From Sialis fuliginosa (taxonomy: Eukaryota > Arthropoda > Insecta > Megaloptera > Sialidae), in NCBI GenBank assembly GCA_961205875.1, contig OY540813.1, forward strand, positions 12,247,001 to 12,311,000: a DNA stretch of 64,000 nt, read 5' to 3'. The translations under genes were made by a program, and so were the position numbers. Positions 1 to 64,000 of the stretch are shown piece after piece (the stretch's first letter is position 1; the number at the start of each line of letters is the position of its first letter). Under the pieces are notes generated by a model. The model was not told the DNA's origin. It searched no databases and saw only the letters and a program-made list of their open reading frames with translations.

Positions 1-128
1 GAAATACACTTCTGTTTAAAAAAGGTCAAGTATATCTCAAACCTATTTCTATCCCTTTCTTTTGACACGTCTCTGTTTTCGAGTCAGATGGGCGGTCTAT
101 GCTCTATGTCTATGGTAACAAGTATCTA

Positions 129-415
129 AGGGGTCATCCATAAATTACGTCACACTTTAAGGGGGAGAGGGGGGTCTACAAAGTGTGACGTGTGTGACAA
201 GGAGCGAGGAGTCACAAGCTTCGTGACGTCACATCTAAAAAATCAAAACAATGAATTTTATATGAATTCTAAGAGAAAAAATGTGAGGAAAAATAATATA
301 AACAGCAATGCAAAAAATTCTTTTGTTTTTTTTTCGTTGCTTTTGTGTACCTAATTATTGTTTCGAAATTTGTGTGACGTCACAGCAGGGTGAGGGGGTC
401 AGACAAATATGACAA
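129..415. repeat. Dispersed repeat with CATAAATTACGTCAC core
   Basis: The segment begins with a CATCCATAAATTACGTCACA-type sequence followed by a G-rich tract. It contains several TGACGTCAC palindromes and ends near a second GTGTGACGTCACAG block and a GGTGAGGGGGTC tract. The CCATAAATTACGTCACAC motif with G/C-rich flanks is, from memory, a common dispersed repeat in insect genomes. Exact ends and target duplication are not clear, so the boundaries are approximate. Confidence 0.4.
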
Positions 416-3400
416 CTTTTGTATAAATCATATTATATTTTTATCCCAAAAAAAGATACATCTTAATCTATTACAATTAATTTCCATTTAAAGTTTGTAC
501 ATTTCTTTGTACGTATTTATTAAAAATTCGACTATAGCTTCACCTAAAGTACTAAACGATTTCGCTCGTGGCGCATAGTCTGAAACCAGCTCTTTTACAA
601 TGCAATGGCTGTCACATTTGTTGATACAGCTCTTCATATATTATTTTACGATCGTCTTTTTTCTCTTCGTTGCGTACGACTGCCACTTTTCCTCTTTGGT
701 TGGTACGTCTGTTTCTTTTTCTCGTCTTATGGAGTGTATTTTCTGAGTAAATATTTTTCGATAATCGAATTCGTGAAAAAATGGATGATGTATTTGCTTT
801 TAATAGCAATGTTCCCTTCTGTTTTGTGTATAGAATTGTATTAACAGCTGGTTTTGTCTAGAGAGCATTCAAAATACCAATGTGTTTTTTGTTATCTTCT
901 TTCTTTGGTATATCATAATATCTACACTGTACAGCGTAGAAAAAATTCTCGACCCTAGATAAGAGGCTATCAATTGAATATTTTATAGGATTTGTAAATA
1001 ATTTTTTATTATTATTTATTTTAAATTATATCAATATAAAAATAATGATAACTGAATTTGATCGCCAAAAACTATTTATAATATTATTTTCTCTTTTTTT
1101 AAATTTTCGGTATGTTTTGTATAACGTTTTGTAATAAACAATAAAATAAAAAAATATTGAATATTTTATGTTGGGTAGAGAGAAAAATCAAAGTTAAGTT
1201 ATGAATTCGCTCGGGATTTTTGAGAAGTGTAAATATGTATTATGTATATAATAATGTAATCTTATGGTGTACACCAGTCACCACTGCTTTTAGACCGCTG
1301 ATTTCTACTTAACACATATGTGTCAAGGTTATTAATATATTTGATTACATCTGTCAGTGAACTGTCATTTTTGTATGTTGAACCCTGCCTTGACAGGCAC
1401 AGAGGCAACCTCCTTTACGTCTTTTAGTCCCCGTTTCTATATGTTGTACGTGTAGGCGTTTTTCTCACATCAAGAAGAAGAATGAACATTTAAAGAAAAT
1501 TAGATGGCTGAATTTGTAAAAAAGAATGCCAAGAAATTAAAAAAAAAAAACTGTCATTTTTATTTAATATACCCCGCAGATAGCGTTAGCTTAGCTTTTA
1601 TCTATAGAGCATGTACGAAAAATTTAATTAGTTAATTACTTAGCAATATTTTTTTCGAACAATTTTGATATTTCGGTGAATATATTCTTGTTAAATTTCT
1701 TATTATTACTTATTTACATATTCTTTAAGAATATTTATTTAATATGAATGCACAAATGCACTTACTAAAATAAATAACCCCATTATTTATCTTTCCCATG
1801 TGTGTTTCGCTTCTCGAAAAATTCAATCTGTGTGGGCATTTTTTGCGATCATAAAAAAATAAATAAACCCACATAAGTGTCGATATTGAGGTATTGTTTT
1901 TGATTCGTGTAATGTGCCAGACATAACATGAAAAACTGCAACCAAACAATTTGTATGTTTATACAATGCCAAAACGTTTTATTTTATTTCAAAACACAAT
2001 ACAGGGAGAATTTTAAAATGCAATAAAAAACATTTATTACGTAATTTTCAGCGTCATGCTTATTCAATATTAAAAAACTTTGATATATAACGGTTATATA
2101 CACTCGAACCAATGAATTTTAAAAATTTATACTCATATTTAATGTATGAGTTATGATTTTTTATTTTTCAATCGTAAATAAAGTTTACTTTATTCGACAG
2201 TTTAAGAAAATTACATTTGCTAATAAATGTTTTATATATCTACACATAACATGCTCTACCTCAAATGTATTTTCTTTAAATAAATAGAATAAATAGTTTT
2301 TGTTAATGCCATATTGTAATATTTTTTATAATTTAAATACTCAGAAATTTAAATATTTTATATATAAGATTAGTTAATCCGCAGTTTTTCAACTACTTCA
2401 CATTTAGTTAATTGTTTTAGTTGGATATCGTAGGTACTTACATACTATATAATTAGAAATTTCCACAGAAACTTGTAATAACAAATTTTCAGGTTTTGTA
2501 TAAATAAAACTAATTTTCTAGTAATTGTATAGTTTTAATTTAATAACCATGTTATAAAATGATAATTAATTATGAAAATGTCTAGACTTGATTGCTACTT
2601 TTTCATTTGAAACTTTCTTGACAGTCTGCAGACATTCTTTGAATGATTACAATATAATTAAAGGCTAAAAAGATCTAATTAACTGCTAACTGAAAAACAA
2701 GAGTTTCATTAAAACATCAAAAAATATCTCATTTACATTTACTGATTCTTTATGAAACTAAAATAGTTTCTGAATAAAAAAATATTTCAAAATTACATCA
2801 TATTAAATATTCGCAAATCTTTCAGTTCGTATAATACATGACTTTTTAATTATATAAAAACTATCGATTAAATTATCGTCATTAGTATTTGAGATTTGTC
2901 TTTGTTATATCTGTTGTATAGATAGATCTTCCATGACTCTTGAATTTTACTACTGCGAAACCTTGTATTTGCATGTGATTACCATTGAGATAGTTATATC
3001 GTTTAATTGTTTTTTTAATAGCAGTACCCCCACGGAGCATTACTAAAACATACCCGCAATCCACCGCAATTAACTGATATGTTCTTACAGGCGTCTCTAG
3101 ACAATGCAGTTACGTTTGTGATTACAATGTTTTTGTGAGCATCTCCTAATCTAAACGGCAACACAAAAGAGATTAGGTTACTTACAACAGTGGTTCACAA
3201 ACTGAATGTGATTTTCAAATATTCAAGATTTGTAAATGTTGAAATTGTCGACTTTACATATTTTCATTGCTAAGTAAGCATTATGCTTTGTTTTTTTTTT
3301 TTGCAAAAAACACATTCAAATTTTCGATACTTTTTTTAACATCCTGTCTCTGCAATTAATTATAAAAGTTTTTATATATTTTTTGTTTTTCAGCTTGAAT

Positions 3401-6400
3401 TGTTTTGGCTTCTGAGTAACTCATAAATATATTAGATTATAAATATAAAATTTATTTTAATATTTTAAATAATCTGTAGGTACTTAAAAGTCTTGAATGC
3501 TAATTCTGATAATAAATACAAAATAATTAAGTTACTATTATTATTATCATAATAGGTAATATCTTGATACACGTGTACCTAATTGCACTTGTATTTTGAG
3601 GCAATGTAAAGTATTTCAAAAATTTTCAAACAATTCTGTGCTTCAAAGTGTTCTACAACTTATTTCCAAAAATTCGAAAAATTTTAGAACCACCTACTTA
3701 ATTATATACAACAATCCGAGTGAAATACTTGAAGCATTTGAACATAAATCCTGCGACAATTTCAAGTTAAACACGTGGAATTAAAACGCCCATAAGTCAT
3801 CTAAAGCGCGCACGTGGCTGTAACAAAGACATGCTATTATCCTGCTGAAGGTCCTTTGTTAAGCCCTTTCCTTGTTTGTGCGTACTTATATAACAGTACT
3901 GCGAATAGGTATTGTTCTTTTACAAAAACATACGGCTCTATTGTACGCTAGTAATGATAATACCTTAGTTGTGGTGAAATGTGATGTGTGAATATAACAG
4001 GGTTGGTTGTTTGAACTTAGAGTTATATAAGTTAATTTTCATGTATTATTGATTAGTTGAGAAAAATTAATGGGTATGTGGTATTTGTGAGTCATTATGA
4101 ATTAATTAAATGAATTTTTAATTTAATATACAGTAGTCCCTTCCCTTTATGCATTACCCTTGCACGATAGGTTGTTTCGTATTATAAATACAATTTAGTT
4201 TTTTTTTTAAATTCTAAATAAATTAAAATTTAAAAAAACTTTATTTTTTATTACTGTGCTATTTTTTAAGCACCTTGGAGATGACTTCTATATGATATGA
4301 TGAAAGAAGTCTAGACATATTTTATTGTCATTACATTAAAATAAAAGAATACCATTCAGTTAAATCTGAATTTATATACATGGTGCAAGAAATTTTAGGA
4401 ACGTATGCATATGCCTAATACTAACTAAAATATGTCCAAAAAGTATGCTTTCGTAAATTAATCCTTGGAGAGAGTGGTTTCCAGCCTAGACATAGTGAAT
4501 CGTATTTATTGTCATTTAACATTTAAATACTTATTGGCACTTATCTCTGAAATGGTTGGTTTACAGAACCATTTTCATTGAACTTTTTTTACTTGTTTTA
4601 CTCAGCAGGTTCTATAGGCTCTTAAAATATCCACACATTTTAAAAACATTCTGTATTAGATCTTATTTTTATATACACATTTCGTAACTTATTATAGTCA
4701 ATATTTTGTACTTATAAATATCGATTAGATATTGGTTTTATCTAGAAGTTATATACAATTTGTGTTGGTAAAATAAACAACTTTTTGGAGATTATTGCTG
4801 ATATAATTATTATTAATTAGTTCGAGGCGATAAGATCACAAGATTTTCAAAAACGTACTATTAACAATGGAAATACTGAATCGAAACTTTTTTTTTTAAA
4901 TTTGAAATAAGTGCAAGATAGCGATTTTGACGTTAACTCGTATACATACAAAGCTGAGAACAAAACAGCATTTGTTAGTTTAGGGGAAACAGAGTTCTAT
5001 ATATGTATGTATAGTTTTGTGTTCAAAATTGATTATTTTGCTTCTAGTTTGGAAACAAAAACTTTGTTGGTTTCGTGGAAACCCACCTTTATAAATTATG
5101 TTTCTCGCCAGTTTAATCCAACTATTATTTTCCTTCAAATACGACCTCACGTTGGATATCCATAAGTTATTTAATTTTTTGACTTGCCCGCTAAATCAAC
5201 TTTCGCGATTGTGTGGTCTTCAACCCCTATTTACCCGACAACTGAACAATAGAAATCCTAAATATACTTACATACATACTCAACACACACCACTTATTAA
5301 ATTTTACGGTATTAAAAACTGGAACAAACAAAACCTCGCTGTACAATATTTGAGTAGATATATTTGTACAATATCGCCAGTCCCAGAGTCCTCCACTCGC
5401 TGAGGGTTAGACAATACAGTACACGCCGATTATACATAGCTCCGCTACTGCACATCTGGCGTATGAATATGGAGATGGTGTAATTAACGCACTTTCTGGA
5501 TGAGGGTCTCCATGTTTCGATTAATAATGGATGGTTGATTAATTCGCCTTGTTGTCGGTGAATGATAGTTCTGTGGTATTCTAACGGTCACTTCCCTAAT
5601 TATTGGGGAACCTTTGTGATGTGTACGGCGACGGATGTATTGGAAGTACGAGTCTCAAGGGAAACAGATCTAATCAATTTTGTCAGTGATATTATATTGG
5701 TATATATCTACATAACTGTAACGTTTCTTTATGATGGATTATGCAAAATATACGTTTACACTGCGCTGTTGTTCTGGTTTTACTATACCCAATGTTGTTA
5801 AACCGTTTTAAGCGATGCTGTTTACACATACGAGAATAAGCAACGTCAGCTGGAATTATAATTCCGATTTGAAGTACGCTATAAGTTCGATGGCGTACCA
5901 ACAAGAAATCCCAAAAATACTTTGTCTCCTTTACGTTCCACGAATCACGCTTTCTTTTGTATTTTTGTTTTCAATCTGTTCGTCACAGGTGTTTTAACCA
6001 TGTTTTAACTGATGACGCTTTTTCAAATGTTAATGCGAAGGGTATTATGATGAAATCCCTACACTCCGTAAATACTTATATTTTTTGGGGTTAGCTAAAT
6101 AGATATAACTATGTCCATGCAGTTTACATGCGTTTTTATTCCTGCTCTATTCCGATTTAGTTATGTAGATCAAGAGGAATAGCATAACTAAACCTGATTA
6201 GCTATGTCAGGTGTAAAGCGCCATCTACACGAACTTTTACACTCAGTTTTATTACATCAATTACGGTAAAACCGTAATAACCGCGCTATGTAAACATAAA
6301 ATACATCAATCAGAATAAATAAAAACTAGATATCCTTAAGTATAAAATGCTTTCTCTTAAAATACTATAATAAACCCTACTCTCTATAAAATTTATTTAT

Positions 6401-7019
6401 AAATTTACCTCTAAAAAAAAAACACGTAAGTTTACGACATTTTTTACTACAAAATTTCCATGCCTTTGAGTCGGTGTTCCCAATTAGATACAAGCTTTGT
6501 CGCACAATCTGCATTGCTAATGTGCACGAATAAACTTATTTAGTGGTAAGAAATTCACAATTTCGTGCATTCATGGTTATGATAACACAAACTGCGTTCA
6601 TCTACAACAATATGGTTAATTACTGTGTGTAATAGAGTTATTCGGGTCCTTGATCAAAGAGGAAATGCAATTTTGCTTAATTTTATTCGTTCCGTGTAAG
6701 TACATTTAATGCGATAATGTTGTTGTTTTTAATTGAATATCTTTCTTCTGGCTTCTCTTTATTAGCTATATTCACTAGGATCGTAACGATTTGAAGGTAT
6801 GTCCTAGTTTGTTAATAATTAGTACGAGTATATCTTGTATCAAACAAAATAAATAAAATAATAATGTGTTGCTGTCTTTTCGAAAAAAAACTTGAATACT
6901 GTTCTCAATAAAAAATTTAAGCCAAACTCGACAAAGTATAGTTCACGCCCAGCCTGCAACTTGAATACGAATAGTTTCAGCCCTAAATAATTAATGTCTT
7001 GCTGTATTTCTCTTCATTA

Positions 7020-7650
7020 TTTACAATGATATGTCACGTTACATATTTATTTTCGAAAATAAGTCGAAGTACTAAATACTAGTGATATTTATAAAGTATT
7101 TTTTTACAAACGTTTAACTAGGCCATGAAAAACAAAAATTGATTAACAAAAATAACAATAATAACAATCAAAATAACAAATGAATATTTGAAAACAATAA
7201 ACCATTACAAAAAAATGTTCTTACTTTTTTTCGACAATAAGTATGACAAGTGACATATCTTTGTAAAGTAGAGTCAAAAACACGTTCAAATATGCTATAG
7301 CTAACTTAGTAGTTCGTAAGAAAAACTAAAGTTAGGGCTTGTAACTCGGAAACTAAAAGCGATATAAAAATTCTAAATACACCAATTAATTCTACACAAA
7401 AAGTGCTTTAAGTACCCGCAAACAAAAAGCGCCTCTCTACTTTCACAAAAAAGTTAAAGCCATTTAAAGAAATTCCGAATTTTAAGTTTTTTGGGTTTAC
7501 CGCCTAAACCACATAGAATTATTAATCTTTTTTGATGTAGTAATACTCACCCCTTCCTTACAAATATTTCATCTCATTTAACCAAATTTGTATCTCTTAA
7601 CGTTTAGGAAATCCCCATACATTTCACGCTTATCTTGGACATCCTGTGAT
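7020..7650. repeat. Foldback-type repeat, copy 1 (central segment inverted relative to copy 2)
   Basis: This block matches 25549-26268. The right flank (7240-7640), with the motif TTAGGGCTTGTAACTCGGAA and the end motif CACGCTTATCTTGGAC, has the same orientation in both copies. The centre (about 7059-7232) is the reverse complement of 25672-25852. Inverted arms containing TTTCGAAA and TGACATAT flank the centre. No coding sequence was seen. It is read as a non-autonomous foldback or MITE-like element. Confidence 0.7.
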
Positions 7651-7880
7651 TAAGACGGTACATATACATACTGTTAGAACATATATGACAGAGAGGCGAA
7701 CCTTAAGAAATTGATAAAGTGTAAATACAAAAAAAATTATGTATTTGAAGTATTTCATCTATTGCAAATTTTAAATTTAATAAATAAATATAGTTTGGAA
7801 TTCGCATACATTCCTTGATATCACATTTAGCTAATGAAATACCTATACACAGACAGTACCATGTTGTTTTTTGTTTACAG

Positions 7881-10800
7881 AAATGTCTCGCACGAGCACT
7901 TTACGACAACATTGCAGAATCTCCAGACGAGCTTGCGTTCCGACGTGGAGAGGTCCTTGTGGTACTCGAACAGAATCCAGTTGGTCTTCAGGGATGGTGG
8001 CTCTGTGCTTTACGCGGACGTCAGGTAACTATCATAATCATGTTTTCTCAATATTGTACTTTTAATATTATATAACTTAAAGTAAATATTATAAAAAGTT
8101 ACAAACATAAAAACTTTTCGTATTTAAGGTTATTCGATCGTTAGAGCAATGTATTGATTTGATTGAAAAGTCTAAAATTTTAATATGTTATTTATGGATA
8201 ACTCATATTTTACAATTTTTTTTTTTTAATATTGGACGTATGGTTTTTGAGTTAATTTAATACATGGTAAATGAAAGAATTGATATTTATTTTAAAATCT
8301 GAATGATACGTCAATGACTCGTGGAGCGATATGGTAACAACGCTAGGTAATATGTTATTTGTCCTTTATCTTTCCTTGTCTAAGGTCTGAAATCACTAGT
8401 TGAACACTTCAGCTGTTTCTATTAATATATCTATAGATACGGTATCTTTTCAGGCACAAAATACCACAAAGTCATAACTGTCAGCAACTTATTCTACCAT
8501 TAAAATCATAATTAACACTTTGATATATTTATTTCTCCTCCCCCCCCCCTCCCACCCGCACTCAATATCTTCAAAAACTTTAGCCCTCTTTATTAATTCA
8601 AACACGACCACATAATTAGAATATCAAATACCTTTTGTAAACTGTTCTTTATTCATGAAGTTTTTACGTAAATACCTTAAATTTACTCGAACACATTTTA
8701 TGTTCCTTTGTAGAATTTATGCACGCGTTAATCATTAACTTCACCCCCATCCCTTAACTTTCACCTTACTCCCATAACTACGTATCGTTTTCTTTGTGAA
8801 CTGTACAACGAGTTATTTCCCCTGTAGACATATTTTAATAAACATTGTATGTATTAACTATACATATATACTATTATATACACAACGTTTACTAAGGAAG
8901 ATGTAAAGTGATTTAGAGTTAGGATAAATTATGCAAAACGGAATACTTAATAAAATGTAAATGTTGATAAAGAAGCGAAAATTTTAATGTTTGAATCTTT
9001 TAAACTTAAATACGTGATCTTACATATATTTTCAAATTTTAATCTATGATGGACATCGCTGATATAGCAATAAAGAAACAGAGGGTGCTGAAAGAATACA
9101 AAATTAATTTTTGAGATATGTAACTGTTAAATTTAAAATGACCATTATATCGAACCTTAACTTAAACTCATAAAAAACTAATAATGGCAAACAGTTATAA
9201 GGCAAAGCAGAATGTATATATGATAATAATTATTTTCGTATTAAAGAACAAAAAAATCGGTCAAGACATACACGGGTGTATGCCATAAGGGTTCCGAAGT
9301 ACGTACTACGTGGACTGTTTGGAGCCACAGGTACATTTTTGAGTTAGAAAAAAATATAAAAATAGTGTCATATTCTACTAATTAAGATCTACATTTTGAC
9401 ACCCCAACATGCCTAGATATACAAATAAAAAAAAATTATGTTACGCCCCTCCCTATTTCTCTAAAATTTGAGTTAATATTGTATTGTATTTGTTGTTGGG
9501 AGTATCACCAAAGCCTCGTTACCAAATTTTTTGAGCCAGTAGTTAACAAGTATGAGGGGGGGGGATAAAATAAATTACTGCTTGGAGCCCCTTGCAGGCG
9601 CCATTTTTGAGTTAGGAAAAAAATAAAAAATAGGGTCATATTCTACTAATTTAAATCTACATTTCGACACCTCATATGCTTAGATATGAAAATAAAAAAA
9701 AAAAGTTCTAAGACGCCCATCTATATTATTTCAAAATTTAAAATGATATTGTTAACTTTAGTATTTGTCGTTGGTAGTCCCTGCAAAACCTCGTTACCAT
9801 TTTTTTCAGTTTATTTTTTACCTAGCTTTAGCTCCTTAGCGCCGCCCTTGAAAAATGTTTTCAACAAATTTTACTAGAGGGCATCATTTTACATGTTTAG
9901 TAAAAAATTTTAAGTTTCTAGCTTAAATAGTTTACGAGATATTTTGCTTTGACTGAAAAGGATGGATGACAAAGTGAGATTAATAGGGTTTCTTCGGAAC
10001 CCTAATAATTTTTTATTGATAGAAAAGAATGAATAATTTTATTTATTAAAATTTTACTTACTACCTATACGATTTTTCTCTGTCTACTAGCTAATGTTTT
10101 TATTTTAAACTTCTATAAATTATGAAACATCAGATCATATATCAACCTGGTTCCCTCCTAAAATACTCTCACTACACCAATATAAATAAAACTCAATCGT
10201 ATGAAACTGCTTCTAATTTCCTTTGTCCTGGCAATCACCCCAGCAGGGATATTTAGGTGTAAGCGCAGAATAATGTATTTTTGTTTTTCCCTGTAGGGTA
10301 TTTGCCCTGGCAACAGGTTGAGACTTGTGCCAGGGGTGTACGCGGACACCGGACAAGGGCTGACTAACAATGTGGGCGAGTCGCTTGACCAGACAACCGA
10401 TATTACAATGCTCCAGCAGCACGGCAAAAGAAGAAGCTGGCATGTGCAACCTAATAAGGTAAGAGATACGAGTATGTTGTTGTACTGGAATTTGTTTGTT
10501 ATTGAAGTTCGGTGTGAATCTATCGCGGAAGTTTATGAGAAGATTATTTAAGTTCCGGATACAAACAAAATTTTACTGGCCCCACAATTATAATTTTTTT
10601 TAATGAAAATGTGATTGAACACATTTGATAAATAAAGAAGATATCTACTATAACGTACAATAAAATATTTACCAAAAATCACACAAAACTTTATTATTAT
10701 GTAGTCTAGCAGGAATCACCACTTATTATATATATCCATAAACTTTTAAGGTCAATCCAGTAATTTTTGTTAGGGTGTATGCGGTTAAAGTTCTAAAACG

Positions 10801-13800
10801 TGTAGTTTCAACTTAACGGTCGATCCAGACTATCGAGCCAGTCTCGGTTTGGTCTCGCTCCAATCAAATAAAAATAAACAATAAACAATAAAATCATTCA
10901 CACTATAGGTATCGTTCAGGTCTCGATCCAATCTCGCTTCGATACAGCATAGTGCAAAGAATATTTTACTGGAGCGTGATTGAACCTGGCATGGATTGTG
11001 CCGAGACCGGCCCGAGTGCGATTCGTTATTGTGAATATCATAAAATTTGTTTCGAGCGAGACCGGCACGTGATAAACGTGAAAACTAGCATTAGAAAATG
11101 CCTTTATTCAATAAAAATATTCTAAAGTTATAACAACGGCAATACATATACTTGTTCAACTAACCTTGCTTTAGGTAGGTTGAAATCTGACAGTTCTCTT
11201 GAAGTTTCATGAAGTGTTTGACAAGTTTCGCGTAGTAAATAAACACCAATAGTATTAAAACAGTAGTGATATTATGAAAATTATTTTATACGCTCAGCGT
11301 CGCCACAGAATCACAGCTCTAAATTCCATAACCAATCCACAGAATTAATATCCCATTTGAAAGTGCTTGCAAGCTTGCAAATGTGTTAGCTCCTTTATGA
11401 TATCGGGAATCAGTATATATAAGTAAAATATGTTTATTCCTATCTCATTTATGTAAGAATTTTTTTATCTAACAAAGGAGTATTATTAGAAATATTTGAA
11501 TTTCCAATATTTCCATAAAGATCTATTTTACAAAATTTATGCCAAAAAATATGTAAACATTCTGGTATGTATAGGTGTGCATATTTTACGTGTGTGTGTG
11601 TGTGTGTGTGAGTGTATGTATATGTGTATGTGAGTCTGCTGAATGCGAGGGGGCTATAAAAGTATTAAATATCCGAATGCTTGGGGTGCATAAAATATGG
11701 TGTTATGCGGCAAAGATCGTAATGTTTTGTATTGGAGGGGCTGATACGTTATTTGCGCCTCTTTGTGCTCACAGCTTTCGGCACTGAATGTAATCAACAT
11801 ATTGATCAACAAAATCTTGGTAAAAATTACAAAACTTTTTTCGTTAGAAAGTTATTCAATCTTTTGTATTCTTTCTTGATAACCATCCTTCTTGAAAATA
11901 CGGTTCTAGTATAAATATTTATATGTTTTTCTAGACAAAAATAAGACGGGATTTATTTTAAAAAAGAAAACTTTCGATTATTATTATTATTATTATTACT
12001 ATTATTATTACTTTCCTCGTGTAAAAGTTTCCAGTGATTTTATGAAGTTGAATAAATTTAATAATAAATAAAATGACCAAGTGCGTGTTGGGCACGCACA
12101 TGATAGGGGCCCGTAGTCATTACGATTTGTAAAAATAGAGTTGTTCCAAAATGTTTCATAAACTATTTTTGTTGTATTAATGTTGTATTAATGTTCGTTG
12201 TAATTTTCATTGAAAGTACTAATTAAAAACTAAATTCTTAAATTTTCTCAGATTTTTTTTCTGATAACCACATTGAAAAGCAAATATATCGTGACTGAAA
12301 GGTTAAAATCAAAAGGTCATTTGACATTCTTTGTTGCATTTTAAGAGAACTATCTAAAGATACCCCACTCAATGAGATAAGGGAAAAATTTCAGTCTATT
12401 GGAAGGGGTCCAAAAATTTTTTGACAGTGTTCGTTATAATTTTCAGTGAAAGTACTAATTAGAAGCTACATTCTGAATTTTTTTCAGATTTTTTACATCG
12501 ATATATTAGAAAATAGAGGGGGGGATAACTTTGAACGCAAATATACCGTGACAAAGGTTACAATCAAAAGCTGGTAAAACATTTTTTTTGCATTTAAGGA
12601 GATCTTTCTAAAAACACCCCACTAAAAAAAGAAGACATTTTTAAAAGATGAAATATTTTTTTTATTTGAAAAAGAGAACGTATTACTTTTGTTTTACAAT
12701 ATTAAAATATTAACAGCCATATTTACAACTTTTCGGACTGTTTAATGAGTAAACGTTCGCGAGTAAAATTAAATGGAAAATTATTTATGAATTTATACGC
12801 TTTGAAATAAATTTTACTTTTACTCGAAAATTCAGTTTTAAGTTGAAAATACATACTGTTCAACATTTATAATTAAAATATTCTACGCCGCTTAAATAAA
12901 ATATAGAATTATTATATATTTTTGTATTTTATAAATTATTTTATACTTTCTTAAAATTTAAGCATGCATGGTAAACTTTTAATCAATAATACTTTTAAAA
13001 AAAACATTTTTAACGAGATATTTTAATTATTTTATAAATCCCACTGCAATTAGTTTTTTATTTCAAAATTGATATAATAATATAATATAATTTATTTGAT
13101 AATGATCAGTACAGGTATACAAAAAGTCAACACAATAGTAATATAATAAAAATACACACAACTATACAATTCTACTATAATATCTCATCAACTTCATAAT
13201 TCATAAAGTACCATATCTAACAAATAACTTTTAATTTTTGTTTTAAAAGCAGGTCTCTCAATTTTTATATCCTCAGGCAATTTTTCATAAATTTTTAAAC
13301 CAACATAAATACACATTTTCTCGTAGAACTTGTTTTATGCAAGAAATCATATCTTGTGTTGTAATGTCCCTTTGTATTTGACATTCTAAATTTTTTTTTT
13401 GATACATAAGTTATTAACTCATATATGTATATACTAAGGTACTGGCACCAGTTATGGCCGCTATAAGAGCAAGGTTTACTGTTTTTGTGATCGACGGGCT
13501 TCTTTTTTTGTAATTCTCATGAACTCATGTTACTAATAAAACAAGTAACTATTTATTTAATCAATTTAATTACCAAAGTCCACAAATATAGTTTGTTTTT
13601 TAAATTATAGCCTTTTAATTTCTTTATGTTTTTCCTCCAGTAATGGATAAAGTAAAACCAGTAATGAGCACGTAGTGATGGACACTTGCTAATGATTACA
13701 AAATAATAAGTACTACGACACAAAAGATATAAAAGAAAGAATCGTGAAATTTGAAACAATGTAAAGCAGTTGCTATAATAATATAATAATTAATAAATAA

Positions 13801-16800
13801 ATTATATTAATAATTAGTTTAAATATCCACCATTTTGTCACCTATTAGCCGATTGTCATCAAATCACGCTGTTGGACAGTTAAATGTATATAGATTAATA
13901 TTCAGAAATTGTAGTAATCAAATATAAACACATATTTCTAATTCAGTACATTTAATTTAAAAATAGCCAATACTGGGGCCATACCCAAGACTGGTGCCAG
14001 TACCTTATATGTCAATTTTAATTTTGTCTGATCATGATACACCAATACACATTACAAATACTTTTTTTATCTACATCTGCACACGCACTCACATACAAAT
14101 ACACAGTGATCACACGTGATCATTTAATCGTTGTCATGGCAACCGATGCAAAAAAGTATGTATGAAAGCTTTGTGTCGTTTAGGATTTGGAATTTAAATT
14201 AAGGATTCGGGAAATAAATCCCCGCATTGGTGTTACGCTATGTGTTTTGTATGTTTCGGAAAAAAGTTAAATTAGTCGTATTATCTTTTTTCCGTATTCA
14301 TGAATTCAAAATTTGTCATTCGATTGTTGTCAACTGTGAAATTGAAATGAGGTATTTATGGTTCAGGAGTTTGAATCCTATTAAAAATAAATATAACCTG
14401 CGGTGTTTGAATTGATCCGTACCTTCATAAATATATCGTGAACCGAAATATTTGTAAATAAGTTGGAAAACTGTTTTATAAGAAAATTCTAATATTATAA
14501 ATGCGAAAATAACTCTGTCGTCTATTTGTTACCTTTTCACTGTTAAACTATTGACCCGATCTTGATGAAATTTCACAGAGAGATAGTTTGCATCCTGAAG
14601 AAGGGCATAGACTAGTACTTTATATCCTAAAAATTGATTAGATAAAAAAATACAAATTCCACGTAGACGAAGTCGCAGTTACTATTATATATTTTATATA
14701 TTTGCAATAGTTTATTTTCAAACTATGGTTAACGTTAATCCTAAACTTAATCACTGTTCGTAAACGAACAATTTTTTACATACAATCTACCATAAACTTG
14801 ATTCAATATAGGTTTAACGTTTTAATCAGTGATGGATTTATAATAAGGTACACTAGGCACCGGCCTAGGGCGTCACCACAGAGGGGGCACCACAAAAAAA
14901 GATTACTTTTTTTCCTAATTAGAACTATTTTGGTTATTAGACTTCTGATTAAAAATTATATGCTTGCACAGGACTTATAGCATTTATGATCACTTTATTA
15001 TGGTTTCAGCACTCTTTAATGATAAGAATTATAATAAAAACTTGTTGCAATATTTGCAAATCGAGGTGAAAATAATAGTTTCTATTAATTGAGATGTTAT
15101 TACCATTAATAATAATAAACAGTATATTATGTAAGAGTTAAATTTCACCTTGTCCAAAGCAAAGGAACAAATTTACGTAGGCAGATATGTACTATCCATG
15201 TACCACATACTATTTTCTATTATATCTTCTACAGAAAGTTTAAGTTTATACTTTATTTTATGGGGAAAAAGCATAAAAAACAAATGAATCTCTCGCCAGG
15301 CATTAAATTCATTTATATTTGATCGAGTTTGAAACATATAATTCAAAATGAAAAAAATCAAATGCAATAATTTTCTTTAAAAATGTATCAAACAATAAAA
15401 AGAGAAAACTAAAAAAAGTTAAGTCCGATGCTGGTTATAATCATGATTTAAAATCGAACGATTATGTGTGTAAAAACAAATATTTTTGTATTTTTTGATT
15501 GTATTATTGAACTACTTGAATTCCTCGATGAGCGTAAAAACATTTAAGCATACTTGAAATCAAATCTTCAAAAACATTCCAACATAAATCGTATTTAATA
15601 GTGAATCAAAACAAAAAATATCTTTGATATAATAATTGGTTTTATACAAAAAATGAAAATACAAATCCACCCTCTTTTTATTTTTAAAATCCTCTACTTT
15701 ATCTCCATTCTTGCGTGCTTTTTCGAGGTACCCCTGCACAGAAAAACTACATATTTATAAAGCTTATTTTTATTTAATAACTTTATCTTATTCCCCTAAA
15801 ACCAGTTTTTATAAATATTAAATTAGATAGTTTGCATTACTTTCAAATTATACGACTCGTGCCGGTTTTAATATAACTTTTCCGTATAATAATTACAGCA
15901 ATAATTATTTTAACTTCCCCTTAACACTCGTTCTGCACAATTTACTATAAAACACAGCTGGCTATTTTATGTAACTTTGTAATTAGTATATTTATTTTAG
16001 GATGTTACCCTTCTCAAGTATAGGGGATGTTGAAGAACCCTTTCAAGTTTTTCAAAAATAATTTAATAATTTCCATTGTCAAAGTAATGTAGGTATACTT
16101 GAAGTTTCAGGTATCATGAATTTAACACAATAATTGTACATATGTATAATACAATCTTAATATGATTCTTTGTTTTCACAGACTATGTAACTGACTTTAA
16201 GCATAATTTATAAATAATACTAATGCAAATTATTTTAACTATTATTAGACCAAACGCAACACATGTGTGCTTGAATGTTTTGTAGACCAGTGCTTCTCAA
16301 ACTTTCTGTGTTCACAATCAAGTTTTTTTTCATTCCAATTCAATAGTATTTTTAAACAAAAATATTTTTAAGGTAGAAATAACGAATTTTTTAGACTGAT
16401 TACAAAAAAATGATAAAAATAACATATCTTGTCGCGACCCAGTCACAATCTATTCGCAGACCATAGTTTGAGTAGCACTGTTCTAGACTATACCCTGTAC
16501 CGAATGCATTAATTAGACTTTAACCCATTAAAGCCCACTGGCGACTCAAGTTGCCAAACGCGTTTTCACGCATTATTGCATGTAAGAAACAATTTTTGCA
16601 GTGTGGGTTCTACGAAGTAGCCCTATTCTTTCTGTATTTACTTTGTCTAGAATAAGTGTGGAATTGTTGATGAGTTAAGGTCGATCCAGACTATCGAGCC
16701 GGTCTCGATCTGGTCTTGCTTCAATCAAATATAAATAAACAATAAACAATGAAATCATTCACACTATAGGTATCGTTTGGTCTCGGTCCAATCTCGCTTC

Positions 16801-19800
16801 GATACAGCATAGTTGAAAGAATATTTTACTGGAGTGTGATCAAACCTGATATAAATTGTACCAAGACCGATCTGAGGCCGGCTCGATAGTCTGGATCGAC
16901 CCTTAGGGTGCATTTATCATTATATAAAAATTGTCGCGTGTGACCACTCAAGCATTAAAACTCTTTGGTTAATTGGTATATCATTTTCAAGTGATACATT
17001 TATATGTATTCTATTCCAACCTATTATCACTATTTGTGTCTAATAACCACGAAAATAAAAATTTCTAGTAAATATCAGTTCCAAAGAATTAATGTTGGGT
17101 ATTATATTAGGCCAATCCCCAGAGCTATAAAATTGATGTAAAAAGCCAAATTATTGAATAAATGGGTTTCATTAATGCCGTGTTCAGACCGAAAAAACAA
17201 AACAGCAACATCGTGTCTTTTTGACAAAAGTGCAATAAAGCCTATGCATTTTTAAATACGACGTGTTTTCAAACACCGTGTTGCTGTTTTGTTTTCTTTG
17301 GTGTGAACACCGCATAAGACTTAAACTTAGTACATTCCATTTTGTGACCTTGAATCCCGAAGCATTAGAAAAGGCACACACATGTGCGTTTTTTCACGTT
17401 TTGCACTTTATCTCTGACCCTATTACAAAATCCGACGAAATTGTAGAATACATTTTGATTCTCTATAAAATTATAAATAAAACAAAAATTAACTCACTAC
17501 TCTTATTTGTTTCGGAGAAATGGTAAATCAAAATCTGACCGAAAATGCTCAAAAATCACGGAAATTGTCATTTTTTCGTATATCGTCTCACACATTTTTT
17601 TAACGACTCGGATGAGAAAATTTCATAGGACTTTATTTATACTAGACTATATATCGAACAAAATGAGCTTAAATTGAACTCTATTCCACTAATAAAACCG
17701 GAAATATGACATTGTGAAAAACTGATATAAACCATACCACGAAAATAAACCTCGCAAATAGCGTTAGCTTGGCTCTTGCTCTCTAGACAATTCTTTATAA
17801 TATCGGAGTTTTTAATGGGATGAATGACAATGGATACAAAAAAACTCACATTTGGATCGAAACATTGGTTATAGAGATTACAAAATAGTTTATATAAAAA
17901 AGCTTATAAGAAAAACCAAAAACTATAGAAAGACAATCTACACTACCTATTCATAGATAATTGGTCAATTCAAAAAAGACACAATAACCCAACTATTACA
18001 AAACATACCTTCCATATTTTATATCTAAAAATGATCACTGATTAAACACAAAAACTATAATTGCGGTAAGACATTTAAACGATCAGATTTCTGAAATAGC
18101 GGCAGCACAATTTGCTCGAGTAGGAAAAAAAAACAATGTTTATTTTAACCATTTGGCGGCGGTGCAAGGCAGTCTTTGATGGGACAACAGTCGGCTTGTT
18201 AGTTGATTCCGAGAAATCGTTGTGCGGATCGTTTTGGGTCAAAAGGTCCACGACTATGACCCGCCGCGGTCTGTCACGAACAAGTACTGCAATTTTGTAG
18301 AGAATGTAAGCAATAGTGCAACTTCTGTATGTCGACCTTTACGTTTAGATAATTGAAGTGCTTTTTTAGTAACAATATAATTCGCTACCAGTTATAGAAA
18401 TTATGTAGTATTATTTGTAATAGTGAAAACTTAATGGCATTTGGAAGGAATGGGCAGAAAATGTTGGTTAAAAAAATTGAAGTTTTCTAATTTTAAATGA
18501 TGCCATTAATATAGAGTAATCCGGAAATTTTCGACATACATTTTTTATTAATTAATTGCAAAGATTAGGCTAAAAATAATAAGAGCATTGAACAAATTGT
18601 TTTCTTATTGCTCAATTTTAAATTATTCAATATTAAAAGTCGTAAAAATCAACTCGCATTTAAAACGCGACGTCATTGGTTGAAGCGTTTGTGACGTCAT
18701 AACCTATGTTCTGTTCAGCTGTAAATGTTGTTTGTATATATACAAAGTTTTAACGCATGAGTTATAAAAACATAGAAAAATAATAAAAACGAGCCAAAAT
18801 CCTCAAATTTGAGAGTGTTGCCCTTAGAAAGCCGTAATTTCTCGAGTATATTATTATTGTACATATTGCAACTATATAGAATAACCTTACTTTTAATTTT
18901 TTCCTTACTTTCCTTCTTGCACAGTTATAAATCTTTTTTGAAGTATGAACAAATTTTCTGCAATGTTTTTTACCTCTAGATTACATTAAACAGGTTTTAG
19001 GGGTTTTCATTTTTGACCGGATTACTCTATTATTATTCTTTTCTTGTTTTTATAGAGTGTATTTTATATCTAATAACGTTTTTCTAAAAATATAACTGAA
19101 GTATATATACAGAACTTTGTAAAATGTTTATTTATTTAAATAAAATACAGCGTATCATAACTTCTAAAAGTCAGGTAATTTTTTTCGAACACGGTGTAAC
19201 TTAGAGAGCTGAAACAAAGGCCTTTTTTATGATTTGTTGCCCTGCTTTTGATGACAGATATTAACATTTTTTGTGGCGTTCTGGAAAGCTGATTTTTTGC
19301 TGAATACAATTTAATTCAAATCGGAGATATTTAATTCCCAATTCATAAGATATCTAACAGTTACTTACAAGCCTCTACTTATATATGAAAAATAAAAAAT
19401 AAATCTTTTCTGCCAGCATTTGAATTTTTTAATGTGAAGTTAATCTAATGAAATTAATAATTCTCTCAAGTAGTCATATTTTAATTAAACCCGCATATTT
19501 TTTATCATTTTAATGTTCTGTGTTCATAACAGACATATCCTTACATTTTAACATCAATTGTTTTTGTGACATAAAACATTGTATGCAGTGTTCTTTACGG
19601 TTGGCAATTCTGCAAAATCACGTATGGAAATATATTAAGTTTTTTTTGTATAAAAAAGATAAAAACATATGTACTCATGGACGTCGGCAGTTTTTTTTCT
19701 ATGGGGTGTAAGGTTGATTTAAAAAAATAGTAATTTATTCAATATCAAATAAACATTCACGTTTGGAATACTTATTTGATTTGCTGTTGATATATGTATA

Positions 19801-22800
19801 TGAGTATATGTATAATAAATTTATTCATTTTAGAAGGGAAGGGGGTAAAGCACTTCAATTGAACCCCCTTTGCTCCTTTTTGCCGGCGCGCGCCTATGTA
19901 ATATGTAAAATGCATTCATGTTCAACATACCAGTACCTACATGTATTCATATATTACAAGTATACAGGGTGTTTTTTTAATTTACTAGATTATACATGAA
20001 TTCACTTAACGTCGTATAAAAGATTTTATTTGTAACTCTACAACACATACATATACATTATGTATTACCATTTTAAACTTTTCAAATCAAATTAATTTAT
20101 AAAACATCAGTTTTCTGTACCAATGGCGTAGAAACGGAGGGGAGGGGGACGAAACCCAACCTCCCTGAAATATTCAGTGTTCTAAAAAAACGTATGTTTT
20201 GAGAAAACATCGGTTCAAAATACCTTCAAAAAAATTAAACTCATATTATTTACCCTCCTCCCCTCCCCCCACCGAAAAATTTTCTTACTCCGCCACTGTT
20301 TTGTACACTTGTTTTTTTTAACTTCAAAACTTATATCTACTATCAAGTTGTAATTTCTAAATAATCATCCTGTATGTAGATTTGTGCACATACACATGTA
20401 TGGCGATCTGTTTAACATTTAAACATTACATTCTCTTTGTTTTGTTTTTCGTAAGTAAATAAACACACATAGTTGCTTTGATCTTACGATAGAAAGATTT
20501 TCATTTAAAATAAAATTATGTATTTTTAATATTAAATTCTCATATGTGCCTTAAAAATGAAGGCTTTGATATTTCAAAAATTTTAATATAAGTAAGTAAA
20601 TATAAATGTTATCACTGCTTTTATGTTAAATTATTTCGGGTTATAAAATGCTTTACATCACATATTATTATAAGAGGCTATGTCCTTCGAGTATATGTTA
20701 TTTTCTACCCTTCCCATTTTGACGGAATTACATAATTAAAGGCATACTTATTAAATATATTATTGTATTTCACAAATAATAATTTTTAACTATAGGTGGA
20801 TGGATTGTTGTAATTTTCGATTACATATTTTAATTTTTAATTCGTTGATAATAATTCTTTTTGATGATACCAATATTTTTATTGTAATATAATAATATTT
20901 AATTATAATATCGTTATTACAAAACTTTGGTACTTAAGAATCATTTCCCATGTTATTTAAATGGGAAACGGACCTCCCTTGCAGCACTTCTTAAAAAAAC
21001 TAACGTATTTCGTAACAAGATACTTTAATTATCTATAATTGTTTGTGCATAACGTACCTATAATTAACATTGAATATTTTGAATATTATTTAAAGATATA
21101 TTTTCTAAGAGTGGGCAGAGGTTCGCCGAAAAAACCTTATAGGTCTAAGGGTTCAGTGAGTCGACAAAGTTTGAAGACCACTGGCTTATACCAATGCAAG
21201 ATCAACTTACTTATTTACAAGTTGGGGCTTAGTGTAATATATCTTGTATAAATCTAAAGGAATTGACAAATACATTCATACAACTGTTAAAATACTATAT
21301 ATCTCTGTTATACATATATGACATCAAACAACAAACGAAGAACAATGGAGCATCGTCGATGTATCCGTTGTTTTACAAGATATCCGTGATCCCGTCCCCC
21401 ATGTTTCACAAAGTGGCATCAATCCTGTATAAAATTCAAAATGATTTTCCTGTTGACTGAACATAAATCACGCGTCCTCACTACCACCTTTCCCCCACCT
21501 TCATGTTCATTTGACAGAGCTTGTGGGATATTTTTACGGAACTGTGACAGACGTATTGTGAGAGTCTATTAACTTGAACCCACCTTGTGTTTATTATAAC
21601 ATATATTGTTGTACTCTTATAGTTTCTTCAAATAAAACTTAAAGTACGAATTTTTAATAAAAGTATTAGTAATTAATAAACAGTCATTTTAAAATCATTT
21701 TATTAAAATAATAATTGTAAAAATAAAATGGCCAAATGCGTGTTGGGAACGCACATGAAAGGGTTACCTAATGTCTTTAGGACTCTGATGATGATAGCAT
21801 TGCTATTGAAACACGTGTAAGTCTAAACTCTTAAAACTTTTATGGTTAGGGGATCTATATTTGATAATAATCTGTATTCAATAAAACCTTGTACAGGTAC
21901 CAAATGTACATTCTACGTAGGTTTATTTACTACATATTAAATTCACTTAAATTATAATAGTTTTTATCTAATAAATGTTTTTTTTAACACATTCTTGAAC
22001 CTTGTCAAGGGGAGTTGTTTTATATTTTGTGGCAAATTATTGATTGCGGGCTTTTATTGACAAGAGTGAGTTCAAAAAAATTTTTTTTTTTTCAAAAATC
22101 TTATCATTTCTGAGACTGATAACCCAAGTCTTCTTCGTCCGTATACCAAATTTCATCTTAATCGGTATAAAATTTATATAGACAGACGGACGGACAGAGT
22201 TACGGAACCCTAAAAAAACTCTGTCGAGTGACTATGTACATTACTTTCTGGTGCTAAATTCATCAAAGGTAGTTAATTTTAATATTTTTTTAAATATTTG
22301 GTAATATAATAAAAGTTATTTTCTATAATTTATGTCGTATTCTTTGTATCTTTTATGAATTGATCAAACAATAATAATTTTAGTTTTTTATTAAAATCAT
22401 GAAAAAGTTGAAAAAAGTTTCGAATCATTAAATTTTTCCAAACGTTGGGAATCCAAGTTGACGTTGTCGTTAACTCATGGCCCACTCACTTCACGTGCTC
22501 AGCGTGTTGCCATAGCTCTCTTGATTTGGCGGAAACTTAATCAAACGCCAATTTCCCGTTTCCCGGCGGGCTGTATATTTTGATTCATGTTATTGCTGAT
22601 GAAGGTTTTTGTGATTTGTTGCTCCATGCTGCGGGATCTTCTCAAACATTGAAATTTATGAGCTTTTTTACAAAGACGTTCAAATGTTTACTTGTACGAA
22701 ACTTGTCATCGAATCACTGACAAAATCGAAGATAATTTTTTGTAATCTTTGAAAAGTTTTTTCTTGTATTTTGTTTTGATGTATTCAAACAGTTTTTTAT

Positions 22801-25800
22801 ATAATCTTTTTTCGATTACGTGTTTTTACGTTCTCTTCTCTTTTTTATCGTAATAAACTTATCGAGTATTAACAATCTGAAGTTTGATTATAAAATGAAC
22901 GAATATTTTTTTTCACATAAACTTAAGAAGGTAAAACGCTACAATGCCTTAATTTATTTTATTTATTATTTTTATTGTAATGAACCTACTATTTTTTCTA
23001 AATATATAATTTATTATTTCATTCTTTTATAAAAATTATTGTAAAAGTGCCATTTTAGGGGGGGGGGGGGGCGAACCAGAGGCGGCGCACAATGGGGCAT
23101 AAGTGGCTTTTTTGGTTCAAATCATTGTACAGGTTGTAATTTTAAAAAAAGTTTGAGTCCGTAGAATCGCGCCAAGTTGAGATATAACTTCAACTTATTT
23201 GTTAATTTATCAATTTTAATTAACATTTTTGGTGATGCAAACCCTGAGACTCCGGGTAAAAACCTGAGACTTGGTCACCCTACTGGAAACTATGAACAGA
23301 ACGGATCGTGTAAACTCCCAGACACGCATATGGGCAAATTCACAGAACGTGGCCGCTTTGGGGGAACGGCAATAGTGCGCGTGTGGGAATGTATATTACC
23401 CACCCATAAGTACACGAACTCAAAGTATACTTTATTGTGGATTTAAACATGGAGTTACAAGTCGATTGCTTGATTCATCTAAAAACTGCAGCACAATTTG
23501 CATTGAAAAATCGGTTATTTTCACGTTTTCAGAATGGAACTTTTAAAAAAAGAAAAATTCATACCACCGCAATTTTCTCAGATTCAAACCAATGAATCTG
23601 AAATTTTTACTGGACATGTTTTTTGGTACAATGAACCTTTTCCCGGAGTTTCAAAGGCGCACACCTCTTACATTTCATATGCGCGATTGTTTTATCCAGC
23701 GAACGGCAATTTCAGCGTTTTTTATTTGGTTTATTTGCTGTAACTTTTGGAACATCCGAAGCAAACTCCTGAAATTGAGACCAATTATTCTTCTCTTTGT
23801 TACGAAGATTTTGAGACGACATAGAAGAGTGTGCGTTCAATGATCCATTTTGAAGAAGCATTTGAGTATTTTAATTTAAAGCTAATGCGGCCACGTTCTG
23901 TGGATTTGCCCATATGTGTAGGAAAAACGGACAGTTCGACTGAAACTGAACTGACCGTCTAAAAGGGCCTTAATAGGTATTTATATAGATCCATTTTCTC
24001 ATATATTTCTATACACATAACGCCACTGTATATATGTAATGCATTATCATACCACGTATACATATGTGTCGAGACAGGCGCCACATCTCTATGTAAGTCT
24101 GAAGCGAATTTTAATACAATGAACACAGGTATTATGTACATTAATGAATATTTATACGACAAAGATAGCTAATGGCCGCCATTTGCTTATCACATCGTAT
24201 CTTCTCATTTCCTTAAATGCATAAATACGTAATCATCACAAAATATGTAACAACAGAGATGGGTGATCGATTTATTTGCTAATGGTGTACTTGCGTCTCT
24301 TTTTACCGAAAGGTATTTTGTGAATTATTGTAATAGAGATAGTCAATGGGAATTACATTTACCATCTCGCTTTCGTATGTGTTGTTAGACAGATTGGAAA
24401 TATATAGAGCAGTGAATCTCAATTGTCGGGTACTAACTCATTTTACAGGTGGTGGATTTATTTGAAAATTCATAAACTTGTTTTATCTATATGTAAGAAC
24501 TGTGAAATTTTAGGTCAGGTTAGGTTAGGTTACATAAAATAAAGATTGGTTGTTGCAACATAATAGCCGTAATATATCATGATCTTCAGATAAAATTGAC
24601 TGAAATTAAATTAAAGTCAAATGTTGTTTTATGTTGTGAATATTTTTTAACAACTTAAGATAATAGTGCATTTTTATATTCATTTAACTGCAATCTTCAG
24701 AACAAAATAGTACACAATTGTTTTTTTTTCAAACTGTCGTTTTAAGTAGATGCGGAATTGCTTAAATAAGTTGTACTGCATCTGAGAGAGAGAATTGTAT
24801 AAATTCTTAAGAAAAACTTTTTTATGTAGTCTGGTAGCAAGGTAGTCTCAATAGCTCCTTGACCAATCAGCGTTTGCGCGGGAAATATGTCACCCGAGGT
24901 ATATATTCAAATGTTGGAAATGTATAATTAGTACAGTAAAAATAGATAGGGTAACGTAATTCCCGCGCAAACGCTGATTGGTCAAGGAGGTCTCAATAGA
25001 GACTACCTTGTCTTTATATACCTTGGTCTGGTAGTGAGTTTTTTAACATGAATCAAAAATGAAACATTTATTATTGAAATGCATGACGTTCTAACGTAAT
25101 TCTAAAAGTTAGTCAATCTACGATGAGGTACAGGTAGATAGAGTTTAGAAGCACTGGTTGAAACAAACATACACACATTGGCAGACATATCGATACAATT
25201 CCATTTATAGAAAACGAGCCAAGGAAAGATATCTCCTTTTATAGTCGAATAGATCGACCAAGTTCTGTTGTGTTTGGTTGCTTCTTTTTTATCTCGTTGC
25301 TATTTTCTGTGGCTGGTATTTCAGTTCCGGAGATACCCGAAAGAAAAAATAAATACATAGTCGAAAGATTCTTTCTCAACGAAGTTCTCTTGATGCCGAC
25401 ATTTCGTCACATGGTGCATTGAATTTTTTATTTGGCTGAAATTAGATAGTGGTAATGAAAAAATGCATAAATAGGAATTTATCGGGTGCTAACGACATAA
25501 AAGGAAGACACCTCTAAAAATTCACGTTACTAGGTTCAGGGGTTTAGGTTGGGTGTTGATGAGCCAACAAACCCTAACTTTAGTTTTTCTTATGGGCCAC
25601 TAAGTTTGATATAACATATTTTAACGTGTTTTTTACTCTACAACGATATGTGTCATGCCATACTTATTTTCGAAAAAAAGTAAAAACTTTTTTTTTGTAA
25701 TAGTTCATTGTTTTCAAATGCTCATTTGTTATTTTGATTGTTGTTATTGTGATTTTATTTAACAATTTTTGTTTTTCATGGCCTACTTAAATGTTTGTAA

Positions 25801-28800
25801 TAAAATGCTTTATAAATATAACTAGTCTTTAGTTCTTCGACTTATTTTCGAAAATAAATATGGCAAGTGATATATCGTTGTAAAGTAGAGTAAAAAACAC
25901 GTTCAAATATGCTATAGCCAACTTAGTGGCCCATAAGAAAAACTTATGTTAGGGCTTGTAACTCGGAAACTAAAAGAGATAAAAAAATTCTAAGTATACC
26001 AATCAATTCTACACAAAAAATTATTTAAGATACTACAAACAAAAAGTACCTATCTACTTTGACAAGTTATAGCCATTTAAAGAATTTCCGAATTTTTAAA
26101 TTTTTGGGTATACCGCCTAAACCACATACAATTATTAATATTTTTTGTTGTAGTAATACTCACCCCTTCCCTACAAATAATTCATCTCATTTAACCGAAT
26201 CTGTATCTCTTACCGTTTAGGAAATCCCCATGCATTTCACGCTTATCTTGGACACCTTGTATAATAAAAAATTTCAAAAGGTATTTAATTCCACGCCAAA
26301 ACAATCGATCTAATTTTAGGAAATTTCAATTTTTAAATATGTTGGTCTATAATTAATATAATTATACAAAATATATCTTTATTTAGATTTCCAATACATT
26401 TCTCCAATCTGGTTAAGCAATTAATCTAAGTATATACAAAAATAAAATTGAGATAACGAGATTAAACCACAATAGGTGCTCATGCATATATCTGATGGAA
26501 TGCTTCAGATTACTCATATTTCATTTTAATAAAAACCTACTCAATAAATGCATTAACAATAATAATAATAATAACGAGAAAAATGAATGATTCTCACATA
26601 CCATACAAGTTTGTAAAAACTCACGTTCCACACAAGCCGGCCGTGTAGGTTGTCATTTGCAGCATCGAGGTGCATGATCTCATCTTAGGTAACCTTGCCA
26701 CCGGATACAGCGCGACTACAACAACCTTTCCATCGAGAGAGAGTGTGTGGGGTAAGGCGGGCAGAAAGCGCATGATGTGGTGGACACAACAGGGGCGAAT
26801 GTGCATAAAGCATGTGCTACTTTTAGAAAGGCTAGTTTGCATTTTAGTACAATAGATAATATATATTATACTGCAGCCATTTCTACGCTACATCGACTGG
26901 AGTATGCCTATTCTACATCGAAATTGTAAAGGAACAAGTTAATATCTTTTAAATGTGACATTATCAATTGATTAAATTCCTAATAAATACCTTTTTTCAA
27001 ATGTATTATATTGGTAGGTATTGTTATCATTGATTTCTAAATAATATTTTATGTCCGGAATTATAAAAGAGCACGCAAAATTTGCTAGCTTGCAAGCACT
27101 CTCAAATGGGGTATTAATTCTGTACTAGTATCTATGGATTAGTTATGGAATTCAGAGCAGTGATACTTCAACTAATTGTAACACAGTTGGTGACTTTGAC
27201 CGTACGAAATAATTTTCATAATATCACCACTGTTTTAATACCGTTGGTGTTTTCATGAAACTTAAAGAAAACTGTCAGATACGTTTGAAACCTCATTTGG
27301 AAGTGCTTGCAAGTTAGCATAATTTGCTAGCTTGTTTATAATACCAGACATTAGACTGTTTAGTCCTTATAGATTAGGAAAGACTATGCATACATAACAA
27401 ATAATGCTAACCCGTATATGAAACTGTTACCGAAATTTTACGGAGGCCATCTTTTCTTTAATGTCACTATCGTCATTTCCATGCATATTATCTCAAAGGC
27501 GTCAGTTGAAAATTTATAATATGCAAATATGCTTTAAATTACAATTGAATTTAGTATGTATGAGAGATGGTAGTTCCAAATAGACGTTTCTCTGTTAATC
27601 AATTATTACTGAAATACTTTTAAAAACAACATAAAACATTTATTATTAATTAATTTTATAATTCAAAACAATTGATATTTATTTTAAAATCTGAATGATA
27701 CGCTAATGACTCGTGGGAGCGATATGGTAACAATGTGTTATTTGTCCTTTATTTTTCCTTGTGTAAGGTTTAGTCAACTGATTTTCATTTACCAAATTGT
27801 GATCAATTTTTAATGAGTGGAAATTATATAACGTATTATCAAAAAAATCTGAGTTTGGAGTCCGTACCTGCTTGTTTTAGTTGATATTTAGCGAGCTTCA
27901 GCTTAATTATTGCTACTGCGGTACAGTTAATAGCATAGGACATAGGACAATGGTTAAATACATTTTATGGTGGTTGGGTAAAGTGGGGTGTGCCTTGTAA
28001 TGGTTGCTATAGACAATTCAATTATGACAGAGTTATGAAGGTTGGATTTCGTTTTGTATTAACATCCCCTTTAAAATTAAAATCACAATTCAGATGAACT
28101 ACAACTACCAGTTTTGTTATTTTCTTGTAAATGCATACAAAGTTTTCTTTAATAAAGTTTAGTTTTAATGAAGATTTCAAAGTACTTTCTCAATTATCAA
28201 TAATTGGTTATTCGATATATATAGTTTTTTGGTCATATCTACAACACATCCCATATTGAGAAGACAATGTGTAGTTGCACTGGGCATTTTGAAGTCCCTA
28301 GAGTACCTTTTCGCTCTTCGTCATTGTTAAAGACCGTTCAAATTCTCAGACTGCGTTGTATTTTTTAGATATTTATAACAAATTTTGTAAATATTTTTAT
28401 GAATTCATCACAGAACAATGGTCAACATAAAAATTGGGGGGATTCACCCTCTCGTTGATATTAAATCCCTTCTCCCCGGGAGTAAACTCTTCGTATTCAG
28501 CACTAGTAATATATGTTAACAAAATGGTTTTTATAATATATAACAAAAACTGTATACCTACCTGTTCTTTTAAGGAATTATTTTGTCCAGAGTAGGCTTA
28601 GTACGTGGCAGTTTATTATACACTAATCAGCACGGAACATTGTTGATTTTTCACACATATTTCTCCGATGTTGTTTTATTTTTACTCTCACGAATGCTAA
28701 TTTGAGCAAATACCTGAATGAGTTATAAATCAGTGCATGCTAGGAATCTGAATTGTTATCCAATCGATTTATAAGTATTTAAAAAGGATCAATTACATTA

Positions 28801-31800
28801 ATTATCTATATCATAGATTAAAACAACACAAAATGCGTATGGAAGAAAGAAGGATGAACCTTTACTAATGTAATAAACCGATTAATGAGGAGAGATGTTT
28901 TACACGACGCGGCGCACTTTTAGCATATACCATTTTTTTTTAATTTAAATCGACCAAAAATTAATTCAATACCTTAACCCATTAACGCCCAAAAGAAAAG
29001 AAAAACATGCAGAATATTTTATTAAATTAAATTAAGTACACATACAATATATTTAACTAAATATTACAACACAAACATTTTTTTACATTTAAAAAAAAAA
29101 TAACGGCATGTATTCGAGTGAGTAAATTTGGCAGATATGAAGCCTATTTTGTGTGAGACTGTTTTTATGATATCATTTTTTTAGATAAACTTAATTTAAA
29201 AATCAAGTTATGTGTATATTTAAGTTATTCCATATGATTTAAACAAAATTCGAAATCACATGCTTCAGTTGCATAAAATATGTATATTAGCATAGCAATT
29301 AAAAAGATTTTGTTTATTGCACTACAAGCATCTGATTTTGAAGAAAATATTGTGAATTAATATCCATAGAAAGCAGCACGAATTGTAAAATGAGGTGTAC
29401 ACAAATGTGTACGGCGGGCGTTAATAGGTTAATGTCAATAAATCTTAACAATGAAAAATATTTAACAGTAAGATTATTCAAAAAGCATATCGAATGGAAT
29501 TTTTCCAGTTAAAAATATAATTTCGAATAAGTGTTGGTAATATTCAAACACGACTGCAAAATTGTATGTGTGAAACAACTCTGCATATACCCACACTTTA
29601 AGGTGATTTCTCGGAACAACGATAATGAGTTTTTTAACATGATTTTATTACCTAAAAGTAATAGGTAATGAAATTACTGTACAAATGGTGTTGAGACTAT
29701 ATAATAATAAATTCAATTTGTTAAGTGTATATAGTTGTAAGAATCATCCTATTTATTTATTTTATTAATTTGCAAGTTGTTGTACAAGTCAATAACAATA
29801 TAATTATAATTATATCTATTATTTTTGAATGATTTAATAACAAAAGCTTCCAGATTATGTACAAACAATATACCTTTAATGGATCTTGACTTCTGGGTAT
29901 AAATTGTGTTGGTTTGATCGTTCTATCGATACATTGTAATAGATGAAACGCTGGTCAATAGAACGAACACACCGACGCGGCTTATACCTAGAAATCAAGA
30001 TTCGTATCTTGTGGAAAGAATATTGGAGACACAAACCTCATTATCTTCTCCTGCGAGAACAACAAGAAAGAAGTCAAGCAGTTAGAAAAAAAAACTAAAA
30101 AAACCTTGCAATATCTCAACAATTCTTGCCACAAATAATAAAGAAATATTTGAAGAAATCTTTAAGTTTCTAAAGGACATAAATATGGAAATTTAAACTA
30201 CCTAGTTTCAAACCAAACCTTAATTTCCTGAAAAACTGGCCTTTAATTCTATACACTTGCGTTTATAGGCCCAACAGCAAACTCTCCTCCATCTATAATC
30301 CTGAATAATAATTAAATAAATAAATAAATAAATAAAATTTTAAAAAAAATAAAAAATAAAAATATAGAATAAATATTTAATAAGTATAATGAAAAAAGCA
30401 ACAACAAAAAAGATTCATATATAAATTGCTTCATTATTTTATTTTCATAAACTTTTTACTCGGAATCTTCTTTTTTTAGAGGAAAAATGGAAGAGACACA
30501 AAACGTTTAAACAAATAATACAGTTTTTTTATAGATGTAAAAGACAAAAGTTGTTTGTTTTCATTAATAAAATACGATGGTGCAATAAAAAATATAAGTT
30601 CGTATTAATAAAAAATGTTTGCATTAAACCAAATAAAAAATAAACTATGCCATTTTTCCCCCTCGATCCATAGAATTACTTTAATTACTAAAATATTTCG
30701 TTGTATCAACTTAAAATTTACAAAAAAAAATATTACCAACCCTGTAATAAATTGTCATGAAAACTGTGGGGAAGACATCGGTATTTTACCCCAAAATAAA
30801 AACGAAATGGCAGGATATATATTCCTTGTGGATTCTAACATCATATTCTCAATGACAGTTCTGAAAGCATATAGGAAATTTAGTTTCATATATACGAGTA
30901 CTCTGTGTGCACATTTTTTATAACAGGACAGTCAAGAATTACACTATAAAATATATACCCACGCGATGAAATTGGCTTTTAAACTGAGTTCTTTTTATGC
31001 TGTGGGATAAATTCTTTCCACTAAATACAAATATGAAATTTCTTTTTTGATATATTGGTATTTTTTCGACTCTTTGAAAAAATGATAGAACAAGCAGTTT
31101 GTTGGTGACATGTTGTTGAATTTATGGCTATTTATAAATAAATATGTATACATTTTAAAATGATATTGTATCAAGATTATGTATACAAATAGGAACTTTA
31201 ATAAATCGATTTTTCATATTTATTTACAAAATATCATACGTTTTACCTAATTTATATATCAATGAACTAAATTATTCTAGACCAATATTATACGATCTCG
31301 GGGTTATTTTAGTGTACAGCTCTAGCTTGTTTACGCAGCTCTGAAATTGAAATCTGCAGTTCTAAAAGTTATTTTGTACAGTGCGTAATGATGAATTTGA
31401 AAAACAAAATAAAATTTCTTAAATTATTATGGTATATAACCTAACCTGAAAGAATTTTTTTATTTGCTTTGCTTCAAATTGTGCAGTTCTAAAATTTTCT
31501 TAAAATAACTACTGCACATACTTTTGGTGACACGCGAAAGGGTTTCAACAATTTCGTAGAATTAGTCGCAGTGGCGTAGTAAGAAAACATTTCGGAGGGG
31601 TAAATACATATGATGTTTTCTCAAAAGATACGTTTTTTTTAGAACACTGAATATTTCAGGGAGGGGGTTCGTCCCCCCCCCCCCGCCCGTTACTTCACCA
31701 CTGATTAGCCGTCTTTATATCTGAACGGCTCATTAAAAATCGAAAACATAAAACTTTAAAAAGCTGTTACTACAAAAATATAAATAACTTCAATTTATAA

Positions 31801-34800
31801 GGCATTCCCAACTTTCTAAACATTTTACCTGAAATTGTTCCATCCCTGTTATCAAAGACACACACTCCCATTTCACCCCACCCTCACCTTTGACCCACCA
31901 TCCTCGCAATCCCTTGCTTGAGTAGGCCCTGATGGCTACTATCATTTTTATACAATCTGTTATGATGGAGAATGCATGTATCATATAATAGATACAAGGG
32001 CATGAGGTTCTAAATCCTGATTAATATTTGAATCCTGTTTTAATGCACTCCTTTTCATTTTCGGCACGTCCTTTGATACGTTGAATTCCGAGATTTTATC
32101 TTTGCGGTAGATTAAATATTTATGTGTATATTTTCATTTTGTATTTACAGATTTGTATACGAATGTCGTATTTTTTTATGTATGGTCCAAGAATGAGGAA
32201 CCGGCAACCTTTCGAGACCCTCATGAATTATTGAAATATGTTATATAAGTCTTTGAAATAAATATATTTTTATAAAAAAAACTACAAATATACAATTTAG
32301 TTGGTACATAATAGTACATATGTATATATTTTGACACTTGTCGTCGGTAGGGCAGCACACGAGTCTCGTCTAGAATTTATTACTGATCATTTGAAAAATT
32401 AAAACTTTCTCGTCTCGGTCTTGTCTCGTCTATTTCTAAACTAACTGGGAAGTTTGCGTTGTTCTGATTGCCAATTCGATCAATGTTTAGTTATACATAT
32501 ATCTACATCAGTGGCGCCAGAGCCGGGGGTAGTGGAAGGGGCAGTTGTCCCTCCCCCAAAATTTTTAGTGTGGGGGCAATTACTTATTTTGCTCCCTCCC
32601 CCTAATTTGTTTTCTGTTTTTTAAGACGGGTTTGAAGCGACGTGTAATTAAAAAATCTATTTTCTGTAATTTTGTTACTCTTAAAAATTCTTAATTTTTG
32701 TAAACTTATGTTAAAGCTCACAAACAAATTATAAAATGTAACCACGAGTCTAGTCAGAGAAATAAAAATAAAAAGTGAGTACAGTGAAACCTCGTTAGTA
32801 TATACGTATTGCTTTAGTACGTTTTTTTCCTTTTTTAGGTCCAAGCATTTCTTTCCCTTTAAAAACGCACTAACGAAGTTCGATTGTATTTATATTTATT
32901 TTCATTTTTTAACAAATAATACGATATAATACGAAGTAAATTTTAATTTTTAAGAACGTCAAGTAAAAAAATTATGTCAGCTTAATTTTTGAGCCCCCCC
33001 CCCCATCCCTCCAGAAAAAATTGTTTCCGGCGCCACTGAAAGCAATGGATATTTTTAATGTACATATGACGAATATTGTTCATATTTTCAATTAAAACAA
33101 TATCTTATTACCACTACTGAAGTTGACTGAATCCTCATAGCTTGTACAAATTTATATTGTCTTCTTTTAAACTTAATTAATGGAATTCAATAAATTCTGC
33201 GTTTCTCTTATTCTTACTGAAAATATATTATTATAACTTATGTTATAATTGCAAAAAATCCATCCCAAGCTTTGTGAATAAATCTTAAATTGCCTTAGGA
33301 AGCTATCTCCATGTTTTCCTCAACAATATAATTTATATTTGCTTTTACGTTATTTAACTTCTCCATAAACCAGCCAGACGTACACATGAGCTGACATAAA
33401 ATACGTTATCATAAACTGTAACGCGACAGCCATAGCAATTTACCATGTACAAGCTGTTCTTAAAGAGTTCATGTACTTAAAAATTAACAAAGCGTATATT
33501 TTAATTATTTATTTCAAATAAGATAATTTAGAGCATAAATATTATTTATATTTGTATTGCAGAAAATAATTTAGTTTTTATAATGTTATACAAACCCGCC
33601 AAATTATGTAAATAAAGAGAGCAGTGTATGAGTATCTCTAGAAATTATATATGTAAATCTGAAATCCGAGTAAAATAAAATGTATTATAAGATTCTGAAA
33701 TAAATATTTTTATAAAGGGATTTTCCAAATCAGCCTTTATCTATGCCATCCTTTTATATCCATGTCGTATTTTTATCTTTATCCATCTTTCGTCCATACC
33801 CACATAATCTTCGTCTTTTTAAGGTAAAAAAATCTTCGCATTTAAACCGATCAATGATATCCACATTTTCCATGATTTTTTGATTAGATTTCACATATCA
33901 AATTATCAACAGATAATTTATTTTCAATAAATGAAGAAGAACACAACACAGTATTTTTTAAGTCTCAACTTCATATTGTTAAGTTGATTCTTAACAGCTA
34001 AACATTTTTATTACGACTAATGATGAGTTGTGAAATTTAAACATTAGACTCGCGGTTTTTCTTGCTGAAATGATATAGAAAAATTACATTATTTTTTAAT
34101 ATAATTATTCCTCATATTACTTGACGTTTTGTTGTCTCATTATCGTGTATCGGCTTATATCATTCGCACACATTAATACCGACTTTTTCGATATTTGCCA
34201 CCTCCGTGCATATTGACCTTTTGGAAAAGATAGTCTATTTATGTATTCATACAAATTCATAAAAATAGTCTTTAGTTTTTGAGTAAAAAAATACATACAC
34301 GAATATAAACAATATAATAATAAGAATAAAAACAATAAATCATTTGACGACGTTGAGGTACAGTGAAATGCAGAAGTGGTCGTCCAGTGTTCATTTAAAT
34401 TCGCTTATCTCAAACTTAGTAAGCTCCTCCCATTTGATTATTATAATATTTAAATCATTTCTCCATGTACCAAACAAAGACAGAAATTTTGAAACTCATT
34501 TGCTAGATAAAGTAGTACTCTTCGTTTATAGTACTCATGTATATTTGTGCGATTATTATTATGTCATTTATTGAAATTTGTGTAAGTAAATTTTGTGGCA
34601 ATAAATATTTGATATTCCGAATTTTAGTATTTAAATATGTTAACTTGATATAATATTAATTAATGCAATGGACGTATATTTGTGTTTTTATTTAAAATGA
34701 TGTAACTACATAAGCTCCACCCTATAAAAAGATAACCGATAATGTTTATCTTAATATTGTCGAATCTGTTGTAACCGATTCTGACCTTTAGGGTGACAGA

Positions 34801-37800
34801 GAACTTCTGAAACCCATAGTACCAACCGTTAATCGATGTTTACTTCTGGAGCAGCCTGTAACATCACTGATTACAACTCACGTAAATAGAGACAAAAGGA
34901 TAAAACAACAGTATCCTCTGAAGTTAGTTCACCAGGTGCTGCTGATATACTTCCTAGAATCGTTTCTCTTGTTTGACTTTCGGAACAGATTGTACACTAA
35001 ACGCATGCCCGTGAAACAAGATAGTATTTCGGTCCATGTAAACGGCGTTTTTCCGACACACAATTTTGTCTAAAGCAATTCCCTTAAGTGTAATTCAAGA
35101 CCGGAAGTGTTATCGGATATGTCCCCGTTTCCGGACACAAACTCCGGCGTGCACGTGTGAATGGCTTTCCGGGACTTCCTAAATTATTTTTATCTCCTCT
35201 TTGTTCTGCGCTAATTTAATTCTAAGATTGATAACGGCCCTTGTGTTAAATTGAAACGACTTAAACTGTTGTACTGTAATTGATTAAAACGTAGATGGTA
35301 TTTTTAATTTGGGTATAATTTAATTTAGACAAATTAAACATTAAATACCTGAGATATAAAGTGATTCGCCATTAAATCTAAGAGAAAGATTTATCAAGAA
35401 AGTGAACATAAGAGAAAGAAAGAAAGAAAGCATTATCTGGATAATTAATTATAGTTGTCTAGCATTCAAATAACAAGGAGTTTTATGATACTTTTGTGGG
35501 GAAATACTTTATGCCTTTTGAACACAATTCCCATTAACGAATAAAAGTTCTGGAACGCATATGTGTCAATAATCGAATGCAATACAAAAATAATATTGTC
35601 ATGTAGAAATACATTTGAAGATACGACGTGAATCGTTTTGTAAACATCAAAACTTTGGTTGGGGTGTTAAATTGGATTTGCAATTGGGTACATTTAGCGT
35701 ACAGGGGTGCGAATTAAATTAAAATGAGGGGGGAGATAGAATTTTTGTTCCCTTTTACATCATCGTAGCATATGTTTAAATACTGATAAGCACATTATTT
35801 GTGAGTAACAGTTGTAAAATATCATAAAATATTTGTGTGGGCATTGTTTTAGACTTGCAAAATGTGTGATAATGCGTTTATTATTATTAACCTTAAAATG
35901 TACAATGAAACATAAAATAAGTACCTAAATATTAATAAATTAACTATTCTATATTTAGATATACATATTTAATATGGCGTTCAAAATAATAAATAAAAAT
36001 GTAATAAGGCTTTTAAAAAACTGTGAAATTTGTAGACCCCCTTTACTTTATTATGAAAGTTTATTTCACAATCTATAATTTCCAAAAAAAAAAACATCGA
36101 CAATCTAATGGAAATTTATTATATATAAGCATTTAAACTTTACTAATGTAACTTTTATCTGCAATAATGTTTATCTTAATTGGGATATTTCTAAATGAAT
36201 ATAAAATTTTAAAAAAAAACTCATCCTAACATTTATCATTTACATAATTAAATAAAATTAGTGAAAATATTTTTGGTACTGTTTCGTCAATTTATTTACG
36301 TTTATTTATTTTGTTTCAGGTGGTCACACCAAAAAAACACGTCGATGTTTATTTATACGATTTACCACCATCGAGCACAACACCCACACCAACATCATCC
36401 CGCTGCAGTTCTTCGCAAAATTACAGTGTGCCTAGTCAACGTTACCCTAGCGACATCTGCGGTCAAAACAACACAAACATCATTCAAAATACAAACCACG
36501 ACAACAACGCTACTCTGGAAGCGAACCTTGCAGCGTACGATGTGCCACCTCGCGCCGTACCTATAAACTACGACATACCACGAAACTGGCGAAATTCTCC
36601 AGCTCCATCTGTTCCACAATCCCCACTACCAACAAACTCGCCATGTCCTACTACTAACTATTCATATCCCTCCCTCCCGCCACACAGATCGGCACATTCC
36701 CCTCTACCGCCTGTCCCCACCTATCTCGACCACACACAACAATCGCGCTATTCCCCTAATTCTAATCCCACGGCACATCCTTGTCCAACAAATGGAGATG
36801 ATATAAGTCGGTCTTCTTCTAGACGCGATTCTATCGATTCTTCCAGTTACGATGTACCCAGACCTTTACTATTTTCACAACATTTGATCAGCCCGAGTAG
36901 CTCAGCGAGTTCTTTGACAACCGGCGATTCTTTTAGCTCTTCAAACAGAAGCAGTTTAGCAAACATGCCAGATTACGATGTCCCAAAACCGAGTTTGAGC
37001 TTAAGTCAAAGTGGGATTCTCAATACGAACCAAACAAATCAAAACGGCGCTCAAAATGGAAGCCAGAGCAGCAACGGGCAGAATCAACAAGAGGTATTTT
37101 AGGTTGTTTATCAAAAATATTATAATAATTACGTGTAACGCTGTTTTCATTGTTCAAGCATGTTAATGTATATTTTTTAATTCATGCTTATTTTATTTAT
37201 TTACCATACGCTTTTTTAAATATAAAATATAAATTAATTGAAACTCGTCACGTGATTATTAAAAAAAATGCATATTCAAAAATTGTGAGCTACGATCAGA
37301 AGCTGGCCCATGATTTTGTACAATAAAAAAAAGCACCAATATCCAGGCCCGTAACTACCACCGAGACAGTGCCCGAGACCCCCGCCGTAGCGTAAAAATT
37401 GAGGTCTTCAATTTTTATATTTTGCAATTCTCATATTTTGGCAGAGCTCCTCAATCACTTGTTGCTCTGGGACCCCAAAGCTTCTAGTTACGACACTACC
37501 AATACCTTTTATTTTGACTTTTGAATAAAGAACGCTATATTACCTTATTTTATAATATCGCCTTTTAGGTCTCTTACTTGTTATTATGAAAACTCGAAAA
37601 TATAGTAGCTAACACTTATTTTTTTGTTATTTATACAAAACGCATTTATTTATTTTATGCTTATGCATGGTGCTATGATATTGATAGTAATAGACTGTAA
37701 TAGTTCTATTGTAGACCGTTATACCAATGACGACAATTACCGCCACTTCATGTTTTTAGATTTTATCCCGCGTTATTGCATTTCGGTGTAGAGCTGGGCG

Positions 37801-40285
37801 CGTGAGTAATTTTTGCTCACGATCACGCACGCTCACGAGAGAAAAATTTTTAGTCACGCCCGCTCACTCACGGTTACAAAAAAAGTATTCACGATCACGC
37901 CCGCTCACGAATTCTATTTTTTTACTCACGCCCGATCACGCACGGCGGGTCACACTCGTGACCCGAATAATATATTATAAATAAAATGTTTAAAATAAAA
38001 ATTCGATTTAACAGATTATCATATATGCATGAGATCAGAAATTAAAGAAATATCAAAATATACATACATATACTCACGCACGACAAAAATGTACTCACGC
38101 CCGGTCACGCCCGATTGTTTTATTTTGACTCACGATCACGCCCGCTCACGATCCAATATTTGAAAATCGCTCACGTCACGTCGGGTCACGGCCGTGACCC
38201 GACGTGACCCGAAAAATTCACGGCCCGCGCCCAGCTCTATTTCGGTGATTTCCGTCAGTCGGTGAAAACGTCAAAACGAAAATATAAGTTCAAAACGTTG
38301 GCAAATGACACAACGCTGTAACGTCGCCGCGTCTACCTTTCGAAAGTTCCAGCTTCATTCATTTACATAGTTTTGATTCTCAACATCAACGTGACAACGT
38401 TTAAGCGCTGTGTTATTTACCAAGGTTTAAACAATTTTTATTTTTATTGATGTCATTAGGTTACTAATTATAACATATTAATTTATTTAAATGTTTTTAA
38501 TACTGATAATAATATCCAGCTCATAGATTTTAAATTATTATTGACTTGACAAAAAAATAGACACGTCAATTAACGTGTATTCGTGTTTGTTTATCTAATT
38601 TTAACGGTTTGCCATTATTAGCATTAATAAAACATTATTTACAGCTACAACAATCAGTATACGATGTCCCTGGGACGACACCGCATTCGATCACGCCCGT
38701 TGTCACGCCTACATCCAACCTTTCTCATTCACCCCACCCACAAGAGGGGCGGGGATTACCACTTGAATTATCAAGTGCATTGGAAACACTTGCAAGACTT
38801 GACAGTGAAGCAAGTGGGGCGGTAGGACGGCTTCTTGCACTCGCTGGTGGCGGGGCTCGATGGCGAGTACGGGCACACCTTGAGCCCCGCCTCCTTGATA
38901 TCCGATTGGCAGCGACACGCCTAGGGGCGGCAACACACGATTTAGCAGAATTTGCGGATGGGACATTGGGAAATGCTGCTCAGGCACCAGATAAAGGTAC
39001 TAAAATAATAGGTGTGGCATGGGGCGGATCCAAATTAGTCATGGGAGTGGCCATTATATTTTTTTTATATCTAAATAGTAGTGTATTTAGTATTCAGTAA
39101 AATTTTCTTAATCAAAAGGGTGGTCATACACCTTTTGGTCCGCCTCTGAGGAGTGACTAGAATATAAGGCCACTTAAAATAGGCGTGGCCAAAAATTGTT
39201 TATTAGGTAAATTGTGTAGATCTAAATCTAGAAAAAAAGTTTCAATTAAATGTTACCGAAATTAAAATGATTTTAAGCTAACAGAAAATTAAGTGTATTT
39301 TATAGTTTTAATATTTTTATTTTTTTATTTTAGGATTAGCTGCCAAACTTCGTCCTCTTGTAAAAGCACTAAAAGATGCTGATTGTTTAATACAAAAAGC
39401 AACAAATATACTAGATTCCCAACAATGGTCTATCGATGTTCTATCAAAACCTGAAGTGGATGAAAAAGAAAGCATCTGTAAGCCACCCGATGCCTTAGAT
39501 CAATTAATAGCTTGTTCAAGATCCCTCACCGAAGATGTAAGGCAAATAGCATCATTTATACAAGGCAATTCTACTTTATTATTTAAACGTACTTCACCAA
39601 ATAATAATAATGAAAACGGTGATTGGTTAGAAGATTACGATTATGTAAGTTTAGAATCTAGAGAGGCTGTTGCAAAAGAGCATGCTGAAATAAGAGAACA
39701 GCTACCAAATAAACTGAAAAAAGGATATGATGCATTATTGAAGAATGCAGAGTTAGCTGCTACAGAAAAAAATGAAACCCAAAATATGGATCCAAATGAT
39801 AAACAGGTACTAAAATTATTGTGTACTATTTTAATCACATTTATTCCATTTTAAATTAAAGTATTTTTTATTCTAACAATAAACTTTTTTTACAGCTGTT
39901 AACATTTTATGCAGCACAATGTATAACCCATTCTAACCACTTAACTCACGCAATAGATGCGTTTCTTCAAACAGTCGAACATAACCAGCCTCCTAAAGTT
40001 TTCTTAGCACACGGAAAATTCGTAGTTTTAAGTGCTCACAGATTAGTCCACATAGGAGACACTGTTCATAGGAACATAACGAAAAACGATATAAAGACAA
40101 ATGCTCTAAATTGCGCTAATGCATTATCAGAGGCTCTAGCTGCCAGTGTTACAAAAACTAAGAGAGCCGCACTACAATTCCCTAGTGTTACAGCTGTGCA
40201 AGAAATGGTTGATTCAGTCGTAGATATTTCACATTTGGCGAAAGATTTGAAAATGTGCTTGGTTGAAGCAGCTCAACAACCTTAA
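7881..40285 (+). CDS. p130CAS: p130CAS/BCAR1-family focal-adhesion docking protein (six visible exons, N-terminus missing)
   Basis: Coding exons: 7881-8024, 10297-10458, 36320-37093, 38645-38996, 39334-39806, 39896-40285. All junctions are GT-AG, phases agree, and the product is 764 residues plus a missing start. Residues 1-65 form an SH3 domain (ALYDN, then GWWLC, then GICPGNRLRL), which in this family binds FAK and C3G-type partners. Residues 103-400 are a disordered substrate domain with about eight YxxP sites, mostly YDVP, the phosphotyrosine docking sites for Crk. Residues 390-520 resemble the serine-rich four-helix bundle. DYDYVSL at 578-584 matches the family's YDYV SH2-binding site. 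Residues 636-764 form the C-terminal FAT-like helical domain. The RPLPSPP Src-SH3 site of vertebrate CAS is not visible. The protein acts as an adaptor in integrin and Src signalling at cell adhesions. The upstream first exon is not identified. Confidence 0.93.
8264..8392 (+). repeat. Fragment of the repeat also at 27676-27775 and 49803-49925
   Basis: The stretch TTGATATTTATTTTAAAATC, followed by GAATGATACG, ACTCGTGGAGCGATATGG, TGTTATTTGTCCTTTAT and TTCCTTG, recurs in the same order near 27676-27770 and in reverse complement near 49803-49925. Only the distal part of the larger repeat is present here. Confidence 0.75.
9285..10010 (+). repeat. Dispersed repeat ending in CTTCGGAACCCTAA
   Basis: The segment is bounded by AAGGGTTCCGAAG at the left and GGGTTTCTTCGGAACCCTAA at the right. 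It contains two internal near-repeats (about 9325-9480 and 9596-9740) sharing GGGTCATATTCTACTAAT-like sequence and a step reading GACACCCCAACATGCC. The right part matches the reverse complement of 61046-61440, including the AAGTGAGATTAATAGGGTTT end. GGTTCCG/CGGAACCC ends are widespread in moth and other insect repeats. No coding capacity was seen. Confidence 0.65.
10814..11060 (+). mobile_element. MITE copy with GGTCGATCCAGACTATCGAG end (right end lost)
   Basis: The left end reads TTAACGGTCGATCCAGAC and the body matches the complete copy at 16677-16904 (for example ATCATTCACACTATAGGTAT and TCTCGCTTCGATACAGCATA). The right terminal inverted repeat of the other copy is missing, and sequence diverges after about 11030. 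It is a truncated non-autonomous DNA element. Confidence 0.75.
11170..11415. repeat. Truncated copy of the TGTCCGG-ended MITE family
   Basis: The motifs GACAAGTTTCGCG, GTGATATTATGAAAATTATT, AATTCCATAACCAATCCA and GTGCTTGCAAGCTTGC occur in the same order as in 50261-50576. Compared with 27052-27350 the whole is reverse-complemented. The left terminal repeat is absent and the right end is decayed. Confidence 0.7.
11591..11610. repeat. (TG)10 microsatellite
   Basis: Ten uninterrupted TG units, followed by imperfect TG-rich sequence to about 11635. Confidence 0.9.
11978..12011. repeat. (TTA)n microsatellite
   Basis: A run of TTA triplets interrupted by one ACT step. Confidence 0.85.
12065..12640 (+). 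repeat. CCAAGTGCGTG-type dispersed repeat, copy 1
   Basis: It starts with AAAATGACCAAGTGCGTGTT and GGGCACGCACATGA. A related start occurs at 21727 (AAAATGGCCAAATGCGTGTT). Two internal stretches (about 12120-12370 and 12425-12620) repeat each other, sharing TTCATTGAAAGTACTAATTA- and CACCCCACT-like sequence. The GGCCAAGTGCGNGT opening is known to me as a recurrent insect dispersed-repeat motif. No ORF. Confidence 0.55.
13185..13400 (-). pseudogene. Relic of the C-terminal end of a non-LTR retrotransposon ORF2
   Basis: On the minus strand a short frame reads VGLKIYEKLPEDIK and then FKTKIKSYLL. This matches the typical C-terminal 'nkLPedIk...fKkkLKsyLL' segment of Jockey/RTE-like reverse-transcriptase polyproteins. 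Just upstream, in another frame, comes YNTRYDFLHKTSSTR, the usual 'hNYNTR' motif, so at least one frameshift separates the two. No reverse-transcriptase core was found, so this is a dead 5'-truncated LINE fragment. Family assignment is inference from these short motifs. Confidence 0.65.
13437..14005. mobile_element. TIR element (569 bp) with TA target duplication
   Basis: The left end AGGTACTGGCACCAGT is mirrored by ACTGGTGCCAGTACCT at the right end, a 16-bp perfect inverted repeat. TA dinucleotides flank both ends (13435-13436 and 14006-14007). The inverted similarity continues imperfectly inward (TATGGCC on one side, GGCCATA on the other). No transposase frame is present. A TA duplication fits a Tc1/mariner-type or similar MITE, but the family is unknown. 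Confidence 0.75.
14490..14690 (+). repeat. ATTATAAATGCGAAAATAACTC-type dispersed repeat
   Basis: The order TAATATTATAAATGCGAAAA, ACTCTGTCGTCTATTTGTTACC, GACCCGATCTTGATGAAATTT, TAGTTTGCATCC, then TTCCACGTAGACGAAGTCGC is that of a widespread insect interspersed repeat (known from moths and aphids), which ends in 'ccacgcgggcgaagtcgcgg'. It is non-coding and slightly decayed. Confidence 0.65.
16677..16904. mobile_element. Complete MITE with 22-bp-class TIR (GGTCGATCCAGACTATCGAG)
   Basis: The left end GGTCGATCCAGACTATCGAG and the right end CTCGATAGTCTGGATCGACC are inverted copies. The left end follows TTAA and the right end is followed by CTTAG; a TTAA also precedes the copy at 10814. This hints at a TTAA-type target, but the right side is not exact. 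Interior sequence matches 10814-11030. No ORF. Confidence 0.85.
17177..17313. mobile_element. Small foldback MITE (137 bp)
   Basis: GCCGTGTTCAGACCGAAAAA with AACAAAACAGCAAC at the left is mirrored by GTTGCTGTTTTGTTTTCTTT and GGTGTGAACACCGC at the right, so almost the whole element folds into a hairpin. The target duplication is unclear. Confidence 0.75.
17640..17800. repeat. Short dispersed repeat with GCAAATAGCGTTAGCTTGGC
   Basis: A CTCGCA(A/G)ATAGCGTTAGCTT(A/G)GCT motif is found here (about 17757), at about 1576 (+) and in reverse complement at about 60150-60180. Each copy is followed by a TCTAGA/GAGCAT-like step. It is a decayed interspersed repeat without visible ends. Confidence 0.5.
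18514..19027. mobile_element. TA-flanked TIR element (514 bp), GAGTAATCCGG ends
   Basis: GAGTAATCCGG at the left and CCGGATTACTC at the right form a perfect 11-bp inverted repeat, flanked by TA on both sides. The interior has GACGTCATTGG and GTGACGTCAT motifs. The ends resemble those of the element at 54041-54219, suggesting a pogo/Tigger-like relationship. No transposase ORF. Confidence 0.75.
20121..20298. mobile_element. hAT-like MITE with CANTGGCG ends
   Basis: The left end CAATGGCGTAG pairs with the right end CTCCGCCACTG. Flanking octamers TTCTGTAC (20113-20120) and TTTTGTAC (20299-20306) agree at 7 of 8 positions, the 8-bp duplication expected for hAT elements. The interior matches the reverse complement of 31569-31703, sharing CCTCCCTGAAATATTCAGTG and TTTTGAGAAAACATC. 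Confidence 0.85.
21720..22240 (+). repeat. CCAAATGCGTG-type dispersed repeat, copy 2, ending in ACGGAACCCTAA
   Basis: The opening AAAATGGCCAAATGCGTGTT resembles 12070. The end contains GACAGACGGACGGACAGAGT followed by TACGGAACCCTAAAAA, a tail familiar from insect dispersed repeats and related to the ends at 10000 and 61050. The middle is AT-rich without ORFs. Confidence 0.55.
22440..22640. other. GC-balanced unique patch inside p130CAS intron 2
   Basis: This part of the intron is more GC-balanced than its surroundings and includes GGCGGAAACTTAATCAAACG and TTTCCCGGCGGGCTG. It shows no inverted ends and no copy elsewhere in the window. It could be a regulatory element or an untranslated exon; neither is shown. 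Confidence 0.3.
23321..23920. mobile_element. Inverted-repeat-bounded segment (about 600 bp)
   Basis: CATATGGGCAAATTCACAGA, continuing ACGTGGCCGC, at the left is mirrored by GCGGCCACGTTCTGTGGATT and TGCCCATATG at the right. Between them are only short open frames without recognised domains. No target duplication was identified, so it may be the inner part of a larger element. Confidence 0.6.
24517..24532. repeat. Three interstitial insect telomere-type (TTAGG) units
   Basis: AGGTTAGGTTAGGTTA corresponds to the common insect telomere repeat. Three units in a chromosome-internal context can arise by chance or repair and imply no telomere. Confidence 0.6.
24838..25025. mobile_element. Foldback MITE with 9-bp target duplication, short copy (188 bp)
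   Basis: The element starts with CAAGGTAGTCTCAATAG and ends ACTACCTTG...ACCTTG. GTCTGGTAG is duplicated exactly on both sides (24829-24837 and 25026-25034). Inner arms share CAATCAGCGTTTGCGCGGGA with the opposite arm. Same family as 42935-43360. Nine-base duplications are typical of Mutator-like (MULE) elements. No ORF. Confidence 0.9.
25549..26268. repeat. Foldback-type repeat, copy 2
   Basis: The left arm (about 25570-25670), containing AACTTTAGTTTTTCTTATGG, is the inverted copy of the right arm at about 25855-25960 (CCCATAAGAAAAACTTATG). The centre, 25672-25852, is the reverse complement of the centre of copy 1. The right flank is collinear with copy 1 and ends with CACGCTTATCTTGGACACC. 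No coding sequence. Confidence 0.75.
26558..26573. repeat. (AAT)n microsatellite
   Basis: Five consecutive AAT-type triplets. Confidence 0.8.
27052..27350. mobile_element. MITE with about 60-bp TIRs, TGTCCGG/CCAGACA ends
   Basis: The left arm (TGTCCGGAATTATAAAAGAG, then TTTGCTAGCTTGCAAGCACT) is mirrored by the right arm (AGTGCTTGCAAGTTAGCAT, then TTTATAATACCAGACA). The interior matches the reverse complement of 50261-50576, including GTGATACTTCAACTAATTGT. No ORF; superfamily not determined. Confidence 0.85.
27351..27775 (+). repeat. Repeat flanking the MITE, shared with the 50-kb block
   Basis: The block immediately after the MITE is collinear with the reverse complement of 49803-50220. Shared motifs are AGATTAGGAAAGACTATG, GTTACCGAAATTTTACGG and AACAATTGATATTTATTTTA, with the end TTTTTCCTTGTGTAAGG. 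The MITE and this flank were therefore copied together or belong to one larger element of about 720 bp. A distal fragment lies at 8264-8392. Confidence 0.8.
28978..29428. mobile_element. piggyBac-like MITE with TTAA duplication (451 bp)
   Basis: TTAA flanks both ends (28974-28977 and 29429-29432). The ends CCCATTAACGCCC and GGGCGTTAATAGG are 13-bp inverted repeats with one mismatch. The piggyBac superfamily uses TTAA targets and has CCC-starting ends. No transposase frame is present. A related end, TTAACCCATTAAAGCCC, is seen at about 16522. Confidence 0.85.
29881..30006. repeat. Long imperfect stem-loop
   Basis: ATCTTGACTTCTGGGTATAA at the left is mirrored by TTATACCTAGAAATCAAGAT at the right, and the pairing extends inward through GATCGTTCTATCGAT and GTCAATAGAACGAAC. 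Sequence to 30340 then runs into an (AAAT)n stretch, so this may be part of a retroposed repeat. Confidence 0.6.
30312..30337. repeat. (AAAT)n simple repeat, possible retroposon tail
   Basis: About six AAAT units, followed by A-rich sequence. It may be the tail of a retroposed element that begins before 29881. Confidence 0.7.
31569..31703. mobile_element. hAT-like MITE with CAGTGGCG ends (135 bp)
   Basis: The left end CAGTGGCGTAGTAAG pairs with the right end CTTCACCACTG. Flanks ATTAGTCG (31561-31568) and ATTAGCCG (31704-31711) agree at 7 of 8 positions, as expected for an hAT insertion. It is in the opposite orientation to its relative at 20121-20298 and has a poly-C tract near 31674-31684. 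Confidence 0.87.
32509..33038. mobile_element. CAGTGGCGCC-ended inverted-repeat element (530 bp)
   Basis: The left end CAGTGGCGCCAGAGCCGGGG pairs with the right end TTCCGGCGCCACTG, and G/C tracts follow both ends. The end sequence is of the hAT type, but the flanking octamers do not match, so the target duplication has decayed or the ends come from two insertions. Confidence 0.6.
34750..35240. other. GC-balanced unique stretch near the 3' end of intron 2
   Basis: This stretch is of higher complexity and GC than the neighbouring intron. It contains GTCCCCGTTTCCGGACACAA and GGCGTGCACGTGTGAATGGC and has no repeat in the window. No in-frame exon with CAS-like sequence was found. It is a candidate enhancer or untranslated exon. 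Confidence 0.3.
35412..35430. repeat. (GAAA)n simple repeat
   Basis: Four to five GAAA units. Confidence 0.7.
37343..37497. mobile_element. Decayed hAT-like remnant in p130CAS intron 3
   Basis: CAGGCCCGTAACTA at the left and TAGTTACGACACT at the right are partial inverted repeats of a common hAT end type. Flanks ACCAATAT and ACCAATAC agree at 7 of 8. The interior carries GTGCCCGAGACCCCCGCCG. Confidence 0.65.
37789..38239. mobile_element. hAT-like MITE built of TCACG-rich repeats (451 bp)
   Basis: TAGAGCTGGGCGCG at the left and CGCGCCCAGCTCTA at the right are perfect 14-bp inverted repeats. The octamer TTTCGGTG is duplicated exactly (37781-37788 and 38240-38247), the hAT signature. The interior consists of degenerate CTCACGATCACGCCCG-like units in both halves, plus GTGACCCG palindromes, making it highly repetitive. 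It sits in intron 3 of p130CAS. Confidence 0.9.
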
Positions 40286-40443
40286 AAATTGGTATACAAT
40301 TTATACTGACTATTTTTTATGTGTATTATTTGTAAATTTATTCCAGTGATTATTTTTAATAATATTAGTGTTTATAAAAGTATTACCTATCGTAATTTAT
40401 TTAAAATTTTGTGCGTGTAATTTCAAACCAATCTACATTAAGA

Positions 40444-40449
40444 AATAAA
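40444..40449 (+). terminator. Putative polyadenylation signal of p130CAS
   Basis: First AATAAA after the stop codon at 40283-40285. Use of the site is inferred. Confidence 0.5.
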
Positions 40450-42934
40450 AATTAGAGTTATGTTCCATATTACTGTATAAATATAGTAAAGTGAATTAGT
40501 TTTTGAATTGTTAAAACAAATTTGGTACTAGTTATTTGAAACTGACTAAGAAGAAATCAGAAACTTTTTATAATTAATTATTTATAAATACAATATATGA
40601 ATTAACAAGATTTATTTAGCTGTGATGATTAATTATTACCATATATTAAATATTATTATATTTCACACTGTACTTTCAGCACAGAAGTGCTCTACAGTAA
40701 CGATACCTATTTATATGGTGTTTGAAAACTCAGGTTAGATATAATAATTATTTAATATATGTTATTATCATTTTATTAAATAACTGTTTATAATCAAATT
40801 TAAATGTTATATCAGTAGTTTTGTAGATTGTTAGTTAAACTTTTCAAATTCTGGTTTAACGGTTGTGTTATTTATTTAGTACAATACAAAAAAATTGAGT
40901 TCATACATAAAAAATAAATTTGAAATAATAAATATAAAATAATGAATTAATAAGGTAACTATTATATTTATAATATATCAAAAGAGGTATACCAGAGACT
41001 GAATTTAAATTCAATCTATGTATATTATTGTTACTGCCCCCTTTAAAATAGATTTTAAATTTTGAGTATTAAAAATTAAATTCTAGTCATAAAAATAATT
41101 ATTTTTCACATTATGTTATGGTATTTTGTATTGTATTTAAATATTTTATAGAATCGTTAACCAGAAAACATATTAAATATCAGTGTTAATGTTTTTCATA
41201 ATTTTATACGCAGCTTTTTATATAAAAATAAACCAGTGGTTGTGAATAAGTTTTTACTTAACGATTCTGTTTTTTAAGAAGAGAGAAAGGCTGAATATAT
41301 TTCTAAACAGCTTATATTTTAATGCACGATTTATGTTTTTATGTATATATTTATTTCAAATGAGTTCCTTTTTACTACTTATGAATTATATATATAATTA
41401 TATCTATCTATAAATTGTTGATATAATTGAAGCTTATGCTCAAAACTTAGCTGATATATGGTAGAAAAAAAGTGAAACTTTCAAATATAATACAATGTAA
41501 TTGTTATGATTATTGCTATGCAAAGCTTTTCAAAAATTGTTTTGCGCACCCCTAATTCTGTTAATAGCTTATAGAAGCAATGATTTTTACACGGTGATCA
41601 ATGTATGCTCAACTTTTTTAGGGAATTATTTAATTTTCTAAATTTAAACGTTACAATGAAAGATTCTTATAAATTTAAAATCAAATTATTTGTCTTATTA
41701 TTAGCTTGTATAATAATGTATTTTGTAAGTTTCACTTATCGATGTGTTGTACAAGTATTAACATTGTGTAGTTTTTACCAGTGATTCAGGTAATAGTTCT
41801 TATTGTATTATATTTGCAAATAATGGATTAGGTATGGAGACATGGAGAAAAAATTATAGGTATTTCACAATTATTTATTTGTATATAATTTATGTAACAA
41901 TATATTAATTATATACTGACAATATCATAAACTTTTTTAATATTACATATATATTTACACTATTGACTATATTATATTATAGTGTTTAAAAAATATGTTT
42001 TGTGCAATTTTATAATTAGTATAATATTTTCTCCATGTAAATAAAAACTTCAAATCTGATTTCTACTATTTAAACATAGATGTGAATATTTATATCCATT
42101 AAGATCAATGTATAATTTTATTTAATAACTTTTAAAATCAATTTATAATGAAAATATAAAACAATTATCCTACGTTTCATTTCTTAATAACATTTCCATA
42201 AATCCTTTCAAATATCTTAAGTACTATATTAACATAGATCAGGTATGGTCACATTTTTAGACTCGAAAGACAACTTGCGTTATATTCACAAGTTCAAAAC
42301 TAGGACTGGAGTCAGAGCTTAAATAACGGTCTAAAAGATGATATGGATTCTGTCAATTTTGACTTACTGATCAAGTTTTCATAGGCATAAAGTTCAGGAA
42401 TTAATATTTTTTACTCCTTAGTATTTGAACCTCCTTTGACGTAACAAAAGATTTTTTAGTTTAAATATTTTTAAATTCATTTGAAAAATTATACCTTACT
42501 ATGTACAAAATGCAGTGAAACACCATAGGCAGAGAGGACACCAAAAAAAATTTATTTATTTCAAAGATCTGAATAATGAGTAATGTAATTATTTGATTAA
42601 AATTTAGTTGTAATGCATTTATATAGAAATTAAGATAATTAAAATTTTAAATAAAATTATTTAATTTTTATTATATCAATAACAATACCCAGTTTTGCAT
42701 TAATTCCTGGATTCTGTCACTTTATTTTAGTTGAGATAGTGATATTTTATTTTATTTATATCTTAATATCTATATTACAGTTCATATTCACAGGACTCAT
42801 GTAAGTAACAAAAATTTTTGTATGTTAAATTTGATAGCAGAAGCAGCTATTGAATGTGTTAAAACTACTACAAATAAAAACTTGATAATAATTAAATGAT
42901 ACTTTATTCATATAAATAAAACTTCATACATAAC

Positions 42935-43360
42935 CAAGGTATATAAAGACAAGGTAGTCTCAATAGCTCCTTGATCAATCAGCGTTTGCGCGGGAATTAC
43001 GTGACCACAGTGATATATTAAAATGTAAAAATAGATTTTTCGAACACAATAATTTCTTTATCAACAAAAATTAAGAAACTGATGAGTATAATCGACCAAG
43101 CGGTGCAATGGTAGTTTTGCAGAAGGTGAAAGGGGCGAAACACTCTTTTTACGTGAATAACTTCAAAATGGCAACTGCACTCATCGGTTTCTTAAAGTAT
43201 AGGTTTTTGTTGATAAAGGAATTATTTTTTTTTTTTATCTATTTTTACTGTACTAATTGTACATTTATACCATTGAATATATCTCCTGGGTGACGTAATT
43301 CCTGCGCAAACACTGATCAGTCAAGGAGCTATTGAAACTACCTTGTTTTTGTATACCTTG
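42935..43360. mobile_element. Foldback MITE with 9-bp target duplication, long copy (426 bp)
   Basis: The ends read CAAGGTATATAAAGACAAGG at the left and CCTTGTTTTTGTATACCTTG at the right. ATACATAAC is duplicated exactly on both sides (42926-42934 and 43361-43369). The arms extend inward through CTCCTTGATCAATCAGCGTT and TGCGCGGGAATTACGT. Inner arms containing TTTATCAACAAAAATTAAGA and its inverse make it almost fully self-complementary. It ends 14 bases before the NAA10 stop codon region, on the 3' side of that gene. The 9-bp duplication suggests a Mutator-like origin. Confidence 0.92.
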
Positions 43361-43378
43361 ATACATAACATAGCTTTT

Positions 43379-43390
43379 CACATTTATTTT
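43379..43390 (-). terminator. AATAAA overlapping the NAA10 stop codon
   Basis: On the minus strand the gene ends GAAAAATAAATG, so the TAA stop lies within an AATAAA hexamer. If used, this gives a 3' UTR of only about 10-30 bases, which would end in the duplicated target site or the adjoining MITE. Confidence 0.45.
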
Positions 43391-43890
43391 TCTTCAATTG
43401 CAGGAATTCCTGAATTTTCATTATCTGTCATTAAGTCTTTTAATTTTCTTTTCATTGAATATGCATCTTCTCCATCAGCATAATATTTTGGTTCAACTTC
43501 AAGGATTTTAAATTTTAATGAATTTGTATAAAGATTCAAAGCAGCCCTATTACTTTTTCTTACATGCAATGAAACATAATGTGCTTGAAAACATTCAACC
43601 ATTGCTCTAGCTGCTTGGTCCATTAACTTCTGTGCCAAACCAAGTCTCCGGTGTGATCTCTTAACCGCAAGTGATGTTATATGACCATGTTTTTCTTCAC
43701 CATCTTCCTCCATTTTTGCAAGCACATAACCTACAATATTTCCTTTTTCGTCTTCAGCAACGTAACTTAACTGAGGCCATGATAAACCATGATAAAAATA
43801 ATATTTCATTTGATAGTTTTCTGGCAAGCAAAGCAAATTACAATGTTGCATATTCATAAGATCTTCAGGTTTTGCACAGCGGATGTTCAT
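43384..43890 (-). CDS. Naa10: N-alpha-acetyltransferase 10, catalytic subunit of NatA
   Basis: A 168-residue GNAT-fold protein in one exon. It starts [20 protein letters not shown] and contains [20 protein letters not shown], the typical NAA10 substrate-binding segment with the conserved Glu24 and Tyr26. [17 protein letters not shown] (residues 70-86) holds the acetyl-CoA binding R/QxxGxA motif. [14 protein letters not shown] follows. With NAA15 it forms the ribosome-bound NatA complex, which acetylates the N-termini of Ser-, Ala-, Thr- and Gly-starting proteins. The C-terminal tail is shorter than the human one (about 235 residues), as in other insects. The start is 43 bases after the SMIM13 stop on the same strand. 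A MITE ends just past the stop. The family match is strong. Confidence 0.97.
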
Positions 43891-43933
43891 TTTAATTTTT
43901 GTTTATAAAATATTAATACGTATAAATATATAT

Positions 43934-44137
43934 CTATTCACGCCGAACTTTCTTAACACGACTTTTTTCGTTTTTTAAATTAGTTTGAGAAGACGTTTCT
44001 GACATACCACCCAAAAGTTCTCTCACAAATTTAAATTTTGAAAGAAACAATTTCCAAACAACATACCATCCTGAAAATGTAAAAACAATTAAAATAATAA
44101 AACATGTATGAAAATTTACTGAATCATATTGTGCCAT
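43934..44137 (-). CDS. SMIM13: Small integral membrane protein 13 homologue (67 aa)
   Basis: A short single-exon frame with one hydrophobic segment (about residues 11-30) followed by GWYVVWKLFLSKFKFVRELL. This is almost identical to the conserved core GWYFVWHLFLSKFKFLREL of vertebrate SMIM13 as I recall it. A short polar, basic C-terminal tail (KNEKSRVKKVRRE) follows. It is probably a single-pass membrane microprotein with a cytosolic tail; the molecular function of the family is not established. The gene sits between TSSC4 and NAA10 on the same strand. Only 43 bases, with no obvious polyadenylation signal, separate its stop from the NAA10 start. Genes this short are easily missed by annotation pipelines. 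Confidence 0.88.
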   Translation of the reverse strand: MAQYDSVNFHTCFIILIVFTFSGWYVVWKLFLSKFKFVRELLGGMSETSSQTNLKNEKSRVKKVRRE

Positions 44138-44961
44138 TTAGGTTAAATGTTTATGAGTAATTACATACCCAAACATACACACACAAAAACGATGAACAAT
44201 GCAGATAATAATGAAAATATTGATAAAAAGAAGTCCTTCATTATAAAAACATCTGTTTAAAAATAAACACACATCTTATTTCTTTAAAAATGACAAAAAA
44301 CACAGGGACTTGACAAATTCTATCAGCATCACGCCATTTTTATTGCAAAATTCTTAATTTAAACGTTTAAAGTTCAAATTCCATAATATATATTTAAATG
44401 ATAAATAAATTGTTAAAAAACAACATATCTACTTACAATTATTATGTTCGTTGTTGCACTCCTATTTCTAAATATAAAACAATTATAAATCTAGAAAATA
44501 TTACAAAATAGGGAATCAGGAAATAGATCCTTTCTGACAACCACTCGATCGGTAAGAAAAGCGGGAATTTTAAGATATAAAAAATGTAATTATGAATTAT
44601 TTTTAAGAAATTTTGAAATATTTGTATATAAATATATATGTATACCTAATATTGAAATGCATATTAATTATTACCTATTTATTATTTTAATGTTTAATAC
44701 ATTTGCTTCATATTATATTTACAGATTATACTATATACTATTTGTGTAATATTATAATGTTAATAATTTTATTGTTCAATTTCATTAGACAACAATAAAT
44801 TTTAAAATTAATTTATTTGTCTTTTTTTGTCAAACATTAAAAATATTTACATTAGAATATTTATAAATTGATATATTATTAATGACAAGTATATTATGTA
44901 CATTCAATTTATTTATATACTTTAAAATTAAAATTAAATTACTTTATATAATTTAATTATA
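44138..44961. other. Intergenic between TSSC4 and SMIM13
   Basis: AT-rich, with no recognisable exon. A minus-strand AATAAA near 44907-44913 lies about 50 bases past the TSSC4 stop and is a likely polyadenylation signal. The SMIM13 promoter should be in this interval if the gene has its own. Confidence 0.5.
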
Positions 44962-45660
44962 TTATTCATCTCCATCATCTTGTAACAAATGATCTAATTT
45001 TAATTCTTTGCCTTTATTAACTTTCAAAGAAATTTTCTTCTTTTCTTTTTTTACTTTCTGCCCGACTATATATTCAGGCATAACTAATTTACTACTACGA
45101 AAACTTGGTTTGTCTTTTTCATCATTATCAGTTGTTGATACCATTGCTGAAACTTGAAAATCAACTGTACTTTCTTCATTTTTATTTTTACGTGTTTTAA
45201 AAACTATCTTTTCTGGTATTGACTCATCATTCTGCAATACTTTTTCTTTGCGTTCCTCCATTTCACGCAAAAATGATAAAGCGGCAGCAGTGTTACCTTT
45301 ACTTGACATATCTTCAGGACTTACATCTTCTAAACTATATTTAATCCATCTTTGTGGATTGCGTTTAAAGTCAGGTACTGATCTACGATTCAAACATTTT
45401 GAAATCGGTGCTTCTGGTCGTTTAAATATACTTTCTTTACCTCTGAATTGTTTAGTTTCATTTGGGTTTCGTTTTATTACTGTATTAATTATCAAATCTG
45501 TTTCATGAGGTGTCTGTGAATGATATAATTTGTTCACTGTATTAAGTTCTGCTACCTTCAATTTATCAAATAAAATTTTTTGACGATCGGAAAATGTTTG
45601 ATTATTTGTTGGACTATTTTGTTCTCTGTTATCAGAGAAGAATATATCCGCTGTGTCCAT
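44962..45660 (-). CDS. TSSC4: TSSC4-like U5 snRNP-associated protein
   Basis: A 232-residue, mostly disordered, hydrophilic protein in one exon. The start chosen is MDTADIFFSD; a longer frame begins at 45702, but those 14 extra residues are not family-like. The conserved TSSC4 core is visible: SIFKRPEAP (residues 77-85), then VPDFKRNPQRWIKYSLEDV (residues 95-113), then AALSFLREMEERK. Lys/Glu-rich segments and an acidic end (LLQDDGDE) complete it. In humans TSSC4 binds PRPF8 and SNRNP200 and helps assemble the U5 and tri-snRNP in the nucleus; the same role is inferred here. It is transcribed divergently from REXO5, about 590 bases away, so a shared promoter is likely. Insect members of the family are often annotated only as uncharacterised. 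Confidence 0.88.
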   Translation of the reverse strand: MDTADIFFSDNREQNSPTNNQTFSDRQKILFDKLKVAELNTVNKLYHSQTPHETDLIINTVIKRNPNETKQFRGKESIFKRPEAPISKCLNRRSVPDFKRNPQRWIKYSLEDVSPEDMSSKGNTAAALSFLREMEERKEKVLQNDESIPEKIVFKTRKNKNEESTVDFQVSAMVSTTDNDEKDKPSFRSSKLVMPEYIVGQKVKKEKKKISLKVNKGKELKLDHLLQDDGDE

Positions 45661-46248
45661 TGTAATTAAATAAATATTATAAAAACAATGTGATGAATAC
45701 ACAGTTTGTTAAATATTCTTTCATAAAACTACACAAAATGTCAAACTTCATCAATATAAATCTACAGGCTCTGGCACAACACTTGTAGTTAATATCATAG
45801 TAATCGAAAATGTTAACGTTAATGTAAAATTTCGCACATGTTATCTGTGATCTGTGGCACATGTAAATAAAAAGATTAATGTTATTATTTTAGTGCCTGT
45901 ACTTGTCTGTACTTTCAAAGAAAATATTTCTGTAATAAATATATATTTAATAAAAATATTTGCGTCTAAATTACTGTAATGATAACGTCAATGAATACTT
46001 CTTTCGTAAGTAACAAAAGAGTACATAACAACATTTTTATGTATAACCTTAAAAACATTTTAATATAAATTCTATTTTTGCTTTTAAGTAATGTCACAAA
46101 AAATTTTATCTAATATACTGTTATCAGAATCCATTTGCAAGATATTTACTTTTTGAATTTTAAAATTAAATGTCATAATTTTGGCAGAAATTAATTTTTC
46201 TCATTCAATCAAATGTGTGTTATAGGAAATACATCAAAAGAATACAAA
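45661..46248. promoter_or_regulatory. Divergent promoter region between TSSC4 and REXO5
   Basis: 588 bases separate the two start codons, which point in opposite directions. The sequence is AT-rich, and no clear TATA or initiator is visible on either side. Bidirectional use is inferred from the arrangement alone. Confidence 0.45.
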
Positions 46249-49200
46249 ATGTCGAATATATCTACAAAGAAATTAACGAGAATTGAAAACAAGAAGAAGA
46301 AAATGGCAGCATATTTAGAGATATTAAAATTAAAAGATAAAGAGAAATTAAAAATAATTAAAGAAGACGACAGTTCGGATGGTTCAAACCAAAGCGAACC
46401 AAAACCTAAACGTTTAAAAATAAACGGAGAAAGTAATAACAATTTAAACAGTGTCGAGTGCGAAGTTATAAACGAAATGAGTAAAAAGTCTGCAAAAAAC
46501 GAGTATGCCCAATTGAAAGAGGAAGTACGTAAGAGAGCTCCTAGAAAACAACGCCCAAAGTTGCGGTTAAAAGCTGTAGGAGATAAAGCTTCGTTATCAG
46601 TTGATATCGATAACAGGATTCCAATATTTTTAGCAGACATTCAAAATTTATTAATGTATTCACAATTAGGTCACCATTCTCCGTATTTCCCATGCCGTTG
46701 GTGTTTATTAGAAAAATTTAACCGCGTATCTCATACTGTGCTGATAATTGTTGAAAACGTGTCCCTGTATCATTATTTAAGTTATGAAAGTTTCTTTCCA
46801 TTTCTGAATGTAACTTTTGAAAATAAAGTTGAAGTTATAACACCTCGCATGTTTGGTGGAGATATGATTCAGCAGTTAGCTGCTGTTCCTTTAACTGGTA
46901 CTCAAAAGGATAAATTAATCAAAAAACATGGTAGTTTAGAAGCTGCTGTTCAAGCCACAGGAGAAGTATTCAGAACTTTGAGAGATGTTTTTCCAATTAA
47001 TGAGGTTCAGAAAAAAGAAACTCTAATCGATGGCTCAGTAAAATTACCCATTACTGATAAATTCTCAAGGACTCAGATATTATTGTCTTCTTGGCAAATG
47101 GTTGAAGAAAACTACCCACTACCTTTAAAAGGGGAGTTGTCAAAAAGATACTCAAATTATGTTTTAACTAAAGACAGTTATAATGAAGTAACTCCTTTTT
47201 CACCCATGTTCGGATTAGATTGTGAAATGTGCAGGACAACATCGGGAGAACTGGAATTAACCAGAATATCTGTTGTAAATGAAAAGTTAGAAATAATCTA
47301 CGAAAAATTTGTAAAACCCGATAATAAAATTATTGATTACTTGACTCGATTTTCTGGAATTACACCAAAAATGTTGGAAGGTGTAACGACTTCATTAGCT
47401 GATGTTCAAAGAGATTTAAGGGAGCTTCTTCCATCAGATGCTATTTTAGTTGGACAATCGCTGAACTTTGATATGCATACGCTTAGAATGATGCATCCAT
47501 ATATTATTGATACTAGCGTTATTTTCAATATTTCAGGTAAATATTAATTTTTCATTAAAATAGCAGTTCCTTATTTTTTAATTTACTTTATTATGGAAAA
47601 TAACATCTTTTAAATATTTTTCGATTTTTTTCCATCGCAGTAACTTTCCTCCTTAATTAATTATAATTTTATATCAAAGAAATTAACTTTTATTTCTCAA
47701 TTAATTTTATAGGAGACCGTTCAAGGAAAACCAAACTGCAAACATTGGCACATGATTTTCTGTCTGAAAAAATTCAACAAGGTCGTTCTGGTCATTGTTC
47801 AGCCGAAGACAGTATGGCTTGTATAAAATTAACTCAATTGAAACTGAGGAAGAGCTTATCTTATGGAGATGCAGTTTTAACAGGAAGAAGAGATAGTGAA
47901 ATAAATTATGCCACAAGCTTATTTAACCATGTCACTACTAGGGAAAAATATGCATTGATTATAGGTACGGTAATTTTATAAAAATGTTTGGTAATGGATG
48001 TATGACTATATAGTCAAATCTTTTTATGCGGTAGATATGTTTCATAGAAAACCGCAAAAAGATATAGCTTACGTTACAAAAAAAAAAGATTCCATAATTT
48101 TCTAAAACCACATAAAAAACAAAAAATTGTTTAAGTAATTTCACTGTACTATGTTTATATAAATTTCAATTTTATCTTCTGATACCTAATATTATTTACG
48201 AAAAATTTGAATTGTGATTTTTAAAATTTTTAGCGGATGAAGCTGCTATATCTCGTTATCAGACATATCTTCCACCGACTGTATCTGACAGTGGAAGTGA
48301 GAAACCTCGAGTAACTTGTGAAGTAGTGTGTTCAAATAAAACTTCTGTAAAGCGCATTTGTAATCTAGCGCCACAACACTCGTTGACGCTAGCACACTTG
48401 AAAATAACCGATGAACAACTAGATAATTATAGCAAAGGTCACAATAGCCAAAATACTGAAGGTATGTTAAGTTTTATTAATAAATACATTTATAATAATA
48501 TAATTTTGTTCAAGTAAAAAATATATATTTTTTAATTATCTTTTATTTTAGGTGGTCATTACGAAAGTACAGTAGAGAAAACCTGTACCAATATAAACAA
48601 ATGGATAAATAAAATATGGAACAGCATGGCCAATAATGGACTCTGTGTTATTTTATTTGCTGGACATCAAAAAGGTTCCAGTGGTAAGTTTATTTTTATA
48701 ATTTTATTGTATAAAGCTTTTTTCTAGAATTTTTGAACCCCCCACCTAATGTTATGTAACGCAGTATTCTCTATACATATTACAATATGTTTTTTTAAAA
48801 CTATTTCAGAATGAAGTAAATATTATAATAACTATCAGTTAATCGTCCAACATTGTTTTGTTTTTATTTGATTTTATTTGTAAAATGAATGTTACATAGC
48901 ATTTGAATATGACCCCCCCCCCACGTAACAATAAAGCTGTACCCTGTTCAGCCAAAAGCATTACATGGGTTACGTTCATGACTGACCAAAAACAGTGAAC
49001 AACGAGCTTTGATTGATTGATTCATGGAATTTCTGGTGGATTGTACCAGAAATTTAAAGAATGTCATTTTTTAAGCGTGTAAGGAAGTGAGACAGAAGTA
49101 ACCATAGAGATAGAAACTAGTGTTCTGACAGAAATGCTCAACATGAAGTGAACATAAAAGTTCTTTGATTAGCCTGGTCACTAGTTTCTATCTCTTTCTA

Positions 49201-49610
49201 GTTACTTCTTTCTCACTTCCTTACACGCTTAAAAAATGACATTCTTTAAATTTCTGGTACATTCCATCAGAAATTCCATGAATCAACCAATCAAAGTTCG
49301 TTCACTGTTTTTGGTCAGTCGTGAACGTGACCATGGTTTATGGACGTTCACTAACGAATATTAACAAAATAATTACAAATCTCTATGAAACTGCCAAATT
49401 CTAAATTTATTTTTAGAATTCTGTAGAAATATGCGTCGAGTTTCATATTTCCTTGTAAATATTTTCTTAGATATTCATCTTAAAAAATTGAATCTTCTTG
49501 AACATTTATAGAATAAAATATATAATTAATTATATGATGATTTTTTTTATTATAAAAATTATTATTATTCAGGTGCGGCATTTCTACAATTAAAACAAGA
49601 AAAATTATGA
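46249..49610 (+). CDS. Rexo5: RNA exonuclease 5 (DEDDh 3'-5' exonuclease)
   Basis: Exons 46249-47536, 47713-47964, 48234-48461, 48552-48683 and 49573-49610. All junctions are GT-AG in phase 1, giving 645 residues. The start at 46249 (AAAATGTCG) is preferred over the in-frame ATG at 46213. A lysine-rich N-terminus is likely to be nuclear-targeting. The RNase T/exonuclease domain begins with FGLDCEM and carries all five DEDDh residues: Asp324, Glu326, Asp408 (in GQSLNFD), and His457 and Asp462 (in GHCSAEDSMACIKL). The C-terminal part (ICNLAPQHSLTLAH, then LCVILFAGHQKGSSGAAFLQ) corresponds to the weak RRM-like tail of REXO5/NEF-sp. In flies the enzyme trims 3' ends of snoRNA and 28S/5S rRNA in the nucleolus. 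AATAAA at 49745-49750 is a plausible polyadenylation signal. The last intron contains a foldback element. Confidence 0.93.
48020..48080. repeat. Short repeat shared with PSF3 intron 51745-51800
   Basis: CGGTAGATATGTTTCATAGA followed by AAACCGCA matches the reverse complement of the segment near 51745-51790 with few changes. It lies in REXO5 intron 2 and is probably a fragment of the element at 51418-51802. Confidence 0.6.
48966..49337. mobile_element. Long foldback element in the last REXO5 intron (about 370 bp)
   Basis: The left arm runs through CATGACTGACCAAAAACAGT, AATTTCTGGT, AATGTCATTTTTTAAGCGTG, TAAGGAAGTGAGA and GATAGAAACTAGTG. It is mirrored by the right arm with CACTAGTTTCTATCTC, CACTTCCTTACACGCTTAAA and ACTGTTTTTGGTCAGTCGTG. 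Almost the whole element pairs, with a loop of about 60 bases. No ORF; the target duplication is not certain. Confidence 0.85.
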
Positions 49611-50742
49611 AATCATTAAAAAAATTACATTAAAATTATTAAAAACTATATATGTGTATACATTCTGTATTTATTATAGTACATAATTGTATATCTGTAT
49701 AAAAATTCACAACATTGACAGTTTTGCTTTATATATTTTTTCCCAATAAAAATTTAAAAAAATCTTGTGTTTTAATTTTTATATAACTCAATCAAAATTG
49801 TCCCAACCTTAGACAAGGAAAGATAAAGGACAAATAACACATTACCTAGCGTTGTTACCATATCGCTTTACGAGTCATTGGCGTATCATTCAGTTTTTAA
49901 AATAAATATCAATTGTTTTGAATTATAAAATTAATTAATAATATATGTTTTATATTGTCTTTAAAAGTATTTCAGTGATAATTGATTAATAGAGACACGT
50001 CTATTTGGAATAATCATCTCATACATACCAAATTCAATTGTAACTTAAAGCATATTTGCATATTATATATATATGACATTTAAGAAAAGATGGCTGCCGT
50101 AAAATTTCGGTAACAGTTTCATATATATTTTTATATATATTAGTTGTTATGTATCCATAGTCTTTCCTAATCTAAGGACTAAATGAGAAAAATTTATCCT
50201 ATATTATAATGTGCTTTTGGCTTAAGATGCAAGAAGTTCCCCATCCCAGAACTAGTCTCATGTCCGGTATTATAAAGGAGATAGCAAACACTTTCAAATG
50301 AGATGTCAAACTTATATGACAGTTCTTTTGAAGTTTGTTGAAGACTTTGACAAGTTTCGCGCACGCGTTGTAGGTAAATACCAACAGTATTAAAACAGTG
50401 GTGATATTATGAAAATTATTTTGTACGGTCAAAGTCGTCAACTGTGTTACAATTAGTTGAAGTATCACTGCTCTGAATTCCATAACTAATCCATAGATAC
50501 TAGTACAGAATTAATACCCCATTTGAGAGTGCTTGCAAGCTAGCAAATTTTGTGAGCTCCTTTATAATTCCAGACATCAAAATGTCTGGTTCATGTTCAG
50601 TCTCTGATGTACCTCCTTTAAAGTTATATTACTAACTAGCTATATCTTAAATAATGTTCCCAATTAGGTTTAGAGATGAAAGTTCCTGTTACAATACTTA
50701 AGAACTTTTTGTACTTTTCAATTAATTTTAAAAAGGAAAACA
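49611..50742. other. Convergent intergenic region REXO5/PSF3
   Basis: It contains the REXO5 3' UTR and a large repeat block that fills 49803-50576. No coding sequence. Both neighbouring genes end here. Confidence 0.6.
49803..50576 (-). mobile_element. Inverted copy of the 27-kb repeat, including the TGTCCGG MITE at 50261-50576
   Basis: Read on the minus strand, this block is collinear with 27052-27775: first the MITE (TGTCCGG to CCAGACA ends), then the flank ending in the TTTCCTTGTCTAAGG motif. This copy carries about 85 extra bases (roughly 50177-50260), including CCATCCCAGAACTAGTC, that are absent from the other copy. Confidence 0.83.
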
Positions 50743-52327
50743 TTAAAGGTGATCGTTTTCTGCTCGTTTCCGTTTTTTGTGATTTAAAACCATATCAGCT
50801 GGCATTATCTGTGCATTTGATAAAAATAGCCATTCATTCAATTCTTCTCTGGCTTTTTGTCCTTCATAAAATAATCGTTTCTCGAGTGAATCAAATTTTT
50901 GCATAGCAGAAGGATCAGTTACCACATTATCAGCTAAATCCATAACTTGACGAAATCTGGTTTTAAATGTCTAAAAAAAATACAAATAATAGTTACAAAA
51001 TGAAGACTTTAATATGTCCATTAATTAAATGTGTATTGTTAACAGTTAATGAATTGTAAGGCTTTGAGATCCTTAAGAAGATTTTCCACCTAAGTAACAA
51101 AACAGAAACTGTCAAAAAACACAAAATTTCAACTCATGTTGGTAAAATTAGCAACCTTTTTAAAACTTGCTGTTTTGTTTGTGATTTTATCAACAAGTTC
51201 AAGACCTGTCTCCAGTCAGTAAGATCTAAAGGTTTAGTTAATTTAACTCGGTGATGGTCAGACTCACTGTTAAAGCGGCGTTAAAAATTATTATTAGTTA
51301 ATAATTTTTTTTAACTAGAACTTCTCCGTGACTTTGGTCGCGTCTATATAATGTATAATGTCACCAAATTATTGCGTACCTAACTGAAGATAAGTTCGAA
51401 ATCATTTTCAAGTTAAAGTATAACAGGGTAGGGTCTCTTTACGCGGATTTGAAGTTACACAGTGCGACTTTTCATGCAAAATCAGGGATTTTCTGTTTCG
51501 GCAAGTGAAGTATCAAATAAAAGCTAACAATTCAAGAAATTCAAATATGTAAATGTTTTGTTATTAAAATTTTCCTTTAACAAGATTTCGCATCACTTCA
51601 CAAATGATGCTGAGTTGTATTTTCATTAAATTAAATAAATAAAATTAAAAAACAAACTTATTATAAAAATATTTTCAGGTTTTAGAAAATTATGAAATGT
51701 ATCACTAATTTTACAATGTGAGTAGTCTTTTTTTGTGCGATTTTTTATATGCGGTTTTCTGTGAAATGTATCTACCGTGTAAAGAAACCTTATTGTATTA
51801 ACTTTATTTGTAGATTAGATAGATTGATTGTTATTGAATTATGAAATTATTTGTCTAGAAAGACTGTTTTACAAAAGTTAAGTACTTACATCTATTAATG
51901 TTTCCCTAATTAATCCACGATCATCTAAAGATGCTACATATAATCCAAAATCATAGAAATGCAGGTTTAATTTGTGTAAATCCACTGCATTTGCATCGGC
52001 CTGTAAAATTTCTCTGTAAGCTTCTTTAAATATTTTAGGAAACTCTATTTCAGTTAACGCTGGCCGTTTTGATAAAAAATGATGTGTTAACCATTGGGGT
52101 ATTTCTAACGGTGTACCAGATTTCATATTTTCATTGTTATTAGCAGGATTTATAAAACCTAAAATATATATTTGTTAAAATCCAGTTTAATTAGTTGTAA
52201 GTTAATTTTAAAATTTCATACCTAACCGCAAAACATCGGTTATAAATTTTGCGGGAAACTTTTCTTGTGTTACTAAAATATCGTCTATAGAAAAATAAGA
52301 TGGTAAATAACTTGGTTTAAAAGGCAT
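50743..52327 (-). CDS. Psf3: GINS complex subunit 3 (PSF3)
   Basis: Coding exons on the minus strand: 52222-52327, 51890-52158 and 50743-50970; GT-AG junctions, phases consistent, 200 residues. The N-terminus MPFKPSYLPSYFSIDDILVT matches the PSF3 B-domain start 'FLSLDDIL'. The middle LEIPQWLTHHF, FPKIFKEAYREIL, DANAVDLHKLNLHFYDFG corresponds to the family's LELPLWL..., LPKIYQEGWR... and DPNVVDLHKMGPHFYGFG. The last exon begins TFKTRFRQVMD and ends with a basic KKRKR tail. With SLD5, PSF1 and PSF2 it forms GINS, part of the CDC45-MCM-GINS replicative helicase. The length fits the family (about 200-216 residues). Confidence 0.96.
51418..51802. mobile_element. Degenerate TIR element in the last PSF3 intron
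   Basis: GGTCTCTTTACGCGG at the left and CCGTGTAAAGAAACC at the right are imperfect inverted repeats about 385 bases apart. The interior contains ATGCGGTTTTCTGTGAAATG, shared with 48020-48080 in opposite orientation. No ORF. Confidence 0.5.
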
Positions 52328-53328
52328 TGCCGGCTATTATTTTAAATTAATAATATTATACTGTGACAATTCTCAAACAAATATGTATGTACTTAATTAA
52401 AATTAGTTTTAAATACATACATAGCATACATACTTCAAAACTTGAACTTCTTATTTTTCTTCTTACATAATATGAAATATCAGTTTAGCCAACCGTATTA
52501 AAAAAACACTAATTTCATTGTTGCCAGTTAGATTGTTGTCATTTAAAAATATGTATAATAGTTCATTTTCCAATAAAATATCCAAGCGTTAAGAGCGATA
52601 TTTCAATCCCTGCACTTTTTGATAATAATATGAAAATTGGTGTAGTTGTACATTAAACCATATATTAATTAAACCTTCCTCTACAAAACTAGAAATGACG
52701 ACATTTCAAAAAACCCAAGTGGTCCCCCTTTATATCTCCACGGGTTTAGTTTTTCTTATTTATCTCCCAATTGATTATTCGGACTACAAAAATAGTGGAT
52801 TATAATTCTGAAGTACGAATTAAATATATAATTTAATAATAATAATTATAATTAAATTATATTATATTATAATTAAAATAATAAAGATAATTTATTTAAT
52901 AATTTAAATATTTTATAAGAAAACTTAATCTCTGTGTAGTTAAAATTAAATACTCTAATAATAATAGTTTTCCTATGAAAAATTGTATAATTTAAATAAT
53001 AAAAAATGGAAAAAATCTGCCCAGGGTGTCAGACTCTCTAAAGCCAGCCTTGTATTTCTTACTTACAGTTTGATTTTCAATTGTGCTTGTTTCATGTAAC
53101 TTCTGTAACTGAAAATTTGATAGCATGTCAAAATAAAATTTAATTACATTAATCAAAAGACATTTTATTAAAATTCACAATGTTAATAAATAAAATACAC
53201 ATTTATACATTAATTAAAACAATTCATCAGTAAATAAATTCTGAACTTTAAAACAGCTCAGAATGACTAATCAATAAAAATAGAAAAAAAAATCAATACA
53301 ATACACAGTACCTACATAATAATAATAT
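52328..53328. other. Intergenic between bdg 3' end and PSF3 start
   Basis: AT-rich, with no coding signal. It should contain the bdg 3' UTR (a minus-strand ATTAAA/AATAAA-like motif lies near 53162) and the PSF3 promoter. I see no repeat with clear ends here. Confidence 0.5.
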
Positions 53329-56300
53329 TTATATCACAGATGATGAATCATTGTCATTCGTTTTTAATTCAACATTATTAATAGAATCTTGGTTAATTGG
53401 CGCAGCTCCATCAACTAAACAAATTGCACTTAATGAACTATTTGAAATATCAGCATTTCGACATATCGTATTATTTTGAACGACTGTAGTATGTCTTCTA
53501 AAACTACTCCTTAAAATGTTTGCAACATCTTGAGCTGTAAAAGACGTTCCACTTCTATGATTTCTAGCTTGTTCTGTAATATCAGGATTTATATTAACAC
53601 TGACGTGCCTAGGGTTGTTCATTTCAACTAAAACAGCAGCATAATCAGGAGGTGGTAGCGTTGAATTTTGATTTCTTGTAGCACTGCTTTCGCCAATTGC
53701 ATTTGTAATTCTGCGCATGCTTCTGCGAAAACTTTGCCGTAACATTTTTGCTATTCGAGCACCGGTAGCGGTTGTGTATGATGGTGGGGGTGTGTATTTT
53801 GGTGGTGGATCGACAAATGCTGGATCTGTTGCAGTATTTGCTGTTGGATTAGTTGGTGTCGTGTTATTTAAATTTGTGTGTGTGAATGTGACATTTTCTA
53901 AATGTTCCGTATCAAGTGGTGGCCGATAAAGAAGTTGGATTCTCTAAAAAATAAAAAGAATATTTTCAATATACAGTATATATGTATAACTATATCTTCA
54001 GCATCATTATATACATCTGAAATAGATACACTAGTGACTAGACTCTCGCTAATCTGGTTCTTGCTAGTCCGGCCACTCAACAGTCCGGCGTACCCCACAC
54101 GTGCAGTATTACATATGTATATGTCTACATGTTAAAACGTGCCAGATTACTGAAAGTAATTGTACCCACTCTATAATCCGGTCATTTTTGTGCAAGGAAT
54201 AACCGGATTAGTAAGAGTGTATTCAGATCATTGTTAAAACATTGATATAATAAAGAACATTGCTGTTATAAAATAAAGAAATTTCTCGCAAGCAAAATGA
54301 AAATAATTTTTTTTTTGCAGGGTAGGTATTGTGTTATATTTTAACTGATTTAGTATAAGTATAATAATAATGTTAATTTAATAATCTATTAAATAAATAT
54401 ACTAGTTCAATGAAACTACCTTATTAAAATTCATAGATAACAATAACATAACTATCGGTCACACATCAAGAGACTGAAATTTGATTTTGCTTTCTTTCTA
54501 ATATCGGGCATGTATTTTGCAAACTAATGTATTTTTCAAAAGCTTAGTTTTTACACATCTAATTAACATATATACATATAAGTTTAGACATTTATGTAGT
54601 GTATTGTATTGATAATTATTGTTAGTTCACTACTGTAAAGTGTTAAAAAATATGGTATACATATAAGTACATTATACATATAAATCATTTATCGTGCCGT
54701 TTGATAAACCACATAACATATACAAAACATGCAGTCATTTAAAAACAAAATGTAAATATATTTTATAACAGGGCTTTTTTGTAATGTAATGCGGTGGAAT
54801 GGCGTTCCGGCACCTTTTTTTTCGTGGCATAAGAAAAGCTGCTTTAAATTTAATTTAAATGATATTTGAATATAATTTTCTTTAGCAAAAAGCTTGACAA
54901 GAAGAAGTATGACCATTACTTCAATGATGTCTGTCAGTCTATAAATGCTCACAGCCAAAGCGGTGAAACTTACAAATATGAAATTTTAAAATTATAATTC
55001 TCGTGTACAGTAAGTATTTTATAATAAATTTTTATTCTTGTATTTTTTTTAGCTTTTTTAATTATTTTTTGAACAGTTTAAAAAAGAAAAAAGTATCTAA
55101 AATTTATGTTCTATCCATTATTTTGATATAACGAATCGTTTAAAAAAATTTGAGTTTCCGTATAAATATTTGCAATGCAGATACCAAAGATATAATATTT
55201 ATATAGATATCAAAAAAAGATATCATTCAGTAAATCTTGCTATCTGAGAATTTTATTCATAAAAATATATTCACATTTCAATTTTTAAATTCTAAATAAA
55301 TCTTACATAATTTTCTTGTTCCAATTCATCCTTTGTTTGCATGAAAATTATATTTACTTAATATTTACCTTAAAAAAAGACAGCAACCAAAAATAGACTT
55401 AATTAATCTAACTATGATAATACTTACATCTAAAATGTCAGACGGTCCATCATTCAAATAGCGATAACTTTGTATGAAAGCAACAAGTGGCACAGTTAGT
55501 ATGGGAGCTAGCTGTAGTAACATTCCAAACTGACGAGGCCAAAAAGACCAGTATTCTTTTTGTGGTGATTGATGCATAGAAAATAATTCATTGTAGCCAC
55601 TTTTAAATGATGAAACACTATAAACCTGAAATAAAAGTAATATATAATATTTAATTTAATTAAAAATTAAATCACATTTCATATATTTATAAAAAAATGT
55701 TATTTGCAAATAGAAAAATTAGGTTATATTGAAAAATCATAACTTTACTACATATTTGACAAAGTAAATTTAACTTCCTTTTTGGCTTTAATGTAAAAAC
55801 AAACTGGTTTGATACCCATTGCGTTAAAAAGGAATATAATAATATCTATGGCAATAGCATTTCATAAAATAATAAAATCAGGTAAATAACAATAGCAAAA
55901 ACAAACTTTTTAGTCGTAAATGCAAGTTATCTGAATAGGGAAAAGACCATCATAATATATATATTATACTTACTACAAGAGCAACTGGTAGAATGACATT
56001 CCAGGTAAACGATAATAACGGTCCAGCCCATTGTTGCAAACAAGCATGACTTCCTGAATGAAACAATGCAGTGACCACTGAGTCTCCGCTGTATGGTCGA
56101 CCACGAACCATAAACACTGCAGCTATCAGCAACATGTACAGTACCGCTATCCACCAAGTACCACCGATACAATAATCCAAGAAGTATGTAACGTTTATAC
56201 CAGACTGAAAAGTATATACAAACTAAATTTCAAGTTGTTGTTTTCATAATATATAATGTATATCATAAATGACGTTATCAAAACATCAGCAATAAAGCAT

Positions 56301-59300
56301 ATAAATTAAAAAAGAAACATACCTCGGTCGTCAAAGGCAATCCTATAATAAATCCAACAGCGCAGCTAAAAAACGCTATAGTCGTTTGTAGCGCTTTCAG
56401 TGTTTTTGCTTTGATTGCAATTATTCCAGTTATTACACAATACCAAATAGCTAACTGTTGTGCCAATCCAAACAATATCATTACCACGTAGAACAGAACT
56501 GCCCAGAACGGTGACAATTGATCTGAACCAAGCAATGCAAAAGTAGCAGGTAGGAGTTCGGTAGCAAATCTTATAACTTGGTATCCACTCTCCTCGGATT
56601 TTTCTATGCCTGGACGGATAACACGCTCTCCGAGAAATAAAGATGAATGTGACATGTATCTAACTGGTGTAGTTGCTAGACTTGGTGGAAGGGGTTCTCT
56701 CACGGATCGCATAAATATAAATGATTTCATAGTTTCTGGAAAAATAAAATAAATCTAAATAAGATACAGTTTACTTTTACTTAAATAACATAAAGTTTAA
56801 TAATATTCTAACTATGTATTTACTTAATCTAGATTAAATATTATTAGAGTAAAGATCGACTAATTTTAAAATGCAATAACACTGAAAAATATCATTTTAT
56901 AAATATAAATTTGCAATTTTTTTGTAAAACTATGAGTAAAATTAATATAAAAATATTTACCAAATGACCCTGGGACATAATTATATCCATAATGTCGAAA
57001 TATTTCAGAACATGTATTTGCCAAAAATGCTGTGAGTAAAAGAACGGTGCAAGTGATAACAACGACAAGGCCTGTGTCTCGCTGTAACATGTGTTTGTTA
57101 CGGCTATGAGATGCAATTTGCATAGCTGCAGCTCCAAGTAATCCCCAAGTGAGAAAGGTTTCTTGGAAAGCAGCTACCCAACACTGTAAAAATTAAAAAA
57201 AATTACTTATAGGTATTTTAATTTAATAAAGAAAATTACATACCTTTGTGTTTAAAAAAAATTCTGGCCATGACGTTTCTGGAAAAACATTATGAGTTGA
57301 TTCAGATGGAGTCATTCCTAATAATTTCGAGCAAAGTACAAACATCCCGATGATAGGTAACAAAGTGACGACGTAAACGACTTTACCATATGACTTTAAA
57401 CCTTTACTCAAGCATGCAAAGATCATTATCCAAATTACAGCTAAATTAAAGCATGGTTGGAATTTTATAGAGCCGTATGAAAGTTCAGGAGATTGTAATG
57501 AATAGCGTTGTAAAACAACACCACTGAAATAACCCGGCACAGTTTCATGTATTCTGTATGTTCCATTTTCATTAGAATAATCTGAAAAGTAATAATTTAT
57601 TAATACATAAAATATTTGTAACCACAAAAAAGTAGAGTTAATTTTGGCGACTTTTACTACAAACTATTATTATAAATAATTATTTCATACATATATTTAC
57701 CTGATCTATACAAATCAAATGATTCTGACCATCTGTAGTTATCCATTTTGGTTATAAATGAATCTCTAAAATAGACAAACATCCATGAAATCCCAACAAT
57801 ACTGTACATTCCTAGAAGTGCGTGTGCTATCAATAAAGCGATACCAACGCCTTGAAAAATGGGTGAAATTCTCCACATATCAATGACTCCGGCACCAAGT
57901 TGTTGACCTATGAAAATATAAAATTATTAATTTTAGCTAATTACTATAAAAGATAAAAAGTTACTAATTTTTTAAAGCAATGCATAGGTACTCTACATGC
58001 AATTATAAACAATAAATATTAATAGAAATTTATTATTTAACTCGATCTTGTCTTATTAGAATTTACGACAATCTTGTCTTGATCTCGTTTCAAGACTGAG
58101 ACCGAGAAAAATCTCATGACAGCATGCAACCCTAAGTGCAAGAAGAAATATTACCTATAATATTCATTGGTGGACTAATTATCAAAGATACAAATTATTA
58201 TTATCATTGATTAATACGGAGAATCTGGGTGTTCCAAAGTCACAACTATCAAAAACACGTATGTAGTTATTCAGAATAGAGTTGATGCTTTAATAATATA
58301 CACTTTAACTGTCCTTGGTTAGGACAATTTATTGCGGCAAAAGGGGATTAATATAGTATAAAAATAGGGATTCAATCTCCACCGCAACAAACTGTTTTTA
58401 TTAAATAATTGTGAAATAAAAATTCCTACATGTTACAATAGATACAGCACATTCTACTCTATTCTAACACATCAGCACGTGATTTTTGATAGTAGTGACG
58501 TCGAGACACCCATATTCTCCGTATTAACTTTATTATTATCCATCGATTACTCACCTAAACAAGTATGTAATGTAAATAAAGGTACTCCAAATACAATAGA
58601 CAACATCATAAACTGTACAATGAAATTAGCACCGAAATGTAAGCTGAGTATTGCAAATCGTGATATGTTGAATAATCCAAGGGTACAACTGAGGTAAGCA
58701 AGCATAGCTGACAGACTGTGGGGCCATTGTCCGAGTGGACTCTGTCCATCGTTGGTGATGCCATTGTTGTTGTTCGATGAAGAGGTACTACGATTGTTAG
58801 GTTCTTCTGCTCGTCTTGGTGAAGTGTTGGATGAATTGTTTTGTTGTGTTCGATACAATGGCCTGTAAAAATAAGTTCATGTTGTTAAACGAAGATTATA
58901 ATAATAACAAAACGTATACACATTTAAATTATTTGAATTATCAACTTGATATTAAATAAGAAAAAAAATTTTTATAACCCATTTACCCCCCTTTAAAAGG
59001 TCTATTATTGGCCTATCATTAACTATAAATACATATGCCAAATTTCAGCTTTACAGGTCAAATGGTTCAGTAGTGAAAAGCAGTGGCGTAACCAGTGTGG
59101 GGGGAGGTCAAAGAAGCCTGGCTCCCCCTGTAGTGGCCTAACCATTTTAAACATTTATAAAAAAATCATTATAAACATACATATGAATATGTAATGGTAT
59201 CCTTGCATGTGAATGGTCTCCCATTAAAACATTGGTTATGCCACTGGTTAGAAGACAATGACAGACAGACAGACAAGTGTTTCATTTTTCCGATTTCGGT

Positions 59301-62071
59301 ACGGAACATTTTAAAAAATAAATTAAAATTAAATAATATGCACGGCGGTGAACGCCCCTACCAAAATGGCGCCCTAGGCATTTGCCTAGATCAGGCCTGC
59401 ACAACATACGGCCCGCCAGCATCTACTTTGCGGCCCGCGAAGACTGGTGAAAATTCATAATATTATAAATTAAAAATAATATTTCCTAGCTTATTGATTT
59501 ATAATGCCCTAGATGCATACCATACGTATCTAATATATATATTTTTTGAATAAATTCTAATTAAAAGTATTAAATGTTTCTTTTTTATAAATCACGTAAA
59601 ACAATTTAAATGAACGGATGATTTACTATGAACCACAACAAATGCTTTTACGCAGAGCAACTTATAAACAGTGACATCTGCCGGAAATCCATGTAAAAAC
59701 ATCTGTTTGTACATTGTTGACGATTGGCGCGCGTGCTCATTGTGCCATAACTATTTACTTTACATTGCAAACAAATAGGTAAATGACATTTGTGACTTAT
59801 TATTAGTAGGTATACTTACTACTATAATATTATTAATAGGTATATACATTATAATAAATAAATGGTTCGATTGTCTAGAAAAAACACTGGACCGATTTTG
59901 ATGAATATTTCACTAAAGTATTCCTTGAGATCTCAAAAGTAACATGAGTTACGTATAATCACGCTATCTTATTTACCAGTAGCCATGACTAAATTTAGAG
60001 GAGTGCAACAAGAGCTGAATCCCTGGGGCCTCTACATGAAGCGAGTAATTTTTACTCCAAGAGTTTGATTTTAACAAAATAGCTCGAAAAGTATCTTTCA
60101 GGGGAGCATACAGATTTTTTTATGGGTAGTGCAAAACAAGAGCAAAGCTAATTTGCTTGGGAGCTAACGCTATCTGCGAGGTGTTAAATCGTTATTAATT
60201 TGTTCGGGATTGAAATTGAATTCTCTTATACCAATTTAAAATATAATTTTGTCAACAACAATTGATAAACCTTCTTTTAAACATTATAAGAGAAAGCAAG
60301 AACTCTTAAAGTGTTATCCAGAATCCATTTTTTAATTTTTTTCGACACTTGCGGTGCTAACAGATCTACTTCTTAGCAATTTTTGTCAACTCAACATCTC
60401 ATTATGCAGAAAACTCTGCATAATAAAATCAAATTCAAATAGCGTGTGAAAAACATTAAAATAACACCCACACAATATTACATTTCATGACTCACTGAGC
60501 ATTTTATGTGCTTCATATATCAATAAAAAATTAAAGTGCAACACGAGGGGAGAGTAACTAATAACAGCACAATGCAATATTTATCAGTAAGATCTAAATT
60601 TGAAACTTGCGTGTTATAAAAATAACTGCATGCATTATGAATAAAACATGGAAGACTTGCAATTCGACTAGTACTATATTGATTAATTCAATTTTATGGT
60701 TGAAGACGTACATATGTAATAAAATTAGTAGAGCGAGAACCTTCAAAATTAAAAAAAAAATGTCAATGAATTTTTTGAAATATGCAGATAAAAAACATTT
60801 ATCGTTTTTACTAACTGCACGTGACTCTAAAATATAGTGTCCATAAAAATAATTTTACTTAATAAATATATCGCAAACGTTAATAAATAATAAAAATATA
60901 AGTATATCAAACTTCCTTCATTTTACAAATATTTCTTTACACAAGTAAGTATATGTACAATAAAAAAATATTAAAATTTTTTTTTTTTTATACAGTACGA
61001 AACACTAGTATGCGAAACTCGAGTCGCACTTGACAATTTTTAGTGTTCCGAAGAAACCCTATTAATCTCACTTTGTCGTCCGTCCGTCCGTCCTTTTCAC
61101 CCAAAGTTAAATATCTCGTAAACTATATAAGCTAGAAACTTGAAATTCTTACTGAATATGTAAAATGATACCCTCTAGTAAAAGATGTACAAATTTGTTG
61201 AAAAATATGTTTTCAGGGGGGGGGGGGGGGGGGTACTAAGGAGCTAAAGCTAGGTAAAAAAAATATTTTTTTTATACCAAGGTATGTGGCACGTTAAAGT
61301 GTATAACCAAACCGCCGGAATTTGACCCTCTTTCTTATTTTTTTAAAATCAAAAACGGCGCCTGCAGGGGGCTTTAAAGCAAATAAAAAAATTGTATATC
61401 AAGGCATGTGGGGTGTCGAAATGTAGATTCTAAGCAGTAATTTTTTTTAGACTAGGACTATGCGTGTCTGAATTAGGCATCATTTAATGGATTTATCTGA
61501 CTATCGAGTCTTTATCGGGCGTGATATATTTTTATCATGTGTAATAAGTAATAATATGTAGGTAGGTAGGTACCTACTTAATGTACTTTGTGGTTCTTTA
61601 AAAATTGTTTATTAACATGCAAACAAAATATTATAACCTGGTAGAAGTTATAAGAAATTTCGTTATAATTTATAATTTTATATACCTATCAAAAATATCA
61701 GCGTATCCATATGTACAAAAAAATATTGGATACTTTTTTTGAAGGATAAGTTTTAAAAAGCAGCATTTTCTTATCACTTATGTTTATTTCGGCAGTATGT
61801 ATATATAAAAAATTAAATCATATCAAAATTTTTATTTACCTATTGTATTTTTGCTTATTAAGATAAAACATAGATACATTTACATTTTTAACATATTATC
61901 CTAAGCAAATATTTTTTTATAAATGTTTTTCTATAAATAAATATTAACATTATATCGAATTGTTTATTACCGTAAATTGATAAAAAAATTGGCCGTTAAC
62001 AGTATAAATATTTATTTAAAAAGTACTTACAGTTCTTGATCAAAAATAAATAAAGTATTAAGTTCCCACAT
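53329..62071 (-). CDS. bdg: Bedraggled-type SLC6 family transporter
   Basis: Minus-strand exons: 62031-62071 (probable first), 58555-58862, 57701-57907, 57244-57581, 56961-57183, 56323-56735, 55974-56204, 55428-55625 and 53329-53943. All junctions are GT-AG, phases fit, and the product is 857 residues. Residues 58-600 carry the SLC6 membrane core of about 12 helices. TM1 has LFNISRF in place of the canonical GNVWRF, keeping Asn79 and Arg82. LGQQLGAGVIDMWRISPIFQGVG and AFQETFLTWGLLG are family hallmarks. The extracellular loop has an NGT glycosylation site. The C-tail bears three PPxY motifs (PPPKY 699, PPPSY 705, PPPDY 750), which bind WW domains such as those of Nedd4-type ligases. The substrate is unknown. 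Fly bedraggled affects R3/R4 planar polarity. The first exon is inferred from splice phase. Confidence 0.87.
54041..54219. mobile_element. pogo/Tigger-like MITE (179 bp) in a bdg intron
   Basis: The left end GACTCTCGCTAATCTGG pairs with the right end CCGGATTAGTAAGAGTG, and TA flanks both sides (54039-54040 and 54220-54221). CACTCTTACTAATCCGG-type ends with TA duplications are typical of pogo/Tigger elements. No transposase. Confidence 0.8.
57908..58554 (-). other. bdg intron 2
   Basis: 647 bases. It contains ATCTTGTCTTGATCTCGTTTC and GAGACCGAGAAAAATCTCAT, similar to a fragment at 32341-32440 (CTCGTCTCGGTCTTGTCTCG), so it probably holds a decayed repeat. No additional exon was seen. Confidence 0.5.
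59081..59246. mobile_element. hAT-like MITE with CAGTGGCGTAACCA ends
   Basis: CAGTGGCGTAACCA at the left and TGGTTATGCCACTG at the right are inverted repeats with one difference. The flanking octamers GTGAAAAG and GTTAGAAG agree at 6 of 8, consistent with a decayed hAT duplication. It is the third element of this end type in the window. Confidence 0.72.
61046..61440 (-). repeat. GGTTCCG-type repeat, inverted relative to 9285-10010
   Basis: GTTCCGAAGAAACCCTATTA followed by ATCTCACTTTGTC is the inverse of the end at 9970-10005. The motifs ATATCTCGTAAACTAT, AAGGAGCTAAAGCTAGGTAA and GTGTCGAAATGTAGAT also have counterparts. Here the opening includes GTCCGTCCGTCCGTCC and a run of G. Confidence 0.7.
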
Positions 62072-64000
62072 TAAAAATTTCACTAGGAATTTCACATAGA
62101 AAACATAAAAACACTACAAAATTTCAACTGGCATAATAAATTATATTTTATAAATATTACCATGTATAAAAATAAATTTTTTAAATGCAAAAAATTGATC
62201 GTCACATATAAAAATAATCTTGCTATAAAACTGATGCAAAATGATGTACCACATTTCAAAACAAATATTTTTCTTACGTAACAAATACGTATTACTTTAT
62301 GTTACTAATTATTGACATGATTTTACCAGTTTAAAATAAAATAATTTACATTTAACAGTACAAATGATGAAATATTATTCAGAACTCAGAACCGAAAGAT
62401 TGAGTACTTAATTGTTAGGTGAAGACCAGTTACAGTTATATGAACATTATAAGCTCGTTCTATTGTTGGGTCTGATCTGATATTTCCGTCATTTTTTTGT
62501 AAATTATTTAAAATATACCGACATTAATCAAAGAAGTATAAACTCACTATATGAACATAGAGACTCTTAGTAAGTTCGAATGAGATCATATTTCTTTGAC
62601 TGGTCACCAAGTCACCACCTAACAATTAAGTACCATTTGTTTTTAAAAATTATTAATGATTTGAATGAAGAAGTTTGGGAGAAGGAGGGGAAATAAATAA
62701 AAATATAATTTAGATTACGAATTTACCTAACTAGCTACTAACTACCCGATTTTTTTTAAATATCAGTGTAATCGTTAACCGAAATATAAAAACAGGTAAC
62801 GGCGTAAGAATTTCTAAAGTCTAAAGCCTTGACACTTTATAGAAACGGTTTCCGTCACCGCTTCGATTTTACAAATCTATTACATGTTAGCTGCGTGAAA
62901 ACGCAGCACCGCTTCGACGCAGCTAACATGCCAATTGTATTGATCACATTTAATAGATTTGCAAGGTCGAAGCGGTGACGGAGACTGTTTCTGTAAAGTG
63001 CCAAGGCTTAAATGTAAATTGAATGAAGATAAAAATATGTAGGTATACAAAATATATTGTCATAGAAAATATTAGTACCTATATTTTAATATAACTTCCA
63101 CAAAAAATATGAACACGAAATAATGAAAACCATTACGTAAGTATACGTTAATTTTTGATTTAATATTTTCATTAAAAATTAATTAACCATAATACAGAAA
63201 AAAATATGAAATAAAACATAATAATAATTGCCAAATACAATATAATTCTTACTATATAATAAGAAGTAGGTACCTATAAGTAAACATCGAACTCATTGTG
63301 GAGTATTTTTTATAGGCACTGGTACCAGCTGCCCCTCTCCCCCCTCGCTGATTATTACCATATAATTAAATGTATGTATTTATGTATACAAATATAAGAT
63401 ACATGTATATGTGTCTGTAACAATACCCTTGCATATAAATGGTCCCATCTCAAATAAAATTTGGATTGTATTTTATTAATTTTCTTGCGCACTTATCGGC
63501 TAGATAGAGGACTCGTGAGTACAGGGGCCTCGCAAGGGGCCTTGGTGTGTTATATAATAGGGAAATAAGACAACTGCCTAGGGTTTTCAGATAAAAGAAG
63601 AATCTAACACGTTTTAATTTTAATTTGAATTTTTTTTATTAGGCCTCAATTTTTTACACCTCAAAATATGTTTAAAATTTTGAACGCAACAATTAAAAAT
63701 GGCACAGCACTTACAAGAACAAAAACATTTTTCATTTTTATAAAATATAAAACACTCATAACTACAACTCAATCACTGAACTACATAGTAAGATAAATCT
63801 CCATTAACTGGACAGAAATGTTTATAAGAAACGGTAAACAATCATAGTCTCCATTTTGAATACAAATACTGGATTATAAATTACCCGTTATATGTAATAG
63901 ACGTACGTTATATGGTAACCGTAGTGACCATGTAAGTAGTTTTATGAAGAACGTCAAGTTTAATAAATAGTCGATGAAGATAGTAAGGTCGATATCACAC
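62072..64000. other. Upstream flank of bdg
   Basis: No coding exon was recognised. It may hold the bdg promoter and 5' UTR. A foldback element lies at 62823-63010. Fragments near 63300-63350 and 63510-63590 are G/C-tract-bearing hAT-like remnants without clear ends. Confidence 0.45.
62823..63010. mobile_element. Two-level foldback MITE (188 bp)
   Basis: The outer arms are AAGCCTTGACACTTTATAGA with TTCCGTCACCGCTTCGA at the left and TCGAAGCGGTGACGGAGACT with AAGTGCCAAGGCTT at the right. The left outer arm is followed by an inner palindrome: CATGTTAGCTGCGT pairs with ACGCAGCTAACATG around GAAAACGCAGC and a further CACCGCTTCG copy. The whole can fold as a branched hairpin. No target duplication was recognised. 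Confidence 0.8.

Follow-up and report, generated by a model that had tools for sequence, protein, structure and literature searches.

A SMIM13–NAA10 gene pair in the alderfly Sialis fuliginosa as a plausible dicistronic unit

Dicistronic genes in insects and the alderfly sloth pair

Among the closest described systems is the sloth1/sloth2 pair (CG32736/CG42308; human SMIM4/C12orf73), which is reported to be bicistronic in Drosophila with experimental support (PMC9681215). A first-pass annotation of the DNA studied here noted that bicistronic mRNAs with a microprotein as first cistron are known in insects. Dicistronic genes are not rare in this group: according to PMC4528330, FlyBase release 6.04 holds 159 dicistronic pairs, 69 of which combine one gene having both mono- and dicistronic forms with a partner that is dicistronic only, while 45 are exclusively dicistronic and, in another 45, each of the two genes has monocistronic forms. 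For small open reading frames conserved between fly and human, PMC11475943 gives 32 of 298 on polycistronic transcripts. Human examples described in PMC4705651 are SNURF–SNRPN and the upstream ORF of SLC35A4, in which a smaller first frame and a second protein share one mRNA.

The alderfly genome itself retains a sloth pair. A genome search found SMIM4/sloth1 (UPF0640) and sloth2 (DUF4516) adjoining on C14:13942862-13942393 (−), with family scores of 123.1 and 69.4 bits, respectively. Upon removal of a 60-nt intron, sloth1 encodes 76 amino acids and is followed, after a spacer of merely 2 nt (TAA CG ATG), by the 58-amino acid sloth2 frame; NCBIfam returned no family for the alderfly sloth1. 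This is the known bicistronic layout and, by analogy with Drosophila, a single mRNA may be inferred for it.

The SMIM13–NAA10 pair, which lies in a 64,000-nucleotide stretch of contig OY540813.1 (the window, to which all positions below refer), resembles sloth1/sloth2 in that a spliced transmembrane microprotein comes first and the second frame follows closely on the same strand in another reading frame. It differs in its spacer (43 nt, as against 2 nt in the alderfly sloth pair) and in its second cistron, a 168-amino acid enzyme, whereas both sloth members are related microproteins; sloth1/sloth2 is hence not a full analogue. SNURF–SNRPN and SLC35A4 involve other genes altogether. They share the order of a smaller and a larger frame with the alderfly pair, as the FlyBase class shares two complete, close frames on one strand, but their expression was established by experiment (PMC4705651) and FlyBase membership by cDNA and RNA-seq (PMC4528330), whereas the alderfly pair is predicted from sequence. 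The S. fuliginosa genome note (PMC11549539) names a poly(A) RNA-seq run for the species, ERR11496096. The open-access literature searched contained no paper naming SMIM13 and NAA10 together and none on DUF4750 or UPF0766, and among the matches listed for SMIM13 no title pointed to an insect study. The case concerns one pair in one genome, with an architecture that has a known precedent.

The SMIM13 and NAA10 gene models

The first-pass annotation had placed a 67-codon SMIM13 gene with its start at 44137. This ATG falls within a predicted 98-nt intron (Table 1), and the model was rejected, as 22 of its 67 codons (codons 1-22) are intronic, its match to Pfam DUF4750 (PF15938, which we take to be the SMIM13 family) is the weaker one, and a single workable donor leads into the downstream exon. 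The overlooked part is a first coding exon, exon A, the final base of which is the first base of a codon finished in exon B, so that the locus extends at least to 44241. The intron acceptor ends in TTTTCAG at 44071 and is preceded by a pyrimidine tract (12 of 15). When the acceptor was held at 44070 and 42 GT donors from about 44110 to 44900 were tried, just one yielded an ATG-open frame into exon B.

Table 1. Features of the SMIM13–NAA10 locus, in order of transcription (positions in the 64,000-nucleotide window).
Feature	Position	Strand	Sequence and remarks	Basis
Putative SMIM13 5' leader intron	44253..44436	−	TAATT/GTAAGT ... TTTTTAAACAG/ATG	chosen by eye from listed splice sites; acceptor with 9/15 pyrimidines
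Putative 3-codon upstream frame	44241..44252	−	TAA stop overlaps the SMIM13 ATG (TAATG)	sequence
SMIM13 coding exon A (predicted)	44169..44241	−	MKDFFLSIFSLLSALFIVFVCVCLG; start codon 44241-44239	spliced DUF4750 match
SMIM13 intron, 98 nt (predicted)	44071..44168	−	GTATGTAATTACTC...TTGTTTTTACATTTTCAG	sequence, donor GTATGT at 44168 and acceptor
SMIM13 coding exon B (predicted)	43934..44070	−	GWYVVWKLFLSKFKFVRELLGG... to TAG stop 43936-43934	Pfam DUF4750
Intercistronic gap, 43 nt	43891..43933	−	40/43 A/T	sequence
NAA10 (NatA catalytic subunit), one uninterrupted 168-aa frame	43384..43890	−	start context ATTAAAATGA	PDB and Pfam matches
AATAAA overlapping the NAA10 stop	43383..43388	−	first canonical poly(A) signal past the SMIM13 start	sequence

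SMIM13 therefore likely consists of two coding exons (44241-44169 and 44070-43934) that encode 69 amino acids from a putative start at 44241. The spliced model scores 65.0 bits against DUF4750 (positions 3-52 of 54), well above the family cut-off of 27 bits, and can be assigned to the family on this basis; the 67-amino acid frame reaches 48.2 bits (positions 16-52), and exon A by itself remains below the cut-off with 11.9 bits. Searched against the whole genome, the spliced protein matched solely exons A and B (four candidates scored, E up to 1). A weak match of the spliced product (43934-44241, −) to TMEM208/SND2 (E 0.031; 14.5 bits, below the cut-off of 22.9) probably reflects the composition of the membrane segment.

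The downstream frame is closest to NAA10. Human NAA10 chains in the PDB are matched with an E value of 3.3e-84 (residues 1-154 to 1-155), ahead of the other N-terminal acetyltransferases NAA20 (2e-21 at best), NAA30 (1.9e-10), and NAA50 (3.7e-8), and Pfam Acetyltransf_1 is found with E 4.4e-20. The best match is thus NAA10 over NAA20/30/50, with a complete N-terminal catalytic domain, as expected of an orthologue. NCBIfam gave seven families for this protein, each under its own cut-off. Taken together, the sequence matches make the protein identities of SMIM13 and NAA10 unmistakable.

Genome-wide, this locus was the one strong NAA10 match (two matches at E ≤ 0.01 among the best four candidates scored). 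A second, intron-bearing NAA10 was considered and, on strong though not absolute grounds, rejected, the other match among these best candidates being weak (36 % identity, E 0.0036, two stops). Since NAA10 is intronless here and has its sole strong genomic match among the candidates scored at this position, the locus should supply NatA. Relatives of the pair were also sought in viral and prokaryote sequence collections; four scans gave 2, 27, 31, and 127 pattern-matching stretches, none of which was confirmed, as expected of animal genes.

The intercistronic gap and possible NAA10 promoters

Both frames, their common strand, and the 43-nt distance between the SMIM13 stop (43934) and the NAA10 start (43890) agree with the first-pass annotation, and the gap is indeed mostly A/T (40 of 43 bases). 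If genes were placed at random in 392 Mb, so short a gap between neighbors on one strand should be rare. The gap was further searched for AATAAA and for a good splice acceptor, neither of which was found. The claim that no acceptor is visible holds, since the YAG nearest upstream of NAA10 belongs to the SMIM13 stop codon and has 5 of 15 pyrimidines before it. Two real frames on the same strand, close together and with no good acceptor between them, constitute the sequence pattern of a dicistronic gene in the FlyBase sense.

The missing acceptor also bears on alternative splicing from the SMIM13 leader donor past SMIM13 straight to NAA10. Donor-like sites are available at 44436 and 44168; however, none of the acceptors in 44069-43890 has a good pyrimidine tract, and the YAGs that would open exons at 43998 and 43933 have 8/15 and 5/15 pyrimidines, respectively, which led us to reject this route as highly improbable.

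The companion claim that the gap lacks AATAAA stands, yet variant poly(A) signals are present on the minus strand, namely TATAAA (43907) and ATTAAA (43896). We moreover attach little weight to the missing AATAAA, an outcome to be expected in 43 A/T-rich bases if, as we estimate, about one such motif occurs per few hundred bases of this kind. The variants could provide a SMIM13 poly(A) site within the start of NAA10. On the other hand, AATAAA does not occur past the SMIM13 start until the NAA10 stop is reached, which suits one RNA ending there.

SMIM13 and NAA10 could accordingly be two independent, overlapping units, in which SMIM13 would be polyadenylated within the first NAA10 codons via TATAAA or ATTAAA and NAA10 would use a promoter in exon B or the intron, with no dicistronic mRNA of consequence. 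We regard this as a serious, if doubtful, alternative. Besides the two variant signals, it draws on a stretch free of AUGs from 44005 to the NAA10 AUG at 43890, in which an internal transcription start would yield a clean NAA10 leader, and on CpG observed/expected values of 1.45 (43900-44199) and 1.26 (43750-44049) that drop to 0.16-0.52 deeper in NAA10, each value being based on one to eight CpGs. Gap and NAA10 together contain 6 CpGs in 550 bases (observed/expected 0.47), and a ratio as low occurs in 3.1 % of 577 stretches of the window. CpG density is ordinary where SMIM13 meets NAA10 and low across NAA10 itself, which, on tiny counts, leans slightly to a promoter near the NAA10 start and against a shared transcript, the reading that we favor. 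Two independent units, however, require overlapping mRNAs and a promoter fitted into either exon B, which is short and coding, or the intron of 98 nt, and no core promoter was identified.

The two options that the first-pass annotation had offered, a single mRNA and a promoter for NAA10 within SMIM13, are well posed, and the sequence cannot separate them.

Routes to NAA10 translation and the shared transcript

In the spliced form with the putative leader intron removed, and counting from the SMIM13 AUG, the NAA10 AUG is located at +253 in a different frame, with earlier AUGs at −11, 0, +65, +74, +79, and +138. A leader beginning downstream of the −11 AUG would leave five, the SMIM13 start included, whereas an unspliced long leader would add up to five more. 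The AUG at −11 opens the putative 3-codon upstream frame, which is possibly regulatory if transcription begins far enough upstream for the mRNA to include it.

A bicistron read by leaky scanning would be expected to have a weak first start and few AUGs. The Drosophila sloth1 start codon is described as non-optimal (PMC9681215), and the alderfly sloth1 has T at −3 and two AUGs before sloth2. SMIM13, in contrast, has A at −3, for which reason its start is not obviously weak, and four AUGs lie between it and NAA10, so that the AUG count is unfavorable to leaky scanning. Reinitiation was predicted, from work on HIV-1 tat mRNA, to fail past a first cistron of 55 codons (PMC4705651), and with 69 spliced codons and 43 nt of spacer its prospects at this locus appear poor. 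The same source also states that mammalian cells reinitiate efficiently and refers to factors for this process in Drosophila cells.

These constraints also count against a strictly dicistronic gene, in which NAA10 would be made from the SMIM13–NAA10 mRNA alone, either by reinitiation after SMIM13 or through internal entry within the A-rich gap. The tight gap would suit this arrangement, as would the sloth1/sloth2 layout retained in the alderfly genome and the 45 of 159 Drosophila dicistronic loci that appear to be exclusively so (PMC4528330). Nevertheless, the ribosome would face at least five AUGs, a first cistron of 69 codons, and 43 nt of spacer, and no Rfam family was found at gathering scores in 40000-47000. 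NAA10 is, in addition, a housekeeping enzyme that is expected to be needed in quantity. We therefore consider strict dicistrony unlikely.

The suggestion of a bicistronic unit nonetheless survives in part: the common strand, the tight gap, and the sloth1/sloth2-like layout speak for it, whereas its first cistron had been mis-modelled and is, as revised, 69 codons long, with at least five AUGs ahead of NAA10. By analogy with the known pairs, a single mRNA carrying SMIM13 and NAA10 is a plausible and the most economical, albeit unproven, reading. Given the five or more AUGs ahead of NAA10, an extra 5' end that serves NAA10 only is probable. In view of the AUG load, the limit to reinitiation, the clean internal leader, and the proportions among Drosophila loci, we therefore favor a shared SMIM13–NAA10 transcript accompanied by an NAA10-only 5' end over both two independent units and strict dicistrony, and give this combination an about even chance of being correct.

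According to the shared-transcript reading, SMIM13 and NAA10 would form one compact transcription unit, with transcription starting upstream of 44241, probably at about 44440-44560. The SMIM13 intron (44168-44071), and perhaps also the leader intron, would be spliced out, and cleavage after the AATAAA at the NAA10 stop would yield a dicistronic mRNA comprising SMIM13, 43 nt, and NAA10. SMIM13 would presumably be translated by ordinary scanning and NAA10, at some level, from the same mRNA by reinitiation or rare leaky scanning. Most likely, NAA10 would also be produced from shorter, NAA10-only transcripts that start inside SMIM13, for example, past the AUG at 44005. A more far-reaching variant is an operon-like insect unit with the sole catalytic NatA subunit as the cistron behind a conserved membrane microprotein, in which translation of SMIM13 would set the supply of NAA10. 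The intronless NAA10 might then possibly descend from an ancient retrocopy whose promoter was lost, which became dependent on SMIM13 and took the place of an intron-bearing original. We deem this variant quite improbable.

If confirmed, the shared transcript would place a housekeeping enzyme among the insect proteins that are encoded by a second cistron and would represent a natural test of how ribosomes gain access to a frame preceded by several AUGs and a microprotein of 69 codons. The SMIM13 locus furthermore calls for caution in the annotation of small ORFs, as an intron that is open in frame can mimic the start of a microprotein gene.

Several features flank the pair. Upstream, a TSSC4 gene (44962-45660, −; single 232-amino acid frame, Pfam TSSC4 E 2.7e-32) ends about 720 bases before the SMIM13 start on the same strand, which results in a compact head-to-tail cluster, and a 444-amino acid open frame with a match to RNase_T exonuclease (46213-47547, +; E 5.2e-10) is divergent from TSSC4. 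Downstream of NAA10, a foldback element (42935-43360) has inverted repeats of 137 nt that are 74 % complementary and is flanked by a 9-bp direct repeat, ATACATAAC, at 42926-42934 and 43361-43369. Many diverged copies occur in the genome (at least 100 match pieces from the best 40 of 1694 candidates), and the element probably represents a DNA transposon of the non-autonomous type; with a target site of 9 bp, it could fit the Mutator-like elements. Its right target duplication starts 14 bases past the stop codon of NAA10, where poly(A) cleavage is to be expected.
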